Positions 1-64,000 of a stretch of 64,000 nucleotides of DNA are shown piece by piece. The first letter of the stretch is position 1. Each line of letters opens with the position of its first letter. The position numbers and the translations under genes were made by a program. Source of the DNA: Lachnospiraceae bacterium (GTDB taxonomy: Bacteria; Bacillota; Clostridia; Lachnospirales; Lachnospiraceae). The stretch spans positions 86,872-150,871 of the forward strand of contig JAFUXG010000006.1 in assembly GCA_017470935.1 (NCBI GenBank). The letters run 5' to 3'. The notes beneath the pieces were generated by a model, which was not told the origin of the DNA, made no database searches, and saw only the letters and a list, made by a program, of their open reading frames with translations.

Positions 1-100
1 AAGAAGATAAGATATGTGATAAAATCATTTATTATATTATGACAAAAGTTTAGGTGATTGTTTAAAAATATAATTGATTTATAAAAAAGAAGGTGGAACA

Positions 101-439
101 ATGAACGATACGATTATAGAGAATGTCATGAAAGAATTTGTAGATATGGTTCGTTCACGGATTGGTAAAGATATAAAACAATGCAGACTGTATGGATCAT
201 GTGCTCGTGGAGATTATGACGAATACTCGGATATAGACGTTATATTGTTGACCGAATGTAATCGGGAAGAATCAGAAAAATATACTGATGTTTTGATTGA
301 TATAGTTACTGAATTAGCGATGAAGTATTTTGTTGTGATTAATACTTTATGTGTTCCACATACTGAATATGAACAAAAGAAGTCGTGGTATGATTTTTTT
401 GCAAATATTGAGAGCGAGGGGCGGGTGTTGAATGGATAG
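101..439 (+). CDS. MNT-type nucleotidyltransferase (antitoxin half of a HEPN/MNT pair)
   Basis: A 112-residue minimal nucleotidyltransferase. The motif GSCARGDYDEYSDIDVILL gives the GS...DxD signature of the MNT family near residues 34-52. In HEPN/MNT modules this protein acts as the antitoxin; some members AMPylate the HEPN toxin. I chose ATG 101 because an AAGGTGG ribosome binding site lies just upstream; a TTG at 74 in the same frame has none. The stop overlaps the start of a HEPN-like reading frame by 8 bases, the normal arrangement, but that partner is truncated, so this is now an orphan antitoxin. Family assignment is firm; present activity is unknown. Confidence 0.85.
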   Translation: MNDTIIENVMKEFVDMVRSRIGKDIKQCRLYGSCARGDYDEYSDIDVILLTECNREESEKYTDVLIDIVTELAMKYFVVINTLCVPHTEYEQKKSWYDFFANIESEGRVLNG

Positions 440-518
440 TGAAAACTTCAAGGATTTATCCAATGCAAGAATTGTAAGAGCAATGGAATTGTTGGATGAT
501 GCAAAGCTATTGTTGTAA
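432..518 (+). pseudogene. Truncated HEPN toxin remnant
   Basis: ATG 432 overlaps the MNT stop and opens a 28-codon frame ending in the helix RIVRAMELLDDAKLLL, which matches how HEPN-domain proteins begin. It then hits TAA at 516. The following codons still read KNYININS in frame, like the usual HEPN continuation, before a TGA. The rest of the domain, including the expected RX4-6H catalytic motif, is missing. This is inferred from the protein pattern and gene order, not from a search. Confidence 0.6.
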
Positions 519-587
519 AAGAACTATATTAATATAAATTCACGTTATTTTAGAATATCGTGAATTTTTCGTTGTATAGGAAAAATA

Positions 588-625
588 ATGACAGGCTAAT
601 AAACATTAGCTATAATGAAGCTAAT
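588..625 (+). promoter_or_regulatory. Promoter with inverted-repeat operator for the ABC exporter operon
   Basis: ATGACA at 588-593 and TATAAT at 611-616 are separated by 17 bases. The spacer contains the inverted repeat GCTAAT-N4-ATTAGC (595-610), and a further GCTAAT half-site lies at 620-625. A 16-bp repeat of the same design occurs in the promoter at 3070, after the operon. Operator function is inferred. Confidence 0.6.
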
Positions 626-736
626 AGTTATTTCTGCAACATTTATATGCGATAAAGATGTGGTGATATGTCAAAAGCATTGAAGAAAATATATATTAGT
701 GGATTATAGTATCAATATTTTACCGGAGGGAGAATT

Positions 737-1465
737 ATGAACAATACAGGAATACTTGAGATTAAGCACTATTCAAAGTCTTACGGAGGAGAGAAAAAGG
801 CGGCAGATGATGTGAGCCTCACCGTAATGGGTGGAGATATATACGGGTTCATCGGTCACAACGGTGCAGGTAAATCAACCACGATCAGAGCAGTGGTGGG
901 TGTGCTTGACTTTACCGAAGGAGAAATATACATTGACGGTCATTCCGTTAAGGAAGAACCTATGGAATGCAAGAGGGTGACAGCTTATATTCCGGACAAC
1001 CCGGATCTGTATGAGAATCTGACGGGAATCCAGTATCTTAATTTTGTGGCGGATGTTTTTGACATCAGTGCTGCCGACAGGGAAGAACGGATTAAGAAAT
1101 ACGCTGACACATTTGAGATAACAGAAGCTTTGGGAGATCTTATCAGTTCATATTCCCATGGGATGAAGCAGAAGGTGGCTATCATTTCGGCACTTATCCA
1201 TGAGCCTAAGCTGCTTGTACTTGATGAGCCGTTTGTCGGTCTTGACCCGAAGGCAGCATTTACACTTAAGGAGATCATGCATGAAATGTGTGAAAAGGGA
1301 ACGGCGATCTTCTTCTCAACCCATGTTCTGGATGTGGCTGAGAAGCTGTGTAATAAGGTTGCGATCATTAAGAAAGGTAAGATCATTGCATCAGGTACAA
1401 TGGAGGAGCTTACGGAGGGACATTCACTGGAAGAGGCATTTCTGGAGGTAGAAAATGAAAAGTAA
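737..1465 (+). CDS. ABC transporter ATP-binding protein
   Basis: A 242-residue ATPase subunit of an ABC-2-type exporter. It has Walker A GHNGAGKST (from residue 40), the signature YSHGMKQK, Walker B LLVLDEP and the switch histidine in FFSTH. GGAGGG precedes ATG 737. It overlaps the following permease gene by 11 bases, so the two are translationally coupled. It has no fused membrane domain and should dimerise under the permease. The substrate cannot be read from the sequence; such pairs commonly export peptides, antibiotics or lipids. Control is probably through the inverted repeat in the promoter at 588-625. Confidence 0.9.
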   Translation: MNNTGILEIKHYSKSYGGEKKAADDVSLTVMGGDIYGFIGHNGAGKSTTIRAVVGVLDFTEGEIYIDGHSVKEEPMECKRVTAYIPDNPDLYENLTGIQYLNFVADVFDISAADREERIKKYADTFEITEALGDLISSYSHGMKQKVAIISALIHEPKLLVLDEPFVGLDPKAAFTLKEIMHEMCEKGTAIFFSTHVLDVAEKLCNKVAIIKKGKIIASGTMEELTEGHSLEEAFLEVENEK

Positions 1466-3059
1466 AATTATACTTCTTAAAACCATGCTAAGATCCACAA
1501 GCCTTAGCAATATATATAAGTATACAAAGGATAAAAAGAAGAAAAAGAAAGTGATCGCAAGCTGCATAGGTCTTTTTTGCCTGTATGCCATGCTTATGGG
1601 ATACAGCATAGCAATGTGTGTCGGGTATGGGAAGCTTAATATCATTGATGGGGTACCTGTGATGTGTGCTTTGATCATAAGTGCGTTTTCCTTCATATCC
1701 ACCATATTCAAGACAAACGGATATCTGTTCAACTTCAAGGAATACGATATGCTGATGGCACTTCCCTTTGAGGCAAGGACTGTGGCGGCCTGCAAGTTCA
1801 TGTATATGTATATGAAGAGTCTGCCCTGGTATCTTAGTATATCCTTTGCTATGATGATCGGGTACGGATATTTTGCTCGTCCAAGTATTATTGGTTATGT
1901 TTTATGGATCATATTAACTTTCTTTTTGCCGATCATTCCCATGCTTTTTGCTGCATTTATCGGATTTTTGATAGCAAGGGTAAGCTCGGGATTTCGAAAG
2001 AGCAATTTTATTCAGACGGTGCTGACATTTATTTTTGTTATATTCTGCTTCTCACTTCAATACATTATAGATGCCATATTTGAAGATGATAAGGTGGAGG
2101 TTGTTCTGACAAAGACATCTGAAATGATGGACCAGGCGGGAAATGTGTATTTTCCTGCGGGATGGTTTTCCGGTGCGGTTAAGGAGTTTACTGTTTCAGA
2201 TATTCTGCTTCTTATCGGTGTAAGTGTGCTCCTGTTTTCCGTAGTGTTCCATATCGTGGGTAATTCCTACAGGAGAATTAATTCCAGTCTGAAATCCCAT
2301 GCTGCCATGAAAAAATATAAGATGACCGGACAGAAGAAGAGAAGTGTGGTGAATGCTATTGCATTCAAGGAGTTCAGGAGAATGACCGGCTCCACCGTAT
2401 ATATGACAAACGGTGCAATGGGAGAGGTTCTGGCAGTGTTGCTTGGAATTGTAACTCTTGTAATCGGATTTGATAATATTATTTCCCTAATCACAAAGGG
2501 CGCTCCCGTTGATTCTGCAATTCTTCAGCCTGCGATACCCTTCATTGTTTACTTTTTCATAGGCATGGTGGCTACTACTGCATTTACACCTTCATTGGAG
2601 GGGAAGAATTACTGGATACTTCAGAGTCTTCCCATTGATAAAAAGACTGTTGCCAAGGGAAAGATGCTTTTTAATATGTACCTGACGGTACCGTTTATGA
2701 CCTTCGGAATACTGTGTCTTTGCATATCCGCAAAGGTTACGGTTATAAATACTATATTGTATATAATTCTTGGTGCGGCTCTGTGCGCCTTCTCCACGGC
2801 ATGGGGATGCGTGTGCGGAATCAGGCACATGAGGCTCGACTGGGAGAATGAGATTGAAGTGATCAAGCAGAGTGCGGCGGTTGCAATCTATATGTTCCCG
2901 AATATGTTTGTTGTAATGGGACTTATCGTGCTGGTGGTAATACTTGGCATGCATACGGATCACAGGGTGCTGACACTGATATTTATATTGATTGCATCCA
3001 TACTGGCTGGGCTAAGCTACTTGAGGGTGATGGCCTTATCGAATAAAAAGGGCTGGTGA
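1455..3059 (+). CDS. ABC-2-type exporter permease
   Basis: A 534-residue polytopic membrane protein encoded directly after, and overlapping, its ATPase. Hydrophobic stretches occur in two groups, roughly residues 30-210 and 290-530. A more polar middle, with KSHAAMKKYKMTGQKKRSVV near residue 280, is probably a cytoplasmic loop. The length and the KEFRRMTGS segment fit large ABC-2 permeases of Firmicutes. It should form the membrane channel for the preceding ATPase. The substrate is unknown. A strong hairpin at 3133 ends the operon. Confidence 0.8.
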   Translation: MKSKIILLKTMLRSTSLSNIYKYTKDKKKKKKVIASCIGLFCLYAMLMGYSIAMCVGYGKLNIIDGVPVMCALIISAFSFISTIFKTNGYLFNFKEYDMLMALPFEARTVAACKFMYMYMKSLPWYLSISFAMMIGYGYFARPSIIGYVLWIILTFFLPIIPMLFAAFIGFLIARVSSGFRKSNFIQTVLTFIFVIFCFSLQYIIDAIFEDDKVEVVLTKTSEMMDQAGNVYFPAGWFSGAVKEFTVSDILLLIGVSVLLFSVVFHIVGNSYRRINSSLKSHAAMKKYKMTGQKKRSVVNAIAFKEFRRMTGSTVYMTNGAMGEVLAVLLGIVTLVIGFDNIISLITKGAPVDSAILQPAIPFIVYFFIGMVATTAFTPSLEGKNYWILQSLPIDKKTVAKGKMLFNMYLTVPFMTFGILCLCISAKVTVINTILYIILGAALCAFSTAWGCVCGIRHMRLDWENEIEVIKQSAAVAIYMFPNMFVVMGLIVLVVILGMHTDHRVLTLIFILIASILAGLSYLRVMALSNKKGW

Positions 3060-3069
3060 TGAGAGGTTA

Positions 3070-3117
3070 TTGACAGGCTGATAGTCGTTAACTATAATAT
3101 AGCTAATATTTATTAGC
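3070..3117 (+). promoter_or_regulatory. Second promoter carrying the same inverted repeat
   Basis: TTGACA (3070-3075), a 17-base spacer and TATAAT (3093-3098) form a near-consensus promoter. Immediately downstream is GCTAAT-ATTT-ATTAGC (3102-3117), the same 6-4-6 repeat found between the -35 and -10 boxes at 588-616. The promoter faces the terminator at 3133, so it would make only a transcript of about 70 nt unless readthrough occurs. Confidence 0.6.
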
Positions 3118-3132
3118 GGATAAAAGATGATG

Positions 3133-3174
3133 TGAGCAGGATCATTCCTGCTCATTTATTTTGGTTGTTTTTTC
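3133..3174 (+). terminator. Intrinsic terminator after the ABC exporter operon
   Basis: TGAGCAGGA, a TCAT loop and TCCTGCTCA form a perfect 9-bp stem (3133-3154), followed by a T-rich tract to about 3174. Confidence 0.85.
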
Positions 3175-3236
3175 CTAAAGTTTGGGTATAATAAAGAATA
3201 GGCATCTGTATATGGAATCTAAACGAAGTTTTCGAG

Positions 3237-3268
3237 ATTATGAGAATGTACGAAGTACTTCTCATAAT
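3237..3268. repeat. Near-perfect hairpin ahead of the TlpA-like gene
   Basis: ATTATGAGAA (3237-3246) pairs with TTCTCATAAT (3259-3268). Inside it GTAC-GAA-GTAC adds 4 more pairs after a one-base bulge. There is no T-tract, so it is not a standard terminator. It lies in the leader of the redox operon and directly abuts a 35-base sequence (3266-3300) that recurs at 14127-14161. Confidence 0.7.
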
Positions 3269-3327
3269 ATACGTTATTGCTGAGTTTCGCAAATGATTGG
3301 AGAATGAATGAAAACAGGAGGTTTTGT

Positions 3328-4050
3328 GTGAGAGCTTCAAAATTAAGAATAAAAGATATATATATGTTTATTTGCTGTGGGGTGTGCTTAGGTGTGATGG
3401 GTATCGTACTTAGCGCCTGCGGGCAGGAAAATGGTGTGCAAAATAGAGAAGGCCAGGATGTGATTGAAGTACCTGATGAAACAGAAAGCACTGATGGCAG
3501 TGAAATGATTGATGGTAACGAAAACAGTGATAACCCAGAAGCTTCAGGGGATAATGGTTCTGACAGCAACAACAGTGGTGACGGCCTGACAGATGACGGC
3601 AATGTAACATACGGAGAGCTTTCCGAGGGTGATAAGGCACCGGATTTTGCTGCTGAGCTTGCTAGTGGAGATAAGTTTGTTCTTTCAGAGAATTCCGGCA
3701 AGGTGATTCTTCTTAACTTCTGGGCGACATGGTGTGGTCCGTGTGTAGAAGAAATGCCTGCATTTGAGAAGCTTAACAATGAATATGGTGATGATGTGAA
3801 GATATTATGTGTTAATTGTGTTGAGAGCAAGAGTACGGTGGATGGTTTCATTAAGGAGAATGGATACACCTTTCCAATTGCCTATGACGAAGAGGGTATA
3901 GTAAATTACCGCTACCCGACACAGGGAATTCCGTATACCCTTGTTGTCGGTAAGGATGGCGTTATCAAGAGCATTTATCTTGGCTCTGCGGGAATGGAGC
4001 AACAGTATGAGGCATATAAGGCTTCCATTGATGCAGCCCTTGCAGAGTAA
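3328..4050 (+). CDS. TlpA-family thiol-disulfide oxidoreductase, lipoprotein
   Basis: A 240-residue lipoprotein. The basic N-terminus, hydrophobic segment and LSAC lipobox put the lipidated cysteine at residue 31. An acidic, Ser/Asn/Asp-rich linker of about 70 residues follows, then an AhpC/TSA-TlpA thioredoxin fold with WATWCGPC (Cys136 and Cys139) and a cis-Pro region GIPYTLV. GTG 3328 is chosen because AGGAGG sits six bases upstream; the longer alternatives lack a site. It probably exchanges disulfides with extracellular or membrane partners. The next two genes, a CXXC small protein and a NapH-like ferredoxin, commonly accompany it and may supply electrons. Confidence 0.88.
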   Translation: MRASKLRIKDIYMFICCGVCLGVMGIVLSACGQENGVQNREGQDVIEVPDETESTDGSEMIDGNENSDNPEASGDNGSDSNNSGDGLTDDGNVTYGELSEGDKAPDFAAELASGDKFVLSENSGKVILLNFWATWCGPCVEEMPAFEKLNNEYGDDVKILCVNCVESKSTVDGFIKENGYTFPIAYDEEGIVNYRYPTQGIPYTLVVGKDGVIKSIYLGSAGMEQQYEAYKASIDAALAE

Positions 4051-4166
4051 TGGTGTAGTGGTCTTGTGAGACGCAGGGTAACAATTGAGCAATTATGATA
4101 TATCAAATAAGAGATAAAGATAACCCATCGAACTAATAAAGGGTGAATGTTAGCGGGGCAGTATAA

Positions 4167-4385
4167 GTGAGTGAAGAAAAGATAAATGACAAAGAGATAT
4201 CAGATAAAAAGAATATGGCAGATGGTGCAAAAACACAAAGGAAAACTGCAGTAATACCGGCACTTCGTCTCTGCCTGCTGGCAGCGGGACTGGTGCTTAT
4301 GGTCGTTGGAATCTGCAACAAGGATCATATTGATGTAATGAACAAGGCAGTCAGAATATGCTATGAATGTATCGGCATAGGCTGA
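4167..4385 (+). CDS. CD1871A-family CXXC small membrane protein
   Basis: A 72-residue protein with a charged N-terminus, one hydrophobic segment (about residues 29-48) and a C-terminal tail ending MNKAVRICYECIGIG. That tail, with its CYEC pair, is typical of the CD1871A small-protein family of Clostridia, whose genes sit beside TlpA-like and 4Fe-4S membrane proteins as here. The proposed GTG start at 4167 has only a weak ribosome binding site, and an internal ATG at 4215 would still keep the membrane segment. The CXXC pair may relay thiols or electrons between its neighbours; that role is inferred. Confidence 0.75.
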   Translation: MSEEKINDKEISDKKNMADGAKTQRKTAVIPALRLCLLAAGLVLMVVGICNKDHIDVMNKAVRICYECIGIG

Positions 4386-4477
4386 GGGAATTATGCCGAT
4401 GCTATGGGATTGGCATATGGTATTGATCATGCTGGTTGGGCATATAAAGATTAGGATATAGAACCGGGGGCACAGTA

Positions 4478-5332
4478 ATGAAATTGAGCAGTTATAAGCG
4501 CAGGATTACCCAGGTTGTCTGTGCTGTATTATACAATTGTAATTTTACCGGCTTTGCCAAGGGAAGAATTTATCAAGGTGATATCAAGGGTGCATGCGTG
4601 CCTGGACTTAACTGCTATTCATGTCCGGGAGCCATAGGCTCCTGTCCTCTCGGAAGTCTTCAGTCAGCACTTGTGTCAGCAAAATATAAGTTTAATTATT
4701 ATGTTCTTGGCTTGCTGATATTATTTGGAGTAATATTTGGACGGGTCATATGCGGCTTTCTATGTCCCTTTGGACTGCTTCAGGAGCTTACATATAAGCT
4801 TAATACTCCAAAGCTTAAAAAGGGAACCTGGAGTCAGGTGCTTTCTTACCTGAAATATGTTATATTATTAGTGTTTGTAATAGGAATACCACTTGTAAAG
4901 CATAATCCGGGATTTTGCAAATATATTTGCCCGGCAGGAACCTTAGAGGGAGGGCTTTTTTTGACTGCAGTGCAGGAACAGCTTAGAGCACTTACAGGCT
5001 TTCTTTTTTCCTGGAAGGTTTTTTTACTGGTTATTATAGCAGCATCCTCGGTGTTTGTGTTCAGATGCTTCTGCCGTTTTTTGTGTCCATTAGGTGCTAT
5101 TTATTCATTGTTTCACAGGGTCGCACTTTGCGGTGTAAGGGTTGATGATAATAAATGTGTGGGCTGCAATATATGTGTCCGTGAGTGTAAAATGGATGTA
5201 AGCAGGGTAGGGGACAGAGAGTGTGTGCATTGTGGTGACTGTATCGGACACTGCCCGGTATCTGCTATTTCATTTAAAACAATTAATATAAAGGATGATG
5301 TAGAGGCTGTTGACAATGATCCTTCAGTTTGA
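4478..5332 (+). CDS. NapH/YccM-like membrane ferredoxin (4Fe-4S binding)
   Basis: A 284-residue membrane protein. Several hydrophobic spans (about residues 67-90, 120-140 and 165-195) are interleaved with Cys motifs CGFLCPFG, CKYICPAG and CRFLCPLG, typical of NapH/RnfC-linked membrane ferredoxins. The C-terminus carries a 2[4Fe-4S] ferredoxin domain: CVGCNICVREC and CVHCGDCIGHCP. It is the third gene of the TlpA/CXXC/ferredoxin set and probably moves electrons across or along the membrane to the extracellular thiol system. That route is inference; the iron-sulfur ligands are clear. Confidence 0.85.
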   Translation: MKLSSYKRRITQVVCAVLYNCNFTGFAKGRIYQGDIKGACVPGLNCYSCPGAIGSCPLGSLQSALVSAKYKFNYYVLGLLILFGVIFGRVICGFLCPFGLLQELTYKLNTPKLKKGTWSQVLSYLKYVILLVFVIGIPLVKHNPGFCKYICPAGTLEGGLFLTAVQEQLRALTGFLFSWKVFLLVIIAASSVFVFRCFCRFLCPLGAIYSLFHRVALCGVRVDDNKCVGCNICVRECKMDVSRVGDRECVHCGDCIGHCPVSAISFKTINIKDDVEAVDNDPSV

Positions 5333-5403
5333 GGAAGCTGTAGGAATGAACATATGGAGCCTGTAGTTGACATGATGATCATATTATATAGGGAGGAAGG
5401 CTT

Positions 5404-6054
5404 ATGATAGGTAATAGATATTTTAGAAATATAATACTTGGAGCTGCAGCTTTATTGGCTGTCCTTTCTTCCACAACTGTCAGTGCCAGGGTTAAGGAGC
5501 ATGATGTAAGGGAGCTTGATAGTTTCAATGCCATAAGCTATGTGGAGACACCCCAGCCGGATAGTTCTGTTACCCTTGGGGCAGGTGTTAAGGCCGGACA
5601 GACTATAGGATGGAAAGCGCCGGATGGAAGCGCTGGTGATAGGATACTTGTAACAAATGTGGATTATAAGAATAAGACCGGAACAGCTACTGTAGTATGG
5701 CATAAGGAAGCAGGGAAGACTATTGAGATCAAGGATGAATACGAATATTACGGACTGACACTTAAAATTACTGCTATTGCCGATGGTGCCTGTAAGGCTA
5801 ATAAGAAGGCCACCTCAGTCATAATTGGCAGGAATGTGAAAAAGATCGGAAAGAAAGCCTTCTATGGACTTAAGAAGTGCAATACCCTGACTATTAAGAG
5901 CACAAAGCTTACAGCAAAAAATGTTGGTAAGAAAGCATTTGGCAACATGAAAAAGAATATTAAGGTCAAGGTTCCAAAGAAGAAATATAAGGCATATAAG
6001 AAGTGGCTCTGCAAGAAGGGATTATCAAAGAAAGCAGCCTTAAAAAAGATATAA
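5404..6054 (+). CDS. Secreted leucine-rich-repeat (BspA-type) surface protein
   Basis: A 216-residue exported protein with an N-terminal signal segment (about residues 9-28, ending VSA). The C-terminal half contains BspA-type repeats such as TSVIIGRNVKKIGKKAFYGL and NTLTIKS...VGKKAFGNM, then a Lys-rich tail. An AGGGAGGAAGG site precedes ATG 5404. Such proteins are exported and often bind host or matrix surfaces. It follows the redox operon by about 70 bases but is not an obvious part of it. No sortase signal is seen, so it is released or held by charge. Confidence 0.75.
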   Translation: MIGNRYFRNIILGAAALLAVLSSTTVSARVKEHDVRELDSFNAISYVETPQPDSSVTLGAGVKAGQTIGWKAPDGSAGDRILVTNVDYKNKTGTATVVWHKEAGKTIEIKDEYEYYGLTLKITAIADGACKANKKATSVIIGRNVKKIGKKAFYGLKKCNTLTIKSTKLTAKNVGKKAFGNMKKNIKVKVPKKKYKAYKKWLCKKGLSKKAALKKI

Positions 6055-6139
6055 CAGGCAGCTGTAGGACTTTCCTGCACTGCCAGGAGAATTGCTGCAA
6101 AAGCTGCAAGATTTAATAAAATACGAGGGGAAGATTAAT

Positions 6140-8323
6140 ATGGCAAGAAAAGGTTCTAAAAAACTAAGAAGGATCAAAAAGACCCATTCATGGGTAGTTA
6201 TCCTGTTATTTCTTATAGTCCAGGCTATGGCGGCAGGCTTGATATTTGGATTTGGCAGTGTTTTTCTAAGTTATTTTGTTGAGAGCAGGGTTGAGTCTGA
6301 GCTTCAATCGGTCTCTTATCTGGCAAGATTATACGAGATCAGTTTAGAGGATGAAAAGCAGGAGGACGTATATAAGTTAATTGATGAAAGCGGACGGGAC
6401 TACATCATAAGAGATGAGTCTGGCAATGTTATCCATGATAAGGGTAATATAACGTTAGGAGATACAGGAAAGATTGTTTTGTCAAATGTGAGTTTAAGTG
6501 TGGCAGAACAGTATGATGACCCCAATGATCCGGTGGACAGTATTATAATGGGTGATGAGCGCTATGAGATAGGTTTTAATGATAATGCTAAGGTGTATGA
6601 GGATACAGAATATGATTATGTGTATGTAAATGATGCAAATGAAATAGATATAAGATTCAAAAAATTATACAATGACATTACTAAGTCGCCCATTTCAAAT
6701 GTAGAAATAGACGAGAATATGTCTAAGGAGGATATTGATAGGCTGGTTACCGGCAAGATAGCTGAAACAAAAGAATCCACAAAGGGTATTATAGCCCTTG
6801 AGGCTGATTCCACTGTTCATCTGCCATATTGGGTATCTCTGAGTGTTAACGATGGCAAAGAGGAATTTATTGGGAAGGCGTATATTAATTTTGCAATTAC
6901 GGATCTGGGTTTCTTTGCAATTTTTATTATACTGCTTGTATTATTAGCATTCCTTATATTCGTAATAATGATTGTATTTATAATAAGCAATTTTATTAAC
7001 CAAAGGAAGACCATCAAGCTGCTGTTTACCGATATTGTCACAAACGGTCATAACTGGATGTGGTTCCTGTACAGAGGGGAGCATTTTCTTAGAAGATGGG
7101 GCAGTGCCAGAAGTACGTATGCAGTTGTGAATATTGTATTTGTAAAGTATAGAAACTACTGTGTGTGCCATTCCATAGAGCAGGGAGAAAAGATGCTTAA
7201 GAAGGTGTATGACCATATTGGCAAGCACCTTGAAAAGAAGGAAATGATCGCCCATGTATCCAATTCGAACTTTGCCCTGCTGTTAAAATATGAAGATCCG
7301 GATAAGCTTAAGATGAGACTTCAAAGTATTATATTGGAGCTTGAAAAGATAGATGCTGACCATGTATTCAGCTTCCAGGCAGGAGTGGATCTTATTGGTG
7401 TCTGGAAAAATGAAAATGGAAGGGTTATAAGAAGAAAGGACATCGATTTAGAGGTTGAGTATAATAATGCCTGTACAGCAAGAGCTACCCTGGCAGATAA
7501 GGACGAGTCCGGAGTGGCATTCTTTGATGACAAGCTGATAGAGGATCAGAAATGGATCGATAAGGTAACAGAGAGGCAGCGCTACGCCATTGAACACGAG
7601 GAATTCATGGTATATTACCAGCCCAAATATGATCCAAGTACCAATAAGCTAAGAGGCGCCGAGGCGCTTATCAGATGGCAGAATGAGGAAATGGGCTTTG
7701 TTCCGCCGGGAAGATTTATTCCAATATTTGAAAAGAGTGGATTTATTACGGAGATAGACCATTATATGTTAGAGCATGTGGCAAGAGACCAGAAGGCATG
7801 GCTTGATAAGGGCTTTGAATGTGTTCCTGTTTCAGTCAATGTGTCCAGAGCACATTTTATCGAGAGTGATCTTGCAGAGCAGATAAGGGATATTGTGGAT
7901 AAGGCGGGAACGCCTCATAAATATATAGAGATAGAGCTTACAGAGAGTGCATTCTTTGATGATAAAAAGGCATTGATAGCCACTATTACAAAACTTAAGG
8001 AATATGGCTTTGCTGTGTCAATGGATGATTTCGGATCAGGCTATTCATCTCTTAACTCCCTTAAGGATATGCCTCTTGATGTATTGAAGCTTGATGCTGA
8101 GTTCTTCCGGGGAGATTCCCAGGGCGATAGAGGCGAGATAGTCGTATCAGAGGCAATCAAGCTTGCAAAGAGTCTTAACATGCGTACCGTCGCAGAGGGC
8201 GTTGAGGTTAAGGAGCAGGTTGACTTCCTTGCCAGCCAGGGCTGTGACATGATACAGGGTTATTACTTTGCTAAGCCTATGCCAAAGGAGGATTATGAGC
8301 AGAGGATGAAGGGAATAGAGTAA
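6140..8323 (+). CDS. Membrane EAL-domain c-di-GMP phosphodiesterase with degenerate GGDEF
   Basis: A 727-residue signalling protein. A transmembrane segment (about residues 18-42) and a second at about 257-285 enclose an extracytoplasmic sensor region. A degenerate diguanylate-cyclase-like domain lacking GGDEF follows, then an EAL domain: EALIRW (Glu508), ELTES, DDFGSGY (from residue 629), KLD and EGVE. The main catalytic and metal-binding residues look intact, so c-di-GMP hydrolysis is likely. ATG 6140 is used because the upstream part of the frame has no ribosome binding site. It is followed by a terminator hairpin. Confidence 0.88.
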   Translation: MARKGSKKLRRIKKTHSWVVILLFLIVQAMAAGLIFGFGSVFLSYFVESRVESELQSVSYLARLYEISLEDEKQEDVYKLIDESGRDYIIRDESGNVIHDKGNITLGDTGKIVLSNVSLSVAEQYDDPNDPVDSIIMGDERYEIGFNDNAKVYEDTEYDYVYVNDANEIDIRFKKLYNDITKSPISNVEIDENMSKEDIDRLVTGKIAETKESTKGIIALEADSTVHLPYWVSLSVNDGKEEFIGKAYINFAITDLGFFAIFIILLVLLAFLIFVIMIVFIISNFINQRKTIKLLFTDIVTNGHNWMWFLYRGEHFLRRWGSARSTYAVVNIVFVKYRNYCVCHSIEQGEKMLKKVYDHIGKHLEKKEMIAHVSNSNFALLLKYEDPDKLKMRLQSIILELEKIDADHVFSFQAGVDLIGVWKNENGRVIRRKDIDLEVEYNNACTARATLADKDESGVAFFDDKLIEDQKWIDKVTERQRYAIEHEEFMVYYQPKYDPSTNKLRGAEALIRWQNEEMGFVPPGRFIPIFEKSGFITEIDHYMLEHVARDQKAWLDKGFECVPVSVNVSRAHFIESDLAEQIRDIVDKAGTPHKYIEIELTESAFFDDKKALIATITKLKEYGFAVSMDDFGSGYSSLNSLKDMPLDVLKLDAEFFRGDSQGDRGEIVVSEAIKLAKSLNMRTVAEGVEVKEQVDFLASQGCDMIQGYYFAKPMPKEDYEQRMKGIE

Positions 8324-8380
8324 AATACAGGGCGCTGTTACAACACATGGCTGTGACAGCGCCTTATACAATAAGCTGAT

Positions 8381-8417
8381 GGCTGTATCGGATATGATTA
8401 CCGATACAGCCATTTTT
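8381..8417 (+). terminator. Terminator after the EAL gene
   Basis: GGCTGTATCGG (8381-8391) pairs perfectly with CCGATACAGCC (8401-8411), followed by ATTTTTA. A second GC-rich hairpin, from 8329 to 8364, lies just before it. Confidence 0.8.
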
Positions 8418-8426
8418 ATGCAAATA

Positions 8427-8732
8427 TTACAATTCTTTAAGAAAGCAAAGAAGATAATTCTGCTGGGATGGGTTCAATCTGCTGATAGCATTGAGTAATT
8501 CAAGCTGTGTATCATTAAGTAAAACAGTTTTATCGTTGTTATCAAGAAAGAATTGGGACAGCGTGATACCGTATGCATCACAGATTTTTTGCAGGGATGG
8601 AATAGAGGGCAGTGTGTTTTTGCGATACCAGGATGATATTGTTGACTGAGTTAACCCGGATTGTTCTGCAAGCTGATACTCACTCCAATGACGTTCCTCT
8701 CTCATATTACTTATTTTGTCTAAAATTCCCAT
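8427..8732 (-). CDS. XRE-family transcriptional regulator
   Basis: A 101-residue protein with an N-terminal Cro/C1 helix-turn-helix (SEYQLAEQSGLTQSTISSWYRK, residues 18-39) and a short helical C-terminus. A complementary AGGAGGT site precedes the start. It is divergent from the Ig-like surface protein gene at 8932, and the region between them holds repeated GCGTAT sequences, including a 6-5-6 inverted repeat at 8805-8821. It probably represses itself and perhaps the surface protein; that is inferred from the arrangement. Confidence 0.82.
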   Translation of the reverse strand: MGILDKISNMREERHWSEYQLAEQSGLTQSTISSWYRKNTLPSIPSLQKICDAYGITLSQFFLDNNDKTVLLNDTQLELLNAISRLNPSQQNYLLCFLKEL

Positions 8733-8804
8733 AAATACCTCCTATTATTACTTTAATTTTGCGTATATTTTAGATAAAAAAGCGTTGCAAATTAATGCGC
8801 AAAA

Positions 8805-8821
8805 GCGTATAATAAATACGC
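8805..8821. promoter_or_regulatory. Candidate XRE operator
   Basis: GCGTAT-AATAA-ATACGC is a perfect 6-bp inverted repeat. Extra GCGTAT copies at 8761-8766 and 8894-8899 flank it in the divergent intergenic region. Binding by the adjacent XRE protein is inferred. Confidence 0.5.
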
Positions 8822-8931
8822 ATTTAAATAGTAGTATATGCAGAATATAAATCTGGTATTACAGATTTGTGCTTTATATGTTACTTGAATAATGCGTATA
8901 TCTATATTTTATAAGGAGGATAAGGAAAGAT

Positions 8932-11184
8932 ATGAGGAAAACAAAATCATTAGCTGCAATTGCGTTATCCATGGCAATGCTGCTAACCATGGTTCCGGTT
9001 GTTCCTGCAAAGGCTGCCGTTAAGGTGTCAAAGGTTGCAGTCGCCAGTGCTACTTCAGGAAGCACAAAAAAGGTTGTTGTTGCTAAGGGTAAGTCAGTTA
9101 AGCTTACAACAACAGTGACAGTAAAGCCTAACAAATCAGCTAACAAAAAGGTATCTTATAAGAGCGCAAATTCGAAGATTGCATCAGTAAGTAGTAAGGG
9201 TGTTGTTAAAGGTAAGAAAGCAGGATCAACAAAGATCACTGTTACATCAAAGAAGGATAGTAAGAAAAAAGCAGCTATTAAGGTCACCGTTAAGAAAGGT
9301 GCGGTGACATCTGTTGCGTTAGATCAGACAACAGGTACTATCAATGTGGGTGATACGGTTGCCCTTAAGGCTACAGTTAAGGCAAAGAAGGGTGCTGATA
9401 AGACCATAGCCTGGAAATCATCAAGCGATGCAGTGGCAACAGTAAGCAGTAAGGGTGTTGTTACAGCAGTAGCTCCAGGCTCTGTAGTTATCACAGCACA
9501 GGCTATTGACGGCTCCGGTAAGAAGGCAACATATACAGTTACTGTATTACAGCCGGTTAACCTTGCATCTATGGAGGTGCAGAATGCACAGTCACTTGTA
9601 TTCGCCCTTGATAATCCATGCGCACTTGATATGTCTCAGGTTGAGGTCAAGATAAGACAAAATGCAACAGGTACATTTAATAGAAAGCTTACAGTTGATA
9701 CACTGACTTCTGCTGACAGTGTTAATTACAGTCTTGTTATTAATTCAAAGACCAGAATCAATGTTGGGGATTATGTTCAAGTCTCAGTTCCTTCTCTTAC
9801 TGGTACAGCCAAGACTATTGAGAAGCAGTATATGGATCAGATATGTGCATTTACAGAGGATAGTGTTGTTTCTTGGAAAGTTAACGAATATGGTACACGC
9901 TCATACTCTTTTGATGAAAGAGGTTATGGTGCCCTTCAGATTATCGGTCTTCCTGCCGGACTTACAGCTGAGGAAAAGAATGGATCTTTGATTGTAAAAG
10001 GTATTCCTACAGCAACAGGAGTAACTAATGCAACCTTAACTGCAGTTGATGAGATTGGTAATACACTTACACAGACAGTTAAATTTGTTGTATATAAGAA
10101 TAGTGTATATGACAATGATGGAAATATTACAGAACAGGGAGTACTTGTAGGTGCTGCAACTGAAAAATATGCACTTGCAGCTACAACAGACACTAATAAC
10201 TTATCATTTAGTTTCAATTCCATATATGGTGGTAGCAGTAATTACTATTACTCAGTAATCAATGATGCAGCCACAGGTCTTGAGGTTAGCAACAGTAAGG
10301 TGACAGGATCTGATGGCAAGGACTTAAAGCTTGATGGATATATATGTTATAATAACAGCACTTATTATTCAGGTTCAGGTCTTTATTCATATGCAAAGAT
10401 AACAGCACCGGGTACATATGACATAGTTATCCGTGCATATGATAAAAAAGATGTTGACAATTATATAAGTGATTCTAAGAAGTATCCGGTAAATACTATC
10501 AAGAAATGTGATGTTACTGTAAGGGTCAATGTTGCACAGGGTGTTACTGTTGCAGGTATTGTTAAGGATGCTGCAGGTAATCCGATTCCAAACGCAGACC
10601 TTACATTTACTAATAAGAATCGTGCAGATAAATATACTACAAGTAGATGGGCATATTCAAGTTCTTCCACGACAGGTGTTGGTGCATACTCTGTTGTACT
10701 TTCGCCGGGAACATATGATATTGAGGCAAGCTATTCTGCAGGAATATCTGACAGCTCAGAGGCAACTAATTATCTGTATAGTCAGGCTCTTACAGAGACA
10801 AAATCCGGATTTGATATCGCACTCAACCTTTACAAGGTGTCTCTTGTAGGTTCGAAGACACAGGTTATTGGTCAGGATGGTAATGAGGATGATGTTACTA
10901 TGAAGGACGTTGTGGAGAGTCTTTCATGGAAGAGCAATCATGAATCTGTGGGTTCTGGAGATACCTTATACTTGAAGGCAGGTACATATACATTAGAAGC
11001 TGAGGAAATTATTAGAACTACTGATTATACAAAGAGTCCTTCAACTACTACATATTCTAAGGCCTACTATACGGCTACAGTTACAATTACTAATGCAGCT
11101 GTACAGGTTAGTGTAGAAAAGCCTAGAATGGAAGCTCTTAAGAGCTCTTCATCAAATGTTGACAGATATTTATACATTTATTAA
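8932..11184 (+). CDS. Large secreted Ig-like (BIG2) and carboxypeptidase-regulatory-domain protein
   Basis: A 750-residue exported protein with a signal peptide (about residues 1-29, ending AKA). Two BIG2-type Ig-like modules follow at about 30-125 and 128-205, each with the SVSSKGVV / TVSSKGVVT signature. Next comes a cadherin/putative-Ig-like stretch near 320-395 (GLPAGLTAEEKNGSLIVKGIP), and a carboxypeptidase-regulatory-like beta domain near 540-620 (VAGIVKDAAGNPIPNADLTF). It is low in cysteine and rich in Thr/Ser/Lys. There is no LPXTG or S-layer motif, so attachment is unclear. It probably acts in surface structure or adhesion. It is divergent from an XRE regulator. Confidence 0.8.
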   Translation: MRKTKSLAAIALSMAMLLTMVPVVPAKAAVKVSKVAVASATSGSTKKVVVAKGKSVKLTTTVTVKPNKSANKKVSYKSANSKIASVSSKGVVKGKKAGSTKITVTSKKDSKKKAAIKVTVKKGAVTSVALDQTTGTINVGDTVALKATVKAKKGADKTIAWKSSSDAVATVSSKGVVTAVAPGSVVITAQAIDGSGKKATYTVTVLQPVNLASMEVQNAQSLVFALDNPCALDMSQVEVKIRQNATGTFNRKLTVDTLTSADSVNYSLVINSKTRINVGDYVQVSVPSLTGTAKTIEKQYMDQICAFTEDSVVSWKVNEYGTRSYSFDERGYGALQIIGLPAGLTAEEKNGSLIVKGIPTATGVTNATLTAVDEIGNTLTQTVKFVVYKNSVYDNDGNITEQGVLVGAATEKYALAATTDTNNLSFSFNSIYGGSSNYYYSVINDAATGLEVSNSKVTGSDGKDLKLDGYICYNNSTYYSGSGLYSYAKITAPGTYDIVIRAYDKKDVDNYISDSKKYPVNTIKKCDVTVRVNVAQGVTVAGIVKDAAGNPIPNADLTFTNKNRADKYTTSRWAYSSSSTTGVGAYSVVLSPGTYDIEASYSAGISDSSEATNYLYSQALTETKSGFDIALNLYKVSLVGSKTQVIGQDGNEDDVTMKDVVESLSWKSNHESVGSGDTLYLKAGTYTLEAEEIIRTTDYTKSPSTTTYSKAYYTATVTITNAAVQVSVEKPRMEALKSSSSNVDRYLYIY

Positions 11185-11302
11185 TTGACAATCTCGAACT
11201 GTCAGCAATTTTGAGGAATCTTAAAGCACTCCTTAAAAAATAAATGAGAAACTGCAATCCAATCTTTTCTCTCATTGCGCCTGGCTGGCAGTCGATTTTG
11301 TA

Positions 11303-11336
11303 GCCCTCATCCGTTTATACGGATGGGGGCCTTTTT
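11303..11336 (+). terminator. Terminator after the Ig-like protein gene
   Basis: GCCCTCATCCGT and ACGGATGGGGGC form a 12-bp stem with one G-T wobble and a TTAT loop (11303-11330), followed by CTTTTT. The gene-free stretch 11185-11581 otherwise holds an AT-rich region and the nested inverted repeat at 11509-11579. Confidence 0.85.
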
Positions 11337-11508
11337 AAGTAATTAAAAAAGGTGTCATGATTACATATGACTATAGCAAAGCCTTTTGAATTATTACTCA
11401 TACAAATATTTGAACCAAGGAATAGTGGAATTTAAAAATTCATTTTAGGGTTGCAAAAAATAATATTTGTTAGTTGCATTATTACAAAAAATATGATATA
11501 AAATAACT

Positions 11509-11579
11509 GAGGAAACTGTTCTCGAACCTCTTGTCCAGTCTGTTTCAAACTGTTGACTGGTTCTATGGATGGTTTCCTC
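11509..11579 (-). repeat. Nested inverted repeat (71 bp) abutting the nuclease-like gene
   Basis: GAGGAAAC (11509-11516) and GTTTCCTC (11572-11579) are perfect outer arms. Inside, CCAGTC (11535-11540) pairs with GACTGG (11555-11560), and GAACC/GGTTC gives an alternative pairing. It starts two bases after the stop codon of the minus-strand gene. It could be a long terminator or a separate structured RNA; the poor T-tract argues against a plain terminator. Confidence 0.6.
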
Positions 11580-11581
11580 GA

Positions 11582-12136
11582 TTATTTTCTGTCATAAACT
11601 TTTACTATTTCCCTATTTCGTACCAAAACAATTTTCCTTACGAAACCAACCTGTGGTGAAGTATATAACCCCATAATCTGCCTATTTATTTCTTCTAAAT
11701 CCAACGGACAATCCGAAACATCTATAACAAAGTTATCAGCTTGTTTTCTTTTTTTCGCCATCAATCCCTTGATTAAATATTTTCCGCTTCCAGTAGGTGA
11801 TTTTAAATCAAATCTTTCACCATCAATCAGATAATCAGGTGTTTGTATGCCGGGCGGGAACATGATTTGTGGTACAAGTTCAACCTTCTTTCCGTATTTA
11901 TTAGCAAGCATTTCAGCAATTGCCAGTTCCGCTTTTGATGGCTCAAGAACAACATGGTGACCATCAACTATATATTTTGTTCCTTTTACAATATATTCCT
12001 GTTTCTTGATGACTTGGCCTGTATTCTTTTGTGTAGCTATCCAATCCTTTGTAATATCCATGAAAAGTAGTATAGCATCTGTTTTTTGTATTTCAATCAT
12101 ATTTGAAAATAAAATGAAAAATGGGTATTTATTCAT
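11582..12136 (-). CDS. CdiA-CT-like PD-(D/E)XK nuclease domain protein (stand-alone)
   Basis: A protein of up to 184 residues. The core has EPSKAELAIAEMLANKYGK, then VPQIMFPPGIQTPDYLIDGERFDLKSP, a pattern seen in C-terminal toxin nucleases of CdiA-type proteins and in related phage or mobile-element proteins. PDYLIDG and FDLKSP supply plausible Asp and Asp-x-Lys metal-site residues, with a conserved basic stretch later. No secretion domain or obvious immunity gene adjoins it. The start is uncertain: the first 25 residues look non-specific, and MDITKDW (ATG at 12061) may be the true beginning. Family placement is by pattern memory only. Confidence 0.55.
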   Translation of the reverse strand: MNKYPFFILFSNMIEIQKTDAILLFMDITKDWIATQKNTGQVIKKQEYIVKGTKYIVDGHHVVLEPSKAELAIAEMLANKYGKKVELVPQIMFPPGIQTPDYLIDGERFDLKSPTGSGKYLIKGLMAKKRKQADNFVIDVSDCPLDLEEINRQIMGLYTSPQVGFVRKIVLVRNREIVKVYDRK

Positions 12137-12331
12137 TTGTTGAATAAAAGTCTTTATATAAGGCTATATGAAAGCCTGATATATATATATTAATTCACCC
12201 TGATATATTGACTTGAAGATACAGTTTGATATTGATATAATGAGCAAGTAATATATTAATACATTAACTATTAAGATAGATGTGCCTGGCAGCTGTAGTG
12301 GCAGAGACAGGCAAGGAATGGGAGCTTAAGC

Positions 12332-13225
12332 ATGGAATTACAGCAATTACAATACTTTCTTGTGGCAGCGAGGTACGGACATATTACAAAGGCAGCTAAC
12401 TCCTTAAGGATAGCACAGCCTGCATTGTCCCAATCCATCAAGCGTCTAGAGACAGAGCTTAATGTTAAGCTGTTTGAAAGGAGGAAGGGCGGTATTGCCC
12501 TTACAAACGCAGGTAAGCTTCTAGAAGAGGAGATAAAGCCGGTGATGAAGACACTGGATAATCTTCCAAAGAAGCTGGCAGAGGCAGATAAGAAGCAGAA
12601 GCAGACGATTCATCTTAACGTGTTAGCCGCGTCTATTCTTGTGACCAACTGCATAATTTCATATAAGGCAAAGCATCCTGAGATTAATTTTGAATTTGAG
12701 CAGAGTCCCAAGGCAGAGGATTATGATCTATGTATAACAGCGTCTCTTCCGAAAAATAATACAGCCTCTGATCAGATCACTCTTGAGGAGAAGTTCTTTC
12801 TTGCAGTACCTGCCTCCTCTAAGTACGCCGGATATTCTGGGATAAAGCTGTCGGAGGTGGCTGACGAAGGCTTTATCATGATGGCAGACACCAGACCCAT
12901 TCGTAATATATGCGACCAGTTCTGTCTTGAGGCAGGCTTCTCGCCGAACATTGTGTTTGAGAGTATGAATTTCGAGTCTGTCAGAAGCCTTATAAGTGCA
13001 GGACTTGGAGTGGGCTTTTGGCCTGAGTATTCATGGGAGAGCGCAAAGCCCTCTGAAAATGTTGTTCTGCTTCCCATTGTGGGACAGGAGTGTAAGCGTG
13101 ATATAATAATTGCCTATGGGCAGCAGACCTCAGGCAGTAAGATTGTAAGACAGTTCTATGACTTTTTGATAGAGTTTGCAATGGAGTGCAGGGACAGACA
13201 TAACAGAAGTCTCGGCTCAGCATAA
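12332..13225 (+). CDS. LysR-family transcriptional regulator
   Basis: A 297-residue LysR regulator. It has an N-terminal winged HTH (LQYFLVAARYGHITKAANSLRIAQPALSQSIKRLE, about residues 5-39) and a C-terminal substrate-binding domain of two alpha/beta lobes. A GGGAG site lies upstream of ATG 12332. LysR proteins often control a neighbouring divergent gene, here the nuclease-like gene 200 bases away, but nothing in the sequence proves this target. The inducer is unknown. Confidence 0.88.
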   Translation: MELQQLQYFLVAARYGHITKAANSLRIAQPALSQSIKRLETELNVKLFERRKGGIALTNAGKLLEEEIKPVMKTLDNLPKKLAEADKKQKQTIHLNVLAASILVTNCIISYKAKHPEINFEFEQSPKAEDYDLCITASLPKNNTASDQITLEEKFFLAVPASSKYAGYSGIKLSEVADEGFIMMADTRPIRNICDQFCLEAGFSPNIVFESMNFESVRSLISAGLGVGFWPEYSWESAKPSENVVLLPIVGQECKRDIIIAYGQQTSGSKIVRQFYDFLIEFAMECRDRHNRSLGSA

Positions 13226-13302
13226 TTAGCAATAGGGGTATATACTTTATTGTGTAGTTCTATAAGGATAGAATAATGAGTTTTGTACAGAGGTATAGTT
13301 AG

Positions 13303-14106
13303 ATGAGCTTTTCATGGGAAAATGAATGGAGATTACAGAATTTAAAGGAGGAATCCTTTCTTACAAAGCACATCATGGATAAGACACCGGGGTGGGTGCG
13401 GTTTGTGAGGCGTAAGGTTCCGGCGTCACTCAGGCGTACTCTTGAATCTGCATTTGGCAAGGCATTTTTCATGGTGTTCCAGAAGGGGACAGGCATAATT
13501 GAAAAGACATATAAGAAGGATGAACAGCGGCACACTTATAAGACTTCATCGAAGAAGCTAAGAAGAGAGGGCTTTAGTGCAGCGGGAGTAAGGCGGTTTG
13601 ACAGACAGGCGAAGCGGACAATTGTTAAAAATTCTATAATCTCACTTTTTGAAGGGCTGGTGCTTGGGCTTGGGGGAATGGGCATTCCTGACATTCCTGT
13701 TTTTGTGTCGGTGATGTTAAAGAGCATTTATGAGATAGCCATAAGCTTTGGTTTTGATTATACGTCGGATGAGGAGAAGCTTTTCATACTCAATATTATT
13801 GATACTGCCTTGAAAAGCGGAGATGAGCTTAGGGGTAAAAATGAAAAGCTTAACAGGCTTATTGATGCAATGTCAGAAGCAGATGATGAGGATATGGATG
13901 AGCATGTGATAAAGCTTATGATCTCCAGACAGGTTGATTCATCTGCAGAAGCCTTATCAAAGGAGCTTTTGTATGGAAAGTTTATACAGGGAAAGGCTAT
14001 AATTGGTATTATTGGGGGTATGAATGACGTTACATGTCTTAAGAAAATAACAGATTATGCGGTGCTTAAGTATAAGCGGAGGTTTTTGATTAAATATAAG
14101 GAATAA
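13303..14106 (+). CDS. EcsC-family protein
   Basis: A 267-residue protein with the EcsC signature: basic N-terminus, then a hydrophobic helix pair GLVLGLGGMGIPDIPVFVSVMLKSIYEIA (about residues 119-147) and YTSDEEKLFILNIIDTAL. EcsC proteins are membrane-associated and of unclear function; in Bacillus the name comes from the ecs ABC operon, but no such operon is next to this gene. The downstream gene is 85 bases away and encodes an HD-domain protein. Confidence 0.75.
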   Translation: MSFSWENEWRLQNLKEESFLTKHIMDKTPGWVRFVRRKVPASLRRTLESAFGKAFFMVFQKGTGIIEKTYKKDEQRHTYKTSSKKLRREGFSAAGVRRFDRQAKRTIVKNSIISLFEGLVLGLGGMGIPDIPVFVSVMLKSIYEIAISFGFDYTSDEEKLFILNIIDTALKSGDELRGKNEKLNRLIDAMSEADDEDMDEHVIKLMISRQVDSSAEALSKELLYGKFIQGKAIIGIIGGMNDVTCLKKITDYAVLKYKRRFLIKYKE

Positions 14107-14126
14107 TGATCAAATATTCACAACAC

Positions 14127-14161
14127 AATATATGTTATTAATGAGTTTCGCAAATGGTTAG
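14127..14161. repeat. Second copy of the 3266-3300 leader sequence
   Basis: This 35-base stretch matches 3266-3300 at 30 positions, with an uninterrupted core TGAGTTTCGCAAATG. Both copies lie 28-31 bases before a GTG start codon (3328 and 14192). It could be a shared leader or regulatory site, or a relic of a dispersed repeat. Confidence 0.55.
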
Positions 14162-14191
14162 GATTAAAATTAAGTGAGAGGATAAGGGAAA

Positions 14192-14851
14192 GTGAAAAAA
14201 GAAGATGAAATAAAAGTAAAAAACGATGATAATGTTGGCAATACTGCATTTACGGTTTTATTAGAGGATATGATGACCCTGCGTAATGCCGAGACTAAGG
14301 AGCATATATGGTATGTAAAGGAGTATTCCAGGGTTATTTCCAGGGCTTATGCAAAGCATTTTCCCAGGTCTAGAATGAGTATGCGTAAGCAGGAGCTTAT
14401 AATAGAGGCGGCAGGTATCCATGATGTGGGAAAGCTGATCATGCAGGATTGTCTGTTGTATAAGCAGGGAAGAATGTCGGCTTATGAATTGGAATTATAT
14501 AAAAAGCATACCATAAAAGGCGGACAGATAATAAAGTCACTGTCTTCAGGCAGGGACAGGGATTTTGAAAGAATATGTTATAATGTATGTGTGTATCATC
14601 ATGAAAAGTATGATGGTACTGGCTATCCCTATGGTCTTAAGGAGGATAAGATACCGATTGAGGCTCAGATAGTGGGGCTGGCAGATATTTACGATACCTT
14701 ATTAAGGTGCAGGAACAGAGAGTCATTTACAAAAGAGAAAGCATACCAGATGATAATGAATGCAGAGTGTGGTCTGATATCTCCAAGACTTACAGAGTGC
14801 TTTGAGGCTGTAAGGGATGAGCTTGAAGGTATTAATTATGTAGTCAGATAA
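14192..14851 (+). CDS. HD-GYP-type domain protein
   Basis: A 219-residue soluble protein containing an HD phosphohydrolase fold. HDVGKL supplies the metal-binding HD pair, HHEKYDGTGYP matches the HD-GYP motif (GYP in GTGYP), and DIYDTL follows. HD-GYP proteins typically hydrolyse c-di-GMP. Translation starts at GTG 14192 after a GAGAGGATAAGGG region. There is no receiver or membrane domain, so its input is unknown. It ends 17 bases before the glycosyltransferase fusion gene and may share its transcript. Confidence 0.82.
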   Translation: MKKEDEIKVKNDDNVGNTAFTVLLEDMMTLRNAETKEHIWYVKEYSRVISRAYAKHFPRSRMSMRKQELIIEAAGIHDVGKLIMQDCLLYKQGRMSAYELELYKKHTIKGGQIIKSLSSGRDRDFERICYNVCVYHHEKYDGTGYPYGLKEDKIPIEAQIVGLADIYDTLLRCRNRESFTKEKAYQMIMNAECGLISPRLTECFEAVRDELEGINYVVR

Positions 14852-14868
14852 AGAAGAGGGGCGTTGTA

Positions 14869-16962
14869 ATGAATATTGGTTTGTTTACAGACACATATTA
14901 TCCTGAATTAAATGGAGTTGCCAATTCAGTGTTTCTGCTGAAAAAGGAGCTGGAAAAGCGGGGGCATAATGTATATGTTATCACTACAAAGACCCCGGGA
15001 GCACCTGCTTCAGAAAAGGGTGTTTTCAGGGTTCCTTCCAGGGCGGTATCATTTGTTCCTGAAAGAAGGCTTGGACTTTTCTATCATCCAAAGATTGCGC
15101 TTCAGATACACAAAATGAAGCTTGATATAATACACACCAACACAGAATTCGCAATAGGGGTGTTCGGGCGGATAATGGCACATGAGCTGTTTGTGCCTGT
15201 GGTGCATACCTATCATACAATTTACGAGGATTATGCACACTATCTTAAGCAGTATATATCCAGCGAGAAGAGGGCAAAGCAGTTTGCAAAGATGTACAGC
15301 AAGTTCAGTGTAAGAGGGGCTGAGGAGCTTATAGTGCCTACAGAGAAGGTTGCTGAGCTTATGCGCAGATACAAGGTGAAGCCGGATATAGATGTAATTC
15401 CTACAGGAATCGATATCTCCAAGTTCAGGGACAGGGATAGTGATTCAAATAGGGCAAGGCTTAAGACATCCCTTGGTATTCCTAAGGACAACAAGGTGGT
15501 TTTGTATCTTGGAAGAGTTTCTGAGGAGAAGAACATCGATGAGCTGATGGATTACATGGATGATTATATGGATGAGCATGATGATGTAACATTTCTTGTG
15601 GTGGGTGACGGACCCCATAAGAGCACATTGGAAAAGAAAGCCAAGGGTCTTAAGAATAAGAAACAGATGATATTTGCAGGCTCCAAGCCATGGGATGAGA
15701 TCAATCATTACTATCAGATCGGGGATGTGTTTGTATCTGCCTCAACCAGTGAGACCCAGGGACTTACCTATATCGAAGCCCTTGCCTCCGGGGTTCCTGT
15801 TGTGGCAAGAAAGGACCCATGTCTTGACGGAGTGCTTTTCCACGGAGAGAATGGGTACGAATTTGAGGATGAGGAATCATTTATTTCAGGAATCAATGCT
15901 GTACTGTTAAATGGGGAGCACATTGATTACAGAAAAAGGGCTTTGGAGAGCGTTCAGAAATTCTCCACAGACCAGTTCGCTGCAAAGGTGGAGAATATAT
16001 ACTATCATGTCATAAAGAATCACAGAAATATGCTCATCCGCATGGCCAACAAGGTGGCTGACAAGATAGGCTATGAGCGGACGGGGGTTAAGCCCCTAGG
16101 CGGAAACATGGCGGTGGCCCTTGGCAATTCTGATATGGATGCAAGCAAGATCGCTCTTACCATGAAAAATCTTGACAGGCTATCCTATACTGAAGCAGCA
16201 AGGCTTATTGATACGGCACTTGAGAGCGGCATAACCATGTTCGACCATGCAGCTATATACGGAGATGGCAGATGTGAGGAGCTGTTTGGCCAGGTTATAT
16301 CCGAGAATAAGGGTATGAGGCAGCGTATGCGTATCCAGACCAAATGCGGATGCTATCAGGGCTATTACGATCTGTCCGGGGCTCATATACTTTCCTCTGT
16401 TGAAGACAGCCTAAGGCGGCTTCAGACAGACTGTATAGATGTGCTGCTGCTTGGAAGACCGGATTATCTTATGGATATTAATGAGGTTGCTGAGGCTATA
16501 TATCAGCTTAAGAAGAGTGGCAAGGTAAGACAGTTTGGTCTTTCACATTTTGACGGTGAGCAGATAGAGCTTCTGCTGGCATCCTGCAAGGAAACATTTC
16601 TCATTAACAGAATATCCTGCGGGGTTGCCTCTGGCGCAAAAATAGATGAAGCTTTAAAGCTTGTGAATAAATGTGGTCTATACGGGATCACTGTTCAGGC
16701 GACGGATACCCTTCCCACAGAGGAGGTCTCTCCGGAAACAATAGCTGTGATCAGGAGACTTTCGGAGGAATATAAGGTGTCAGAAAGGGCTATTGCAATG
16801 GCATGGAGCCTGCGGCTTCCTGCAATGCTGCAGGTGGCAGCAGATATTACTGATGCTGATGATATCAATGCAGTCTGTCAGGCGGCGAACATTAACATCA
16901 CAAGGAAGGAATGGTACGAGATTTTCTTTACAATTTCACACAAACATGATAAAGTTTTATAG
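14869..16962 (+). CDS. GT4 glycosyltransferase fused to an aldo/keto-reductase-like domain
   Basis: A 697-residue, uninterrupted fusion. Residues 1 to about 390 form a GT4 glycosyltransferase (FTDTYYPELNGVANSV, LGRVSEEKN, SASTSETQGLTYIEALASGVPVV), like enzymes that add sugars to diacylglycerol or lipid acceptors. From about residue 405 comes an aldo/keto reductase barrel of the YdhF type. It keeps Asp459, Tyr464 (DHAAIY) and Lys492 of the catalytic tetrad, but the His expected in LLLHRPD is Gly529 (LLLGRPD). The barrel may bind ligand or NADP without normal reduction. No frameshift or internal start suggests two separate genes. Confidence 0.85.
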   Translation: MNIGLFTDTYYPELNGVANSVFLLKKELEKRGHNVYVITTKTPGAPASEKGVFRVPSRAVSFVPERRLGLFYHPKIALQIHKMKLDIIHTNTEFAIGVFGRIMAHELFVPVVHTYHTIYEDYAHYLKQYISSEKRAKQFAKMYSKFSVRGAEELIVPTEKVAELMRRYKVKPDIDVIPTGIDISKFRDRDSDSNRARLKTSLGIPKDNKVVLYLGRVSEEKNIDELMDYMDDYMDEHDDVTFLVVGDGPHKSTLEKKAKGLKNKKQMIFAGSKPWDEINHYYQIGDVFVSASTSETQGLTYIEALASGVPVVARKDPCLDGVLFHGENGYEFEDEESFISGINAVLLNGEHIDYRKRALESVQKFSTDQFAAKVENIYYHVIKNHRNMLIRMANKVADKIGYERTGVKPLGGNMAVALGNSDMDASKIALTMKNLDRLSYTEAARLIDTALESGITMFDHAAIYGDGRCEELFGQVISENKGMRQRMRIQTKCGCYQGYYDLSGAHILSSVEDSLRRLQTDCIDVLLLGRPDYLMDINEVAEAIYQLKKSGKVRQFGLSHFDGEQIELLLASCKETFLINRISCGVASGAKIDEALKLVNKCGLYGITVQATDTLPTEEVSPETIAVIRRLSEEYKVSERAIAMAWSLRLPAMLQVAADITDADDINAVCQAANINITRKEWYEIFFTISHKHDKVL

Positions 16963-17006
16963 ATTTTGTTAATATAAGAATGAATAATAAGCATAAGGAG
17001 AGAAGG

Positions 17007-18137
17007 ATGAAGAAGTATATAAAGCTTGCAGCTGCATTTGCCTTCATGGCGGCATTTGCCACAGGCTGCGGAAAAGACTATGTGAAGCTTGGAGAGTACA
17101 AGGGCATTGAGGCAGAGAGAGTTGTATGTGAGATAACAGATGAAGAGCTTGCAGAGGCTGTTGATGGAATGATAGATGATTATGTCACGTATGATGAGGT
17201 TACCGGCAGGGCGGCAAAGGAAGGCGATTCTGTCAATGTTGATTATGTGATAGCAAAGCTGGATGGAGAGGCTTATGAACCGGAGGATGATGATTACTAT
17301 TCAGGCTATGGTGAGGACGTGGTTATCGGTGAAGAGTATATATATCCTGAGGTGGAGAAAGCACTTATCGGAATGAATAAGGGCGATAAGAAGACCGTTA
17401 CTGCAAAGCTTACGGATGATTTTGTGGATGATGATATGGCTGGTAAGACAGCAGAGATAGAGGTTACGTTAAATGAAATCTCTGTTGAGAACAGGCCGGA
17501 TTACAATGATGCATTTGTTAAAGAAAATCTTGATTACGAGACAACTGCGGAGTATGAGGCAGATTTAAAGGAGCAGCTTCTTAAAGAAAAGGAAGAGGAA
17601 TATAAGTACGAGACTGTATCGCAGATCATGCAGACCATTATTGATAATTCCAAATTCAACGGTTACGATAAGGAAATGTATGCAGACTGTGAGGAGGAAT
17701 ATAATTCAGGCAATGAACAGATGGCTGCCATGTATGGAATGGAGCTTTCAGATTATGAGGAATTAGCTGGTATAGATGAGGATACAAGGAAGGAAGATAT
17801 TCTTTCTATGGTACATGAGCATCAGGTTATTGAAGCCATAGCCCAGGCAGAGGGTATTACAGTGGCAGATACTGAGGTTAATGAATTTGTTGAGGGAATA
17901 TATGAAGACTATCAATACGAATCAGCTGATGATTTTATTGAGGACTACGGTATGGAGTATCTGAAGTACTATCTCCTGTCGGATAAGGTGTATGATTTCT
18001 TATATGACAATGCCAAGCTGACTGATATTACAGAAGAGGAGTATAATGAAAGGCTTGAGGCTGAATATGAAGACTACGAAGAAGATGAAGAAGCAGATGG
18101 TGAGGAGATAGAGCTTGAGGAAGAGGATGAAGAATAA
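17007..18137 (+). CDS. Trigger-factor-like peptidyl-prolyl isomerase lipoprotein
   Basis: A 376-residue lipoprotein (signal segment, then ATGC lipobox with Cys at about residue 21). An FKBP-type domain follows (AKEGDSVNVDYVIAKLDG, IYPEVEKALIGMNKGDKKTV), then a long helical region resembling the trigger factor C-terminus, and a very acidic Glu/Asp tail. ATG 17007 is preferred because AAGGAG sits six bases upstream. It probably assists folding of exported proteins outside the membrane. It ends in a terminator shared with the convergent yitT-like gene. Confidence 0.8.
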   Translation: MKKYIKLAAAFAFMAAFATGCGKDYVKLGEYKGIEAERVVCEITDEELAEAVDGMIDDYVTYDEVTGRAAKEGDSVNVDYVIAKLDGEAYEPEDDDYYSGYGEDVVIGEEYIYPEVEKALIGMNKGDKKTVTAKLTDDFVDDDMAGKTAEIEVTLNEISVENRPDYNDAFVKENLDYETTAEYEADLKEQLLKEKEEEYKYETVSQIMQTIIDNSKFNGYDKEMYADCEEEYNSGNEQMAAMYGMELSDYEELAGIDEDTRKEDILSMVHEHQVIEAIAQAEGITVADTEVNEFVEGIYEDYQYESADDFIEDYGMEYLKYYLLSDKVYDFLYDNAKLTDITEEEYNERLEAEYEDYEEDEEADGEEIELEEEDEE

Positions 18138-18147
18138 GGAAAAGAAA

Positions 18148-18180
18148 AACAGATTAGGCATGCTGCCTAATCTGTTTTCT
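18148..18180. terminator. Bidirectional terminator between convergent genes
   Basis: AACAGATTAGGCA (18148-18160) pairs perfectly with TGCCTAATCTGTT (18164-18176), with A-rich sequence before and TTCTTT after it. The stop codon of the minus-strand gene lies within the stem. Confidence 0.85.
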
Positions 18181-19009
18181 TTAAGTGGTTTCCGATTATC
18201 TCAGACACATCAGTGATAGTTGTAAATGCATCAATATCGAGACTGTGGATAAGCTTGCGCATCTCATAAATCTCCGCTCTTGTTATGACACAGTATATTA
18301 TGTCCTTCTCTGAATTGCTTACAAAGCCTTCACCCTTCATAAAGGTTACTGTACGTCCAAGATTAGCGTAGATGGCGTCTGCAACAATCTTACCCTGGTC
18401 AGTGATTATCATGACAGCCTTGGTCTCATCCCAGTCTAACTCTACAAAGTCAATAACCTTGGAGGTTATAAAGTACATGAGTATCGAGTAAAGTCCTCTG
18501 TCGATTCCAAATAATGCACCTGCAACTGTATATATAACAATATTGATTATTAGAACGATCTTCCCGATTGACAGGTCACTTCGGCGGCTTACCAGAATTC
18601 CCACGATCTCTGTTCCGTCAAGACATCCGCCTCCCCGAAGCACAAGACCCACACCGACACCTAACAGGGCGCCGCCAAATGTGGTTGCAAGCAGCAGATC
18701 ATCCGTTGCATCAGCCATATTGCGGAATACAACAAGCAGGACAGAGAACAAGAGCATGGAATAGCCTGCTTTGATAACAAAGCTGTGTCCTAACTGCTTG
18801 TATGCCACTATGAGAAAGGGAAGATTCATAAGAGCCACAAGTACACCCAGTGGAATTGGAAGGTAGTGCTCAGAGATCATCGCAACACCGGCAACACCCC
18901 CGTCAAATATGCTGTTGGGTACCAGAAATTCCTCCATTGCAAAGGCGGCAAGGGTTGCACCAACCGTAAGCATGAGAAAGGATATTGTTTTTTCTTTGTT
19001 TGTTTCCAT
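18167..19009 (-). CDS. YitT-family membrane protein (DUF2179)
   Basis: A 280-residue protein with about five hydrophobic segments in the first 165 residues and a cytoplasmic C-terminal DUF2179 domain of about 90 residues (KAVMIITDQGKIVADAIYANLGRTVTFMKGEGFVSN). The GGGCLDGTEIVGILVSRR loop is typical of YitT proteins. They are widespread in Firmicutes; transport roles have been suggested but the function is not established. The gene is single and convergent with the lipoprotein gene. Confidence 0.88.
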   Translation of the reverse strand: METNKEKTISFLMLTVGATLAAFAMEEFLVPNSIFDGGVAGVAMISEHYLPIPLGVLVALMNLPFLIVAYKQLGHSFVIKAGYSMLLFSVLLVVFRNMADATDDLLLATTFGGALLGVGVGLVLRGGGCLDGTEIVGILVSRRSDLSIGKIVLIINIVIYTVAGALFGIDRGLYSILMYFITSKVIDFVELDWDETKAVMIITDQGKIVADAIYANLGRTVTFMKGEGFVSNSEKDIIYCVITRAEIYEMRKLIHSLDIDAFTTITDVSEIIGNHLKKTD

Positions 19010-19117
19010 ATATGTAAGGTCTCCAATATCTGTAATACATTATTATCTTAACAATTTTGAGGAACTATTTCAATACGTATATGGAAATTAATTCAGGAAT
19101 AAATTCAGGATGTTTTC

Positions 19118-19146
19118 TTGTCTTTTTTTCGCAGAGTATATATAAT
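19118..19146 (+). promoter_or_regulatory. Promoter of the endonuclease III gene
   Basis: TTGTCT (19118-19123), a 17-base spacer and TATAAT (19141-19146). Transcription would start near 19153, which rules out the in-frame start codons at or before 19145 and supports ATG 19235. Confidence 0.6.
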
Positions 19147-19234
19147 GAGCGATAAGCGGCGAATCATAGAACGGCTAAGAGCTGATGGCTGCTTGCTTAT
19201 AAAGGGAAAACATAGAACACGAAGGAGAATACCT

Positions 19235-19879
19235 ATGACAAAGAAGCAAAGAGCACTGGCGATAATAGACCTGCTTAAAACTGAATATCCGGATGCTGAC
19301 TGCACCCTTGATTATGATGATGCGTGGAAGCTGTTAGTAAGCGTAAGACTTGCGGCACAGTGTACAGATGCCAGAGTAAATGTAGTAGTACAGGGACTAT
19401 ATGAGAAATACCCAACATCTAAGGCGTTATCTGAGGCAGACGTTAATGATATTGAAAGGATAGTTAAGCCTTGTGGTTTGGGACACAGCAAGGCAAGAGA
19501 TATATCTCTCTGTATGAAAATGCTCCACGAACAATATGATGGAAGGGTGCCTGAGGATTTTGATGAACTGCTTAAGCTTCCGGGTGTTGGCAGGAAAAGC
19601 GCCAATCTTATTATGGGAGATGTGTTTGGCAAGCCTGCAATTGTAACGGACACCCATTGTATAAGGCTTGTTAACCGGTTCGGACTAGTGGATGGGATCA
19701 AGGAGCCTAAGAAGGTGGAGATGGCACTTTGGAAGCTTATACCGCCAGAGGAGGGAAGTGATTTCTGCCACAGACTTGTGTATCATGGAAGAGAAGTATG
19801 CACTGCAAGGACTGTACCCTCCTGCGATAAATGCTGCCTGAAGGATGTATGTAAGAAGGTAGACGTGAAGAAGAAGTAA
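19235..19879 (+). CDS. nth: Endonuclease III (DNA glycosylase/AP lyase)
   Basis: A 214-residue base-excision repair enzyme that removes oxidised pyrimidines and cleaves the abasic site. The helix-hairpin-helix LPGVGRKSAN carries the catalytic Lys, and VTDTHCIRL carries the catalytic Asp. A C-terminal iron-sulfur loop has four cysteines (CTARTVPSCDKCCLKDVC), with spacing 7-2-5 rather than the common 6-2-5. AAGGAG lies seven bases before ATG 19235; longer in-frame starts conflict with the promoter position. Confidence 0.93.
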   Translation: MTKKQRALAIIDLLKTEYPDADCTLDYDDAWKLLVSVRLAAQCTDARVNVVVQGLYEKYPTSKALSEADVNDIERIVKPCGLGHSKARDISLCMKMLHEQYDGRVPEDFDELLKLPGVGRKSANLIMGDVFGKPAIVTDTHCIRLVNRFGLVDGIKEPKKVEMALWKLIPPEEGSDFCHRLVYHGREVCTARTVPSCDKCCLKDVCKKVDVKKK

Positions 19880-19884
19880 CGCTG

Positions 19885-19945
19885 TATAAGCCTTCCCCAT
19901 TCAGGGGGAAGGTGTCGGCAAAGCCCACGGATGAGGGTTACAGTG
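19885..19945. repeat. Dispersed palindromic repeat-like element
   Basis: CCTTCCCC (19891-19898) and GGGGGAAGG (19904-19912) form a GC-rich hairpin, followed by a segment with CGGATGAGGG. This arrangement resembles short interspersed palindromes common in clostridial genomes. The base composition differs from the surroundings. Confidence 0.45.
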
Positions 19946-19976
19946 GTGGTTATCAATCATGTACCGCAATAAAGCA

Positions 19977-20008
19977 TAAAAAAGGCCACCAACAATCAAG
20001 TCGGCGGC
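19977..20008 (-). terminator. Terminator of the chemotaxis receptor gene
   Basis: Read on the minus strand, GCCGCC and GGTGGC form a short stem followed by CTTTTTT. It sits about 30 bases past the stop codon at 20041. Confidence 0.65.
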
Positions 20009-20040
20009 GCTTCTGAATTATATGATCATTAACCTGATGC

Positions 20041-21789
20041 TTACTGTACCCTGAACTTAGAGATGCTGTCCTGAAGCTTCTGGGCAACATCCTTCTGTTC
20101 AGAGGCCTGTGTAACAATTGTCTGCATATACTCGGTCATCTGATCGAGTACTGCTGAAGTCTCCTCTGTAGAAGCTGCATTCTGCTCTGATATAGCAGAG
20201 AGAGAATCAACAGATACCATAACGGAATCCTTATCAGAATTGAGTGATTCCACAAGATCTAGAATATTCTTGTTGGCATCCTCTGTCTGCTTCAACAGAT
20301 CCATCATATCATCGAAGGAATCAACCATCTTCTGAAGCTCAACAGCTTCATCCTCTGTTGCCTTCTGAATCCTCTCTGTAAGCTTCTTATTGTTATCTGA
20401 CAGTGATACTATCTTTGAAAGCATCTCTGTGATCTGTTTTGCTGTCTTATCAGATTCCTCTGCAAGATTCTTAATGCTTTCTGCCACAACTGCGAAGCCT
20501 TTGCCTGCCTCGCCTGCACGGGCAGCCTCTATCGAAGCATTGAGTGCAAGAAGATTGGTCTGGCTGGCAATGCCGATGATTGCCTCTGCGGCATTGCTGA
20601 TCTCGTCAACAACATTTGCTGTCTCACCAACTGATTCAGCAACCTCCTGTGCCATGCTGCTGGTAAGTGTTCCTGCCTCCTTAACGCCCTCAAGCTGCTG
20701 CTTAACCTTCTCTGATGTACTGTACACAACCTTCCCGTTCTCATTGTTGCTCTCAGTAGAGTTAAGTACTGATTCAACGGAATGTCCTATGTTAATAGTA
20801 AGCTCTGATGTATTCTGTACATCCTCTGCCATTGAGGTTGCACCGTGGGCGATATCCTCAACAGCCTGGTTGATGTCTGCTGACATCTTCTGGCTGTCTG
20901 CAACACTTTTCTCTGTGTTAACTGCACCGTCATTAACATCCCTTGCATAGGAGGTAACATCAATAAGTGCTGCCTGCATTCTAAGACGCATCTCGTCAGC
21001 AGCGGTGGCTATCTCTTCAAACTCCTTAATAGGACTGGATCTGTCAATGCTTGATATGAAATCTCCGTCTGCCATAAGATCGATGGAGCCTTCAACACGT
21101 CTGATTCCTGTTGCCATAGCATTAGCAGTTGCGATTACCAAGAGGACAACAACGACAGTAATCACAATGAATATTACGCTTATTACAAGTATATTATGGT
21201 GAATCTGGGAGGTCATAAGCTTATCTTCCTCGCCGGCCCATGCCTCAACAATATCAGTCATGTCTGAAAGATAGCCTCTTGCAGCTTCAAAGTCGGATTC
21301 ATATTGTGTCCAATTACCGTTATTAGAATCAAAATCATATCCTGAAAGCCAGGTGTCGTAAGCTTCTAAGAACTCGGTATATAATGTCTCGTAATTATCA
21401 CCGCTTGGACTGGTCATCTCTGTGTAGAGCTTTTTCTCATTCTTGACTATGTTAGTTGCTGTCTCAATATTGTCAAGCACCTGCTGGCGGTTCTCATCAT
21501 AGCTTGCACGCTGTTCTTCCTTAAGCTCTTTGTTCTTAACGCCTCTGAAATTGTTGTGGTATATTGTTGCCGCAAGATGTGCCTGATAGAAATCCCGGTC
21601 AGCATTGATCAGAGATGTATTGATCTTATAAAGTGTGTCATAATATAATTCCTCTGTATCCTGATATGTATTGTTGAGCTTTAGGCTGAATACAGCGATA
21701 CTCACAATAAGACATATAAGCAGCGGGCTTACAAGTGCCAGCTGCGAGATAAGGAAGGATAAATGTGCTTTTTCAAATACTTTTCTCAT
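20041..21789 (-). CDS. Methyl-accepting chemotaxis protein
   Basis: A 582-residue receptor. The first transmembrane segment (about residues 11-35) is followed by a four-helix-bundle extracytoplasmic sensor, a second transmembrane segment near 193-215, a HAMP linker, and a long coiled-coil signalling domain with the hairpin tip [30 protein letters not shown]. It should signal to CheA/CheW; none are in the window. ATG 21789 follows AGGAGG closely; an upstream in-frame start (21840) has no such site. It has its own promoter and terminator. Confidence 0.92.
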
Positions 21790-21858
21790 AACAAACCTCC
21801 TAAGCTGCAATAAAATTATATATTTTGTATAATAATTCATAAAAACATACTATGTAAA

Positions 21859-21886
21859 ATTATATCATTTTTAATCTCAAATGCAA
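21859..21886 (-). promoter_or_regulatory. Promoter of the chemotaxis receptor
   Basis: On the minus strand TTGCAT, a 16-base spacer and TATAAT (plus coordinates 21881-21886 and 21859-21864). This is a vegetative-type promoter, not a sigma-28 motif. The stretch 21790-22135 is very AT-rich and otherwise holds only the divergent promoter at 21966. Confidence 0.5.
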
Positions 21887-21965
21887 GCATCCAAACCTTA
21901 AATCCTGTAAAAAACATATAAAAAAATAATAAAACATTTATTTAAAAATTTATGCGATTTTTATA

Positions 21966-21994
21966 TTGCGTTTTACGGAAAAATACAATATAAT
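21966..21994 (+). promoter_or_regulatory. Promoter for the small gene at 22136
   Basis: TTGCGT (21966-21971), a 17-base spacer and TATAAT (21989-21994). It would give an untranslated leader of about 135 bases. Confidence 0.5.
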
Positions 21995-22135
21995 TTTATC
22001 TTGCACAGTATGAATATTATTGAATACAATATTAATGCATATAATATTATCGGATGCAAATGCGGAGACTATAGGCAATGTGATAGTATTATTGATTAAG
22101 CAGATAGTTGTTTTTGCAGAGAGGAAGTGTTGCAG

Positions 22136-22354
22136 TTGGGTGAAATTACCAGTGTGAAAACATCTCTTGGGGAGCTTCGGTGCTACAAGAGCGAAGATGC
22201 ATCATATCCAGGCTTTTCCATATATTTTGTACCAGAAGGAAGTGATACGGAGATCAATATTGCAATGATTCAGGTGCCGGAGAATCAGGAGGTCAGTGAA
22301 ACCTCAGTTATAGCGTATCTTAACAAACAGTATATCAGTCCAAGAATGTACTAA
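22136..22354 (+). CDS. Small conserved-looking protein of unknown function
   Basis: A 72-residue protein I do not recognise. It is acidic, soluble and has no signal or membrane segment; predicted beta strands dominate (SLGELRCYKS, GFSIYFVPEG, INIAMIQVPE), with a C-terminal helix. GAGGAAG lies eight bases before TTG 22136, so TTG is the best start; GTG 22127 overlaps the ribosome site. It has its own promoter and terminator, so it is probably a real monocistronic gene. Confidence 0.6.
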   Translation: MGEITSVKTSLGELRCYKSEDASYPGFSIYFVPEGSDTEINIAMIQVPENQEVSETSVIAYLNKQYISPRMY

Positions 22355-22396
22355 AAAGATGATGTGGTTGCGATAACACATCATCTTTAAATTTTC
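22355..22396 (+). terminator. Terminator of the small gene
   Basis: AAAGATGATGTG (22355-22366) pairs perfectly with CACATCATCTTT (22377-22388), followed by AAATTTTC. Confidence 0.8.
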
Positions 22397-22404
22397 TGAC
22401 AAAT

Positions 22405-22431
22405 TTAGCACTCACCTCTTGACAGTGCTAA
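22405..22431 (+). promoter_or_regulatory. CIRCE element (HrcA operator)
   Basis: TTAGCACTC, a 9-base spacer and CAGTGCTAA match the CIRCE consensus with one mismatch, in the first base of the second arm. It overlaps the -35 box of the clpB promoter, so bound HrcA would block transcription until heat or misfolding stress. Confidence 0.9.
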
Positions 22432-22447
22432 CAAATTGTGCTATATT
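22419..22447 (+). promoter_or_regulatory. clpB promoter
   Basis: TTGACA (22419-22424), a 17-base spacer and TATATT (22442-22447). The -35 box lies inside the CIRCE element. Confidence 0.8.
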
Positions 22448-22510
22448 CTCACTTGAAGATAGAAAAATGAAGCAAGGATACGGAACTCTGATAGAAAGGT
22501 GGGATTTATC

Positions 22511-25090
22511 ATGAATGCAGAGAAATTTACTAAAAAATCATTGGAAGCAGTAGAGAATTGTGAGAAGCTTGCCTATGAATATAATAATCAGGAGATAGAC
22601 CAGGAGCATATTCTTTACAGCCTTCTTACTGTAGATGAAAGCCTTATAGCAAAGCTTATTGAGAAGATGGATATTGACCTTACTCATTTTTCAAAGGAGT
22701 CAGAGAAGCTGTTAGCCTACAGACCTAAGGTGAATGGCGGGAACCTGTTTACCAGCTCTGATTTTCAAAAGACCTTTGTTCATGCTGAGAAGGAAGCAAA
22801 GCAGATGGGAGATGAATACATCTCTGTAGAGCATATATTCCTTGCTTTGCTTAAATATCCTAACAAAGCTTTAAAGGGACTCTTTATGGGATATGGCATA
22901 ACCTCGGAAAGATTTCTTAAGGCACTTGCAGAGGTAAGGGGTAATCAGAGAGTGGAGAGTGATAATCCTGAGGCAGTATATGACAGCCTTGAGAAATATG
23001 GATATGACCTTGTAAAGCGCGCAAGAGAACAGAAGCTTGATCCTGTTATAGGACGTGATGCAGAGATTCGTAATATTATAAGAATCTTATCAAGAAAGAC
23101 AAAGAATAATCCGGTGCTTATCGGTGAACCCGGTGTGGGTAAGACTGCAGCAGTAGAGGGACTTGCCCAGCGTATAGTCAGAGGTGATGTGCCAGAGGGA
23201 CTTAAGGATAAGCAGATATTTGCTCTTGATATGGGAGCGCTTATTGCAGGCGCTAAGTACCGTGGTGAGTTTGAGGAGAGGCTTAAGGCTGTACTTGATG
23301 AGATCAAGAAGTCTGAGGGCGAGATCATTTTGTTCATTGATGAGCTCCATACTATTGTGGGTGCAGGTAAGACTGACGGTGCCCTTGACGCAGGTAATAT
23401 GTTAAAGCCAATGCTGGCAAGGGGTGAGCTTCACTGTATAGGTGCCACTACCCTTGATGAATACAGAAAGTATATAGAGACAGATGCTGCTCTTGAGCGC
23501 CGTTTCCAGCCCGTCACTGTCAATGAACCAACGGTGGAGGATACCATTTCAATCCTTCGTGGATTAAAGAACAGATATGAGGTATATCACGGCGTTAAGA
23601 TAAATGACAGCGCCATCGTGGCTGCAGCTACACTGTCTAACCGTTACATTTCAGACAGATTTCTTCCTGATAAGGCTATTGACCTTGTGGATGAAGCCTG
23701 TGCCCTTATTAAGACAGAGCTTGATTCAATGCCGGTAGAGCTTGATGAGATTCAAAGACGTATGATGCAGTTAGAGATCGAGGAGGCTGCCCTTAAGAAT
23801 GAAGAGGACAGGTTAAGTCAGGAAAGGCTTGTCAAGCTTCAGGAGGAGCTTACAGAACTGCGTGATAAATTTGCTAATTTAAAGGCCGACTGGGATAATG
23901 AGAAAATGGGCGTTGATAAGGTTCGTGAGATAAAGGAGCAGATCGAGGAGGTAAACAACGAGATTCAGATAGCCCAGAGAAATTATGATCTTAATAAGGC
24001 TGCGGAGCTTCAATACGGAAAGCTTCCTGAATTGCAGAAGCAGTTAGAGGCGGAAGAGATAAAACAGGGCGGCAAGGAGAATACCTTGGTGCATGAAAAC
24101 GTATCTGAGGAGGAGATTGCTGCCATTGTATCAAAATGGACGGGAATACCAGTGTCAAAGCTTACGGAGAGTGAGAGGAATAAGACACTCCATTTATCCG
24201 AGGCTCTTCATGAGAGGGTTGTGGGACAGGATGAGGCAGTGGAGCTTGTGTCTGATTCGATCATCCGCTCAAAGGCGGGAGTGAAGGACCCTACAAAGCC
24301 TATCGGATCATTTCTTTTCCTTGGACCAACTGGTGTGGGTAAGACAGAGCTTGCAAAGACTTTAGCCCAGGCGTTATTTGATAACGAAGCCAATATGGTG
24401 CGTATTGACATGAGTGAGTATATGGAGAAGCATTCAGTGGCAAGGCTTATAGGAGCTCCTCCGGGATATGTGGGATATGACGAGGGAGGACAGCTTACTG
24501 AGGCAGTGAGAAGAAAGCCTTATTCAGTGGTGCTTTTCGATGAGATCGAGAAGGCACATCCTGATGTGTTCAATGTGCTTTTGCAGGTGCTTGATGACGG
24601 ACGTATTACGGATTCCAAGGGCAAGACTGTGGACTTCAAAAATACCATTTTGATCATGACCTCCAATATTGGTTCTTCATACCTGTTAGATGGTATTAAT
24701 GACAAGGGCGAGATCACAGAGGATGCAAGGAATCAGGTATTAGAGGATCTTAAGCTTCATTTCAGACCGGAGTTCCTTAACCGTCTTGATGAGACAATAA
24801 TGTTTAAGCCACTTACAAAGGATAATATCGGTAATATAATCGATCTGTTAGTGGCTGATCTTAATAAGAGACTGGCAGAGAAGGAGCTTTCTCTTGACAT
24901 CACTGAGAATGCCAAGACCTATATTATGGAGCACGGATATGACCCGGTATACGGTGCAAGACCTCTTAAGCGTTACCTCCAGAAGAATGTGGATACCCTG
25001 GTTGCAAGGAAGATCCTTGAGGGAAGTGTTGGAGCAGAGGATGTAATAACCATTGATGTTGATGGCGACAGGCTTGTGGCAGGAAACTGA
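22511..25090 (+). CDS. clpB: ClpB disaggregase (Hsp100)
   Basis: An 859-residue AAA+ chaperone that, with DnaK, pulls proteins out of aggregates. It has a double Clp-N repeat (residues 1-145), a first AAA domain (Walker A GEPGVGKT at 205-212), a long coiled-coil middle domain (about 400-530) rich in Glu, and a second AAA domain (GPTGVGKT at 605-612; [11 protein letters not shown]). The middle domain marks ClpB rather than ClpC or ClpE. AAAGGTGG precedes ATG 22511. Control by HrcA through the CIRCE element is strongly indicated. Confidence 0.95.
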
Positions 25091-25103
25091 ATTGATTTTC
25101 CGA

Positions 25104-25142
25104 GGGACTCTACTGACGGTTTAGTCGGTAGAGTCCCTTTTC
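25104..25142 (+). terminator. clpB terminator (member of a local repeat family)
   Basis: GGGACTCTACTGAC (25104-25117) and GTCGGTAGAGTCCC (25124-25137) form a 14-base near-perfect stem followed by TTTTCT. Related terminators, with the same flanking CTACT...GGTGTG, occur at 27560, 29853 and 32482. Confidence 0.88.
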
Positions 25143-25204
25143 TACTTATGGGTGGTGTGATTTTTGACATGATGGGTTTATGCTTGAAAACATGGAGCAA
25201 TTCA

Positions 25205-25267
25205 TCTTATCGGGGGAAGGTAACGTATGCACCTCGTTTGACATTACTTTTCTTCCGATAAGATATG
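25205..25267 (+). promoter_or_regulatory. Inverted repeat over the promoter of the BcrA-like operon
   Basis: TCTTATCGG (25205-25213) pairs with CCGATAAGA (25255-25263), with further imperfect pairing inside. TTGACA at 25238-25243 lies in the loop, and a weak -10-like GATATG at 25262-25267 overlaps the right arm. The layout suggests an operator for an unlinked regulator; the promoter itself is not certain. Confidence 0.5.
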
Positions 25268-25291
25268 CAATGATAACGGAGGAGAGTACAA

Positions 25292-26053
25292 ATGTCAGAA
25301 ATTATATTTTCAGCAAAGAATGTAACAAAGCAGTACAAGGTAAAGTATAAAAGCTATAAGTTAAAAGCCCTTGATCATTTCAACATGGAAATCAGGCGTG
25401 GAGAAATCTATGGCTTTGTTGGGCGCAATGGCGCAGGAAAGACAACTCTTATGAGGATTCTTACCGGACGTGCCAGACAGACATCAGGGGAGATAAAGCT
25501 TTTTGGGCAAAGTGATGAGGAAGGAATGTGTGCTTTGCGGAAGAACATAGGAGCTATAATTGAACAGCCGGCACTTTACTTAGGTATGACAGCATATGAT
25601 AATCTTAAGGTGGTTTCACTCCAGAAGGGTACAAGTGATTACGATAAAATAGATGATATTCTTGAGTTAGTTGGACTTGCCGATGAAAAATGGAAGAAAG
25701 CAAAGGATTTTTCTCTTGGAATGAAGCAGCGGCTTGCTCTTGGCATTGCACTTATGGGTGAGCCTGAATTTCTTGTGCTTGATGAGCCGATAAATGGGCT
25801 TGATCCGGAAGGGATTGTTGAATTTCGTCAGCTTATTAAGAAATTAAACATAGAAAGAAATGTTACCGTTCTTATATCCAGTCATTTACTTGGTGAGCTT
25901 GACCAGCTCGCAACCTGCTATGGCTTTATAAAATCCGGAAAAATGATAGAGGAAATATCAGCGGTCACACTGCATGAAAGAATTAAGGGAATGCAGAATG
26001 AGACTTCGGGACTTGAAGGCTATTATATGTCTTTGATTAAGGGGGCAAAGTGA
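25292..26053 (+). CDS. BcrA-type ABC transporter ATP-binding protein
   Basis: A 253-residue ATPase with Walker A GRNGAGKTT, signature SLGMKQR, Walker B FLVLDEP and the switch region LISSHLL. It resembles the ATPase of bacitracin- and lantibiotic-immunity exporters (BcrA/LanF type). ACGGAGGAG precedes the start. Its stop overlaps the first permease gene by one base pair step (TGATG). It is the only ATPase beside six tandem permease genes, so it may serve all of them. Substrates are unknown. Confidence 0.88.
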   Translation: MSEIIFSAKNVTKQYKVKYKSYKLKALDHFNMEIRRGEIYGFVGRNGAGKTTLMRILTGRARQTSGEIKLFGQSDEEGMCALRKNIGAIIEQPALYLGMTAYDNLKVVSLQKGTSDYDKIDDILELVGLADEKWKKAKDFSLGMKQRLALGIALMGEPEFLVLDEPINGLDPEGIVEFRQLIKKLNIERNVTVLISSHLLGELDQLATCYGFIKSGKMIEEISAVTLHERIKGMQNETSGLEGYYMSLIKGAK

Positions 26054-26823
26054 TGAGGAATTTGATAAAGGCAGAGTGGTTCAAACTGTTAAAATCAAAT
26101 GTGTTCATTTGGCTATTAGTGTTTAATGGTATGACGGTATTAAGCACAGCATTTTTACTAATAATAAGATTTAACTACGGTTTTAATGGCGTTGCCGGGA
26201 ATGGATGTGATATGTATACGATAAGCATGAGTTATGTGCTTCATCATACACTTGTAGGTTATGTTCTTACATCTGTATTTTTGTGTGGAGATTTTTCTAA
26301 CAGAGTGTTTGGAATAAGTTTGTTAAGTGGATATACGCGAAGTAAGATTTTGCTGGCAAAGGTGATTGTATTGTTAATTGGATTAGTGTGTCTTTTCATA
26401 GAGTATGTGACGTTGACAACGGCTGTCGTGACGATTGGCAGTGGTGGCTTTGGAGTAGAGATAAATACAGATATACTAAAAGAAATGATACTGCTTATGT
26501 TATGCGGCATAGCGGGTTGTATTGCATCAGGATCATTTATGGTGCTTATGGCAGTCGTATTCAAAAAGCCTGTCAGGACAATTGTTATTGGAATGGTACT
26601 TATGTATATAGTAGGTCAAACTGAAAACCTGACAAGAGATAACCCGCCATTTTTTCTAAAATACATATATCAGTCACAAATGAATAATATAAGATGGTTA
26701 GGGGATGCGCGGGGGTCACTTAAAGAGTTCTCACCTGGAATGTGCTTGGCGGTTATGGCGGGAACATTTATTATATCAATGGTGATGGCGGTGTATGCGT
26801 TTAACAGGGCGGAGCTGAAATAA
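26053..26823 (+). CDS. ABC-2 permease, array copy 1
   Basis: A 256-residue, six-span permease (MRNLIKAEWFKLLKSNVF start, VYAFNRAELK end) of the LanE/BcrB-like type. It overlaps the ATPase stop, so the pair is coupled. It is the most divergent member of the array: the middle differs from copies 2-6, lacking the MWECTIMLLLYG and YKDWTGPCYWGG blocks, though it keeps the TRDNPP stretch and the FIISMV...AVYAFNRAELK ending. It is probably the original partner of the ATPase, from which or beside which the other copies arose. Confidence 0.85.
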   Translation: MRNLIKAEWFKLLKSNVFIWLLVFNGMTVLSTAFLLIIRFNYGFNGVAGNGCDMYTISMSYVLHHTLVGYVLTSVFLCGDFSNRVFGISLLSGYTRSKILLAKVIVLLIGLVCLFIEYVTLTTAVVTIGSGGFGVEINTDILKEMILLMLCGIAGCIASGSFMVLMAVVFKKPVRTIVIGMVLMYIVGQTENLTRDNPPFFLKYIYQSQMNNIRWLGDARGSLKEFSPGMCLAVMAGTFIISMVMAVYAFNRAELK

Positions 26824-26946
26824 GTAAATGTCGAAAATTGCCATTGATGGTGCTATTTAAATTGTTTGGTATAAAGTGATTTTGTGTTGCAAAGAAATAT
26901 AATTGACGATATAATTAATAATAAACGTAAGAAAGGGGTTTTGTAT

Positions 26947-27156
26947 ATGGCAGTAGATGTTTTGATTAATGAAGCACAAGGGTTGCCGGAAGACAGTATT
27001 AAAAAGGTCGTTGAATATATACATTTTCTAAAATATGAATTAAATAATAATGTTTCAAATAATAAGAAGAGAACTTTGGGACGTCTCGAAGGAAAAATGA
27101 CATATATGGCAGATGATTTTGACGCAACCCCGGAGTGTTTTAAGGAGTATATGTAA
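26947..27156 (+). CDS. Antitoxin of a PIN-domain toxin-antitoxin pair
   Basis: A 69-residue protein beginning MAVDVLINEAQGLPEDSIKKVVEYIHFLKYE, the helical DNA-binding/dimer type seen before PIN toxins (DUF2281-like), with a basic middle and an acidic toxin-binding tail. AAAGGGG precedes ATG 26947; the longer frame has no ribosome site. The stop is directly followed by the toxin ATG. It lies inside the permease array, between copies 1 and 2. Confidence 0.75.
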   Translation: MAVDVLINEAQGLPEDSIKKVVEYIHFLKYELNNNVSNNKKRTLGRLEGKMTYMADDFDATPECFKEYM

Positions 27157-27537
27157 ATGATTTTGTTAGATACGCACACTTTATTATGGGCATTTTTTCA
27201 GATGGAAAATATTCCAAGGCAGACTCAAAATCTAATAGAGGAGACGGATAAGGCTTATGTAAGCATAGCGTCTCTTTGGGAGATTGCAATAAAACAAAGC
27301 ATAGGGAAACTTAATCTGAATTGTTCAATTGGAGATATCGTTCGAATATGCGAGGAGGAAGGAATTGATATTTTGCATATTAGATCTGAACATCTTGATC
27401 AGATAAAATTGCTTCCCATGGTGCATAATGATCCATTTGACAGACTGATTATTTCTCAGGCAATTGTAGAGAACTTGTCTATTGTTTCAAAGGATCATGT
27501 GTTTGGTGATTATGATGTTAAGTTGATTTGGAAATGA
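27157..27537 (+). CDS. PIN-domain toxin (VapC-like ribonuclease)
   Basis: A 126-residue PIN-domain protein. LLDTHTLLWAF supplies the first acidic residue, SIASLWEIAIKQSIGKL the Glu, and DPFDRLIISQA the later Asp residues of the metal site; the family normally cleaves RNA, often tRNA. It starts on the base after the antitoxin stop. A terminator of the array family ends the pair at 27560. All four acidic positions look intact, so it is probably functional. Confidence 0.85.
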   Translation: MILLDTHTLLWAFFQMENIPRQTQNLIEETDKAYVSIASLWEIAIKQSIGKLNLNCSIGDIVRICEEEGIDILHIRSEHLDQIKLLPMVHNDPFDRLIISQAIVENLSIVSKDHVFGDYDVKLIWK

Positions 27538-27559
27538 TGAGGAATATAATGAAATTATA

Positions 27560-27599
27560 GGGATTCTACCAATAGGATAGTTGGTGGAATCCCTTTTCT
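27560..27599 (+). terminator. Array-family terminator (after PIN toxin)
   Basis: GGGATTCTACCAA (27560-27572) pairs with TTGGTGGAATCCC (27581-27593), with one wobble, followed by TTTTCTA. Nearly identical to the copy at 29853. Confidence 0.85.
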
Positions 27600-27690
27600 A
27601 CTGTTAGGAGGTGTGGGGGATTGGTATTGTATGATATTTTAAAAACGCAGACATTAGAAATATAATACCAAATGCGGGGGCGATAAGAAT

Positions 27691-28464
27691 ATGAGAGAAT
27701 TAGTAAAGGCGGAGTGGTTTAAATTAAAAAAGTCAAGGAAATTTAAAGTTTTAATTATAGTCAATTTGTCCGTATTTCTTGTGCAGTGGTTTATGTGTTC
27801 TATTAAGCTTTGGCCGCCTCCATCGCATCCGAAATCAGGGTATATGGATTTGGCACGGGGGTTACAGTATATTTTACACCATGAGGTGATTGGGTATGTG
27901 TTGGCAACAAGATATATATGCGAAGAATTTTCAGAAAGAACATGGGGAACAAGTTTGTTAAGCGGTTACTCAAGAACAAGACTGTTATTAGCAAAAATGC
28001 TTGTCTTTATTGGAACTAATGTATTTCTTGTGTTGGCCTTTACCGGAAGTCAAATGCTACAGACATCTATTGACAGTGGCGGCTACATAGAGACAGTAGA
28101 TGCTAAGATGTGGGAATGTACAATAATGTTGTTGCTATATGGAATATTCGGTTATGCAGTGTTTGGTGTTGTGATGGTTGCAACTGCAGTAGTTATAAAG
28201 AAGAAGGTTGGAACAATAATATTCGGAATGGTGAGTTCATACGTTATGACGCAGACGGATATTATTACGAGAGATAACCCATTACCATTCACAAAATACA
28301 CTTATGCATATCAGTTAAGGCATCTCAAATACAAGGACTGGACGGGACCATGTTACTGGGGAGGACCATTTGAGCCGGGAGTGTATATTGGTGTGATGGT
28401 GATAACATTTATCATATCAATGGTAGTGGCGGTGTATGCGTTTAACAGGGCGGAGTTAAAGTAA
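27691..28464 (+). CDS. ABC-2 permease, array copy 2
   Basis: A 257-residue permease with six hydrophobic spans. The N-terminal half (to about residue 125) differs from its neighbours, with WFMCSIKLWPPPSHPKSGYM as the variable first outer loop. From SGGYIETVDAKMWE onward it is almost identical to copies 3, 4 and 6, including MTQTDIITRDNPLPF and YKDWTGPCYWGGPF. There is no ATPase of its own; it presumably pairs with the BcrA-like ATPase at 25292. The upstream region, with CAGACATTAGAAATATAATA, is shared with copies 3 and 4. Confidence 0.85.
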   Translation: MRELVKAEWFKLKKSRKFKVLIIVNLSVFLVQWFMCSIKLWPPPSHPKSGYMDLARGLQYILHHEVIGYVLATRYICEEFSERTWGTSLLSGYSRTRLLLAKMLVFIGTNVFLVLAFTGSQMLQTSIDSGGYIETVDAKMWECTIMLLLYGIFGYAVFGVVMVATAVVIKKKVGTIIFGMVSSYVMTQTDIITRDNPLPFTKYTYAYQLRHLKYKDWTGPCYWGGPFEPGVYIGVMVITFIISMVVAVYAFNRAELK

Positions 28465-28495
28465 CGCCATATTTGGTGGGGCATAAAAAGCTATA

Positions 28496-28672
28496 TTAAT
28501 TTGCAATCAAACGGTCTCTTGTTTTGGCAGCCAATTCAAAAGCCTTTAACATAGCCGGCGTAGATTCCGGTGAGTCATCGTCATAAACAATGGGTACATT
28601 TTTTAAATTATCTAATTGCTGCAGTTGTTCCTCTGATAGAGGTGATATGTCTTTAACTATAATCTACGCCAT
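28496..28672 (-). pseudogene. Broken antitoxin-like gene
   Basis: On the minus strand, AGAGGAG precedes ATG 28672, but codon 3 is TAG. After it the frame stays open for 55 codons, reading IIVKDISPLSEEQLQQLDNL and later YDDDSPESTPAMLKAF, and ends AAKTRDRLIAN. This is the pattern of a small antitoxin paired with RelE/HigB toxins, but no toxin gene is beside it. A single base change could explain the stop. It has a good promoter on the same strand (28810-28839). Confidence 0.55.
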
Positions 28673-28719
28673 AATATATTCTCCTCTCTTGGTTTGTGGC
28701 TCTTCTTGCAGAAATAAGT

Positions 28720-28788
28720 CTATTCAAGTAGTTTTTGTTTGAGTCCCATGAGAATGTCAATGTGTATATCCCTTTTGCTTATGTACAT
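28720..28788 (-). other. Possible 22-codon reading frame before the broken antitoxin
   Basis: On the minus strand ATG 28788 opens MYISKRDIHIDILMGLKQKLLE and stops at TAG 28720. It sits between the promoter and the antitoxin remnant. There is no clear ribosome binding site, so it could be a leader peptide, a remnant of a larger gene or chance. I do not recognise it. Confidence 0.3.
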
Positions 28789-28809
28789 ATGTTGTCTGTG
28801 ATTATCTTA

Positions 28810-28839
28810 ATTATACTATTATTGTAAGTGTAAAGTCAA
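28810..28839 (-). promoter_or_regulatory. Minus-strand promoter for the antitoxin remnant
   Basis: TTGACT, an 18-base spacer and TATAAT on the minus strand (plus coordinates 28834-28839 and 28810-28815). Confidence 0.6.
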
Positions 28840-28963
28840 TTATTTATACAGAATATAAAAGGCGGTTGTCAAACAAAATTGTGGGGCTGTTAATGATAGA
28901 TACTGATACTTTTGAAATGCAGGTATTAGAAATATAAATATCAAATGTGGGGAGTGATATAAA

Positions 28964-29737
28964 ATGAGGGATTTAATAAGGGCGGAGTGGTTCAAATTGT
29001 CGAAGTCAAGGACATTTAAGGTTTTGGTTATACTTAATCTGACAGTGTTTTTTGTGGATTGGATTATGTATTCTTTTAGGTTATGCAATCCACCGCCACG
29101 ACCAAAGTTAGGATATATGCTTTTGCCTACAGAACTACAGTATATTCTTCATCATGAGGTTATTGGGTATGTGTTGGCAGCTACATATATTTGTAGTGAA
29201 TTCTCCCAAAGAACATGGGGAACAAGTTTGTTAAGCGGTTACGCAAGAAAAAAACTGTTGCTATCAAAAATGATAGTTTTTGTTGGAGCAAATGTATTTT
29301 TGGTGTTGGTTTATACCGTTAGTGGAACACTTCTTACAACTATATACAGTGGCGGCTACATAGAAACAGTAAATGCAGAAATGTGGGAATGTACAATAAT
29401 GCTGCTGTTATATGGAATACTCGGTTATTCAGTGTTTGGTGTTGTGATGGTTGCAACTGCAGTGGTTATAAAGAAGAAGGTCGGAACAATCATATTCGGA
29501 ATGCTGAGTTCATATATTATGACGCAGACGGATATTATTACGAGAGACAATCCATTACCATTCACAAAATATACTTATGCATATCAGTTAAGGCATCTCA
29601 AATACAAGGACTGGACGGGACCATGTTACTGGGGAGGACCATTTGAGCCGGGAGTGTATCTTGGAGTGATGGCGGTGACATTTATTGTATCAATGGTGGT
29701 GGCGGTGTATGCGTTTAATCGGGTGGAGTTGAAGTGA
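28964..29737 (+). CDS. ABC-2 permease, array copy 3
   Basis: A 257-residue permease very close to copies 2, 4 and 6 from residue 125 to the end. Its distinctive region is residues 20-60 (NLTVFFVDWIMYSFRLCNPP, PRPKLGYMLLP), covering the end of span 1 and the first outer loop, and the span near 95-120. It follows 500 bases containing the broken antitoxin. GGGGAG precedes the ATG. It ends in VYAFNRVELK, as copy 4 does, where the other copies end RAELK or RAEMK. Confidence 0.85.
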   Translation: MRDLIRAEWFKLSKSRTFKVLVILNLTVFFVDWIMYSFRLCNPPPRPKLGYMLLPTELQYILHHEVIGYVLAATYICSEFSQRTWGTSLLSGYARKKLLLSKMIVFVGANVFLVLVYTVSGTLLTTIYSGGYIETVNAEMWECTIMLLLYGILGYSVFGVVMVATAVVIKKKVGTIIFGMLSSYIMTQTDIITRDNPLPFTKYTYAYQLRHLKYKDWTGPCYWGGPFEPGVYLGVMAVTFIVSMVVAVYAFNRVELK

Positions 29738-29852
29738 TCGGAATGCACGTCAATACATTAATAGATTATTGATGAAGGTAAAAAAACAGAGCAAGGCGGT
29801 TATAAAAATATAGGAACTAATAAGCGAAATTTTAAAATAGAATAATTAAAAA

Positions 29853-29892
29853 GGGATTCTACCAATAGGATAGTTGGTGGGATCCCTTTTCT
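29853..29892 (+). terminator. Array-family terminator (after copy 3)
   Basis: GGGATTCTACCAA (29853-29865) pairs with TTGGTGGGATCCC (29874-29886), followed by TTTTCTA; flanks match the copy at 27560. Confidence 0.85.
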
Positions 29893-29984
29893 ACTGTTAG
29901 TCGGTGTGAAATTTGGGTATTGTGTGATATTTTTGAGATGCAGACATTAGAAATATAATACTAAATGTGGGGAGTGATATAAGT

Positions 29985-30758
29985 ATGAAGGATTTGATAA
30001 AGGCGGAGTGGTTCAAACTGTCAAAATCAAGGACATTTAAGGTTTTGATTATACTTAATTTGTTAGTGCTTATTATAGATTGGATTGAATATTCAGTTGG
30101 TTATTATACACCGCCTGCACATTCGAAAGAGGGATGGAAGATGTTGGGAAGTGAATTACAATATATTCTTCATCATGAGGTTATTGGATATGTTTTAGTA
30201 ATAACATATATATGTAATGAGTTTTCATATAGAACATTTGGGATAAGCATGTTAAGTGGTTATTTCAGAATAAAGCTTCTTCTTGCTAAAATCATTGTTT
30301 TTGTAGTTGCAAATGTTTTTTTAGTGTTAATATATTCTGTTAGCGGAACTGTAGTTGCAACTTGTTTTAGTGGCGGCTACATAGAAACAGTAAATGCAGA
30401 AATGTGGGAATGCACAATAATGCTGTTGTTATATGGAATACTGGGGTATGCAGTGTTTGGTGTAGTGATGATTGCAACTGCGGTAGTTATAAAGAAGAAG
30501 GTTGGAACAATCATATTCGGAATGGTGAGTTCTTATGTTATGACACAGACGGATATAATAACCAGAGATAACCCATTGCCTTTTACAAAATACACTTATG
30601 CATATCAGTTAAGGCATCTCAAATACAAGGACTGGACCGGACCTTGTAATTGGGGAGGACCATTTGAGCCGGGAGTGTATCTTGGAGTGATGGCGGCAAC
30701 ATTTATTATATCAATGGTAGTGGCGGTGTATGCGTTTAATCGGGTGGAGTTGAAGTGA
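29985..30758 (+). CDS. ABC-2 permease, array copy 4
   Basis: A 257-residue permease. ATG 29985 follows GGGGAG at a normal distance; the longer frame start is not needed. Variable positions again cluster in residues 20-60 (LVLIIDWIEYSVGYYTPP) and 90-125, while the C-terminal half is nearly the same as copies 2, 3 and 6, apart from PCNWGG in place of PCYWGG. The 60 bases upstream are close to those of copies 2 and 3, so each was probably copied with its leader. Confidence 0.85.
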   Translation: MKDLIKAEWFKLSKSRTFKVLIILNLLVLIIDWIEYSVGYYTPPAHSKEGWKMLGSELQYILHHEVIGYVLVITYICNEFSYRTFGISMLSGYFRIKLLLAKIIVFVVANVFLVLIYSVSGTVVATCFSGGYIETVNAEMWECTIMLLLYGILGYAVFGVVMIATAVVIKKKVGTIIFGMVSSYVMTQTDIITRDNPLPFTKYTYAYQLRHLKYKDWTGPCNWGGPFEPGVYLGVMAATFIISMVVAVYAFNRVELK

Positions 30759-30882
30759 TGGATAATCGTACTTAGCATTTGATAATTTTACCAAAGGTTC
30801 TGTCGCAGCATACAGTTGTGGCAGCGCCTTATAGAATAGATGTGATATCAAATAGAAAATTCGCATGTAAGGAGATAGGGTC

Positions 30883-31656
30883 GTGAGAGATTTGATAAAG
30901 ACAGAGTTGTTCAAGCTTAAAAAGTCGAGAACATTTAAGATTTTGATTATCATTAATTTATCGGTAATAATTACTTTTATACTTGGAGTTGGAATTGGAT
31001 ATTATGATGTTGAGCCACATTCGTTAGTTGGTTATAAGATGTATAAAAGCTCCGTACAATACATATTGCATCATGGGCTTGTTGGTTACATACTGGCATC
31101 AGGCTTTATATGCAGCGAGTATTCGCAAAATACCATTGGCAGCGGTTTGGTGAGCGGTCATTCACGTACAAAGCTTCTGCTAGCGAAAATGATAGTGTTT
31201 GTGTGCGGGGTTGTAATTCTATTTTTAATATATCTGGCGGCATCAACATTTATTACATCATTTTATACAGGTGGATTTGTTGAGAAAATGACATTGCAGA
31301 TATGGGAATACATAGTTGTTTTATTGTCATATTCTGTTATTGGCTATGCCGTATATGGCGTTTTGATGGCATGTGTTGCGATAGTGATTAAAGGGAAAAT
31401 AAAGACTATTGTGATTGGTATGGGTATGGAATATGCTATGACACAGACTGATATAATAACAAAAGATAATCCACTGCCATTTATAAAATACACTTTTGCC
31501 TATCAGTTAAGGCATCTGCGATACAAGGACTGGGTGGGCCCGGGGTATTGGGGAGGATCATTTGAGCCGGGAGTGTATATTGGTGTGATGGTGGTAACAT
31601 TCATTATATCAATGGTGGTGGCGGTGTATGCGTTTAACAGGGCGGAGATGAAATGA
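30883..31656 (+). CDS. ABC-2 permease, array copy 5 (divergent)
   Basis: A 257-residue permease starting at GTG 30883 after AAGGAGA. It shares the start (MRDLIKTELFKLKKSRTFK) and the last third (MTQTDIITKDNPLPF, YKDWVGPGYWGG, VYAFNRAEMK), but the region 20-180 is distinct from copies 2-4 and 6, with WEYIVVLLSYSVIGYAVYGVLMA in place of the usual block. Sequence identity therefore rises again toward the 3' end, which suggests gene conversion with its neighbours. Confidence 0.85.
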   Translation: MRDLIKTELFKLKKSRTFKILIIINLSVIITFILGVGIGYYDVEPHSLVGYKMYKSSVQYILHHGLVGYILASGFICSEYSQNTIGSGLVSGHSRTKLLLAKMIVFVCGVVILFLIYLAASTFITSFYTGGFVEKMTLQIWEYIVVLLSYSVIGYAVYGVLMACVAIVIKGKIKTIVIGMGMEYAMTQTDIITKDNPLPFIKYTFAYQLRHLRYKDWVGPGYWGGSFEPGVYIGVMVVTFIISMVVAVYAFNRAEMK

Positions 31657-31693
31657 AAACAAAAGAAGATTATAATTGAGGGATGATAAGACT

Positions 31694-32467
31694 ATGAGAG
31701 ACTTGATAAAGGCAGAATGGTTTAAATTATTGAAATCAAAGACCTTTAGGGTGCTTATAATACTTAATTTATCAGTATTCTTTGTCCAGTGGTATATGTA
31801 TTACTTTGAGTTTTGGAATCCTCCACGACGTACCCAATTAGGATATATTGAATTGGGAGCAGGATTACAGTATATCTTGCATCATGAAGTGGTCGGGTAT
31901 GTGTTAGCGGCAACATATGTGTGTGGCGAGTTTTCAAATAGAACGTGGGGAATAGGATTGTTATGTGGTAAATCACGAGCCGCAATACTATTGTCAAAGA
32001 TGTTCGTGTTTGTTGTAGCTAATGTATTTTTGGTGCTGGTTTTTACTGGAACAGAAATCCTTCAGACATCTATTTACAGTGGCGGATACATAGAAACGGT
32101 AAATGCAGAAATGTGGGAATGTACAATAATGTTGTTGCTATATGGAATACTCGGTTATGCAGTATTTGGTGTTGTGATGGTTGCAACTGCAGTGGTTATA
32201 AAGAAGAAGGTTGGAACAATCATATTTGGAATGTTGAGTTCATATATTATGACGCAGATGGATATAATTACCAGGGATAACCCATTACCATTTATAAAAT
32301 ATACTTATGCATATCAGTTGAGGCACCTCAAATACAAGGACTGGACCGGACCATGTTATTGGGGTGGACCATTTGAGCCGGGAGTGTATATTGGTGTGAT
32401 GGTGGTAACATTCATTATATCAATGGTGGTGGCGTTGTATGCGTTTAATAGGGCGGAGTTGAAATAA
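31694..32467 (+). CDS. ABC-2 permease, array copy 6
   Basis: A 257-residue permease starting at ATG 31694, 37 bases after copy 5, so probably on the same transcript. It has its own variable first loop (YYFEFWNPPRRTQLGYIELG) and a charged, altered loop near residue 85 (LLCGKSRAAILLSKM, replacing the usual SGYSR). The second half again matches copies 2-4. An array-family terminator follows at 32482, closing the set. Confidence 0.85.
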   Translation: MRDLIKAEWFKLLKSKTFRVLIILNLSVFFVQWYMYYFEFWNPPRRTQLGYIELGAGLQYILHHEVVGYVLAATYVCGEFSNRTWGIGLLCGKSRAAILLSKMFVFVVANVFLVLVFTGTEILQTSIYSGGYIETVNAEMWECTIMLLLYGILGYAVFGVVMVATAVVIKKKVGTIIFGMLSSYIMTQMDIITRDNPLPFIKYTYAYQLRHLKYKDWTGPCYWGGPFEPGVYIGVMVVTFIISMVVALYAFNRAELK

Positions 32468-32481
32468 TAAGTATTATACTG

Positions 32482-32509
32482 AGTCTCTACCGATGGTAGA
32501 GGCTTTTTC
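32482..32509 (+). terminator. Array-family terminator (after copy 6)
   Basis: AGTCTCTACC (32482-32491) pairs with GGTAGAGGCT (32495-32504), followed by TTTTCT; flanking CTACTTAT...GGTGTG matches the clpB terminator. Confidence 0.8.
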
Positions 32510-32629
32510 TACTTATAAAGGGTGTGTTTTTCATTTTCTGTCATTTATGCTATTATATGTAGAAAGGCCATTCTATAAAAGTATCTATGCAAAGATACTG
32601 AATTTTAAGATGACGGAAAGGATGATGAC

Positions 32630-33391
32630 ATGGATCAGCAAAAAATCGGAAGGTTCATTGCGGAAATGAGAAAGAAACAGGGGTATACCCAGAAGGAGAT
32701 TGCGGAACAGCTTGGTATCAGCGACAAGGCAGTCAGCAAATGGGAGACAGGCAGGAGCATGCCGGATAATTCCATAATGCTTCCCCTTTGTGAGCTTCTT
32801 AATATCAATGTCAATGAACTGCTGTCCGGGGAATCCCTTTCCGTCACGGAATATAATAGAAAGGCGGAAGAGAATATGATGAATTTGATGAAGGACAGTG
32901 ATGAGAGAAAGAGGCATGCAAGAAGGACAAGAATATCCATGGTAATATGGGTAGTAACGCTTATGCTGCTGATGATTATTATGATTTCCAATGTTGAAAC
33001 ATCGGATTTGGCAAACCTGCTTTATTATATTGATGTGCCGGGAATTAACTATGTGGTATCTATAGTGTTGATTTCTCTGGCGTGTTCAGGGCAGATAAAT
33101 GATTTCTTCAGGGCATTTTTCTATGTGGTGCATGGAACAGAGGACGAGCAGAAGATGGAGATGTCCATTAAGGCGGTTCGATTTGCAGAAAGGACATTTC
33201 TTGTGGGTGGTGCTTTTGTGACGGTTTTCTTCGCCATTTATGTATTAAGCCATGTGGATGTGATAGCGAAGACAAACCAGGTTTTATGTGCTAATCTGGC
33301 GGTAATGCTGACGACAATGGTCTATGGATGTCTTGGGGCGTTGCTGCTTGCACCCATAAGAAGCAGACTTGAGAAAATGCAGATTATGTGA
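32630..33391 (+). CDS. XRE-family regulator with a membrane domain
   Basis: A 253-residue protein. The N-terminal Cro/C1 helix-turn-helix (residues 9-62: YTQKEIAEQLGISDKAVSKWETGRSMP) is joined by a helical linker to four likely transmembrane segments (about 103-120, 133-150, 188-208, 220-240). Membrane-anchored XRE proteins often sense drugs or envelope stress through the membrane domain. Its neighbours, the permease array and the MATE pump 120 bases downstream, are plausible targets; that link is inferred. Confidence 0.82.
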   Translation: MDQQKIGRFIAEMRKKQGYTQKEIAEQLGISDKAVSKWETGRSMPDNSIMLPLCELLNINVNELLSGESLSVTEYNRKAEENMMNLMKDSDERKRHARRTRISMVIWVVTLMLLMIIMISNVETSDLANLLYYIDVPGINYVVSIVLISLACSGQINDFFRAFFYVVHGTEDEQKMEMSIKAVRFAERTFLVGGAFVTVFFAIYVLSHVDVIAKTNQVLCANLAVMLTTMVYGCLGALLLAPIRSRLEKMQIM

Positions 33392-33510
33392 GTGGCGGAA
33401 GGCAAAGAGTAGATAAAAAAGAAGCTCCGGCATTGAGTTTTTCCGAAATAAGTTATATACTTTATGTTGTTTGGATATTATTAAGAAACAACTAAGAGGA
33501 TGAACTTACT

Positions 33511-34863
33511 ATGGAAACTAAGATGGATATGCTGCATGGTCCGCTTCTCAAAAAAATATTGATATTTGCATTTCCGATTATTGTCGGAAGTGTGTTGCAG
33601 CAGCTTTTTTCTGCAGTGGATATTGCTGTGGTGGGACTTGTTGGAGACAGTAACGGGCAGGCGGCAATCGGGGCCAACACCAGCCTGATTGCCCTGTTCG
33701 TTAATTTCTTTGTGGGACTGACTGTGGGAATCAATGTGGTCATCGGCAACTATATTGGACGAAGCCACAAGGAACGTATATCAACGACGGTTCACACCGC
33801 TGTTTGTTTTGCGGTTTTTTCCGGTATTGGCTTATTACTTCTGGTTGAAATGGTGGCGCGCCCCATGCTGGTTATTATGGCTACACCGGATGAGGTGATT
33901 GACCTGGCGGTGACTTACTTGAGAATCTATGCTCTTGGCATGCCATTTATTCTTTTATATAATTTCGGAGCTGCGGTGCTAAGAACGGTGGGAGATACAA
34001 AGAGACCCTTGTATGCACTTCTGGCAGCGGGATTCATCAATATGCTATTGGACGTGCTGCTGACAGTATGTCTTCATCTTGGTGTTGTTGGTGTGGCTGT
34101 AGCCACAGCCTTTTCCAATGTTATCAGTTCATCATTGGTCATATGGTTCTTAACACATGAAGATGGAGACATCAGGCTTGATCTGTCAAACCTTCATATC
34201 AATGGTGGGGACCTTATTAAACTGCTTAAAATCGGGCTGCCGTCAGGATTTCAGACTATGGTTTTTTCAATTGCAAATCTATGCATTCAGACTGCAATCA
34301 ATTCTTATGGACCGGCTGCGGTTGCCGGCAACGCCGTGGCGCTTATATTCGAGGTGCTGGCATATTATGTTGTGACAGGTATCAATCAGGCTGCTGTAAC
34401 ATTTACCAGTGTGAATTACGGCGCGGGTAATCTGAAAAGGTGTCTTAAGGTGTTCTTAATTTCTATGGCTGTTGCCGTAGCTCTTACCAATATAGTTAAT
34501 TATTCATTTATCTTTGGTGAAAAGTTCTTTGTAGGTCTGTTTACCTCAGACACGGCGGTGGCAGAGTGTGTATATGAGAGATTCAGGGTAGTTCTTGCGG
34601 TACAGTTTCTTATATGCAGTTATGAGATAAGCGGGTCGGTGCTCAGGGGCTTTGGGCATTCCATGCTCCCTGCGGTAATCACTATCTTTGGAACCTGTGT
34701 TCTTAGGATCATATGGGTCAATACTGTGTGTGTAAAATTCAGGGACATTTCTTATGTATTTGTGGTGTATCCGATGTCATGGATTGTGACCGGAATCGCC
34801 GTAGTAACGGCATTTGTCATCACCTTCAGAAGATTATATGATAGCAAAACAAAAAGATATTAG
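33511..34863 (+). CDS. MATE-family multidrug efflux pump
   Basis: A 450-residue protein with about 12 hydrophobic segments and two homologous halves. It starts MLHGPLLKKILIFAFPIIVGSVLQQLFSAVDIAVVG, which is typical of the DinF/NorM branch of MATE transporters in Firmicutes. These use a Na+ or H+ gradient to export cationic drugs. It follows the membrane XRE regulator, which may control it. The gene appears complete. The substrate cannot be told from the sequence. Confidence 0.88.
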   Translation: METKMDMLHGPLLKKILIFAFPIIVGSVLQQLFSAVDIAVVGLVGDSNGQAAIGANTSLIALFVNFFVGLTVGINVVIGNYIGRSHKERISTTVHTAVCFAVFSGIGLLLLVEMVARPMLVIMATPDEVIDLAVTYLRIYALGMPFILLYNFGAAVLRTVGDTKRPLYALLAAGFINMLLDVLLTVCLHLGVVGVAVATAFSNVISSSLVIWFLTHEDGDIRLDLSNLHINGGDLIKLLKIGLPSGFQTMVFSIANLCIQTAINSYGPAAVAGNAVALIFEVLAYYVVTGINQAAVTFTSVNYGAGNLKRCLKVFLISMAVAVALTNIVNYSFIFGEKFFVGLFTSDTAVAECVYERFRVVLAVQFLICSYEISGSVLRGFGHSMLPAVITIFGTCVLRIIWVNTVCVKFRDISYVFVVYPMSWIVTGIAVVTAFVITFRRLYDSKTKRY

Positions 34864-34881
34864 ACAAATTGTAAAATATAC

Positions 34882-34910
34882 TTGACATTATTCTGTCGGG
34901 GTGGTATTAT
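34882..34910 (+). promoter_or_regulatory. Promoter for the 35112-36222 cluster
   Basis: TTGACA (34882-34887), a 17-base spacer and TATTAT (34905-34910), giving a leader of almost 200 bases before the first gene. Confidence 0.75.
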
Positions 34911-34917
34911 CATTACA

Positions 34918-35025
34918 GAAGCTTACAGGGGAAACATTTCTGCAGGATGTTTTTCTGAAGTTATGAATGACCTACGGGTTGTTCGCAAGATGTAATGAGA
35001 GTATCACCCTATACTTTTAAGCTTC
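34918..35025 (+). ncRNA. Candidate structured leader RNA
   Basis: GAAGCTTA (34918-34925) can pair with TAAGCTTC (35018-35025) to close a domain of about 108 bases. Inside are an AAACAT/ATGTTT hairpin (34932-34952), a small UUCG-loop hairpin and GGGT/ACCC pairing (34976-35009). It begins just after the promoter at 34882 and ends about 85 bases before the coding start. I could not match it to any riboswitch class I know. The fold is hand-drawn, not computed. Confidence 0.35.
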
Positions 35026-35111
35026 CGGTGACAGAGGAACAATTAGGATAATAAACAATTGATAAGCAGTCAAATTAATGTGAGTATTATATAAAGAAAG
35101 GATGATTGATT

Positions 35112-35633
35112 ATGACAGCAAATACAATGGGTATAATAATAGGTTTGGTAGCAGGTCTTATAATAACGGCAATATTAATTACTATATTTAACCAGGATGG
35201 TAAGTTAAAGACTCAGTTTGATGAGAGACAGAAGATTGTAAGAGGTAGGGCATACAAATATGGCTTTTATGGAATGGTTATCGCAAATGCAATAATGCTG
35301 CTTATTTTCACATCAGATGTTGATCTTAGTGTACTTGGAATGGCACAGTATTTTATTTCGATTCTTGTAGGAGTCGCAGTTCAGGTGACATATTGTATTT
35401 TTAACGATGGGTATGTAGGTCTCAACACTAATATGACAAGATTCATTCTTATTATGGCAGGTGTGGCAGCATTTAATCTGTTTGTGGGATTAGGGGCTCA
35501 GGCTGACGGTGAGCTTTTTAAGGATGGAGTTTTGCAGGGGCCGTTTTGCAACCTTTTATGTGCAGCGCTATTTTTGATAATGGCTATAGATCTTATTATC
35601 AAGAAGATCATGGATGGAAAGACTGGAGAGTGA
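35112..35633 (+). CDS. Four-span membrane protein of unknown function (partner of XRE)
   Basis: A 173-residue membrane protein with four to five hydrophobic segments and a short charged loop QFDERQKIVRGRAYKYG after the first. This FDERQ...RG loop is typical of a family found next to small XRE regulators in Firmicutes, exactly as here. ATG 35112 follows AAGGA. The function is unknown; the pairing suggests the membrane protein senses a signal and the XRE protein acts on DNA. Confidence 0.7.
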   Translation: MTANTMGIIIGLVAGLIITAILITIFNQDGKLKTQFDERQKIVRGRAYKYGFYGMVIANAIMLLIFTSDVDLSVLGMAQYFISILVGVAVQVTYCIFNDGYVGLNTNMTRFILIMAGVAAFNLFVGLGAQADGELFKDGVLQGPFCNLLCAALFLIMAIDLIIKKIMDGKTGE

Positions 35634-35638
35634 TCATT

Positions 35639-35833
35639 ATGAAGAATCTTAAGCTTAAAGCAGCCCGTGCCGGTCTTGATATGTCCCAGGACGATCTTGC
35701 CAAGAAGGTGGGTGTGTCAAGACAGACCATAAGCGCAATAGAAAAAGGAGATTATAATCCTACTATCAATCTGTGCATCAAAGTCTGTAAGGCGCTTGGG
35801 AAGACATTGGATGATCTGTTCTGGGAGGAGTAA
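35639..35833 (+). CDS. Small XRE-family regulator
   Basis: A 64-residue protein that is almost entirely a Cro/C1 helix-turn-helix: LKAARAGLDMSQDDLAKKVGVSRQTISAIEKGDYNPTINLCIKVCKALGKTLDDLFW. GGAGAG precedes the ATG, five bases after the stop of the membrane protein gene. This YozG/YgzD-like size and sequence is standard for the membrane protein/XRE pairs. It is probably an autoregulator. Confidence 0.88.
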   Translation: MKNLKLKAARAGLDMSQDDLAKKVGVSRQTISAIEKGDYNPTINLCIKVCKALGKTLDDLFWEE

Positions 35834-35898
35834 ATGATAATAAATGGGAGACGGGGGACGGTTAATATATTCTGGATCAACAGGAGAAAAGACCAACA

Positions 35899-36222
35899 GT
35901 GGTTCCAACAGTCATTTCGATAATATCACTTGCGTTTTCATCATTTGCAATAATCTGTGCTATACTTCTTTTACTTGTAGTCAATGTAGGTTCGAAAAGT
36001 GGAGATACTTCTACAGCGCTGACCAATGAGGCTGTGCTTACAGTTTCCGGAATGATTATCTTAATTTTAGGAACATGGGGATTTGCAGTCATAGGTGGAT
36101 TGATGGATTTTATTATGACTATAATTGATATAGCGATTAAGAGAATAAGGATATTATGGATGCCCGTATTGGCTATGGTCATGGGAATTGTTGGCATTGT
36201 GATGTGTTGTACGGCACTTTGA
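35899..36222 (+). CDS. Small membrane protein of unknown function
   Basis: A 107-residue protein with three likely hydrophobic segments (about residues 5-27, 46-70 and 83-105) and a short polar loop. The likely start is GTG 35899, 12 bases after AGGAG; non-ATG starts at 35869-35872 are possible, because the frame is open to 35866. It follows the XRE gene and probably shares its transcript. I do not recognise the family. Confidence 0.55.
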   Translation: MVPTVISIISLAFSSFAIICAILLLLVVNVGSKSGDTSTALTNEAVLTVSGMIILILGTWGFAVIGGLMDFIMTIIDIAIKRIRILWMPVLAMVMGIVGIVMCCTAL

Positions 36223-36249
36223 ACACATTTAGTTCTTAAGTAAAATAGA

Positions 36250-36296
36250 TTGACACATTTAAATTATTATGATATGTTCTAAGTGGGATATCCCAC
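36250..36296 (+). promoter_or_regulatory. Promoter and palindromic operator of the RelE-type module
   Basis: TTGACA (36250-36255), 17 bases, TATGTT (36273-36278). Directly downstream is the perfect 14-bp palindrome GTGGGATATCCCAC (36283-36296), a good candidate for autoregulation by the antitoxin complex. Confidence 0.65.
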
Positions 36297-36320
36297 AATA
36301 AGAACAAGGAGGTGTTTGTA

Positions 36321-36569
36321 ATGGATGCTGCCTTAAATGAGTATGATGCAAAAATTGATACAAAGAAAAGAATTACACTTAGAGGTTCATTGTTTGAATA
36401 TTATCATGTTACAGAATATCCAAGCGGGGAGATCAGATTAGAACCGCGGGAATTAGTTCCGCCATTTCAAATTTCTGAAAATTCATTGGAGATGATGGAC
36501 CAATCAATGAAAAATCTAAAAAAAGGAAAGGTTTCTGATCCTATCGACTTATCAGAATTTGAGGATTAA
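36321..36569 (+). CDS. Antitoxin of a RelE-type pair
   Basis: An 82-residue protein. The N-terminal half (AKIDTKKRITLRGSLFEYYHVTEYPSGEIRLEPREL) resembles an AbrB/SpoVT-like or related beta-barrel DNA-binding antitoxin, and the C-terminus is a Lys/Glu-rich helix suited to toxin binding. AAGGAGG precedes ATG 36321. Two bases separate its stop from the toxin start. The perfect palindrome upstream fits autorepression. Confidence 0.7.
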   Translation: MDAALNEYDAKIDTKKRITLRGSLFEYYHVTEYPSGEIRLEPRELVPPFQISENSLEMMDQSMKNLKKGKVSDPIDLSEFED

Positions 36570-36571
36570 GA

Positions 36572-36955
36572 ATGTACAATATACGAATGGGACAGCCTGA
36601 GATGGAAGAATTCTGGAATAATCTTAAGAAAAAGGTTAGAAAGAAAACAGCTAGTAAAACAGAAACAAAACTTTTTCATAAGATTGGAAAGGCTTTAAAG
36701 CATATTTCAGAGAATCCAAGATATCCGGGTTTAAACACACATGAAATATCAGTATTAACTGAACGATATGGGCAAAAAGTGTGGGAATCTTATCTGGAAA
36801 ATAATAAACCAGCGGCAGGCAGAGTGTTTTGGACTTATGGACCGAATGAAGGAGATGTTACAGTCATTGCTATTGAGCCGCATCCTAATGATAAATCAAA
36901 TGCGTATAAAAAGATAACTTTGTCAAAGATGGAAAAAACTGATGAGGATAAATAA
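36572..36955 (+). CDS. RelE/ParE-like toxin
   Basis: A 127-residue basic protein of the RelE/YafQ-like fold: a helical hairpin first (EEFWNNLKKKVRKKTASKTETKLFHKIGKALKHI), then beta strands with the motif GQKVWESYL...AAGRVFWTYGP and DVTVIAIEPHPND. RelE toxins cut mRNA in the ribosome. Catalytic residues in this subgroup are not certain to me. It is directly downstream of its antitoxin and ends before a strong terminator. Confidence 0.7.
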   Translation: MYNIRMGQPEMEEFWNNLKKKVRKKTASKTETKLFHKIGKALKHISENPRYPGLNTHEISVLTERYGQKVWESYLENNKPAAGRVFWTYGPNEGDVTVIAIEPHPNDKSNAYKKITLSKMEKTDEDK

Positions 36956-36998
36956 AAAATACTTGCAAAGGGACACAGTTGTGTCCCTTGCAGACAGC

Positions 36999-37033
36999 CT
37001 ACAGTAACAATGTTGTTACTGTAGTTTTTTTTT
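36999..37033 (+). terminator. Terminator of the RelE-type module
   Basis: CTACAGTAACAA (36999-37010) pairs perfectly with TTGTTACTGTAG (37013-37024), followed by nine T. A second hairpin (36963-36992) lies just before it. Confidence 0.93.
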
Positions 37034-37155
37034 ATTGTCTGTTGATCATTATCTAAAGATATATAAATAATATTTATGAACTTCCTTTTTACTTATGCGA
37101 ATATATAGATAGAAGGATGGAAAAATTTCTGGGGGGAATACATAAATATACTTTA

Positions 37156-37377
37156 ATGAGGGGAGAAAAACCGGATGAAAGCATCGAAGAAAGACACATT
37201 GATTGGTCTGACAAAGTATCAGGATTATATAATCTGTTTGAAGATGTGTATAACGGACAAGTATATCGAGGAATCGGTAAGGTTGTGGCAAATGAAATAG
37301 AAAGTGATGATGAGGTATTAGAATGTGCATGTGGCACAGGGGCTATCAGCATTAAATGCCGTGTGCAGTTGCGGTGA
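37156..37377 (+). pseudogene. Fragment of a class I SAM-dependent methyltransferase
   Basis: The frame reads ERHIDWSDKVSGLYNLFEDVYNGQVYRGIG, then DDEVLECACGTGAIS, the N-terminus and SAM-binding motif I of a small-molecule methyltransferase. It then runs into unrelated sequence and stops after 73 residues, where about 200 are usual. The frame is open further upstream (to 37117), but the family normally begins near here. The remaining domain is not found downstream. Confidence 0.7.
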
Positions 37378-37489
37378 TACACAAATAAGCATAAGACAGC
37401 ATCTTGAAAAAAGAATACAATTAAGTATAATAAAAGAAATTGCACTAGATTATTGTCTTGTGCAGCTTATAAAGGGGGAAAACAGATTG

Positions 37490-38144
37490 ATGGCATATTT
37501 TTATGGAGGTATATTTATCGCCACGCTTATATGCTCTGCCATATATATACAATTGGCACAAGCATTTTGAAATAAATATCAGCCTGATATTTGCATTTAT
37601 TCCAATAGCATGTCTCGGATATGTGATGTACTACTCTTCCCAAACAGCGAGCGAAGCTATACTTGCACAAAAGGTTGTTTATCTTGGAAGCAGCTTTCTT
37701 CAGCTGTTCATACTGCTAAGCATAACAAATGTATGCTTGAATAATAAACCATTTGTCATAGCGGTATGTGATTTCAATGCTCTTAAGATGATAAATGATA
37801 CAAAGGGACATATGGCAGGGGATGAGTATATCATATCCTCGGCAAAGTTTTTATGCAATATATTTGATCACAGTCCTGTGTTCAGGATCGGTGGAGATGA
37901 ATTTGCCATATTTTTAAGCGGACAGGACTATGATTCAAGGAAAAAGCTTATAGAAAATCTTCATACTATTGCTCTGAAGAACTGTGACAGACATGAAGGT
38001 CCCATCAGCGTAGTGGGTATTGCAGAATATGATCCGGCAGGGGATTCTAATGTTGACGGAATCTTTGAACGGGCAGATAATATGATGTACGAGGATAAGA
38101 GGGAGCTTAAACGTGCTTGGCATTTTGATTGTAGAAGACAATAA
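37490..38144 (+). pseudogene. Decayed membrane GGDEF (diguanylate cyclase) gene
   Basis: ATG 37490 opens MAYFYGGIFIATLICSAIYI..., which stops at TGA 37567 because of an apparent extra T in a TTTT run. In the +1 frame the protein continues (EINISLIFAFIPIACLGYVMYY) through two or three membrane spans, then jumps straight to a GGDEF domain (VCDFNALKMINDTKGH, RIGGDEFAIFL). The usual remaining spans are missing, so there is also an internal deletion. The GGDEF signature itself is intact, but translation of the whole protein is unlikely. Confidence 0.7.
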
Positions 38145-38244
38145 AGAGATAGGTGAGTTACTTCAGACTTTACTTAGAAAGAATAATTATGTAGATTTGT
38201 CACTCCTGATGCGACCAATTTCAATCATTAATGTGTTAGTATAG
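38113..38244 (+). pseudogene. Fragment of a response-regulator receiver domain
   Basis: The frame reads VLGILIVEDNKEIGELLQTLLRKNNYV, the first strand and helix of a receiver domain, including the acidic pair. It overlaps the end of the GGDEF remnant and then turns into unrelated residues and a stop at codon 44. No phosphoacceptor region follows. Confidence 0.65.
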
Positions 38245-38275
38245 CTGTATACAAAATAATCAGGAGGTTGATTTG

Positions 38276-38917
38276 ATGAAGGTATGCAATCTTGCTATGG
38301 AAGAAATTAAAGTTGGTACAGGACAGCTTGTTTTGGTCGGTGGCAGGCCAGCCATAGGGAAGACGGCATTTGCTATCAGCATTGTGCTTGAAATGGCTAT
38401 GAAGGGATATAAAACGGTTTTTTTTTCGATGGAGATGTCAAAAGAAGGATGGATCGAAAGGGCATCCAAACGAATGCATATTATTCCTGATGATCTGCCG
38501 ATTTCTAATATTGATATTATTGATGAAGCTGCAATCAGTGTAGACAGAATTGCTGAATTAAGCACGGTTGAAAACAGGTATGATCTAATTGTTGTTGATT
38601 ATCTTCAGCTGATAGACCGTGGAGACGGAAGTGTAGTTGATGTGTTGAATGATCTTAATGCATTATCGGTAAAATTGAGATGTCCGATTATGATCCTATC
38701 TCAGCTAAACAGAAGTATAGATGTAAGAGATGATCACAAGCCAATGATGGATGATCTGGTTTTAGCTAATATTAATATTGATCTTTTTGGTCAGGTGTTT
38801 TTGCTTTATCGTGACTATTATTATAATAGAGATGCTGATGAAACAAAGCTTATCGTGATAATGAAGGATAAAGAAGTGCTATTAAAATGGGATTATCAAT
38901 CTATTTCTGTTGTCTAG
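38276..38917 (+). CDS. Minimal DnaB-like RecA-fold ATPase
   Basis: A 213-residue protein matching only the C-terminal motor of DnaB helicases. Walker A is GGRPAIGKTAFA (near residue 22), then FFSMEMSKE, Walker B LIVVDYLQL, and LSQLNR, followed by DDLVLANIN...FLLYRDYYYN. The N-terminal DnaG-binding domain is absent. AGGAGG precedes ATG 38276. It sits after decayed genes and 12 bases before a small partner gene. It could be a defence, plasmid or phage-derived helicase, or a regulatory ATPase; its function is unknown. Confidence 0.75.
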   Translation: MKVCNLAMEEIKVGTGQLVLVGGRPAIGKTAFAISIVLEMAMKGYKTVFFSMEMSKEGWIERASKRMHIIPDDLPISNIDIIDEAAISVDRIAELSTVENRYDLIVVDYLQLIDRGDGSVVDVLNDLNALSVKLRCPIMILSQLNRSIDVRDDHKPMMDDLVLANINIDLFGQVFLLYRDYYYNRDADETKLIVIMKDKEVLLKWDYQSISVV

Positions 38918-38929
38918 GAGGTGGCAAAA

Positions 38930-39319
38930 ATGATTGATATGGATCTGTTTGAAAAAATGTATAGAATTCGTGAGGATATGAGAGGAACCTTTCATGATGT
39001 TCTTTTTGATATTATCGATGAAAGGGGCCTATCAAATAAAGAAGTATATACCATTTGTAATATTGACCGCAGACAATTTTCAAAAATACAGTGTAATTCC
39101 AATGTTAAACCAAGTAAAAAATACATTCTTGCTCTTTGTGTGGGGGTGGGATTGTCTTTGGAGGAAACCAAAGATCTATTGAGCAGAGCTGATAAAGCAT
39201 TTAATCCAAATGATGAAAGAGACCAGTTTGTTATAGGTTTTATTAAGCAGGGATGTTGTGATGTAATGCTCGTTAATGATTTTTTGGAAAAAAAGGGATT
39301 GGAATTGCTGGGGTCATAA
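38930..39319 (+). CDS. Helical DNA-binding-like partner protein
   Basis: A 129-residue mainly helical protein. DIIDERGLSNKEVYTICNIDRRQFSKIQCN resembles a Cro/C1-like helix-turn-helix, and KYILALCVGVGLSLEETKDLLSRADKAF is a pattern common in uncharacterised Lachnospiraceae and Clostridia proteins. ATG 38930 lies nine bases after AGGAGG. It follows the DnaB-like gene closely and is probably cotranscribed with it. The pair may work together, but no role is known to me. Confidence 0.6.
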   Translation: MIDMDLFEKMYRIREDMRGTFHDVLFDIIDERGLSNKEVYTICNIDRRQFSKIQCNSNVKPSKKYILALCVGVGLSLEETKDLLSRADKAFNPNDERDQFVIGFIKQGCCDVMLVNDFLEKKGLELLGS

Positions 39320-39422
39320 TAATAAAAGCAACTTTTAACATATAATTAGCTGGCATATATATTTTGCCTGGTGAAGGTTAAGAAATGATCTGTTTCGGAT
39401 TTTATTGTGGAGGGCTTTGAAT

Positions 39423-40616
39423 ATGCAGTATAGAAAGGATAAGCAGGGTAACGATATATCCATTCTCGGCTTTGGGTGTATGCGCTTTACCAAGAAGGGG
39501 AATTCAATTGATATCGATAAGGCAGAGAAGGAGATAATGGCAGCATATAATGCGGGAGTCAACTATTACGATACCGCTTATATATATCCCGGTAGTGAGG
39601 TCTGCATTGGTGAGATATTTGAGCGCAACAATATCAGGGAGAAGATCAACATTGCTACAAAGCTGCCCCAGTATATGATCTCAAGCAGAAGCGCCATTGA
39701 TAAGTACTTTGCTGAGGAGTTGTCAAGGCTTAGAACAACCTATGTTGATTATTATCTTATGCATCATTTAACTGATGTGTTTATGTGGGAAAAGCTTAAA
39801 GCAATAGGGATACTTGAATGGATCGAGGATAAGAAGGCTAAGGGTGAGATCAGGAATATCGGTTTTTCTTATCATGGCAACACGGAGAATTTTCTTAAGA
39901 TATTGAATGACTATGACTGGGATTTCTGTCAGATTCAGTATAATTACCTTGACGAGAATACCCAGGCGGGAGCAGAAGGGCTTAAGGCTGCTGCGGCAAA
40001 GGGAATACCTGTGGTCATAATGGAGCCCTTAAGGGGCGGAAAGCTTGTTAACATGCTTCCGGATAGTGCAAAGAGGACCTTTAAGGAAAGCGGAAGGGAT
40101 TGGACACCGGCGCAGTGGGCATTCAGATGGCTATATAACCAGCCGGAGGTTACCTGTGTGCTTTCGGGCATGAATTCAGTTGAAATGGTGGAGGATAACT
40201 GCAAAACTGCTGACGAGGCGGTGGCAGGACATTTTACGGATGAGGATTTCAAGACTCTTGAAAAAGTAACAAAGCAGATCCACGAGAATGAGAAGGTGGG
40301 CTGTACCGGCTGCAGGTACTGCATGCCATGTCCGAAGAATGTTGATATTCCGGGAACATTCAGATGCTATAATGCAATGTATATTGAATCCAAGAATGAG
40401 GGACGGTTTGAGTATGCCCAGACTGTAGGGCTTACAAAGGAGCCGGCATTTGCTTCCCAGTGTATTGAGTGTGGCAAGTGCGAGAAGCACTGTCCCCAGA
40501 ACATACCAATAAGAGAGAAGCTCAAGGAGGCGGATAAGGCTTTAAGACCGCTGCCATTTAAGGTGGGAATCAATGTGGTGAGGAAATATATGTTCAGGAA
40601 AGCTAAGAATAAGTAA
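39423..40616 (+). CDS. Aldo/keto reductase with C-terminal 4Fe-4S ferredoxin domain
   Basis: A 397-residue protein. The aldo/keto reductase barrel has a complete tetrad: Asp and Tyr in DTAYIY, Lys in ATKLP and His in YLMHHL. The C-terminal part carries ferredoxin-like cysteines CTGCRYCMPCP and CIECGKCEKHCPQ. This domain pairing is common in anaerobes (YhdN/Tas-like oxidoreductases), where the clusters may feed electrons to the barrel. ATG 39423 is used. The substrate is unknown. A hairpin follows the stop. Confidence 0.88.
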   Translation: MQYRKDKQGNDISILGFGCMRFTKKGNSIDIDKAEKEIMAAYNAGVNYYDTAYIYPGSEVCIGEIFERNNIREKINIATKLPQYMISSRSAIDKYFAEELSRLRTTYVDYYLMHHLTDVFMWEKLKAIGILEWIEDKKAKGEIRNIGFSYHGNTENFLKILNDYDWDFCQIQYNYLDENTQAGAEGLKAAAAKGIPVVIMEPLRGGKLVNMLPDSAKRTFKESGRDWTPAQWAFRWLYNQPEVTCVLSGMNSVEMVEDNCKTADEAVAGHFTDEDFKTLEKVTKQIHENEKVGCTGCRYCMPCPKNVDIPGTFRCYNAMYIESKNEGRFEYAQTVGLTKEPAFASQCIECGKCEKHCPQNIPIREKLKEADKALRPLPFKVGINVVRKYMFRKAKNK

Positions 40617-40624
40617 GTGTTGGG

Positions 40625-40658
40625 AACGAGCTTGTGCAGCATGTACAAGCTCGTTTTA
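40625..40658 (+). terminator. Terminator-like hairpin after the reductase gene
   Basis: AACGAGCTTGT (40625-40635) pairs perfectly with ACAAGCTCGTT (40645-40655), followed by only a short TT-rich run. Confidence 0.7.
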
Positions 40659-40660
40659 TG

Positions 40661-41437
40661 TTAATGTGTTTTTTTCTGTGAAAAAATATTAGTTGCAAAG
40701 AATCTGTTAAGTGAATCTAACAGCTCATCCCTGCACATGGATTTCAGCAGATATCCATCCGGTTTAAGCTTCAATATACTCATAACGCTTTCCCTGTCAT
40801 TTTTTCCTGTGAGAAATACGATGGGAATATTAGAGGTAATAGGACTTTTTCTTATCTGGTCAAGCAGCTGATATCCGTCTGATTCAGGCAGTTCATAATC
40901 AAGCAGTATAAGATCGGGACGGAAGCTGCCTAAGTATTTGATGACTTCCCTGCTTGATCTTACAGCATCAATCCTATAATCGCATTTCAGCCAATTATAC
41001 ATCACCTGTATAAAATCATTGTCATCATCAATAATGAGAATAGATTTGGTACGGTTAAATTCTGTATATGAATTAGAAAGCGTAAGCATTTTTTGTACCA
41101 GGCCGTCTATGTTGATGGGACGCTGGTAGGTGGCATATATAAGATTATTGCTATCCTGCTTCTTTGCCTTTGCCATGTTAAATGGTTCACCTGCAAGAGT
41201 AAGGGTTTTGTGTTCATTCTGGCAAAGTTCAAACAGGTACTGCAGTGTGCGCTGCATATGTGCACTGTCAGAAGAAAGATAATAGAAAATCATATCTGCA
41301 GAATTTCTGTTTTGTGTAATCTCATCAAGGGTATCATTTATACATATTAGATTAAATCTTGCGTCTTTAAGCTTTTTAATTATAGCCTTGGGAATAAAGC
41401 CGTCACTTCCCTCAATAAAAAGTATAGAATTCTTCAT
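40661..41437 (-). CDS. Response regulator with degenerate N-terminal receiver
   Basis: A 258-residue protein. The N-terminal half (ILFIEGSDGFIPKAIIKKL...) folds like a receiver but lacks the phosphoacceptor Asp signature. The C-terminal half (SILIIDDDNDFIQVMYNW...DLILLDYELPESDGYQLLDQIRK...VFLTGKND...GYLLK) is a complete receiver with the acidic pair, the Asp in LLDYELP and the Lys in LLKS. There is no DNA-binding or enzymatic output. It lies 25 bases after the RR/Hpt gene on the same strand, so the two probably work in one phosphorelay. Confidence 0.82.
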   Translation of the reverse strand: MKNSILFIEGSDGFIPKAIIKKLKDARFNLICINDTLDEITQNRNSADMIFYYLSSDSAHMQRTLQYLFELCQNEHKTLTLAGEPFNMAKAKKQDSNNLIYATYQRPINIDGLVQKMLTLSNSYTEFNRTKSILIIDDDNDFIQVMYNWLKCDYRIDAVRSSREVIKYLGSFRPDLILLDYELPESDGYQLLDQIRKSPITSNIPIVFLTGKNDRESVMSILKLKPDGYLLKSMCRDELLDSLNRFFATNIFSQKKTH

Positions 41438-41462
41438 TGCTTATCCTCACTCATAATTAGTT

Positions 41463-42500
41463 TTATAATAGATTGCGCAGTGCTTCCCAGTCAGAGCTGT
41501 GCAGCGCTTTGTTGATAGAATCCATTTTGATTTGATCTGAATCAGGTAAATGATAGTTATTAAGGGAATTTAACACCATCTGTATGCTTTCTGTATCATA
41601 GCAATCAGCAAAATCTGATATTGCTGTATATGCATCTGACAATGTTGTCTCGGAGATATCAGGAAGAGTGGAAGCTGTTGTTTTGTAATCATCATTCGTA
41701 TCAGGTAAATGTTCAAGCAGTGGTGAAAATGCCTGATATTCCTTCAGTAATTCAGGAGTTCTGGCATCGATTGCCTTTATATCCTCATGTCTGCCCGCAT
41801 ATTCTAATTCTTCTGCTATATCTGCTAATGAGTTTGCGCCTATAAGCTGTGACATGCTTTTTAGAGAGTGAACTCTAAGAGTGTACATCTTCCAATTGCC
41901 CTCCTTTGCAAATTGACGTATGTCTTCAGATTTAGCAGATATTGAATGGACAAAAACTGAAAGTGTATCAAGAAAATCTTCTGATGTTTTACAGTGCCTG
42001 ATACCTGAATGTGTATCTAGTCCGTTAATACCTGATACCCAATCCGGTAGATTACTGATTTCTTTGAGAATTCGCTGTTCTTCCTCGGATTTCTTTGTGT
42101 TGTCAGCAACTGCGCCTTCAGGAAGATATGTCAAAAGAATATCTGAAAGCTGCTGTGGGTTGATTGGTTTAAGCAACACATCAGCAAAGCCGGCTGCTTT
42201 ATAAAGATTAATATTCTTTTCAGCATCATCTGTTGTATGGCATATAACAGGAATATCCCGCCCCTGTGTCTCGAATATTTCTTTCAGTTCTATGAATGTG
42301 TCAATGCCATCTATGTCAGGCATTCTGTGGTCTAACAGAATAAGATCGTATGTATTCTTCCTGCACATATCAATACATTCGCGTCCGCCTTCTGCCAGAT
42401 CTGAAGCGATACCGTTAGATTCAAGAATTGATGCGAGAATCAGTCGGTTAACCTTTGCATCATCTACGATTAGAACCTTTGAATGTTTTTCATTATTCAT
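41463..42500 (-). CDS. Receiver-Hpt phosphorelay protein
   Basis: A 345-residue protein. The N-terminal receiver (KVLIVDDAKVNRLILASIL, LILLDHRMPDIDG, HTTDD, LLKPI) is followed by a linker, then an Hpt domain with the phosphotransfer histidine in LRVHSLKSMSQLIGANSLADIAEELE (about residues 206-231), and an additional helical tail. It could pass phosphate between a hybrid kinase and the neighbouring receiver protein at 40661. No kinase gene is in the window. Confidence 0.85.
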   Translation of the reverse strand: MNNEKHSKVLIVDDAKVNRLILASILESNGIASDLAEGGRECIDMCRKNTYDLILLDHRMPDIDGIDTFIELKEIFETQGRDIPVICHTTDDAEKNINLYKAAGFADVLLKPINPQQLSDILLTYLPEGAVADNTKKSEEEQRILKEISNLPDWVSGINGLDTHSGIRHCKTSEDFLDTLSVFVHSISAKSEDIRQFAKEGNWKMYTLRVHSLKSMSQLIGANSLADIAEELEYAGRHEDIKAIDARTPELLKEYQAFSPLLEHLPDTNDDYKTTASTLPDISETTLSDAYTAISDFADCYDTESIQMVLNSLNNYHLPDSDQIKMDSINKALHSSDWEALRNLL

Positions 42501-42714
42501 CTCATGTTCACCTGCCTTTAAGGTATTATATATAAATGAAAAAGGACTTTAATTAATATTATGTAATATATTGATAATATAAGTTTATCAATCAGGTTGA
42601 GTATATCATAAGGAGATGAAAACATCAATAAAGTGATTAACTTGTTCATTTGCTTTTGATAAGAAGTTATGGTACTATATAGAAAGTTTAAATGCTAGGA
42701 AGGAGTATCACAAT

Positions 42715-44001
42715 ATGAAAAAATATAAAGAGATGACAAAGGATGAATTAAGGGCTGAGCTTGAAGTACTTAACGAGAAATATAAAGAGTATCAGGGCAT
42801 GGATCTTGCACTTGATATGAGCCGCGGTAAGCCCTGCAGGGAGCAGCTTGATATATCCATGGGGATGATGGATGCACTTAATTCCCAGGTTGATCTTTCC
42901 TGTGAGGATGGTACAGACTGCCGTAATTACGGACTGCTTGACGGTATCCCGGAGGCAAAGGTGCTTATCGGTGACATGATGGAGAACCATCCGGATAACA
43001 TTATCATTTACGGTAATTCTTCGTTAAATGTTATGTATGATACTGTTGCTCGTGCTATGACACACGGTATTATGGGGCATACGCCATGGTGCAAGTTAGA
43101 TAAGGTCAAGTTTTTGTGTCCTGTTCCGGGATATGACAGACATTTTGCCATCACTGAGTATTTTGGAATTGAGATGATTCCTGTTCCCATGACCTCAAAG
43201 GGACCGGATATGGATATGGTGGAGAAGCTTGTGTCAGAGGATGCAGCAATCAAGGGTATATGGTGCGTGCCTAAGTATTCTAATCCACAGGGGTATTCGT
43301 ATTCTGATGAGACGGTAAGAAGGTTTGCAAGATTGAAGCCGGCAGCACAGGATTTCCGTATCTTCTGGGATAATGCATACGGTATCCATCATTTATATGA
43401 GGACAAACAGGATTACATAGTAGAGATTCTTGCTGAATGCAAGAAGGCAGGCAATCCTGATCTTGTGTACAAGTTTGCTTCAACATCTAAGATCACCTTC
43501 CCGGGAAGTGGAATAGCAGCTCTTGCAACCTCCCTTAACAACATGGAGGATATCAAGAAGCAGCTTAAGAATCAGACTATCGGACATGACAAGGTTAATC
43601 AGCTAAGACATGTGAGATTCTTCAAGGATATTCACGGCATGACAGAGCATATGAAGAAGCATGCAGACATTATCAGACCTAAGTTTGAGGCTGTTTTGGA
43701 AATCCTAGACAGTGAGCTTGGGGAATTGGAGATTGGCACATGGACCAAGCCAAACGGAGGATACTTCATCAGCTTTGATTCCATGGATGGCTGTGCAAAG
43801 GAGATCATATCTATGGCTAAGAAGGCAGGAGTTACAATGACTGAAGCTGCAGCTACATGGCCATACCACAAGGATCCGCATGATTCTAACATCCGTATTG
43901 CACCGACATATCCTCCGATTGAGGATCTTAAGCTGGCAACTGAGCTGTTCACGCTTTGCGTCAAGCTGGTAAGTGTGGAGAAGCTTTTAGAAGAAGCGTG
44001 A
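42715..44001 (+). CDS. Aspartate-aminotransferase-like PLP enzyme (PF12897-type)
   Basis: A 428-residue class I/II aminotransferase of the Asp_aminotransf branch. RNYGLLDGIPEAKVLIGDMM, GNSSLNVMYDTVARAM and IFWDNAYGIHHL form the PLP pocket, and FASTSKITFPGSG holds the PLP-binding lysine. A late IRIAPTYPP segment carries the carboxylate-binding Arg. GGAAGGAG precedes the ATG. It should transfer amino groups between aspartate and 2-oxoglutarate or a similar pair. It has its own terminator. Confidence 0.85.
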   Translation: MKKYKEMTKDELRAELEVLNEKYKEYQGMDLALDMSRGKPCREQLDISMGMMDALNSQVDLSCEDGTDCRNYGLLDGIPEAKVLIGDMMENHPDNIIIYGNSSLNVMYDTVARAMTHGIMGHTPWCKLDKVKFLCPVPGYDRHFAITEYFGIEMIPVPMTSKGPDMDMVEKLVSEDAAIKGIWCVPKYSNPQGYSYSDETVRRFARLKPAAQDFRIFWDNAYGIHHLYEDKQDYIVEILAECKKAGNPDLVYKFASTSKITFPGSGIAALATSLNNMEDIKKQLKNQTIGHDKVNQLRHVRFFKDIHGMTEHMKKHADIIRPKFEAVLEILDSELGELEIGTWTKPNGGYFISFDSMDGCAKEIISMAKKAGVTMTEAAATWPYHKDPHDSNIRIAPTYPPIEDLKLATELFTLCVKLVSVEKLLEEA

Positions 44002-44027
44002 AATAATTAAACAAATAATAATAAGGC

Positions 44028-44074
44028 AACAAAAAGCTTCGACGCATAGTTACATGTAGTCGGAGCTTTTTGTT
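44028..44074 (+). terminator. Terminator of the aminotransferase gene
   Basis: AACAAAAAGCTTCGAC (44028-44043) and GTCGGAGCTTTTTGTT (44059-44074) form a 16-bp stem with one wobble; the arms carry A and T runs, so it can work in both directions. Confidence 0.88.
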
Positions 44075-44157
44075 AATGTTAATTAATAGAACTATTGATA
44101 GTTAAGTATCGGATAGAATATAGCACACCTGATGGTTGACATAATATTAATGATTTG

Positions 44158-45804
44158 TTATAGCATAGGCGCATACAGTCGGAGAAGAGACAGCCACAGC
44201 CTGTATGGCTTATTTAATTTCAGGCAATATTCATAGGTCATTTCCTCAGATTCATCAATGGTATCTAATATATCTTCCTTTATTTCTGTTATAACTCTGC
44301 AGCGGTATAGATATGCCGCACACTCAAAATGCAGATAAAGGCTTCTGTAATCCAAATTGATCGAGCCCACCACTGCATATCTGTCGTCTGCCACCATCAT
44401 TTTGCAGTGGATGAAGCCGGGAACATATTCATATATTTTAACACCTGCTTTTGTAAGGGGCTCGTAGAAGGAACGGGTCACCATGAATACAGCTTTCTTG
44501 TCGGGTATTCTTGGGGTTATGATCCTAACGTCAACACCGCTCTCTGCTGCTAATGTCAGGGCAGTTATCATTTCGTGATCCACTATAAGGTAGGGTGTGG
44601 TTATATATACATAGTTGGTTGCACGATGGATTATATTAAGGTACACATTTTCTGCCACAACTCCGTCAAAAAGCGGATTGTCAGAGTAGGGCTGTACAAA
44701 GCCGTTGCCGAAGCTTTGTGCATCATCTGAGTAGGGCTTGTCAAATTCCTCTAAAGACTCAGCGGTATCAGCAGGGGTAAGCTTGTCATCATGATCGTTA
44801 ACAGCCTTTTCAACTCTGTATTTTTCATAGTCGATGTTTTTTTCAGATAAATGCTGCCAGAACTGCAGGAACATAACGGTGAAGCTCCATGTGGCATCAC
44901 CCTTTAGCATGATTCCGCTATCCTTCCAGTATCCACCAAGACGTTTTCTTTTGTTGATATACTCATCTGCCAGATTGATTCCGCCTGTAAATGAGGTGAC
45001 ACCATCAATGACCATGATCTTTCTGTGGTCACGGTTGTTAAGTCGAAGTGACAGGGTTGGCTTAAAGGGATTAAAGCAGTAGCACTCAATACCAAAATCA
45101 CGAAGCTGTTCAGGGTAGTCAGATGGAAGAGTGCGGATACATCCCATGTCATCATATATAAGCTTAACCTCAACACCATTACGTGCTTTTTCCTTAAGTA
45201 TATTCAGTACGCTGTTCCAGAAAATTCCATCATGGATAATAAAATACTCTAAAAAGATAAATTTCTTTGCTTTTTCCAGCTCGTCAAGCATTGCAATAAA
45301 CATTTCTTCTCCAGAAGCAAAGTAAGATACCTCAGTGTTTTCATGGACCGGGTAGCCGGCAAAGCTGTTAATGTACCTTATCTGTGGAGCTGCGTGGCGG
45401 CTTAATGCTTCCACGTGGCTCATTACCTTGTCATCCTGGTGAAGGTGCTTTTTGGACTCGATAACTGCTTCCCGTACACTTTTTCTGAATTTTCGCCTTG
45501 TGTTATTGACCGAAAGAATAAGATAGAAGAGTCCGCCAAATACCGGAATAAACAGTATTGTTATACACCATGCCAGCTTATATGCAGGATTGATGGGCCT
45601 GTTGATTATATATATAACAACGATAATGCTTACGAAGGACATAAATGCCTGTATTCCAATATAGTGCTCGCGAAACTTAAGATAGGCATAGATAAGAAAG
45701 CCAAGCTGTAAGAGTACAAGAAAAATAACCCATGCCAGCTTGTTGGTAAAAAGTGCATAGTCTCCGCGTTTTCGTTCTTTATCAATGACCCTTTGATTGC
45801 TCAT
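44158..45804 (-). CDS. cls: Cardiolipin synthase
   Basis: A 548-residue membrane phospholipase-D-type enzyme that joins two phosphatidylglycerols. Two N-terminal membrane spans (about residues 20-70, then WCITILFIPVFGGLFYLIL) are followed by two HKD catalytic motifs: DHRKIMVIDG and IHCKMMVADD, each followed by GG/GSINL. Length and motif order match Cls of Firmicutes. It is 18 bases downstream of a methyltransferase gene on the same strand. Confidence 0.93.
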   Translation of the reverse strand: MSNQRVIDKERKRGDYALFTNKLAWVIFLVLLQLGFLIYAYLKFREHYIGIQAFMSFVSIIVVIYIINRPINPAYKLAWCITILFIPVFGGLFYLILSVNNTRRKFRKSVREAVIESKKHLHQDDKVMSHVEALSRHAAPQIRYINSFAGYPVHENTEVSYFASGEEMFIAMLDELEKAKKFIFLEYFIIHDGIFWNSVLNILKEKARNGVEVKLIYDDMGCIRTLPSDYPEQLRDFGIECYCFNPFKPTLSLRLNNRDHRKIMVIDGVTSFTGGINLADEYINKRKRLGGYWKDSGIMLKGDATWSFTVMFLQFWQHLSEKNIDYEKYRVEKAVNDHDDKLTPADTAESLEEFDKPYSDDAQSFGNGFVQPYSDNPLFDGVVAENVYLNIIHRATNYVYITTPYLIVDHEMITALTLAAESGVDVRIITPRIPDKKAVFMVTRSFYEPLTKAGVKIYEYVPGFIHCKMMVADDRYAVVGSINLDYRSLYLHFECAAYLYRCRVITEIKEDILDTIDESEEMTYEYCLKLNKPYRLWLSLLRLYAPML

Positions 45805-45821
45805 GATGTTTCTCCTGTAAT

Positions 45822-46715
45822 TTAGATATCAGCCTGCCATCTTCCCGCCGCACCGCAGGGAAGGATTAGTCCGTTTGAGGATACAGGAAGTCCCACCTCA
45901 TCTGAAACTACTGTACCTCCGTGGTGTGCAATAACTTCTGTTGAAATCATATATGTAAGTACTGCAGGTGCAAGACCTGTTGTATAGGAATTCACAAGGA
46001 AAAATAAGGGCTTATCCGATAGAAGCTGTTGGCATAAAGCAATAAATGGGTGGATTTTTTCTTCGATTTTCCAGATTTCACCCTTAGGGCCTCTGCCGTA
46101 TGACGGAGGATCCATGATTATGCCGTCATAGTGGTTGCCGCGTCTTATCTCACGTTCAACAAATTTGACACAGTCATCCACTATCCATCGGATAGGTGCT
46201 TCTGAAAGACCAGAAGCTGCTGCATTTTCCTTTGCCCATGTGACCATACCCTTTGACGCATCAACATGGGTGACCGAAGCACCTGCTGCAGCGGCGGCAC
46301 ATGTGGCACCGCCTGTATATGCAAAGAGGTTAAGTACCTTGATAGGACGATTTGCATGCTTTATCAGATCCGAAAACCAGTCCCAGTTAGCAGCCTGCTC
46401 AGGGAACAGTCCTGTGTGTTTGAAGCTGAAGGGTTTTAGGTGAAAGGTGAGCTCCTTATAGTGAATAGACCATTGTTCAGGGAGGTCAAAAAATTCCCAG
46501 CTTCCTCCACCCTTAGCACTTCGGTGATAGTGGGCATTTAATTTCTTCCAGGAGGGATGCTTTTTGGGAGTGTTCCATAAGACCTGAGGGTCCGGTCTTA
46601 AGAGTATATATTGCCCCCAGCGCTCAAGCTTCTCACCGCCGGAGGTATCGATTACTTCATAGTCTTTCCAATTATCTGCAGTCCACATATTAATTAGTAT
46701 GATCCAATTATCCAT
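45822..46715 (-). CDS. RlmI-like class I SAM-dependent methyltransferase
   Basis: A 297-residue methyltransferase. KVLNLFAYTGGATCAAAAAGASVTHVDAS gives SAM motifs I-II, and IIMDPPSYGRG is the DPPS catalytic motif of the RNA/protein m5C-type (PF10672) group. It has no PUA domain. The family acts on 23S rRNA in known cases, but the target here is not proven. The start may be the internal ATG at 46688 (MWTADNWKDYE), where most relatives begin. It lies upstream of cls and is probably cotranscribed with it. Confidence 0.82.
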   Translation of the reverse strand: MDNWIILINMWTADNWKDYEVIDTSGGEKLERWGQYILLRPDPQVLWNTPKKHPSWKKLNAHYHRSAKGGGSWEFFDLPEQWSIHYKELTFHLKPFSFKHTGLFPEQAANWDWFSDLIKHANRPIKVLNLFAYTGGATCAAAAAGASVTHVDASKGMVTWAKENAAASGLSEAPIRWIVDDCVKFVEREIRRGNHYDGIIMDPPSYGRGPKGEIWKIEEKIHPFIALCQQLLSDKPLFFLVNSYTTGLAPAVLTYMISTEVIAHHGGTVVSDEVGLPVSSNGLILPCGAAGRWQADI

Positions 46716-47004
46716 TTAGGATGATCAGATTTCCTTTCCTAAATTCATTTTACATTTTATGTTTAGTATATGTAATAACTATTGTAACATTCATTATATA
46801 TGTAAGCCTGGATTTGTCAAATATCACTAGCTATATATTGTCTGCATACATAATATAATATTTTGATAAGAATCGCAAAATAGTTAGCGGGGTGAAATGT
46901 TATAGCATGCAGGATATCATCTTGACATGAAAAAATCTCATATTTATAATATTTTACAAATCAGTAAGGATAAAAGAAAACATTTACAGAGGAGCATATG
47001 AACT

Positions 47005-47745
47005 ATGGGATTACAGTTAAAAGGCGGCAGCAATGAAGATAATAAGACTCAAAATTTAGAAGTAAGTGCATTAGATAAAAGACATGAGGACCCTTGGGGG
47101 AATAAGGATATAGAAGATAATTTTTATGAAGTGAATATGAAAGCGATGTCTGCAGAGAAGAAAACAAAGGATATGTGGGCTCGTAGAAGTGTATTGGGTA
47201 GTATGTTCCGCATAGCAGTGGTGGCAATATTAATAATTGCAGTAGTCCTTGCAGGAGTATTTGTGAATAAGAAAATGCACCCTGAATATAAAGAATTATC
47301 ACCATATATAGGATGTGATGAGACAAGCCTGTCAAAGGAGCTTGGGGTTGAACTGGCAAAGTCAGATACATGGATGTCAGACATATTTTGGTGGGTATCT
47401 AACAGAGAGATTAAAGCATACTGTAATGAGGATGTAGGTGTATTCTACTTTGATAATAGGCTTATGGGACTTCATGTTAGAACTGACAAATATAAGCTCT
47501 TTGGGATTCAGGTTGGGATGGGTGATAAGGCGGCTATGGAAATATTTACATATAACTATGACAATTATTATTATCTTGATAAGGATTTGGAAAATGGTAA
47601 AAAAACGACCTATTACTACTATAACAAGGATAACAATGACTGCATAGGTCTTACGCAAAATGATACCACTAACCTTATTGAAGGAATAACCTATATTAAT
47701 AATTATCAATATCTATTATCGCATATTGATGAAGATGACAAGTAG
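47005..47745 (+). CDS. Single-span membrane protein of unknown function
   Basis: A 246-residue protein. A charged, soluble N-terminus of about 65 residues precedes one transmembrane segment (VVAILIIAVVLAGVFV, about 73-88); the remainder is probably extracytoplasmic. The outer part is rich in Tyr, Asn and Asp (TYNYDNYYYLDKDLENGKK), with Trp pairs. No recognised domain. Its end is two bases from the end of the convergent phosphodiester glycosidase gene. Confidence 0.6.
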   Translation: MGLQLKGGSNEDNKTQNLEVSALDKRHEDPWGNKDIEDNFYEVNMKAMSAEKKTKDMWARRSVLGSMFRIAVVAILIIAVVLAGVFVNKKMHPEYKELSPYIGCDETSLSKELGVELAKSDTWMSDIFWWVSNREIKAYCNEDVGVFYFDNRLMGLHVRTDKYKLFGIQVGMGDKAAMEIFTYNYDNYYYLDKDLENGKKTTYYYYNKDNNDCIGLTQNDTTNLIEGITYINNYQYLLSHIDEDDK

Positions 47746-47747
47746 GA

Positions 47748-49139
47748 TTAGTTGGCCGGCTGTGCTTTGATAACAGACTCATCTGATGAGGAGCTATCAT
47801 TGTCGCTGCCGGTTTTGTTTTTAAATTTGGTATCGGCAGCCGCTTTAACAAGGATTGCGTTAGGCATATAACGCCCACGGCCCGTAACAGATGATGATGA
47901 TGTAATGAACTGCCCCTTGTAGTACATAACCGATGAGCTTCCGCCATCAAGATTCATACCCTGATAAGCATGATAGCGCAGCATAATATTAGCACAATCC
48001 TCCATAGTACATCCGATGCTATGGGCCTGTCGTCCATCCACAACAAGCAAAAGCATGGAGCCATCCTTAGTCTGGCCCACTGTTGAACGGGGCTGGATTC
48101 CCATACCAAAGGTACCATCAACAACGGATTCACCATCAATTATTAATGATGGATAGAATTCCATTCCCCAGCGGTATTCCTCCTGCATGCCAGGTGTAAA
48201 TGAGGATATATACATTCTTTCATCCTTTTCCTTAACACCAAAATACTTCCATGCATATTCCTCGTGATGGGAACCATAATCAACACCATCAATAACAAGA
48301 CATCCCTTGATCTCTGATCCAAAGCCCTCACCCTTAGGGTCCACAAAGCCGCTGGCGTTAATTCCCAGTATGGCATCATTGGTTTCACAAAATGAATCGA
48401 TCTCCTGTCCGAAGGAGCCAAGGGCATTGGACTTAGCCATGAATACCTGTTCAGATTCCTTCACAATGGCAAGCTTTCCCTGATACCCTGTGCCTCTGAC
48501 GCCAATAATGATTAGGTTGTTTGGAATATCTACCACAAGGATATCATCACCTTCTGATGTCTTCAGCTTCAGCTTCTGGTAGAAATCCTCGATAACAAGC
48601 TTACTGCCGCCATTTTCCAACAGCTCAGGATTTTTCTTAAGATAGTCTATAAATGAATTACTTTTCAATTCCCAGTATTTATCAAAGAACTCATTATCCT
48701 CCAGGTTTTCCTCGGGAACAATATCCTCCCAGGTGCTTGCCAGCTTCTTCTGGGATTTCTTGCCCTTTTTGTATTTGGACATAACGTCAGCTATAATATT
48801 ATCGGGCAAAAACCATGTGGCAAGCCACTGGTGGGAGTTGGTAGTCATTGCTGTTTCGATATAGATAGTTCTCCATTTAGTGATAAATGAATTACTTGAG
48901 TAGACAAATGTGAGATACATAGCTATAATAACTGTTAGAGCGATAGCAGACCGCAGGAAGTGTCCGCGAAGCCTTTCTCCTTTGGTTTTATTATTACGCT
49001 TGGACTTTGTCCTTTGATTGTCAGTTGAGGTTGAAGTCTCTTTCCTGCTATTGATTTGAGAATCAGATGCTTGTTTCCCGTTATGAAAATCTTCAAAGGA
49101 AATAATATTGGGTTCCTTATCATTGTTTTTGTTATTCAT
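47748..49139 (-). CDS. Phosphodiester glycosidase (NAGPA domain) family exoprotein
   Basis: A 463-residue protein with a cytoplasmic, Asn/Lys-rich N-terminus, one membrane span (about residues 65-85) and an outer NAGPA-type domain. The signatures are LGINASGFVDPKGEG, PRSTVGQTKDG...LVVDGRQ, and MNLDGGSSSVMYYKGQF. These resemble the enzyme that uncovers GlcNAc-phosphodiesters and bacterial exopolysaccharide proteins (YigE/EpsL-like). A Ser/Asp-rich tail ends the protein. It may trim teichoic acid or capsule linkages. ATG 49139 is preferred over TTG 49142. Confidence 0.82.
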   Translation of the reverse strand: MNNKNNDKEPNIISFEDFHNGKQASDSQINSRKETSTSTDNQRTKSKRNNKTKGERLRGHFLRSAIALTVIIAMYLTFVYSSNSFITKWRTIYIETAMTTNSHQWLATWFLPDNIIADVMSKYKKGKKSQKKLASTWEDIVPEENLEDNEFFDKYWELKSNSFIDYLKKNPELLENGGSKLVIEDFYQKLKLKTSEGDDILVVDIPNNLIIIGVRGTGYQGKLAIVKESEQVFMAKSNALGSFGQEIDSFCETNDAILGINASGFVDPKGEGFGSEIKGCLVIDGVDYGSHHEEYAWKYFGVKEKDERMYISSFTPGMQEEYRWGMEFYPSLIIDGESVVDGTFGMGIQPRSTVGQTKDGSMLLLVVDGRQAHSIGCTMEDCANIMLRYHAYQGMNLDGGSSSVMYYKGQFITSSSSVTGRGRYMPNAILVKAAADTKFKNKTGSDNDSSSSDESVIKAQPAN

Positions 49140-49574
49140 CAATAATCCCCTGTCTTATATACAATATATAGCTATTCGCAAACTATATATTGTATAATAG
49201 CAGATTATTACATAAAATGCTACATTTTTCGACGAAATGTAAGAAATTACATATTATTTATATTTGATGAAGAGGGCGTACCTTCATTAGTTGGATCAGT
49301 GTTGCCATTATCAACTGAGTTGGTTTGTGCATTAGAAGAAGTGACAGATTCAGAAGAATCGATTATGGTGAGCAATTTTGGCTGCTATAAAATATTACTT
49401 TATAGCACAAATATCTTGACTTTTATTTATCTATAGTATACGTTAACTATGTGTGCATAAAACGATTTTATTTTTTTATATCATTTCTTGGTAGTTGTTT
49501 GAGGATATCAGACATCATAGGAATGGTATGCCATTTAATGCAGTTAATTTCTGCAATTATTAAGGAGATAATCA
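49140..49574. other. Intergenic region with a possible coding remnant
   Basis: This 435-base gap is AT-rich. On the minus strand, 49247-49378 reads open from a TTG as a low-complexity tail (IIDSSESVTSSNAQTNSVDN, then PTNEGTPSSSNINNM), similar in composition to the Ser/Asp-rich end of the neighbouring glycosidase. It may be a relic of a duplicated 3' end. Otherwise I see nothing beyond likely promoter sequence for the flanking genes. Confidence 0.35.
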
Positions 49575-50759
49575 ATGAAAAATAAAAGAGTGAATAATGC
49601 ACCGATACAGAAAGAGTACAATGGCAAGGACAAAGAGAATAATCATAAAAAATGGTCTCATCCTGCATTTTGTGCGTCTATGGAATTAGAATTACGGGAA
49701 GACAGGGATAGTCTTATATTTGAGGATGAATATAATTTGAATACAAAGCCTAATGAGATCGATCTAATGATTATTAAGGCTAACAATGACACAAAGGTAA
49801 AAAGCAGTCTGGGAGCAATATTTAGAAAGCATAATATATTTGAGTTCAAAAACTTTCGAGATAGTCTTGACAGACGGGCATATCACCGCACAATGGGTTA
49901 TGTTCATTTGTATATCGCTTATGCAGATGAAGATGTTTTTCTTGAGGATATTACAGTATCCTTTGTGCGAGAGGGATTTCCCAGAAAGCTCATGAGTTAT
50001 TTTAAGAGCAATGGTTTTGAGATAAGTGATTACGAGAATGGTATATATCACATCAAAAAGTCAGGACATGTAGATATGCAGATTATTGTGACAGGAAGAC
50101 TAGGGAATTCTTATGTATGGATCAATAAGATAACCAATAAGCTCAAGCCTCAAGATGTATTTCAGATGGAAGATGAATACGCCAAGCTTGATAATGAGAT
50201 TGACCTTGTCAATGCAGAATCAGTAATGGATATGAGTATATCGCTTAATAAGGACAAAGAATTTGTAAAGGAGATGATAGGAATGGGAGCTTTAAGAGAT
50301 TTGTTAAGGGAGAAAGCAATTGAGGAGCTTAAAGATAAGTCGAGCGATTTGCGGAGGGAGATACTAAAAGATGAGCTTAACGATAAGCCGAGCGATTTGT
50401 GGAGGGAGATAGTGAAAGAGGAGCTTAAAGATAAGTCGAGCGATTTGCGGAGGGAGATAGTGAAAGAGGAGCTTAAAGATAAGTCGAGCGATTTGTGGAG
50501 AGAGATAGTAAAAGAGGAGCTTAAAGATAAGTCGAGCGATTTGCGGAGGGAGATAGTAAAAGATGAGCTTAATAATAAGTCGAGTGATTTGTTAAAAGAG
50601 ATAGCAAAAGAGGAGGTTGATAAGAAAACAAACGATTTGAATAAACAGTTGAAGGATAAGGATGAACAATTAAAGACAGAACAGAAAGAAATTATTAAAT
50701 TGCGTAAGGAGATAGAAGAACTCAAAAAGCTGGCAGGAAATAAGATCGCAATGCTTTAA
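49575..50759 (+). CDS. PD-(D/E)XK nuclease-like protein with a 16-residue tandem repeat
   Basis: A 394-residue protein. Residues 20-180 resemble an Rpn-like PD-(D/E)XK fold family of Clostridia: PNEIDLMIIK and IFRKHNIFEFKNF provide Asp and Glu-x-Lys. From about residue 251 to 346 come six perfect-length 16-residue repeats of the ELKDKSSDLRREIVKE type, then a degenerate copy and a coiled-coil tail. TAAGGAG lies before ATG 49575. Nuclease function is inferred from the motifs; the repeats probably form a long helix. Confidence 0.72.
   Translation: MKNKRVNNAPIQKEYNGKDKENNHKKWSHPAFCASMELELREDRDSLIFEDEYNLNTKPNEIDLMIIKANNDTKVKSSLGAIFRKHNIFEFKNFRDSLDRRAYHRTMGYVHLYIAYADEDVFLEDITVSFVREGFPRKLMSYFKSNGFEISDYENGIYHIKKSGHVDMQIIVTGRLGNSYVWINKITNKLKPQDVFQMEDEYAKLDNEIDLVNAESVMDMSISLNKDKEFVKEMIGMGALRDLLREKAIEELKDKSSDLRREILKDELNDKPSDLWREIVKEELKDKSSDLRREIVKEELKDKSSDLWREIVKEELKDKSSDLRREIVKDELNNKSSDLLKEIAKEEVDKKTNDLNKQLKDKDEQLKTEQKEIIKLRKEIEELKKLAGNKIAML
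50325..50612 (+). repeat. In-frame 48-bp coding tandem repeat (six copies)
   Basis: Six contiguous 48-bp units start at 50325, 50373, 50421, 50469, 50517 and 50565. Each encodes E-L-x-D/N-K-S/P-S-D-L-x-R/K-E-I-x-K-E/D. The residue after Asp-Leu alternates Arg, Trp, Arg, Trp, Arg, Leu, so the true unit may be a 96-bp pair. Confidence 0.9.
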
Positions 50760-50955
50760 TTAAGACAATTGAATTATATTATAAATGAGAACAAGTCATG
50801 AGTATTTCAAAAAAATGCCCATGGCTTGTTTGTAAAATAGCAATAAGTTATATTAGTTTTCAAATAGTTTAATAATCTCTAAAAAATCATATTGAAAAAT
50901 CACTGGAAAAATGTAAAAATATAACTGCAAAAGTAATTACAAGGAGCAATATATA

Positions 50956-51027
50956 ATGTCGCAATACAAATACTTTGCAACTGTATATGACAGGATGATG
51001 GATAATATCAGAGCAAGAACATTGTAA
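50956..51027 (+). pseudogene. N-terminal stub of a methyltransferase gene
   Basis: After AAGGAG, ATG 50956 opens MSQYKYFATVYDRMMDNIRARTL, 23 residues, matching how small SAM methyltransferases (xxFAxVYDxxMDN) begin. It stops at 51025-51027, directly against the end of galT on the other strand. The rest of the gene is missing. Confidence 0.6.
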
Positions 51028-52533
51028 TTACTCAGCAAACAGATCTGTAAATCTTTTAAATGCTGTGCGTCCCTCATCTGTTCTCTTGTATACACCTGCA
51101 TCCTCTAATACATGGGAGAATACATCAGCAATCTCATCCTGGACAATCTTGTGAATATTGTCTGCGGTCAAATTGTTGTATTTCTTAATCCATTCCTCTG
51201 CCCAGTCTGCATGGGGAGCGGTCTGCTCGTCTGCGCGAAGATCTTTGCCTGCAAGGATTGCATCCTCTAAAGCAGCCATTTCCTTTTTCAGTCTTGCCGG
51301 AAGAACGGCAAGTCCCATGACCTCTATGAGTCCAATGTTCTCGCGCTTGATGTGATGGTACTTCTGGTGTGGATGATATACCCCAAGAGGGAATTCCTCA
51401 GTAGTTATATTATTTCTAAGTACCAGATCTATCTCATATAAGTTGCCACGCATTCTTGCAATAGGAGTGATGGTGTTATGAGGTGTGCCATCTGTTTCTG
51501 CGAGGATAAATGCTTCCTCATCCGTATAGCTTCTCCAAAGGCTTAATATCCTGTCAGATGCGTTCACAAGATCATCTATGTTCTTTGCCTGAAGCCTGAT
51601 GGTTGAAAGGGGCCATTTGATTATTCCGGCATGAACATCAGGGTAATCCTTAAGCTTTAGCTCTGTTTCATAGGGTGCTCGCACCATTGCAAATTCATAG
51701 CCGCCGCCCTGGAAATGGTCATGGGTAAGAATAGAACCGCCGACTATTGGAAGGTCAGCATTAGAGCCTGCGGTATAATGAGGAAACTGTCTTACAAAGT
51801 CAAGAAGCTTTGCAAATGCTGCCCTGTCTATTTTCATCGGTGTATGCTTTTCGTTAAAAATAATGCAGTGCTCATTGTAATACACATATGGTGAATACTG
51901 CAGATAATATGATTCCCCTGCTAAAGTTATTGGTATTATTCTGTGATTCTGTCTTGCAGGGTGTGAGAAATGTCCTGCATAGCCTTCATTTTCATGGCAA
52001 AGAAGACAGGCAGGATAATCGGATTTCTCAGTATTGATTCCCTTTGCAGCCTTTGCAATGTCTCTGGGATCCTTCTCCGGTTTTGAAAGATTGATAGTGA
52101 TATCCATTAATCCGAATTCAGTGTCTGAGGTCCATTTCTCATCCTTTATTATTCTGTCATTGCGGATGTAGTTGGTTGCGCGGCTGAAATCATAGTAATA
52201 CTTTGTTGCGTCTTGGGGGGAGATGTCATAATGTTTTTTGAATTCACTTCTGATAACTGATGGGGCAGGAGTGAGAATTCCCATAATCTTTGTATCAAAG
52301 AGGTCACGGTTGGTAATGGTATCCTCTAAAAAGCCTTTTTCTACTGCATAGTCCAGCATATCCTTAAGTATGAGATGAACTTCACGATATGCAGGCACAT
52401 CCTCCTTCTTATATGAATTTAATTGAAAAAGCTCTAACAGACGGTTTGTAACATAGATGACATCTGCCTTGTCTACTAATCCTTTGTCTATTCCGTAGTT
52501 AACTAATTCAGTGATGAGATTGTTAATATTCAT
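51028..52533 (-). CDS. galT: UDP-glucose-hexose-1-phosphate uridylyltransferase (class II GalT)
   Basis: A 501-residue Firmicutes-type GalT, distinct in sequence from the E. coli type. It exchanges UMP between UDP-glucose and galactose-1-phosphate. Characteristic segments are CLLCHENEGYAGHFSHPARQNHRIIP, YNEHCIIFNEKHTPM and the active-site region GGSILTHDHFQGGGYEF. It lies 32 bases downstream of galK on the same strand, and GAGGTC sits before the ATG. It is the last gene of the beta-galactosidase-galK-galT set. Function is clear from family and context. Confidence 0.95.
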   Translation of the reverse strand: MNINNLITELVNYGIDKGLVDKADVIYVTNRLLELFQLNSYKKEDVPAYREVHLILKDMLDYAVEKGFLEDTITNRDLFDTKIMGILTPAPSVIRSEFKKHYDISPQDATKYYYDFSRATNYIRNDRIIKDEKWTSDTEFGLMDITINLSKPEKDPRDIAKAAKGINTEKSDYPACLLCHENEGYAGHFSHPARQNHRIIPITLAGESYYLQYSPYVYYNEHCIIFNEKHTPMKIDRAAFAKLLDFVRQFPHYTAGSNADLPIVGGSILTHDHFQGGGYEFAMVRAPYETELKLKDYPDVHAGIIKWPLSTIRLQAKNIDDLVNASDRILSLWRSYTDEEAFILAETDGTPHNTITPIARMRGNLYEIDLVLRNNITTEEFPLGVYHPHQKYHHIKRENIGLIEVMGLAVLPARLKKEMAALEDAILAGKDLRADEQTAPHADWAEEWIKKYNNLTADNIHKIVQDEIADVFSHVLEDAGVYKRTDEGRTAFKRFTDLFAE

Positions 52534-52565
52534 GATCTGACCTCCTGGTTTATAATTGTATTTGT

Positions 52566-53846
52566 TTACATAACTTTAACTCCGCCATATTTTCTTATCT
52601 TCAATACATTGCATGAGCCCTCGCCGAATATTTCATCCATTTTCTTCTTATACTCTGCAACAGCCTCGTTCTTGACAAATGCCTGTATTGTTCCGGCGAA
52701 GCCGCCTCCGTGTACTCTTGCCACGCCGTTTTCTCCCAATGTCATCTCACTTAGCATAAGGGCGATTGACATGTTCTGCTTGTCTACCTGGTGGTTTGTG
52801 TACACGTTCTGCAGATATTTGTAGGATGAATTGCCGGAATTATTAACTGTGGTCAAAAATGTATCTATATCATTATTGTTAAGTGCTGCAACCTCATTCC
52901 TTACACGTTTGTTTTCCTCATAGAAGTGGATAGCACGAAGGAAAGCCCTGTCGCCACATTTCTCTCTTACAACAGAAGCGTGGGCGATAACGTCCTCCTC
53001 AGGAACCTCGTGAAGTACCTCTTTGCCAAAGCATGCTGCAACAGCCTTCATTTCAGCCGGAACAGCAGCATAGTCAGGTGTAAGATCAGCGTGTGAACCC
53101 TTTGTATCTGTGATACAGAGGCTGTAGCCTGCACCGTCAAGGTCAAAGGTGATCCTTTCAACAATTGGGTCGGAAGGGTCTGCAAAATCAATATGGCAAA
53201 GGCTTCCAACAGAGCATGCCATCTGATCCATAAGGCCGCAGGGCTTGCCAAAGTATACATTCTCTGCATACTGCCCGATGATGGCAATTTCAATTGCTGA
53301 GATGGACATGTCATTGTAAAGTCCTGATAGGATTGTTCCAACTAATGTTTCAAATGCGGCAGATGAGGAGAGTCCGGAGCCTGAAAGTACATTGCTTGTA
53401 ACATATGCGTCAAAGCCCCCTATAGAATGTCCGTTAGCCTTGGTCTTAGCAATAACTCCTCTTATAAGTGCGTGGGTTGTGCCCTCCTCGCTTTCCTTTT
53501 TCTCTAAGTCATCCAGAGATATTGTGATCATATCGTAACCCTTTGATAATATGTTGACCTCATTTTTGCCGGTTCTTGCAACAACAGCAATGGCATCATC
53601 ATTAATGGAAGCTGCAAGTACCTCGCCGTGCTGATGGTCTGTGTGATTGCCTCCAATCTCACTTCTTCCGGGGGCAGAGAATATTGCTTCTGCCTCATCA
53701 CCAAAAAGCTTCTTGAATGCTTTAAGAGCTTCAATATAGCGCTCCTTTTGGTAACTGATCTTATCCTTATCTACATAGATATCAAGTAATCTTTCATTGA
53801 ATTCATTGCCTTCCAATCTGTTAATAAACGTGTCTACCTTTTCCAT
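52566..53846 (-). CDS. galK: Galactokinase
   Basis: A 426-residue GHMP kinase. PGRSEIGGNHTDHQHGEVLAAS is the galactokinase signature (usually GRVNLIGEHTDY), LSGSGLSSSAAFETLVG the ATP-binding GHMP loop, and GVARVHGGGFAGTIQAFV motif 3. AAGGAGG precedes the ATG. The N-terminus is about 40 residues longer than in E. coli GalK, as is usual for this clostridial subtype. It phosphorylates galactose released by the GH42 enzyme encoded upstream on the same strand. Confidence 0.95.
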   Translation of the reverse strand: MEKVDTFINRLEGNEFNERLLDIYVDKDKISYQKERYIEALKAFKKLFGDEAEAIFSAPGRSEIGGNHTDHQHGEVLAASINDDAIAVVARTGKNEVNILSKGYDMITISLDDLEKKESEEGTTHALIRGVIAKTKANGHSIGGFDAYVTSNVLSGSGLSSSAAFETLVGTILSGLYNDMSISAIEIAIIGQYAENVYFGKPCGLMDQMACSVGSLCHIDFADPSDPIVERITFDLDGAGYSLCITDTKGSHADLTPDYAAVPAEMKAVAACFGKEVLHEVPEEDVIAHASVVREKCGDRAFLRAIHFYEENKRVRNEVAALNNNDIDTFLTTVNNSGNSSYKYLQNVYTNHQVDKQNMSIALMLSEMTLGENGVARVHGGGFAGTIQAFVKNEAVAEYKKKMDEIFGEGSCNVLKIRKYGGVKVM

Positions 53847-53925
53847 GTTGACCTCCTTATTGATTATTTGTTATTGTCTTTTGACTTTGTTTAAATCTTT
53901 TGTTGATTTGCTTATATTTAAAAAA

Positions 53926-54077
53926 CACAATGTATCATCTATGCTCTGCTAAAATCTTAAAACCACAGTGTATCATCTATGCTCTGCTAAAATCTTAAAA
54001 CCACAGTGTATCATCTATGCTCTGCTAAAATCTTAAAACCACAGTGTACCATTTATGCTCTGTTAATATCTTCAAAT
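53926..54077. repeat. 38-bp direct tandem repeat between galK and the beta-galactosidase gene
   Basis: Four head-to-tail copies, exactly 38 bp apart (53926, 53964, 54002, 54040), with a core TATGCTCTGCTAAAATCTT. The middle two are nearly identical; the first and last have drifted. There are no spacers, so it is not a CRISPR array. It lies within the minus-strand galactoside operon, just after the beta-galactosidase stop codon. Confidence 0.92.
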
Positions 54078-54083
54078 CATATT

Positions 54084-56084
54084 CTATACCTGATTGGCAT
54101 TATCTTCTTCAACAATTACAAGATTCCATGGTCTCAATGTTATCTTTTCTCCCGCCTTGACAGCAGTATTGCCTATAAGCTCTGTGCCATCATTGCCGTC
54201 ATATATAAATTCCTGATTTCCTGATGAGTAATTAAAGAAGTACTGTACCCGTTTTCCAAGATCGTTAGTGCCTTCCTTGCGGATGATCGGGAACTCATAG
54301 TTCGGAAGTGTTATGCCGGCGATTTCGCACAGCTTTTTGATAACTGCCTTAAGCCCCTTCTTTTCAAGATAGCAGCCAAGATAGGTTGCGCTGCCCCTGG
54401 CATGCCGCTTGTGGGTTATGGCAGAATAAATGTTCCAGAAATCATGCTTATAGCCTGCCCATACCTCCGCATCTATTGGCCTTACAAGCTCCATCCATTC
54501 TGATACCTCGTATGTCCTCCCATCGAACTCTAAAGTAACATTTCTAGGTATCGTATACTGGTCGTAGGTTGCGCCGATGCATTCTGTAAGTAAATGTGGC
54601 TGCGCATCATGGTATATCTTGATCTCTGAATCAGCAAAACCACTTCTGAAGCCTAACAGCATATTACCGCCATTTTCAACATATGCGTTAAGCTTATGCA
54701 ATGTATCCTCTGTGGCAGAATATAGTGCCGGAACCAGCAGAAGAGGGTACTCATCAAAGCTGTCATCTACAGACACAAGGTCACATTCCAGATTCATCTC
54801 ATAACAGCAGTCATACATCCATCGCAGTATGTGGTTGTAATCTAATGTATCACTTATAGGAAATTCGTCAAGACCTGTAAGACTGGCATTATCAACTATT
54901 ATGGCAGCCCTGCATTTCTTTGTAAGGTTGCGCAAATGCTCCTCGATACCGAGCATTTCACTTCTCCAGGCTGAAAGCTCTCTGTATGGGGCATTTGGAA
55001 GCAGGTCATGGCTTAATATACCCTTCCAGTAAGATTCAATGGAGTTATGTATTGAGTGCCAGTGCCAGTACATAACACTGTTGGCACCGCTTGCAAGGTG
55101 GGAGTAGGCCTGTAGTCTTAACTGTCCCGGATATGCGACCCAGTCATATCTTCCCTGAGCTTCGGTCTCAAGAACAAGATAATTATCCTTCTTAAGTGAA
55201 CGTCCCACAGCACCGCCAAAGGCAATCATCGCTCCGTCAAGCTTGTCCTGGGATAAATGATATATGTCAACGCCTGCTACGTCCATGCATTTTGCCGCAT
55301 CAAACTGGTTGACCTCAGGCTGTATGCCAAAGGAGTAGGCATCAGGCCAGGAATAATCAAAATTATGTGTGATAAACTGACCTTCACGCATATACTCTCT
55401 GACAATATTAGACTGCCAGGTGAGAAAATGAGTTATAACATCCCTCAAAAAGCGTTTGTACGCAGCAGACAAACTTCCGTTAATGGTACCTCTTATATCG
55501 GGAAAGTCATCCCATGAAGCAATGCGGTTGCTCCAGTAATCAAGACCGAATTCACGGTTAAATTCTTCTATATCAGGATACTTCTTCTTCATCTGCGCAA
55601 CAAAAAGCGCCTGGGTTTCAGGGGATGCAGCACCGGCTGAACGTGTCTCATTGTCTAGCTGATAGCCTATGACCTGTGGATGATCCCTGACCTCATCCAT
55701 AAGACATCTAATGATTCTTTCCGCATGCCTTAAGTAGTCTGGATTGGTAATATCCGTGAGCTGCCGATGACCATAGAGCTCCTGGCCGTTCTTATTAAAT
55801 GAAAGTATTTTCGGATATTTTTTTGCAAGCCAGGAAGGGATTGCATAGGTAGGAGTTCCGATAATTACCTTAATACCATATTTTGAAGCCGCGTTTAACA
55901 TTCTGTGAAGATGGGTGAAATCAAACACGCCGTCCTCCGGCTCCCATGTACTCCAGGTGGATTCAGCGATACGTATAACATTAAAGCCTGCATCCTTCAT
56001 CATCTGAAAGTCAGTTTCTATGCGGTCATAGGGCATATATTCGTCATAGTAGGCTGAGCCGAACAATATGGAATCTACATGCAT
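54084..56084 (-). CDS. GH42 beta-galactosidase
   Basis: A 666-residue glycoside hydrolase family 42 enzyme. The barrel contains GFNVIRIAESTWSTWEPEDG, GYQLDNE with acid/base Glu146, and LVLETEAQGRYDW with the likely nucleophile Glu306. A trimerisation domain and a small C-terminal beta domain follow. There is no signal peptide, so it acts inside the cell on imported galactosides or galacto-oligosaccharides. AAAAGGAGGA precedes the ATG. It is divergent from the LacI gene and leads to galK and galT. Confidence 0.93.
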   Translation of the reverse strand: MHVDSILFGSAYYDEYMPYDRIETDFQMMKDAGFNVIRIAESTWSTWEPEDGVFDFTHLHRMLNAASKYGIKVIIGTPTYAIPSWLAKKYPKILSFNKNGQELYGHRQLTDITNPDYLRHAERIIRCLMDEVRDHPQVIGYQLDNETRSAGAASPETQALFVAQMKKKYPDIEEFNREFGLDYWSNRIASWDDFPDIRGTINGSLSAAYKRFLRDVITHFLTWQSNIVREYMREGQFITHNFDYSWPDAYSFGIQPEVNQFDAAKCMDVAGVDIYHLSQDKLDGAMIAFGGAVGRSLKKDNYLVLETEAQGRYDWVAYPGQLRLQAYSHLASGANSVMYWHWHSIHNSIESYWKGILSHDLLPNAPYRELSAWRSEMLGIEEHLRNLTKKCRAAIIVDNASLTGLDEFPISDTLDYNHILRWMYDCCYEMNLECDLVSVDDSFDEYPLLLVPALYSATEDTLHKLNAYVENGGNMLLGFRSGFADSEIKIYHDAQPHLLTECIGATYDQYTIPRNVTLEFDGRTYEVSEWMELVRPIDAEVWAGYKHDFWNIYSAITHKRHARGSATYLGCYLEKKGLKAVIKKLCEIAGITLPNYEFPIIRKEGTNDLGKRVQYFFNYSSGNQEFIYDGNDGTELIGNTAVKAGEKITLRPWNLVIVEEDNANQV

Positions 56085-56171
56085 GAGATGTCCTCCTTTT
56101 ATATTACATTGTGAATTAATATCTTTGCTTATTCAGTATCATAAATACATTTACGATTTTTTTACAAAAAT

Positions 56172-56214
56172 ATTATAATTTTCCGTTGACAAATTGCGCA
56201 ACAAATGTTAATCT
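56172..56214. promoter_or_regulatory. Overlapping divergent promoters of the GH42 and LacI genes
   Basis: Plus strand: TTGACA (56186-56191), 17 bases, TAATCT (56209-56214), toward lacI. Minus strand: TTGCGC (56196-56201), 18 bases, TATAAT (56172-56177), toward the GH42 gene. The shared TTGCGCAA sequence between them is itself a half-operator, so one bound repressor could block both. Confidence 0.65.
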
Positions 56215-56227
56215 AAACATGTCGATA

Positions 56228-56244
56228 CGCAACCGATTGCGCAA
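56228..56244. promoter_or_regulatory. LacI-family operator 1
   Basis: CGCAA-CCGA-TTGCG has the CG-centred symmetry of LacI/GalR sites, with one asymmetric base. Sixteen bases (CAACCGATTGCGCAAA) recur at the substrate-binding protein promoter. Confidence 0.75.
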
Positions 56245-56410
56245 AGTGTAACATAGTTGAAAATATTTGTCAAGCAGACAAGTGCAAATATATTTTTGAA
56301 TATGTTCAGGGTTGCATATATGTAGATGGATATATTGCTCAAGTTCATGTATATAGATATTGTTCAAGCTCGTGTAGATAAGAGCTGCCTGGCATGGGAG
56401 TGTGGAAATA

Positions 56411-57421
56411 GTGAGTAACGATAATGTTCAAGAGAAGATTACAATTGCAGACGTTGCTGAAGCTTTAGGCATTTCTAAGACAACTGTTTCAAGGGCAATC
56501 TCAGGCAAGGGGCGTATCGGTGAAGAGACAAGGAAGCGTGTACTTGACTTTATAGAGGAGAATAACTACAGGCCAAGTCCCACAGCCAAGGGATTAGCTG
56601 AATCCAAGACATATAATATATGCTGGGCAATACCCCGAGACTCTAACGTTACAGCACTTCCCTTTTTTCAGAGATGTATGATAGGAATAAGTGATGTGGC
56701 GGTTTCCAAGGATTACGATATATTGGTTTCTATGATATACGAGGACAGCAATGCCCAGCTGAAGCGGATTGTGAATAACCGTAAGGTTGACGGAGTAGTT
56801 TTAGGACGTACCCTTGTTAAGGATGAGAATGTAAGATTTCTTAAGGAAAGCAGAATCCCATTTGTTGTAATAGGAAGTACATCGGAAAAGAATGTCATTC
56901 AGATTGATAATGACCACATCAAAGCCTGCAGGGAGCTTACATCTATTCTGATAATGAAGGGTACCAAAAGATTTGCCCTAATAGGCGGGAGTCTTGAACA
57001 TGTTGTGAACAAGACAAGGCTTAGAGGCTTTGAGGAAGGTCTTAAGGATCAGGGGATAGAATTAGATAATGAGAATGTTTTCATGAATTGTGAAAAGGAA
57101 TCAGACGTGGAAAGAGCAGTTGAGCAGGCGTTGCGCAACAATGTTGACTGCATATTGTGCATGGATGATCTTATATGCTATGAAGCTATCGGGAAGCTCC
57201 ATAAGGAGAATGTAGCAATACCGGATAAGATCAAAATAGCTTCCTTCTATAACAGCCAGATGTTAGAAAATGTACAGCCGTCCATCACATCGCTTCAGTA
57301 TGATCCAAGAGAGCTTGGGGCGGTTGCAGCCAAGACGCTGTTTGACTATATTGAAGGTAATGATGTGGAAGAGAAGGTTTTGTTAAGCTATGAAGTATTA
57401 TTAAAAAATTCGACACAGTAA
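56411..57421 (+). CDS. LacI-family transcriptional regulator of the galactoside locus
   Basis: A 336-residue repressor. The N-terminal LacI helix-turn-helix and hinge (ITIADVAEALGISKTTVSRAISGKGRIGEETRKRVLDFI) are followed by a periplasmic-binding-like effector domain (VDGVVLGRTL, KGTKRFALIGGS, FNYIEG-type end). GTG 56411 is chosen because GGGAG is 10 bases upstream; GTG 56402 is too close to it. Identical operator cores at 56228 and 57661 and the gene order point to control of the GH42/gal operon and the ABC uptake genes. The effector is not known. Confidence 0.88.
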   Translation: MSNDNVQEKITIADVAEALGISKTTVSRAISGKGRIGEETRKRVLDFIEENNYRPSPTAKGLAESKTYNICWAIPRDSNVTALPFFQRCMIGISDVAVSKDYDILVSMIYEDSNAQLKRIVNNRKVDGVVLGRTLVKDENVRFLKESRIPFVVIGSTSEKNVIQIDNDHIKACRELTSILIMKGTKRFALIGGSLEHVVNKTRLRGFEEGLKDQGIELDNENVFMNCEKESDVERAVEQALRNNVDCILCMDDLICYEAIGKLHKENVAIPDKIKIASFYNSQMLENVQPSITSLQYDPRELGAVAAKTLFDYIEGNDVEEKVLLSYEVLLKNSTQ

Positions 57422-57453
57422 TTTTTTAATTTTCTTATACCCTCCCTTTTTTA

Positions 57454-57489
57454 AAAGCCGCAGGAATCTCACAGCCTGTGGCTTTTTCT
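57454..57489 (+). terminator. Terminator of the LacI gene
   Basis: AAAGCCGCAGG (57454-57464) pairs with CCTGTGGCTTT (57475-57485) with one wobble, followed by further T. The rest of 57490-57621 is AT-rich with no gene seen. Confidence 0.8.
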
Positions 57490-57621
57490 GTTATTGCAGG
57501 GGCGGCGTATGGAATTTTGTTGGTTCGCATAGCTTATTTTCATTAAGAGAATAGATTGATTAATAATATTATATGTAATATTAAGTATATATTTTTGGTA
57601 TAAAAAAGTTGCGAAAAAGTG

Positions 57622-57650
57622 TTGACATCATGGTCAGGCTATGTTATATT
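57622..57650 (+). promoter_or_regulatory. Promoter of the ABC sugar uptake operon
   Basis: TTGACA (57622-57627), 17 bases, TATATT (57645-57650). The LacI operator starts 11 bases further on, close to the predicted transcription start. Confidence 0.8.
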
Positions 57651-57660
57651 ACCAACATAG

Positions 57661-57677
57661 AACAACCGATTGCGCAA
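57661..57677. promoter_or_regulatory. LacI-family operator 2
   Basis: AACAACCGATTGCGCAA shares 16 contiguous bases with the operator at 56228, placed where a bound repressor would block initiation. Confidence 0.75.
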
Positions 57678-57796
57678 ATCAAGAACGCACATGAAAACTG
57701 CAGATGATCAAGCTGGCAGGAATCATTTATAACATTGCGGATTGAGCGCGGTGGTGAAGAAAAATAACATTTTATATCTTTAAGGAGGATGTAATT

Positions 57797-59125
57797 ATGA
57801 AGAAAAAAGGTTTAGCTTTATTGATGGCAGCAACACTTGCCTTCGGAGCACTTGTTGGATGCGGCGGCGGAGACACATCTCCTGCAGCAGAGGACAGCAC
57901 GCAGGCAGCAGAGGACAGCGCAAGCTCAGATGATGCATCATCTGATTCTGCAGCGGCAACCAATGATGATGCAGTTGCTAATCTTGTGGCTGCTACAACA
58001 GATACAGTTACGATGACTGTATGGGCATCAGAGGAGGATCAGGAGTTCACACAGGGACTTCTTGACAGCTTCCAGTCACAGTATTCAGATGTAACATTTG
58101 ATATCACACTCGGTGCTAAGTCAGAAGCTGATGCAAAGGATGATGTACTTGCTGACGTTGAAGCAGCCCCAGATGTATATGCATTTGCTCATGATCAGAT
58201 CAACGAGCTCGTTAACGGCGGTGCACTTCAGGAAGTAGTTAACACATACACATATGATGTTAAGAGTGAGAATCTTGCAGGCTCTGTTGAAGCAGGAACT
58301 GTTAACGGAAAGCTTTACGCTTATCCTATGACAGCTGATAATGGTTTCTTTTTATACTATGATAAGTCAGTATTCACAGATGTTTCTTCATTAGATGCAA
58401 TGATCGAGCAGGCAAGCGCAGCTAATAAGAAGATTGCAATGATGGTTTCAAATGGTTGGTATAATTACTCATTTTTCAGAGGCGCAGGCTTTGAAGCATA
58501 TCTTGCTGATGACGGGCTGAATACTGTATGTAATTGGAATGCAGCAGGAGGAACAGATGTTGCTCAGGCAATTATTGATCTTGGTAAGACAGGTACATTT
58601 GTTGACGCTAAGGAAGATGCAGATGTTGTAACAGGAATCACAGACGGAACAATAGCAGCAGCAGTTTCAGGTGTTTGGAACGCAGATGCAATCAAAGAGG
58701 CATGGGGTGACAATTACGCCGCATCTAAGCTTCCTACATTTACAGTGGCTGGTGAACAAAAACAAATGTATTCTTTCTCTGGTTTCAAAATGATCGGCGT
58801 TAACCCTCATTCAAAGAATGTTGGCTGGGCTATGTTACTTGCAGAGTATCTTACAAATGCTGATAGTCAGATTGCACGTTTTGAGGCAAGAGGACTTGGT
58901 CCTGCCAATATAGAAGCAGCAGAATCTGATGCTGTCAAGTCGAATCCGGCTATCGCAGCACTTGCAGAACAGGCAGAGTATTCATATTCAGGTACTGTTG
59001 GTGGTAACTACTGGGATCCTGCAGCAACACTTGGTCTTACATTGATTTCAGGAAATCCTGACGGAACAGATCTTCAGGAATTACTTGACAATGCTGTAGA
59101 GGGCATCACAGCTCCTGCAGAGTAA
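57797..59125 (+). CDS. Sugar ABC transporter substrate-binding lipoprotein (MalE-like)
   Basis: A 442-residue extracellular binding protein. The signal peptide ends in the lipobox LVGC (Cys22), then a Gly and Ala/Ser/Asp-rich linker of about 45 residues. The binding fold follows (TMTVWASEEDQEFTQGLLDSF, GKLYAYPMTADNGFFLYYDKS, a typical MalE-family segment). AAGGAGG precedes the ATG. It probably captures galacto-oligosaccharides or similar sugars. The intergenic hairpin behind it may keep its mRNA in excess over the permeases. Confidence 0.9.
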   Translation: MKKKGLALLMAATLAFGALVGCGGGDTSPAAEDSTQAAEDSASSDDASSDSAAATNDDAVANLVAATTDTVTMTVWASEEDQEFTQGLLDSFQSQYSDVTFDITLGAKSEADAKDDVLADVEAAPDVYAFAHDQINELVNGGALQEVVNTYTYDVKSENLAGSVEAGTVNGKLYAYPMTADNGFFLYYDKSVFTDVSSLDAMIEQASAANKKIAMMVSNGWYNYSFFRGAGFEAYLADDGLNTVCNWNAAGGTDVAQAIIDLGKTGTFVDAKEDADVVTGITDGTIAAAVSGVWNADAIKEAWGDNYAASKLPTFTVAGEQKQMYSFSGFKMIGVNPHSKNVGWAMLLAEYLTNADSQIARFEARGLGPANIEAAESDAVKSNPAIAALAEQAEYSYSGTVGGNYWDPAATLGLTLISGNPDGTDLQELLDNAVEGITAPAE

Positions 59126-59159
59126 TCAGAATATAGTTATAGTAGTTGAATAACAACAT

Positions 59160-59192
59160 ATCGGGCAGTATGTAATGTGCTGCCCGATTTTT
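59160..59192 (+). terminator. Leaky terminator/processing hairpin after the binding protein
   Basis: ATCGGGCAG (59160-59168) pairs perfectly with CTGCCCGAT (59180-59188), followed by TTTT. It lies inside the operon, where such hairpins lower downstream expression. Confidence 0.8.
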
Positions 59193-59215
59193 GTAAGAAA
59201 ATGAGAGGAGATCTT

Positions 59216-60676
59216 ATGGATAATCAAGTGGAAAAGAAGAAAAAAACAAATCCATTTCTGACATATTTCAAAGATCTGGGAACAGCAATCGCAAAGGGTG
59301 ATGTTTCTGTCAAACTCTCCATGCTTTTTATGGGTGCGGGCTATACATTTCATAAGCAGGTAATAAAGGGCATCCTTGTAACTCTTATTGAGATAGCATT
59401 TATTATTATGTGCATATTCTATGCAGCTCCGAATCTTGCAAAGTTTGGAACATTAGGTACAGTTCAGTTTGAACAGGTGCTTGACCCGTTGACATTGCAG
59501 ACAACGGTAAATGATTACGATAACTCATTTACAATTCTGTTAAATTCAATAATTGCATTATTCCTGATTGTTTGTTTTATTCTGTTTTGGATTTCTAATA
59601 TGAAGTCAGTATATCGTCTTCAGGTGTTGGATAATGAACCGGAATCACTTACGAAGAAACATATCAATACATTTAGAGAGGATGTTAGATCCTTATTCTC
59701 GGAGAAGTTTCATCTGACACTGCTCTCACTTCCGGCATTAGGAGTTATTCTTATGAATATCATTCCTATATTTGTGCTGATAGCGATAGCATTTACAAAC
59801 TATGACCAGGCGCATATGCCGCCTAATGCATTGTTCACTTGGGTGGGAGTTTCCAACTTCAAGAGTCTGTTTGCAAACTCATTGACCGTAACCTTTGGCT
59901 ATGCATTCAGGAAGATTCTTGGCTGGACCCTTCTCTGGGCAGTACTTGCTACACTTACGACCTTTATCTTTGGAATACTTCTGGCAATGCTTATCAATTC
60001 AAAGACCACCAAGCTTCCAAAGATGTGGAGAACACTTTTCATTGTTGCAATTGCTGTTCCCCAGTTCGTGACCCTGCTTTTGGTAAGATACTTCTTTGGA
60101 GATACAGGTATTGTTAATTCAATATGCTCCAATATAGGTGTGACTGAATTTCTTAAGAGCGTAGGACTTGTGAGCCAGCACCTTAACTACATTCCATTCC
60201 TTTCATCTGAGCACTGGGCAAAGTTCATGATCGTAATGATCAATATATGGGTGGGTGTGCCTTATCAGATGCTTATTGCAACGGGAGTGCTTATGAATAT
60301 CCCAAGTGACCAGATCGAGAGTGCCAAGATTGACGGCGCAACTAACTTCCAGGCATTTATACACATTACAATGCCTTACATTCTCTTCATTCAGGGACCG
60401 TCACTTATCACTGATTTTGTAAAGAATATTAATAATTTCAATGTTATTTATCTGTTAACTAATAATGCATTTATTACACCGGATCAGAAGCTTGCCAATT
60501 CAAATGCGAAGGAGGTTGACCTTCTTGTAACATGGCTTTTCCGGTTGACCAATGATTATTACAATTACAAGATGGCTTCGGTTATCGGTATTATAGTCTT
60601 TGTAATATGTGCGGTATTTACTATCCTGTCATTTACAAGAATGATCTCAGGAGATAGAGAGGGGGATTATCAATAA
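59216..60676 (+). CDS. Sugar ABC transporter permease (MalF-like)
   Basis: A 486-residue permease. The N-terminal part carries extra hydrophobic spans and a charged loop (residues 1-160), then the standard permease core with the EAA loop MNIPSDQIESAKIDGATNFQAFIHITMPYI. The large extra region resembles E. coli MalF in design. ATG 59216 follows GAGAGGAG; the upstream in-frame start is not needed. Its stop overlaps the start of the next permease gene by one base. Confidence 0.9.
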   Translation: MDNQVEKKKKTNPFLTYFKDLGTAIAKGDVSVKLSMLFMGAGYTFHKQVIKGILVTLIEIAFIIMCIFYAAPNLAKFGTLGTVQFEQVLDPLTLQTTVNDYDNSFTILLNSIIALFLIVCFILFWISNMKSVYRLQVLDNEPESLTKKHINTFREDVRSLFSEKFHLTLLSLPALGVILMNIIPIFVLIAIAFTNYDQAHMPPNALFTWVGVSNFKSLFANSLTVTFGYAFRKILGWTLLWAVLATLTTFIFGILLAMLINSKTTKLPKMWRTLFIVAIAVPQFVTLLLVRYFFGDTGIVNSICSNIGVTEFLKSVGLVSQHLNYIPFLSSEHWAKFMIVMINIWVGVPYQMLIATGVLMNIPSDQIESAKIDGATNFQAFIHITMPYILFIQGPSLITDFVKNINNFNVIYLLTNNAFITPDQKLANSNAKEVDLLVTWLFRLTNDYYNYKMASVIGIIVFVICAVFTILSFTRMISGDREGDYQ

Positions 60677-61518
60677 TGAAGAAGGTTATAAAGGGTATTT
60701 TTCATCATTTGTTTTTGTTAATCCTTGTAGTTGTATGGCTGGTGCCTATTCTCTGGCTTGTAGTTACTGCATTTAGCGGATATCCGGGAATCAATAAGAC
60801 ACATTTCTTCCCGGAGACATGGACCACAGCTAATTTTGAGAAGCTGTTGCTTCATCCGGACTCAGTTGTCCAGTATGGTGCATGGTTTAAGAACACTTTG
60901 ATAATTTCAATATTTACATGCATCATTTCAACTGCATTTGTCTTAATGGTAAGCTACGCATTTAGCTGTACAAGATTTAAGGGAAGAAAAGCACTTATGA
61001 GCTTTTCCATAATCCTTAACATGTTCCCCGGCGTGCTTTCCATGATCGCTGTGTACTTCGTGCTTAAGTCGCTTAATCTTACTAACAGTCATCTTGGAAT
61101 GATCATAGTATATTCTGCAGGCTCTGGACTCGGATATCTGATAGTTAAGGGCTTTATGGATACTATCCCCATATCCCTTCGTGAGGCGGCAAGACTTGAA
61201 GGAGCCACTGAGCTTCAGATATTTACAAAGATAGTAATCCCGGTATGTAAGCCCATCATCGTATATCAGGTCATCAATTCCTTCCTGATACCATGGGGCG
61301 ATTTCGTATTTGCAAAGCTGATGCTCAATAAGGGTATCTCAAAGGATTACACTGTTGCAATCGGGCTTTACAACATGCTTGACAGATCGCTGGTCAACCA
61401 GTATTTCTCAATATTCTGTGCAGGCGGATTCGTGGTTTCAATTCCTATATCGATCCTGTTTATCATAATGCAGAAGTACTATGTTGAGGGCGTAACAAGC
61501 GGATCTGTTAAGGGCTGA
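60676..61518 (+). CDS. Sugar ABC transporter permease (MalG-like)
   Basis: A 280-residue permease with six spans and the EAA loop DTIPISLREAARLEGATELQIFTKIVIPVCKPI. It forms the heterodimeric channel with the MalF-like subunit. The start overlaps the preceding stop. There is no ATPase gene in the locus, so a shared MsmK/UgpC-type ATPase from elsewhere in the genome must power it, a common arrangement in Firmicutes. Confidence 0.92.
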   Translation: MKKVIKGIFHHLFLLILVVVWLVPILWLVVTAFSGYPGINKTHFFPETWTTANFEKLLLHPDSVVQYGAWFKNTLIISIFTCIISTAFVLMVSYAFSCTRFKGRKALMSFSIILNMFPGVLSMIAVYFVLKSLNLTNSHLGMIIVYSAGSGLGYLIVKGFMDTIPISLREAARLEGATELQIFTKIVIPVCKPIIVYQVINSFLIPWGDFVFAKLMLNKGISKDYTVAIGLYNMLDRSLVNQYFSIFCAGGFVVSIPISILFIIMQKYYVEGVTSGSVKG

Positions 61519-61597
61519 TAATTATATTCGTTTTTAACATGCTTTAGGCATATGTGCAGACAAGGGATATATTAATATATGTTTATTGATTAAATGA

Positions 61598-61650
61598 CCC
61601 GGCTTATCCGTATCTTTATGATACAAGCTGCGGATAAAGCCGGGCTTTTT
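61598..61650 (+). terminator. Terminator after the transport operon
   Basis: CCCGGCTTATCCG (61598-61610) pairs with CGGATAAAGCCGGG (61631-61644) with one bulge and an inner TATC/GATA, followed by CTTTTT. The remaining bases to 61805 are AT-rich; no gene seen. Confidence 0.85.
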
Positions 61651-61805
61651 ATACCCATTTATAGCAGAAATGGGTGCTTATAATTACAAAATGTTCGAGG
61701 CAATAGAAAGCCTTTTGGTTTGGTGATTGAGAAACAGTTTAGATACTCAAGAGGATATAGAGTTTTGCAATTATCTAAAAAAGATATTTTATAAGGAGAA
61801 TGACG

Positions 61806-63647
61806 ATGGACAATACATTTGTTGTTAATATTATTCACCGTCCGGAGATGGTACCTGAGTATGCGGAAAAGGTTACCGGACAGGGTAAGGCTGAAGATAT
61901 CGGCAGAAAAGCTTTGCTGACAGAGTCACTTGATATCTTCAAGTTTCAGCAGGAGACTGCTCATAAGAACGGATTAAAGGTTACTATTCAGATGACCTAT
62001 GCAAGCCTTTTTAATGACGAGGCATGCGAGCTTGCAAAATCTGATCATGAGAAGTACGGAGATGAGATAGCACTTTCTTTGTTAGGACTTCCATGTAAGG
62101 AGTTCCGTGAGAAGTATAAGACTAAGGATTTCTGTATATGGATGTTCTCTATGGAGGACAAGAAGAGCATTGTAGATGATGTGTTTGGAAAGTTCCATGA
62201 CCGCTTCGGATTCTATCCTGAGTCCACCGGTTCATACTATATGGATGCAGAGCTCACCAACTATATCAAGGAGAAGTATCCTATGGTTAAATGTGCGGTC
62301 GCAACCTGCTGGGAGGAGGGACCGAAGGCATACCATACCTGTAACAATTCATGGTACACATTGTTTGACGGAGGCCCATGGAATCCATGGATTCCTTCAA
62401 AGCAGAATACCCACGCACCTGCCTCTAATGAAGCAGAGGACAGCGGTATCGTGGCAATCCCTCATTTATCCCGTGACCTTCTGGCATGCTATGACGGCAA
62501 CGGCTCGAACTTTGGAACTCACCCACAAAACGTTCTGCGTGGAATGATCTATGACACAAAGACATGGGAGTACCCATATCTCTATAACCTGATAGACCAG
62601 TACAGATACCTGGCTAAATTCAATAACGGTTACTCATATAATATGATGTTTGTTGGCCCCGGCTGGCTCAATAAGATGGGAAGATGGGAGCAGCCCTATG
62701 AGCTTCTCAAGAAGTCTTACGAGGATGGAATGGCATACTATGGCGAGCTTAAGAAGAAGGGTGAGCTGATAGATATGACCATGGCTGAGTTCGCAGATTT
62801 CTACCGTGAGAATAAGGGCTACGAGGAGCCTGAATGTGCCCTCTGGAAGGATATTCTATATGGCTCTGATAAGCAGCTTTTCTGGTATGTGGATCCTTAC
62901 ATGAGAGCCTGTGTCAATATGGATCAGGGCGGTGCCATTGTAGACTTAAGACCTTATGCCTCTAAGATTAAATGGGAGGTGGGAATCGGTACAAAGCATG
63001 TGCAGGATGCCTCATATCCTTTCCTTATTCAGGAGAAGTACAGGGCAGGATACTTTACCCACTATGCAGGTGAGGGAACTGTGCGATCTGCAAAGGTATC
63101 ATATAACGGCGAGGAGGTCGACCTTTGTCTCTGCAGAACCCATGCAGCCTTCTCACAGGAGGGAAAGAAGAGAATCCTTACTCTTGATCCTGTTGATATT
63201 GAGTTCTACGACCTTACAGTTAAGATTGGAACAAGGATTATTTTTGAGGAAGGCTCTTCTAACATACAGCATGAGAGAACGATCCTTGAAATGAGTAATC
63301 CTGATGCAGAGGTTGAGCTCAACGAGTATATCGTTGCATGCTATGGAACAACAGAGTATCCTGAGGATATGACAGGGATCACACTTGGAGTTGCAGGAAG
63401 CAGCAGCGAGAAGACCATTGATTATGCATATAAATGCCGTGAAGAGAAGCTTGATGGCGCATCTAATGCCTACGCAGTTATTCCTGCAATCGACACAAGG
63501 GTTTCACTCTCAACTGATGCAAAGGACGGCTTTGGCTACATAGAAGAGGGATATGCATTTTCTCCTATGTTCAAGCTTGGATATAAGAAACGTATTTCTG
63601 ATAAGGAGGTAATTTCCACATGGCTCAATCTGGAAAAGGCAAATTAA
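61806..63647 (+). CDS. Large barrel-like enzyme of unknown specificity in the galactoside locus
   Basis: A 613-residue cytoplasmic protein I cannot name. Residues 1-340 read like a NodB/GH57-type deformed barrel: FVVNIIHRPEM, HKNGLKVTIQMTYASLF, RFGFYPESTGSYYMDAELTNYI and KCAVATCWEEGPKAYHT hold many His, Asp and Glu. From about 360 to the end it is beta-rich, like the accessory domains of glycosidases. There is no signal peptide. ATG 61806 lies seven bases after AGGAG. Placement after the transporter suggests it processes the imported sugar. Confidence is high that it is a gene and low on function. Confidence 0.75.
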   Translation: MDNTFVVNIIHRPEMVPEYAEKVTGQGKAEDIGRKALLTESLDIFKFQQETAHKNGLKVTIQMTYASLFNDEACELAKSDHEKYGDEIALSLLGLPCKEFREKYKTKDFCIWMFSMEDKKSIVDDVFGKFHDRFGFYPESTGSYYMDAELTNYIKEKYPMVKCAVATCWEEGPKAYHTCNNSWYTLFDGGPWNPWIPSKQNTHAPASNEAEDSGIVAIPHLSRDLLACYDGNGSNFGTHPQNVLRGMIYDTKTWEYPYLYNLIDQYRYLAKFNNGYSYNMMFVGPGWLNKMGRWEQPYELLKKSYEDGMAYYGELKKKGELIDMTMAEFADFYRENKGYEEPECALWKDILYGSDKQLFWYVDPYMRACVNMDQGGAIVDLRPYASKIKWEVGIGTKHVQDASYPFLIQEKYRAGYFTHYAGEGTVRSAKVSYNGEEVDLCLCRTHAAFSQEGKKRILTLDPVDIEFYDLTVKIGTRIIFEEGSSNIQHERTILEMSNPDAEVELNEYIVACYGTTEYPEDMTGITLGVAGSSSEKTIDYAYKCREEKLDGASNAYAVIPAIDTRVSLSTDAKDGFGYIEEGYAFSPMFKLGYKKRISDKEVISTWLNLEKAN

Positions 63648-63832
63648 ACTATCGCTGTCCCCTCTGCTTTATGAGGGATTTGGATATTGATATGTTCTAC
63701 GATAAAGACAAGAAGGAGTATTACTGCCTGCGCTGCCAGTATACCGGAGACGAAGAGGACGTGCTGGCAAAGAATGAACTTGTGCGCATCAAGTACCGCA
63801 GGATGCATGAGCGCATAACGAACTTTGAGTAA
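63620..63832 (+). CDS. Small zinc-ribbon protein
   Basis: A 70-residue protein with two CxxC knuckles, CPLC (residues 13-16) and CLRC (36-39), that should bind one zinc. The rest is charged (ELVRIKYRRMHERITNFE). AAGGAGG lies within the preceding gene, and the start overlaps it by 28 bases, so the two are coupled. The role is unknown. The last 168 bases of the window hold no gene I can support. Confidence 0.75.
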   Translation: MAQSGKGKLNYRCPLCFMRDLDIDMFYDKDKKEYYCLRCQYTGDEEDVLAKNELVRIKYRRMHERITNFE

Positions 63833-64000
63833 ATTACTGTTTAGTGCAGTTTTGTTTTCGTATGGCGGACGCAGGTAAGCTGGCAGCATGGTGCGTTTTG
63901 TATGACTTTCTGTACGGTGATAAGAGTTTCTAAGTATCCCGTTAAAGCTTTGATGACGTACGCGGCAAGGTGCTTAGTCGCCATCCATGGCTCCGGCGCA

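What the first reader, a model, noticed from the sequence alone, without database searches (positions are those of the whole stretch)
26053..32467. Six tandem ABC permease paralogs served by one ATPase, with conserved ends and variable outer loops
Copies 2, 3, 4 and 6 are almost identical from about residue 125 to the end but differ in residues 20-60 and 85-125, which cover the first outer loop and adjoining spans. Copy 5 shares only its ends with them. The pattern suggests repeated duplication with gene conversion of the 3' half and diversification of the part that meets the substrate. It may be a cassette system for resistance to varied peptides or antibiotics, in which alternative permeases share one motor.
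Basis: partly seen in the sequence, partly recalled or inferred. Interest (0 to 1): 0.8.

Follow-up and report, generated by a model that had tools for sequence, protein, structure and literature searches.

The report
One pump motor, six permease copies
A bacterium, probably from an animal gut, carries six neighbouring copies of the membrane half of a pump but a single neighbouring motor gene; four of the copies have stayed much alike over one half of the gene while the other half drifted apart, which suggests a small set of alternative pumps, perhaps against varied antimicrobial peptides.

Summary
Six intact ABC-2 permease genes follow one ATPase gene and precede a membrane-bound HTH regulator gene. 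Copies 2, 3, 4 and 6 are 64% identical over residues 1-125 and 92% identical from 126 on; silent sites show the same step. In c1 and seven related permeases the step is reversed (59% N half, 48% C half; N higher in 26 of 28 pairs), so family constraint does not explain it; recombination between copies does. Relatives point to an ancestral ATPase + one permease: 37 of 39 loci show one recognised permease. Copies 2-6 form a clade (97/100). Samples of 397 family and 392 order genomes held no second such array. No segment shows dN above dS. Terminator-like hairpins split the locus into ATPase-c1-VapBC, c2-c3 and c4-c5-c6. Best reading: a BcrAB/LanFEG-type exporter whose permease was amplified and diversified beside one motor. 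Motor sharing and peptide resistance are inferred, not shown.

The parts
25102..25139 (+). terminator-like hairpin T0 after clpB, upstream boundary of the locus
   Evidence: z -6.4
25205..25263 (+). long inverted repeat ahead of the ATPase gene, possible operator or leader
   Evidence: z -2.3; 3 of 200 shuffles fold as well; function inferred
25292..26053 (+). ABC ATPase, nearest to BcrA/LanF type, 253 aa
   Evidence: PF00005 2e-30; best NCBIfam model TIGR03740 at 213.8 bits, below its 309.75 cut-off
26053..26823 (+). permease copy 1 (c1); start overlaps ATPase stop; divergent from c2-c6
   Evidence: PF12698 18.3 bits, below cut-off; tree
26947..27156 (+). VapB-like antitoxin gene (DUF2281), inside the locus
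   Evidence: NF050009 5.7e-14 (52 bits, cut-off 60) and PF10047 1.9e-10 on ORF 26884-27153; start at 26947 read from the sequence
27157..27537 (+). VapC-like PIN-domain gene
   Evidence: PF01850 2.5e-13
27543..27679 (+). block of terminator-like hairpin T1 (27559-27594) and leader before c2, repeated before c4
   Evidence: 137-nt repeat, 83% identical; hairpin (z -5.3); leader core
27691..28464 (+). permease copy 2 (c2)
   Evidence: PF12730 2.5e-13
28964..29737 (+). permease copy 3 (c3)
   Evidence: PF12730 8.6e-10
29836..29972 (+). second copy of the block before c4: hairpin T2 (29849-29890) and leader
   Evidence: (z -6.4); T2 is not in the list of the pattern scan
29985..30758 (+). permease copy 4 (c4)
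   Evidence: PF12730 6.6e-8 (from the longer start 29967)
30883..31656 (+). permease copy 5 (c5); closest to c2-c4 and c6 at its start and over about its last 65 residues
   Evidence: PF12730 3.6e-12
31694..32467 (+). permease copy 6 (c6)
   Evidence: PF12730 2.9e-9 (from the longer start 31676)
32481..32505 (+). terminator-like hairpin T3 after c6
   Evidence: z -4.9
32630..33391 (+). regulator with N-terminal HTH and four hydrophobic segments (BcrR-like layout)
   Evidence: PF12844 8.8e-15; four hydrophobic segments

Best explanation
The locus descends from a two-component ABC-2 exporter of the BcrAB kind: one ATPase, one permease, and in some relatives a membrane protein gene like the regulator after them. 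In this lineage the permease gene was amplified to six copies between the ATPase and the regulator. Recombination among copies 2-6 (and the tail of copy 1) kept the 3' part alike, while TM1, outer loop 1, the first cytoplasmic loop and TM3 diverged. All copies are intact and show dN below dS, so they are probably made and used. The most likely working is that the single ATPase drives permease dimers of different make-up (homodimers, or c1 with one of c2-c6), giving alternative pumps that clear different membrane-active peptides or cell-wall antibiotics, with the regulator sensing the envelope threat. Shown: gene order, paralogy, the 5'/3' contrast and its reversal in relatives, and the single-permease layout in most relatives. 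Inferred: motor sharing, dimer make-up, substrate, separate expression, role of the regulator.
For: One recognised permease in 37 of 39 relatives' loci, and an ORF similar to the regulator right after the permease in 5 of 39. c2-c6 clade 97/100, c1+c2-c6 81/84. Paralogs N 0.64, C 0.92; c1 and L029-L035 N 0.59, C 0.48, N higher in 26 of 28 pairs, and in 606 of 703 pairs among all 38 other rows of A3. Silent differences 0.34-0.49 in the 5' part against 0.17-0.26 in the 3' part for the six pairs of c2, c3, c4, c6, p 0.0003-0.014. Six intact ORFs, dN below dS. Closest solved permease by profile is PmtD, nearly full length but weak, E 0.018. No LanC-like match in the genome, so no sign of lantibiotic self-immunity by that one marker. 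Passages of PMC4239024 give LanFEG as one ATPase with two permeases and BcrAB as one with one; passages of PMC3968067 give BcrR as the one-component transmembrane regulator of bcrAB.
Against: No substrate, expression or interaction data. The ATPase is below the cut-off of each of the 25 NCBIfam models shown. No significant silent-site tract after global correction. The largest outer loop is nearly fixed and the cytoplasmic loop varies, which simple diversification of substrate loops does not predict. In the first tree c1 was unresolved. The genome is 77.75% complete, so another ATPase serving some copies cannot be excluded. No structure model could be made.
Confidence: 0.55

Rival explanations
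1. A fixed heteromeric transporter of LanFEG kind: c1 always pairs with a c2-c6 type subunit, and the extra copies mainly raise dosage rather than change specificity.
For: c2-c6 form a clade apart from c1, as LanE and LanG are dissimilar (PMC4239024 passages). L036 has two permeases after one ATPase; G023 (L014) has a more distant permease on each side of an ATPase.
Against: Four copies that are 64% identical in the N half are more diverse than dosage needs. Most relatives' loci show one permease.
Confidence: 0.25
2. The variable 5' halves were imported: chimeric genes formed by crossing over between diverged permeases within a common 3' part, rather than divergence in place with conversion.
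For: 5' silent differences (0.34-0.49) approach those against c1 and c5 (0.42-0.65), while 3' ones are lower. Silent-site break at alignment codon 109 (p 0.0056).
Against: c2, c3, c4, c6 stay one clade and whole-gene searches gave no closer outside relative; 5' halves alone were not searched.
Confidence: 0.2
3. Unselected tandem amplification still being homogenised by recombination, with no new function.
For: No dN above dS; a VapBC pair and an antisense remnant-like frame sit in the gaps.
Against: All six frames are intact although 5' dS between copies is about 0.8 to 2.6, which unselected copies would be unlikely to keep.
Confidence: 0.12
4. Assembly artefact, with collapsed or chimeric copies.
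For: Draft genome in 75 contigs; shared exact stretches up to 87 nt.
Against: The copies differ along their length, have different upstream sequences and lie in one contig of at least 150 kb.
Confidence: 0.03

Closest known systems
BcrAB(D)-BcrR bacitracin resistance system
   Same: ATPase with small ABC-2 permease and a neighbouring HTH regulator with membrane segments
   Different: six permeases instead of one; regulator downstream rather than upstream; ATPase 253 aa where the review gives about 280-320; BcrD not looked for; substrate unknown
LanFEG / CprABC lantibiotic immunity and resistance transporters
   Same: one ATPase with more than one ABC-2 permease; the ATPase scores best with the lantibiotic-protection model TIGR03740, though below cut-off
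   Different: two dissimilar permeases there, six here with five in one clade; no LanC-like match in the genome; LanI not looked for
PmtABCD phenol-soluble modulin exporter
   Same: PmtD chains are the only solved structures matched by the permease profile (4 distinct sequences, E 0.018-0.024)
   Different: weak similarity; Pmt has two ATPases and two permeases (recalled)
Shared ATPases MsmK, FhuC, MceG
   Same: one motor serving several transporters is described there (titles and starts of abstracts seen)
   Different: those are importers; here an exporter-type permease array beside its motor

Membership tests
BcrAB type | ATPase plus one ABC-2 permease of about 200-250 aa | tested here: not met
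   six permeases of 256-257 aa; 37 of 39 relatives' loci show one
BcrAB type | ATPase of about 280-320 aa (PMC4239024) | tested here: not met
   253 aa; relatives L035, L036, L074 have 304-314 aa
BcrAB type | BcrR-like membrane regulator beside it | tested here: inconclusive
   HTH plus four hydrophobic segments; homology to BcrR itself not tested
BcrAB type | bacitracin resistance | not testable with these tools
   needs experiment
LanFEG type | LanF ATPase with two dissimilar permeases | tested here: not met
   six permeases in two lineages, c1 and c2-c6
LanFEG type | TIGR03740 lantibiotic-protection ATPase model | tested here: not met
   213.8 bits, cut-off 309.75
LanFEG type | linked lantibiotic synthesis genes (in producers only) | tested here: inconclusive
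   no PF05147 match in the genome, which is 77.75% complete; only this marker tried, and non-producers may carry such transporters (PMC4239024)
ABC2_membrane_4 (PF12730) permeases | match over the curated cut-off | tested here: met
   c2-c6 all over 27 bits; c1 not listed for it and only sub-threshold for PF12698

The most novel reading that the evidence does not exclude
A modular exporter: one motor and a locally kept set of interchangeable permease subunits in separate transcription units, whose 3' half is held alike by recombination so that any copy fits the motor or partner, while the 5' half is free to diversify specificity; copy number and variants would differ among strains.
Probability: 0.2. 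Interest if true: 0.75.

Novelty: new variant of a known kind. Interest (0 to 1): 0.5.

Why it matters
If the copies are alternative subunits for one motor, the locus is a natural domain-comparison experiment: it would show which part of an ABC-2 exporter sets specificity and which part must stay fixed to couple to the ATPase or partner. The part held alike includes the largest predicted outer loop, contrary to simple expectation. It would also be a case of concerted evolution in a bacterial transporter array.

Tried and rejected
Rejected: family-wide constraint as the cause of the 3' conservation, because relatives show the opposite gradient. Rejected: copies 2-6 as silent donors for c1, since c1 is the most divergent copy (42-46%) and only its ends look exchanged. 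No support found for plasmid or viral spread: no match in plasmids by DNA or protein, none confirmed in viral contigs; other mobile origins not tested. No Rfam match at gathering scores in 25000-33600. Folds of the leaders were not consistent: z -1.9 before c2, -0.4 before c3, +0.5 before c4.

Led nowhere: first genome-contig scan with A1 (100 stretches, no relative); one arm of the inverted repeat sought elsewhere in the window (chance level); PADLOC scan, where only the ATPase and the regulator matched, which I take as general ATPase and HTH matches; synteny around clpB: in the 19 other genus genomes with a clpB match no close match to the ATPase or permeases lay in the flanks held, about 1.5 kb; one has a 30%-identical ATPase on the other side of clpB, and in two the downstream side is cut by a contig end.

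Searches for a printed precedent of such an array listed none that I recognised from titles and starts of abstracts; the library is partial. Papers of which I saw passages only: PMC4239024, PMC8003753, PMC10269533, PMC3968067; other papers, listings only.

Corrections of my own work: the longest-exact-match figures were wrong for neighbouring copies because the stretches overlapped, and were redone. Two notes (and its source) are corrected here: 37, not 36, of 39 loci have one permease.

Rows left out: the tree leaves out L035_10695, L044_4762 and L030_498, which are in that, and adds L074. Alignment A3 leaves out L051-L053 and both pieces of the split L035 permease. The eight-row control leaves out L036, L037 and the distant rows; one search gives the wider sets.
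Full report
What is there. Downstream of the ClpB-like gene (22499-25090; name recalled from its sequence) a terminator-like hairpin (25102-25139) is followed by an ABC ATPase gene and six permease genes, another hairpin (32481-32505) and a regulator gene. The ATPase has PF00005 at 2e-30; its best NCBIfam model is the lantibiotic-protection ATPase TIGR03740, at 213.8 bits against a cut-off of 309.75. Copies 2-6 match PF12730 above its cut-off; copy 1 gives only a sub-threshold PF12698 match. The regulator has an HTH_19 domain and four hydrophobic segments.

The contrast along the genes. Copies 2, 3, 4 and 6 vary at 68 of 125 positions in residues 1-125 and at 19 of 132 in 126-257. The same holds at silent sites: among codons that encode the same residue, 34-49% differ in the 5' part and 17-26% in the 3' part, in all six pairs (p from 0.0003 to 0.014). 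A breakpoint test on silent variation gives p=0.0056 with the break at alignment codon 109. Copy 5 is closer to each of these four at silent sites after alignment codon 192 than before it (p from 4e-6 to 0.008). Copy 1 is closer in its last 22 codons: with copy 5, 15 of 16 same-residue codons are identical against 27 of 74 in the middle (p=3e-5); with copies 2, 3 and 6 p is 0.008, 0.026 and 0.013; with copy 4 it is not significant (p=0.11). These pairwise p values are not corrected for the number of pairs, and the pairs are not independent.

Results that cut the other way. A run test on silent sites alone found no run significant after global correction. On all polymorphic sites the four-copy test gave one significant run (c2-c3, alignment nt 258-291, global p 0.0175), and the six-copy test gave three pairs (c2-c3 reached by 0 of 2000 shuffles, c3-c4 0.0185, c3-c6 0.0255); those runs include amino-acid constraint. 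So homogenisation rests on the contrast and its reversal in relatives, not on recent individual tracts.

Control from relatives. c1 and one permease each from L029-L035 average 59% identity in the N half and 48% in the C half; N exceeds C in 26 of 28 pairs, and the two exceptions are nearly identical pairs. Among all 38 other rows of alignment A3, N exceeds C in 606 of 703 pairs, is lower in 86 and tied in 11. The family tends to conserve the N half; the array does the opposite in 6 of 6 pairs.

Where the variation lies. Family-averaged hydropathy gives six segments (20-38, 58-76, 103-121, 151-169, 175-193, 233-251). Variable positions among c2, c3, c4, c6: residues 1-19 8/19, TM1 12/19, outer loop 1 15/19, TM2 5/19, cytoplasmic loop 1 13/26, TM3 11/19, outer loop 2 9/29, TM4 3/19, cytoplasmic loop 2 0/5, TM5 3/19, outer loop 3 2/39, TM6 5/19, last six 1/6. 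Outer loop 1 and cytoplasmic loop 1 are less alike among these paralogs (0.36 and 0.65) than among the eight comparison rows (0.43 and 0.73). dN is below dS in each segment where dS could be estimated. The topology is a prediction from hydropathy and the positive N terminus; no model could be made.

Ancestral layout and distribution. The second of two scans of genome contigs (one genome for each of 84,980 species; contigs under 3 kb not held; the window's own genome may be left out) used two peptide patterns and gave 39 loci with a relative. In 37 of 39 one permease ORF is recognised, L036 has two, and L035 has an intact one plus a second, split one (profile E<=1e-5, so very divergent neighbours would be missed, and some loci are cut by contig ends, such as L030 and L037). 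In L029, L032, L033, L034 and L036 an ORF similar to the regulator follows the permease; in L029 and L036 it is only about 157 aa. In the genus (26 genomes held, ours included) 4 match at 1e-6 and only ours has more than one strong match. G040 has an ATPase (65%) and one permease; G020 has one permease and a shortened ATPase frame near a contig end. In a sample of 397 family genomes 6 match at 1e-12, each but ours once; in a sample of 392 order genomes only ours matches at 1e-20. c2-c6 form one clade (97/100) and group with c1 (81/84); in the earlier tree with more rows c2-c6 had 95/94 and c1 was unresolved. The host is inferred to belong to the Lachnospiraceae, because contigs of two same-genus genomes agree in length and position with records titled uncultured Clostridium sp. 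and uncultured Lachnospiraceae bacterium. Its genome is 77.75% complete.

Expression units. Hairpins followed by T-rich stretches lie before c2, before c4 and after c6 (z -5.3, -6.4, -4.9). The pattern scan lists those before c2 and after c6 but not that before c4, and its total of 5 is near the shuffled mean of 4.4. c2 and c4 share a 137-nt block of hairpin and leader at 83% identity; the leader core matches at these two places only in the window, and c3 has a related leader by alignment. This suggests units ATPase-c1-vapBC, c2-c3 and c4-c5-c6. Promoter-like sites number 44 against 35 +/- 6 in shuffles, so separate promoters are inference.

Function. BcrAB transporters confer resistance to bacitracin and LanFEG transporters to lantibiotics; the former has one permease and the latter two (PMC4239024, passages). 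BcrR is the one-component transmembrane regulator of bcrAB (PMC3968067, passages; also listed among transmembrane regulators in PMC10269533, passages). The window combines an ATPase nearest the lantibiotic-protection model, permeases of about BcrB size and a regulator of BcrR-like layout. No LanC-like match was found in the genome. Export of, or protection from, peptides or cell-wall antibiotics is therefore the most likely role, as inference. Sharing of one motor is described for importers (titles and starts of abstracts).

Verdict. A real expansion, found once in the genomes searched; ordinary in its parts, unusual in number and in its concerted 3' half. The claim of alternative specificities is open and testable.

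Noticed in passing
window 26947-27537: A VapBC-type toxin-antitoxin pair sits inside the array between permease copies 1 and 2.
   Followed up: partly
window 28496-28663, - strand: In the 499-nt gap between copies 2 and 3 an antisense 55-codon open stretch lies just after a ribosome-site-like sequence, an ATG and an early in-frame stop; it looks like a gene remnant, with no Pfam or PADLOC match up to E 0.01.
   Followed up: partly
window 25205-25263: Long inverted repeat just upstream of the ATPase gene; candidate operator for the downstream regulator.
   Followed up: partly
window 14869-16962: One ORF joins a glycolipid-synthase-like glycosyltransferase part (residues 1-389) to an aldo/keto-reductase-like part (about 436-684).
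   Followed up: no
L012/L030 1-1256 (G020): A relative with an intact permease frame but a shortened ATPase frame at the start of its contig.
   Followed up: no
L035 9741-10946: A second, split permease and a partial ATPase frame follow the intact ATPase; upstream lie genes that look like a LytTR-type response regulator and a kinase (these names are recalled, not searched).
   Followed up: no
window 25292-26053: This ATPase (253 aa) and that of G040 (265 aa) are about 40-60 residues shorter than those of other relatives (304-314 aa in L035, L036, L074).
   Followed up: no
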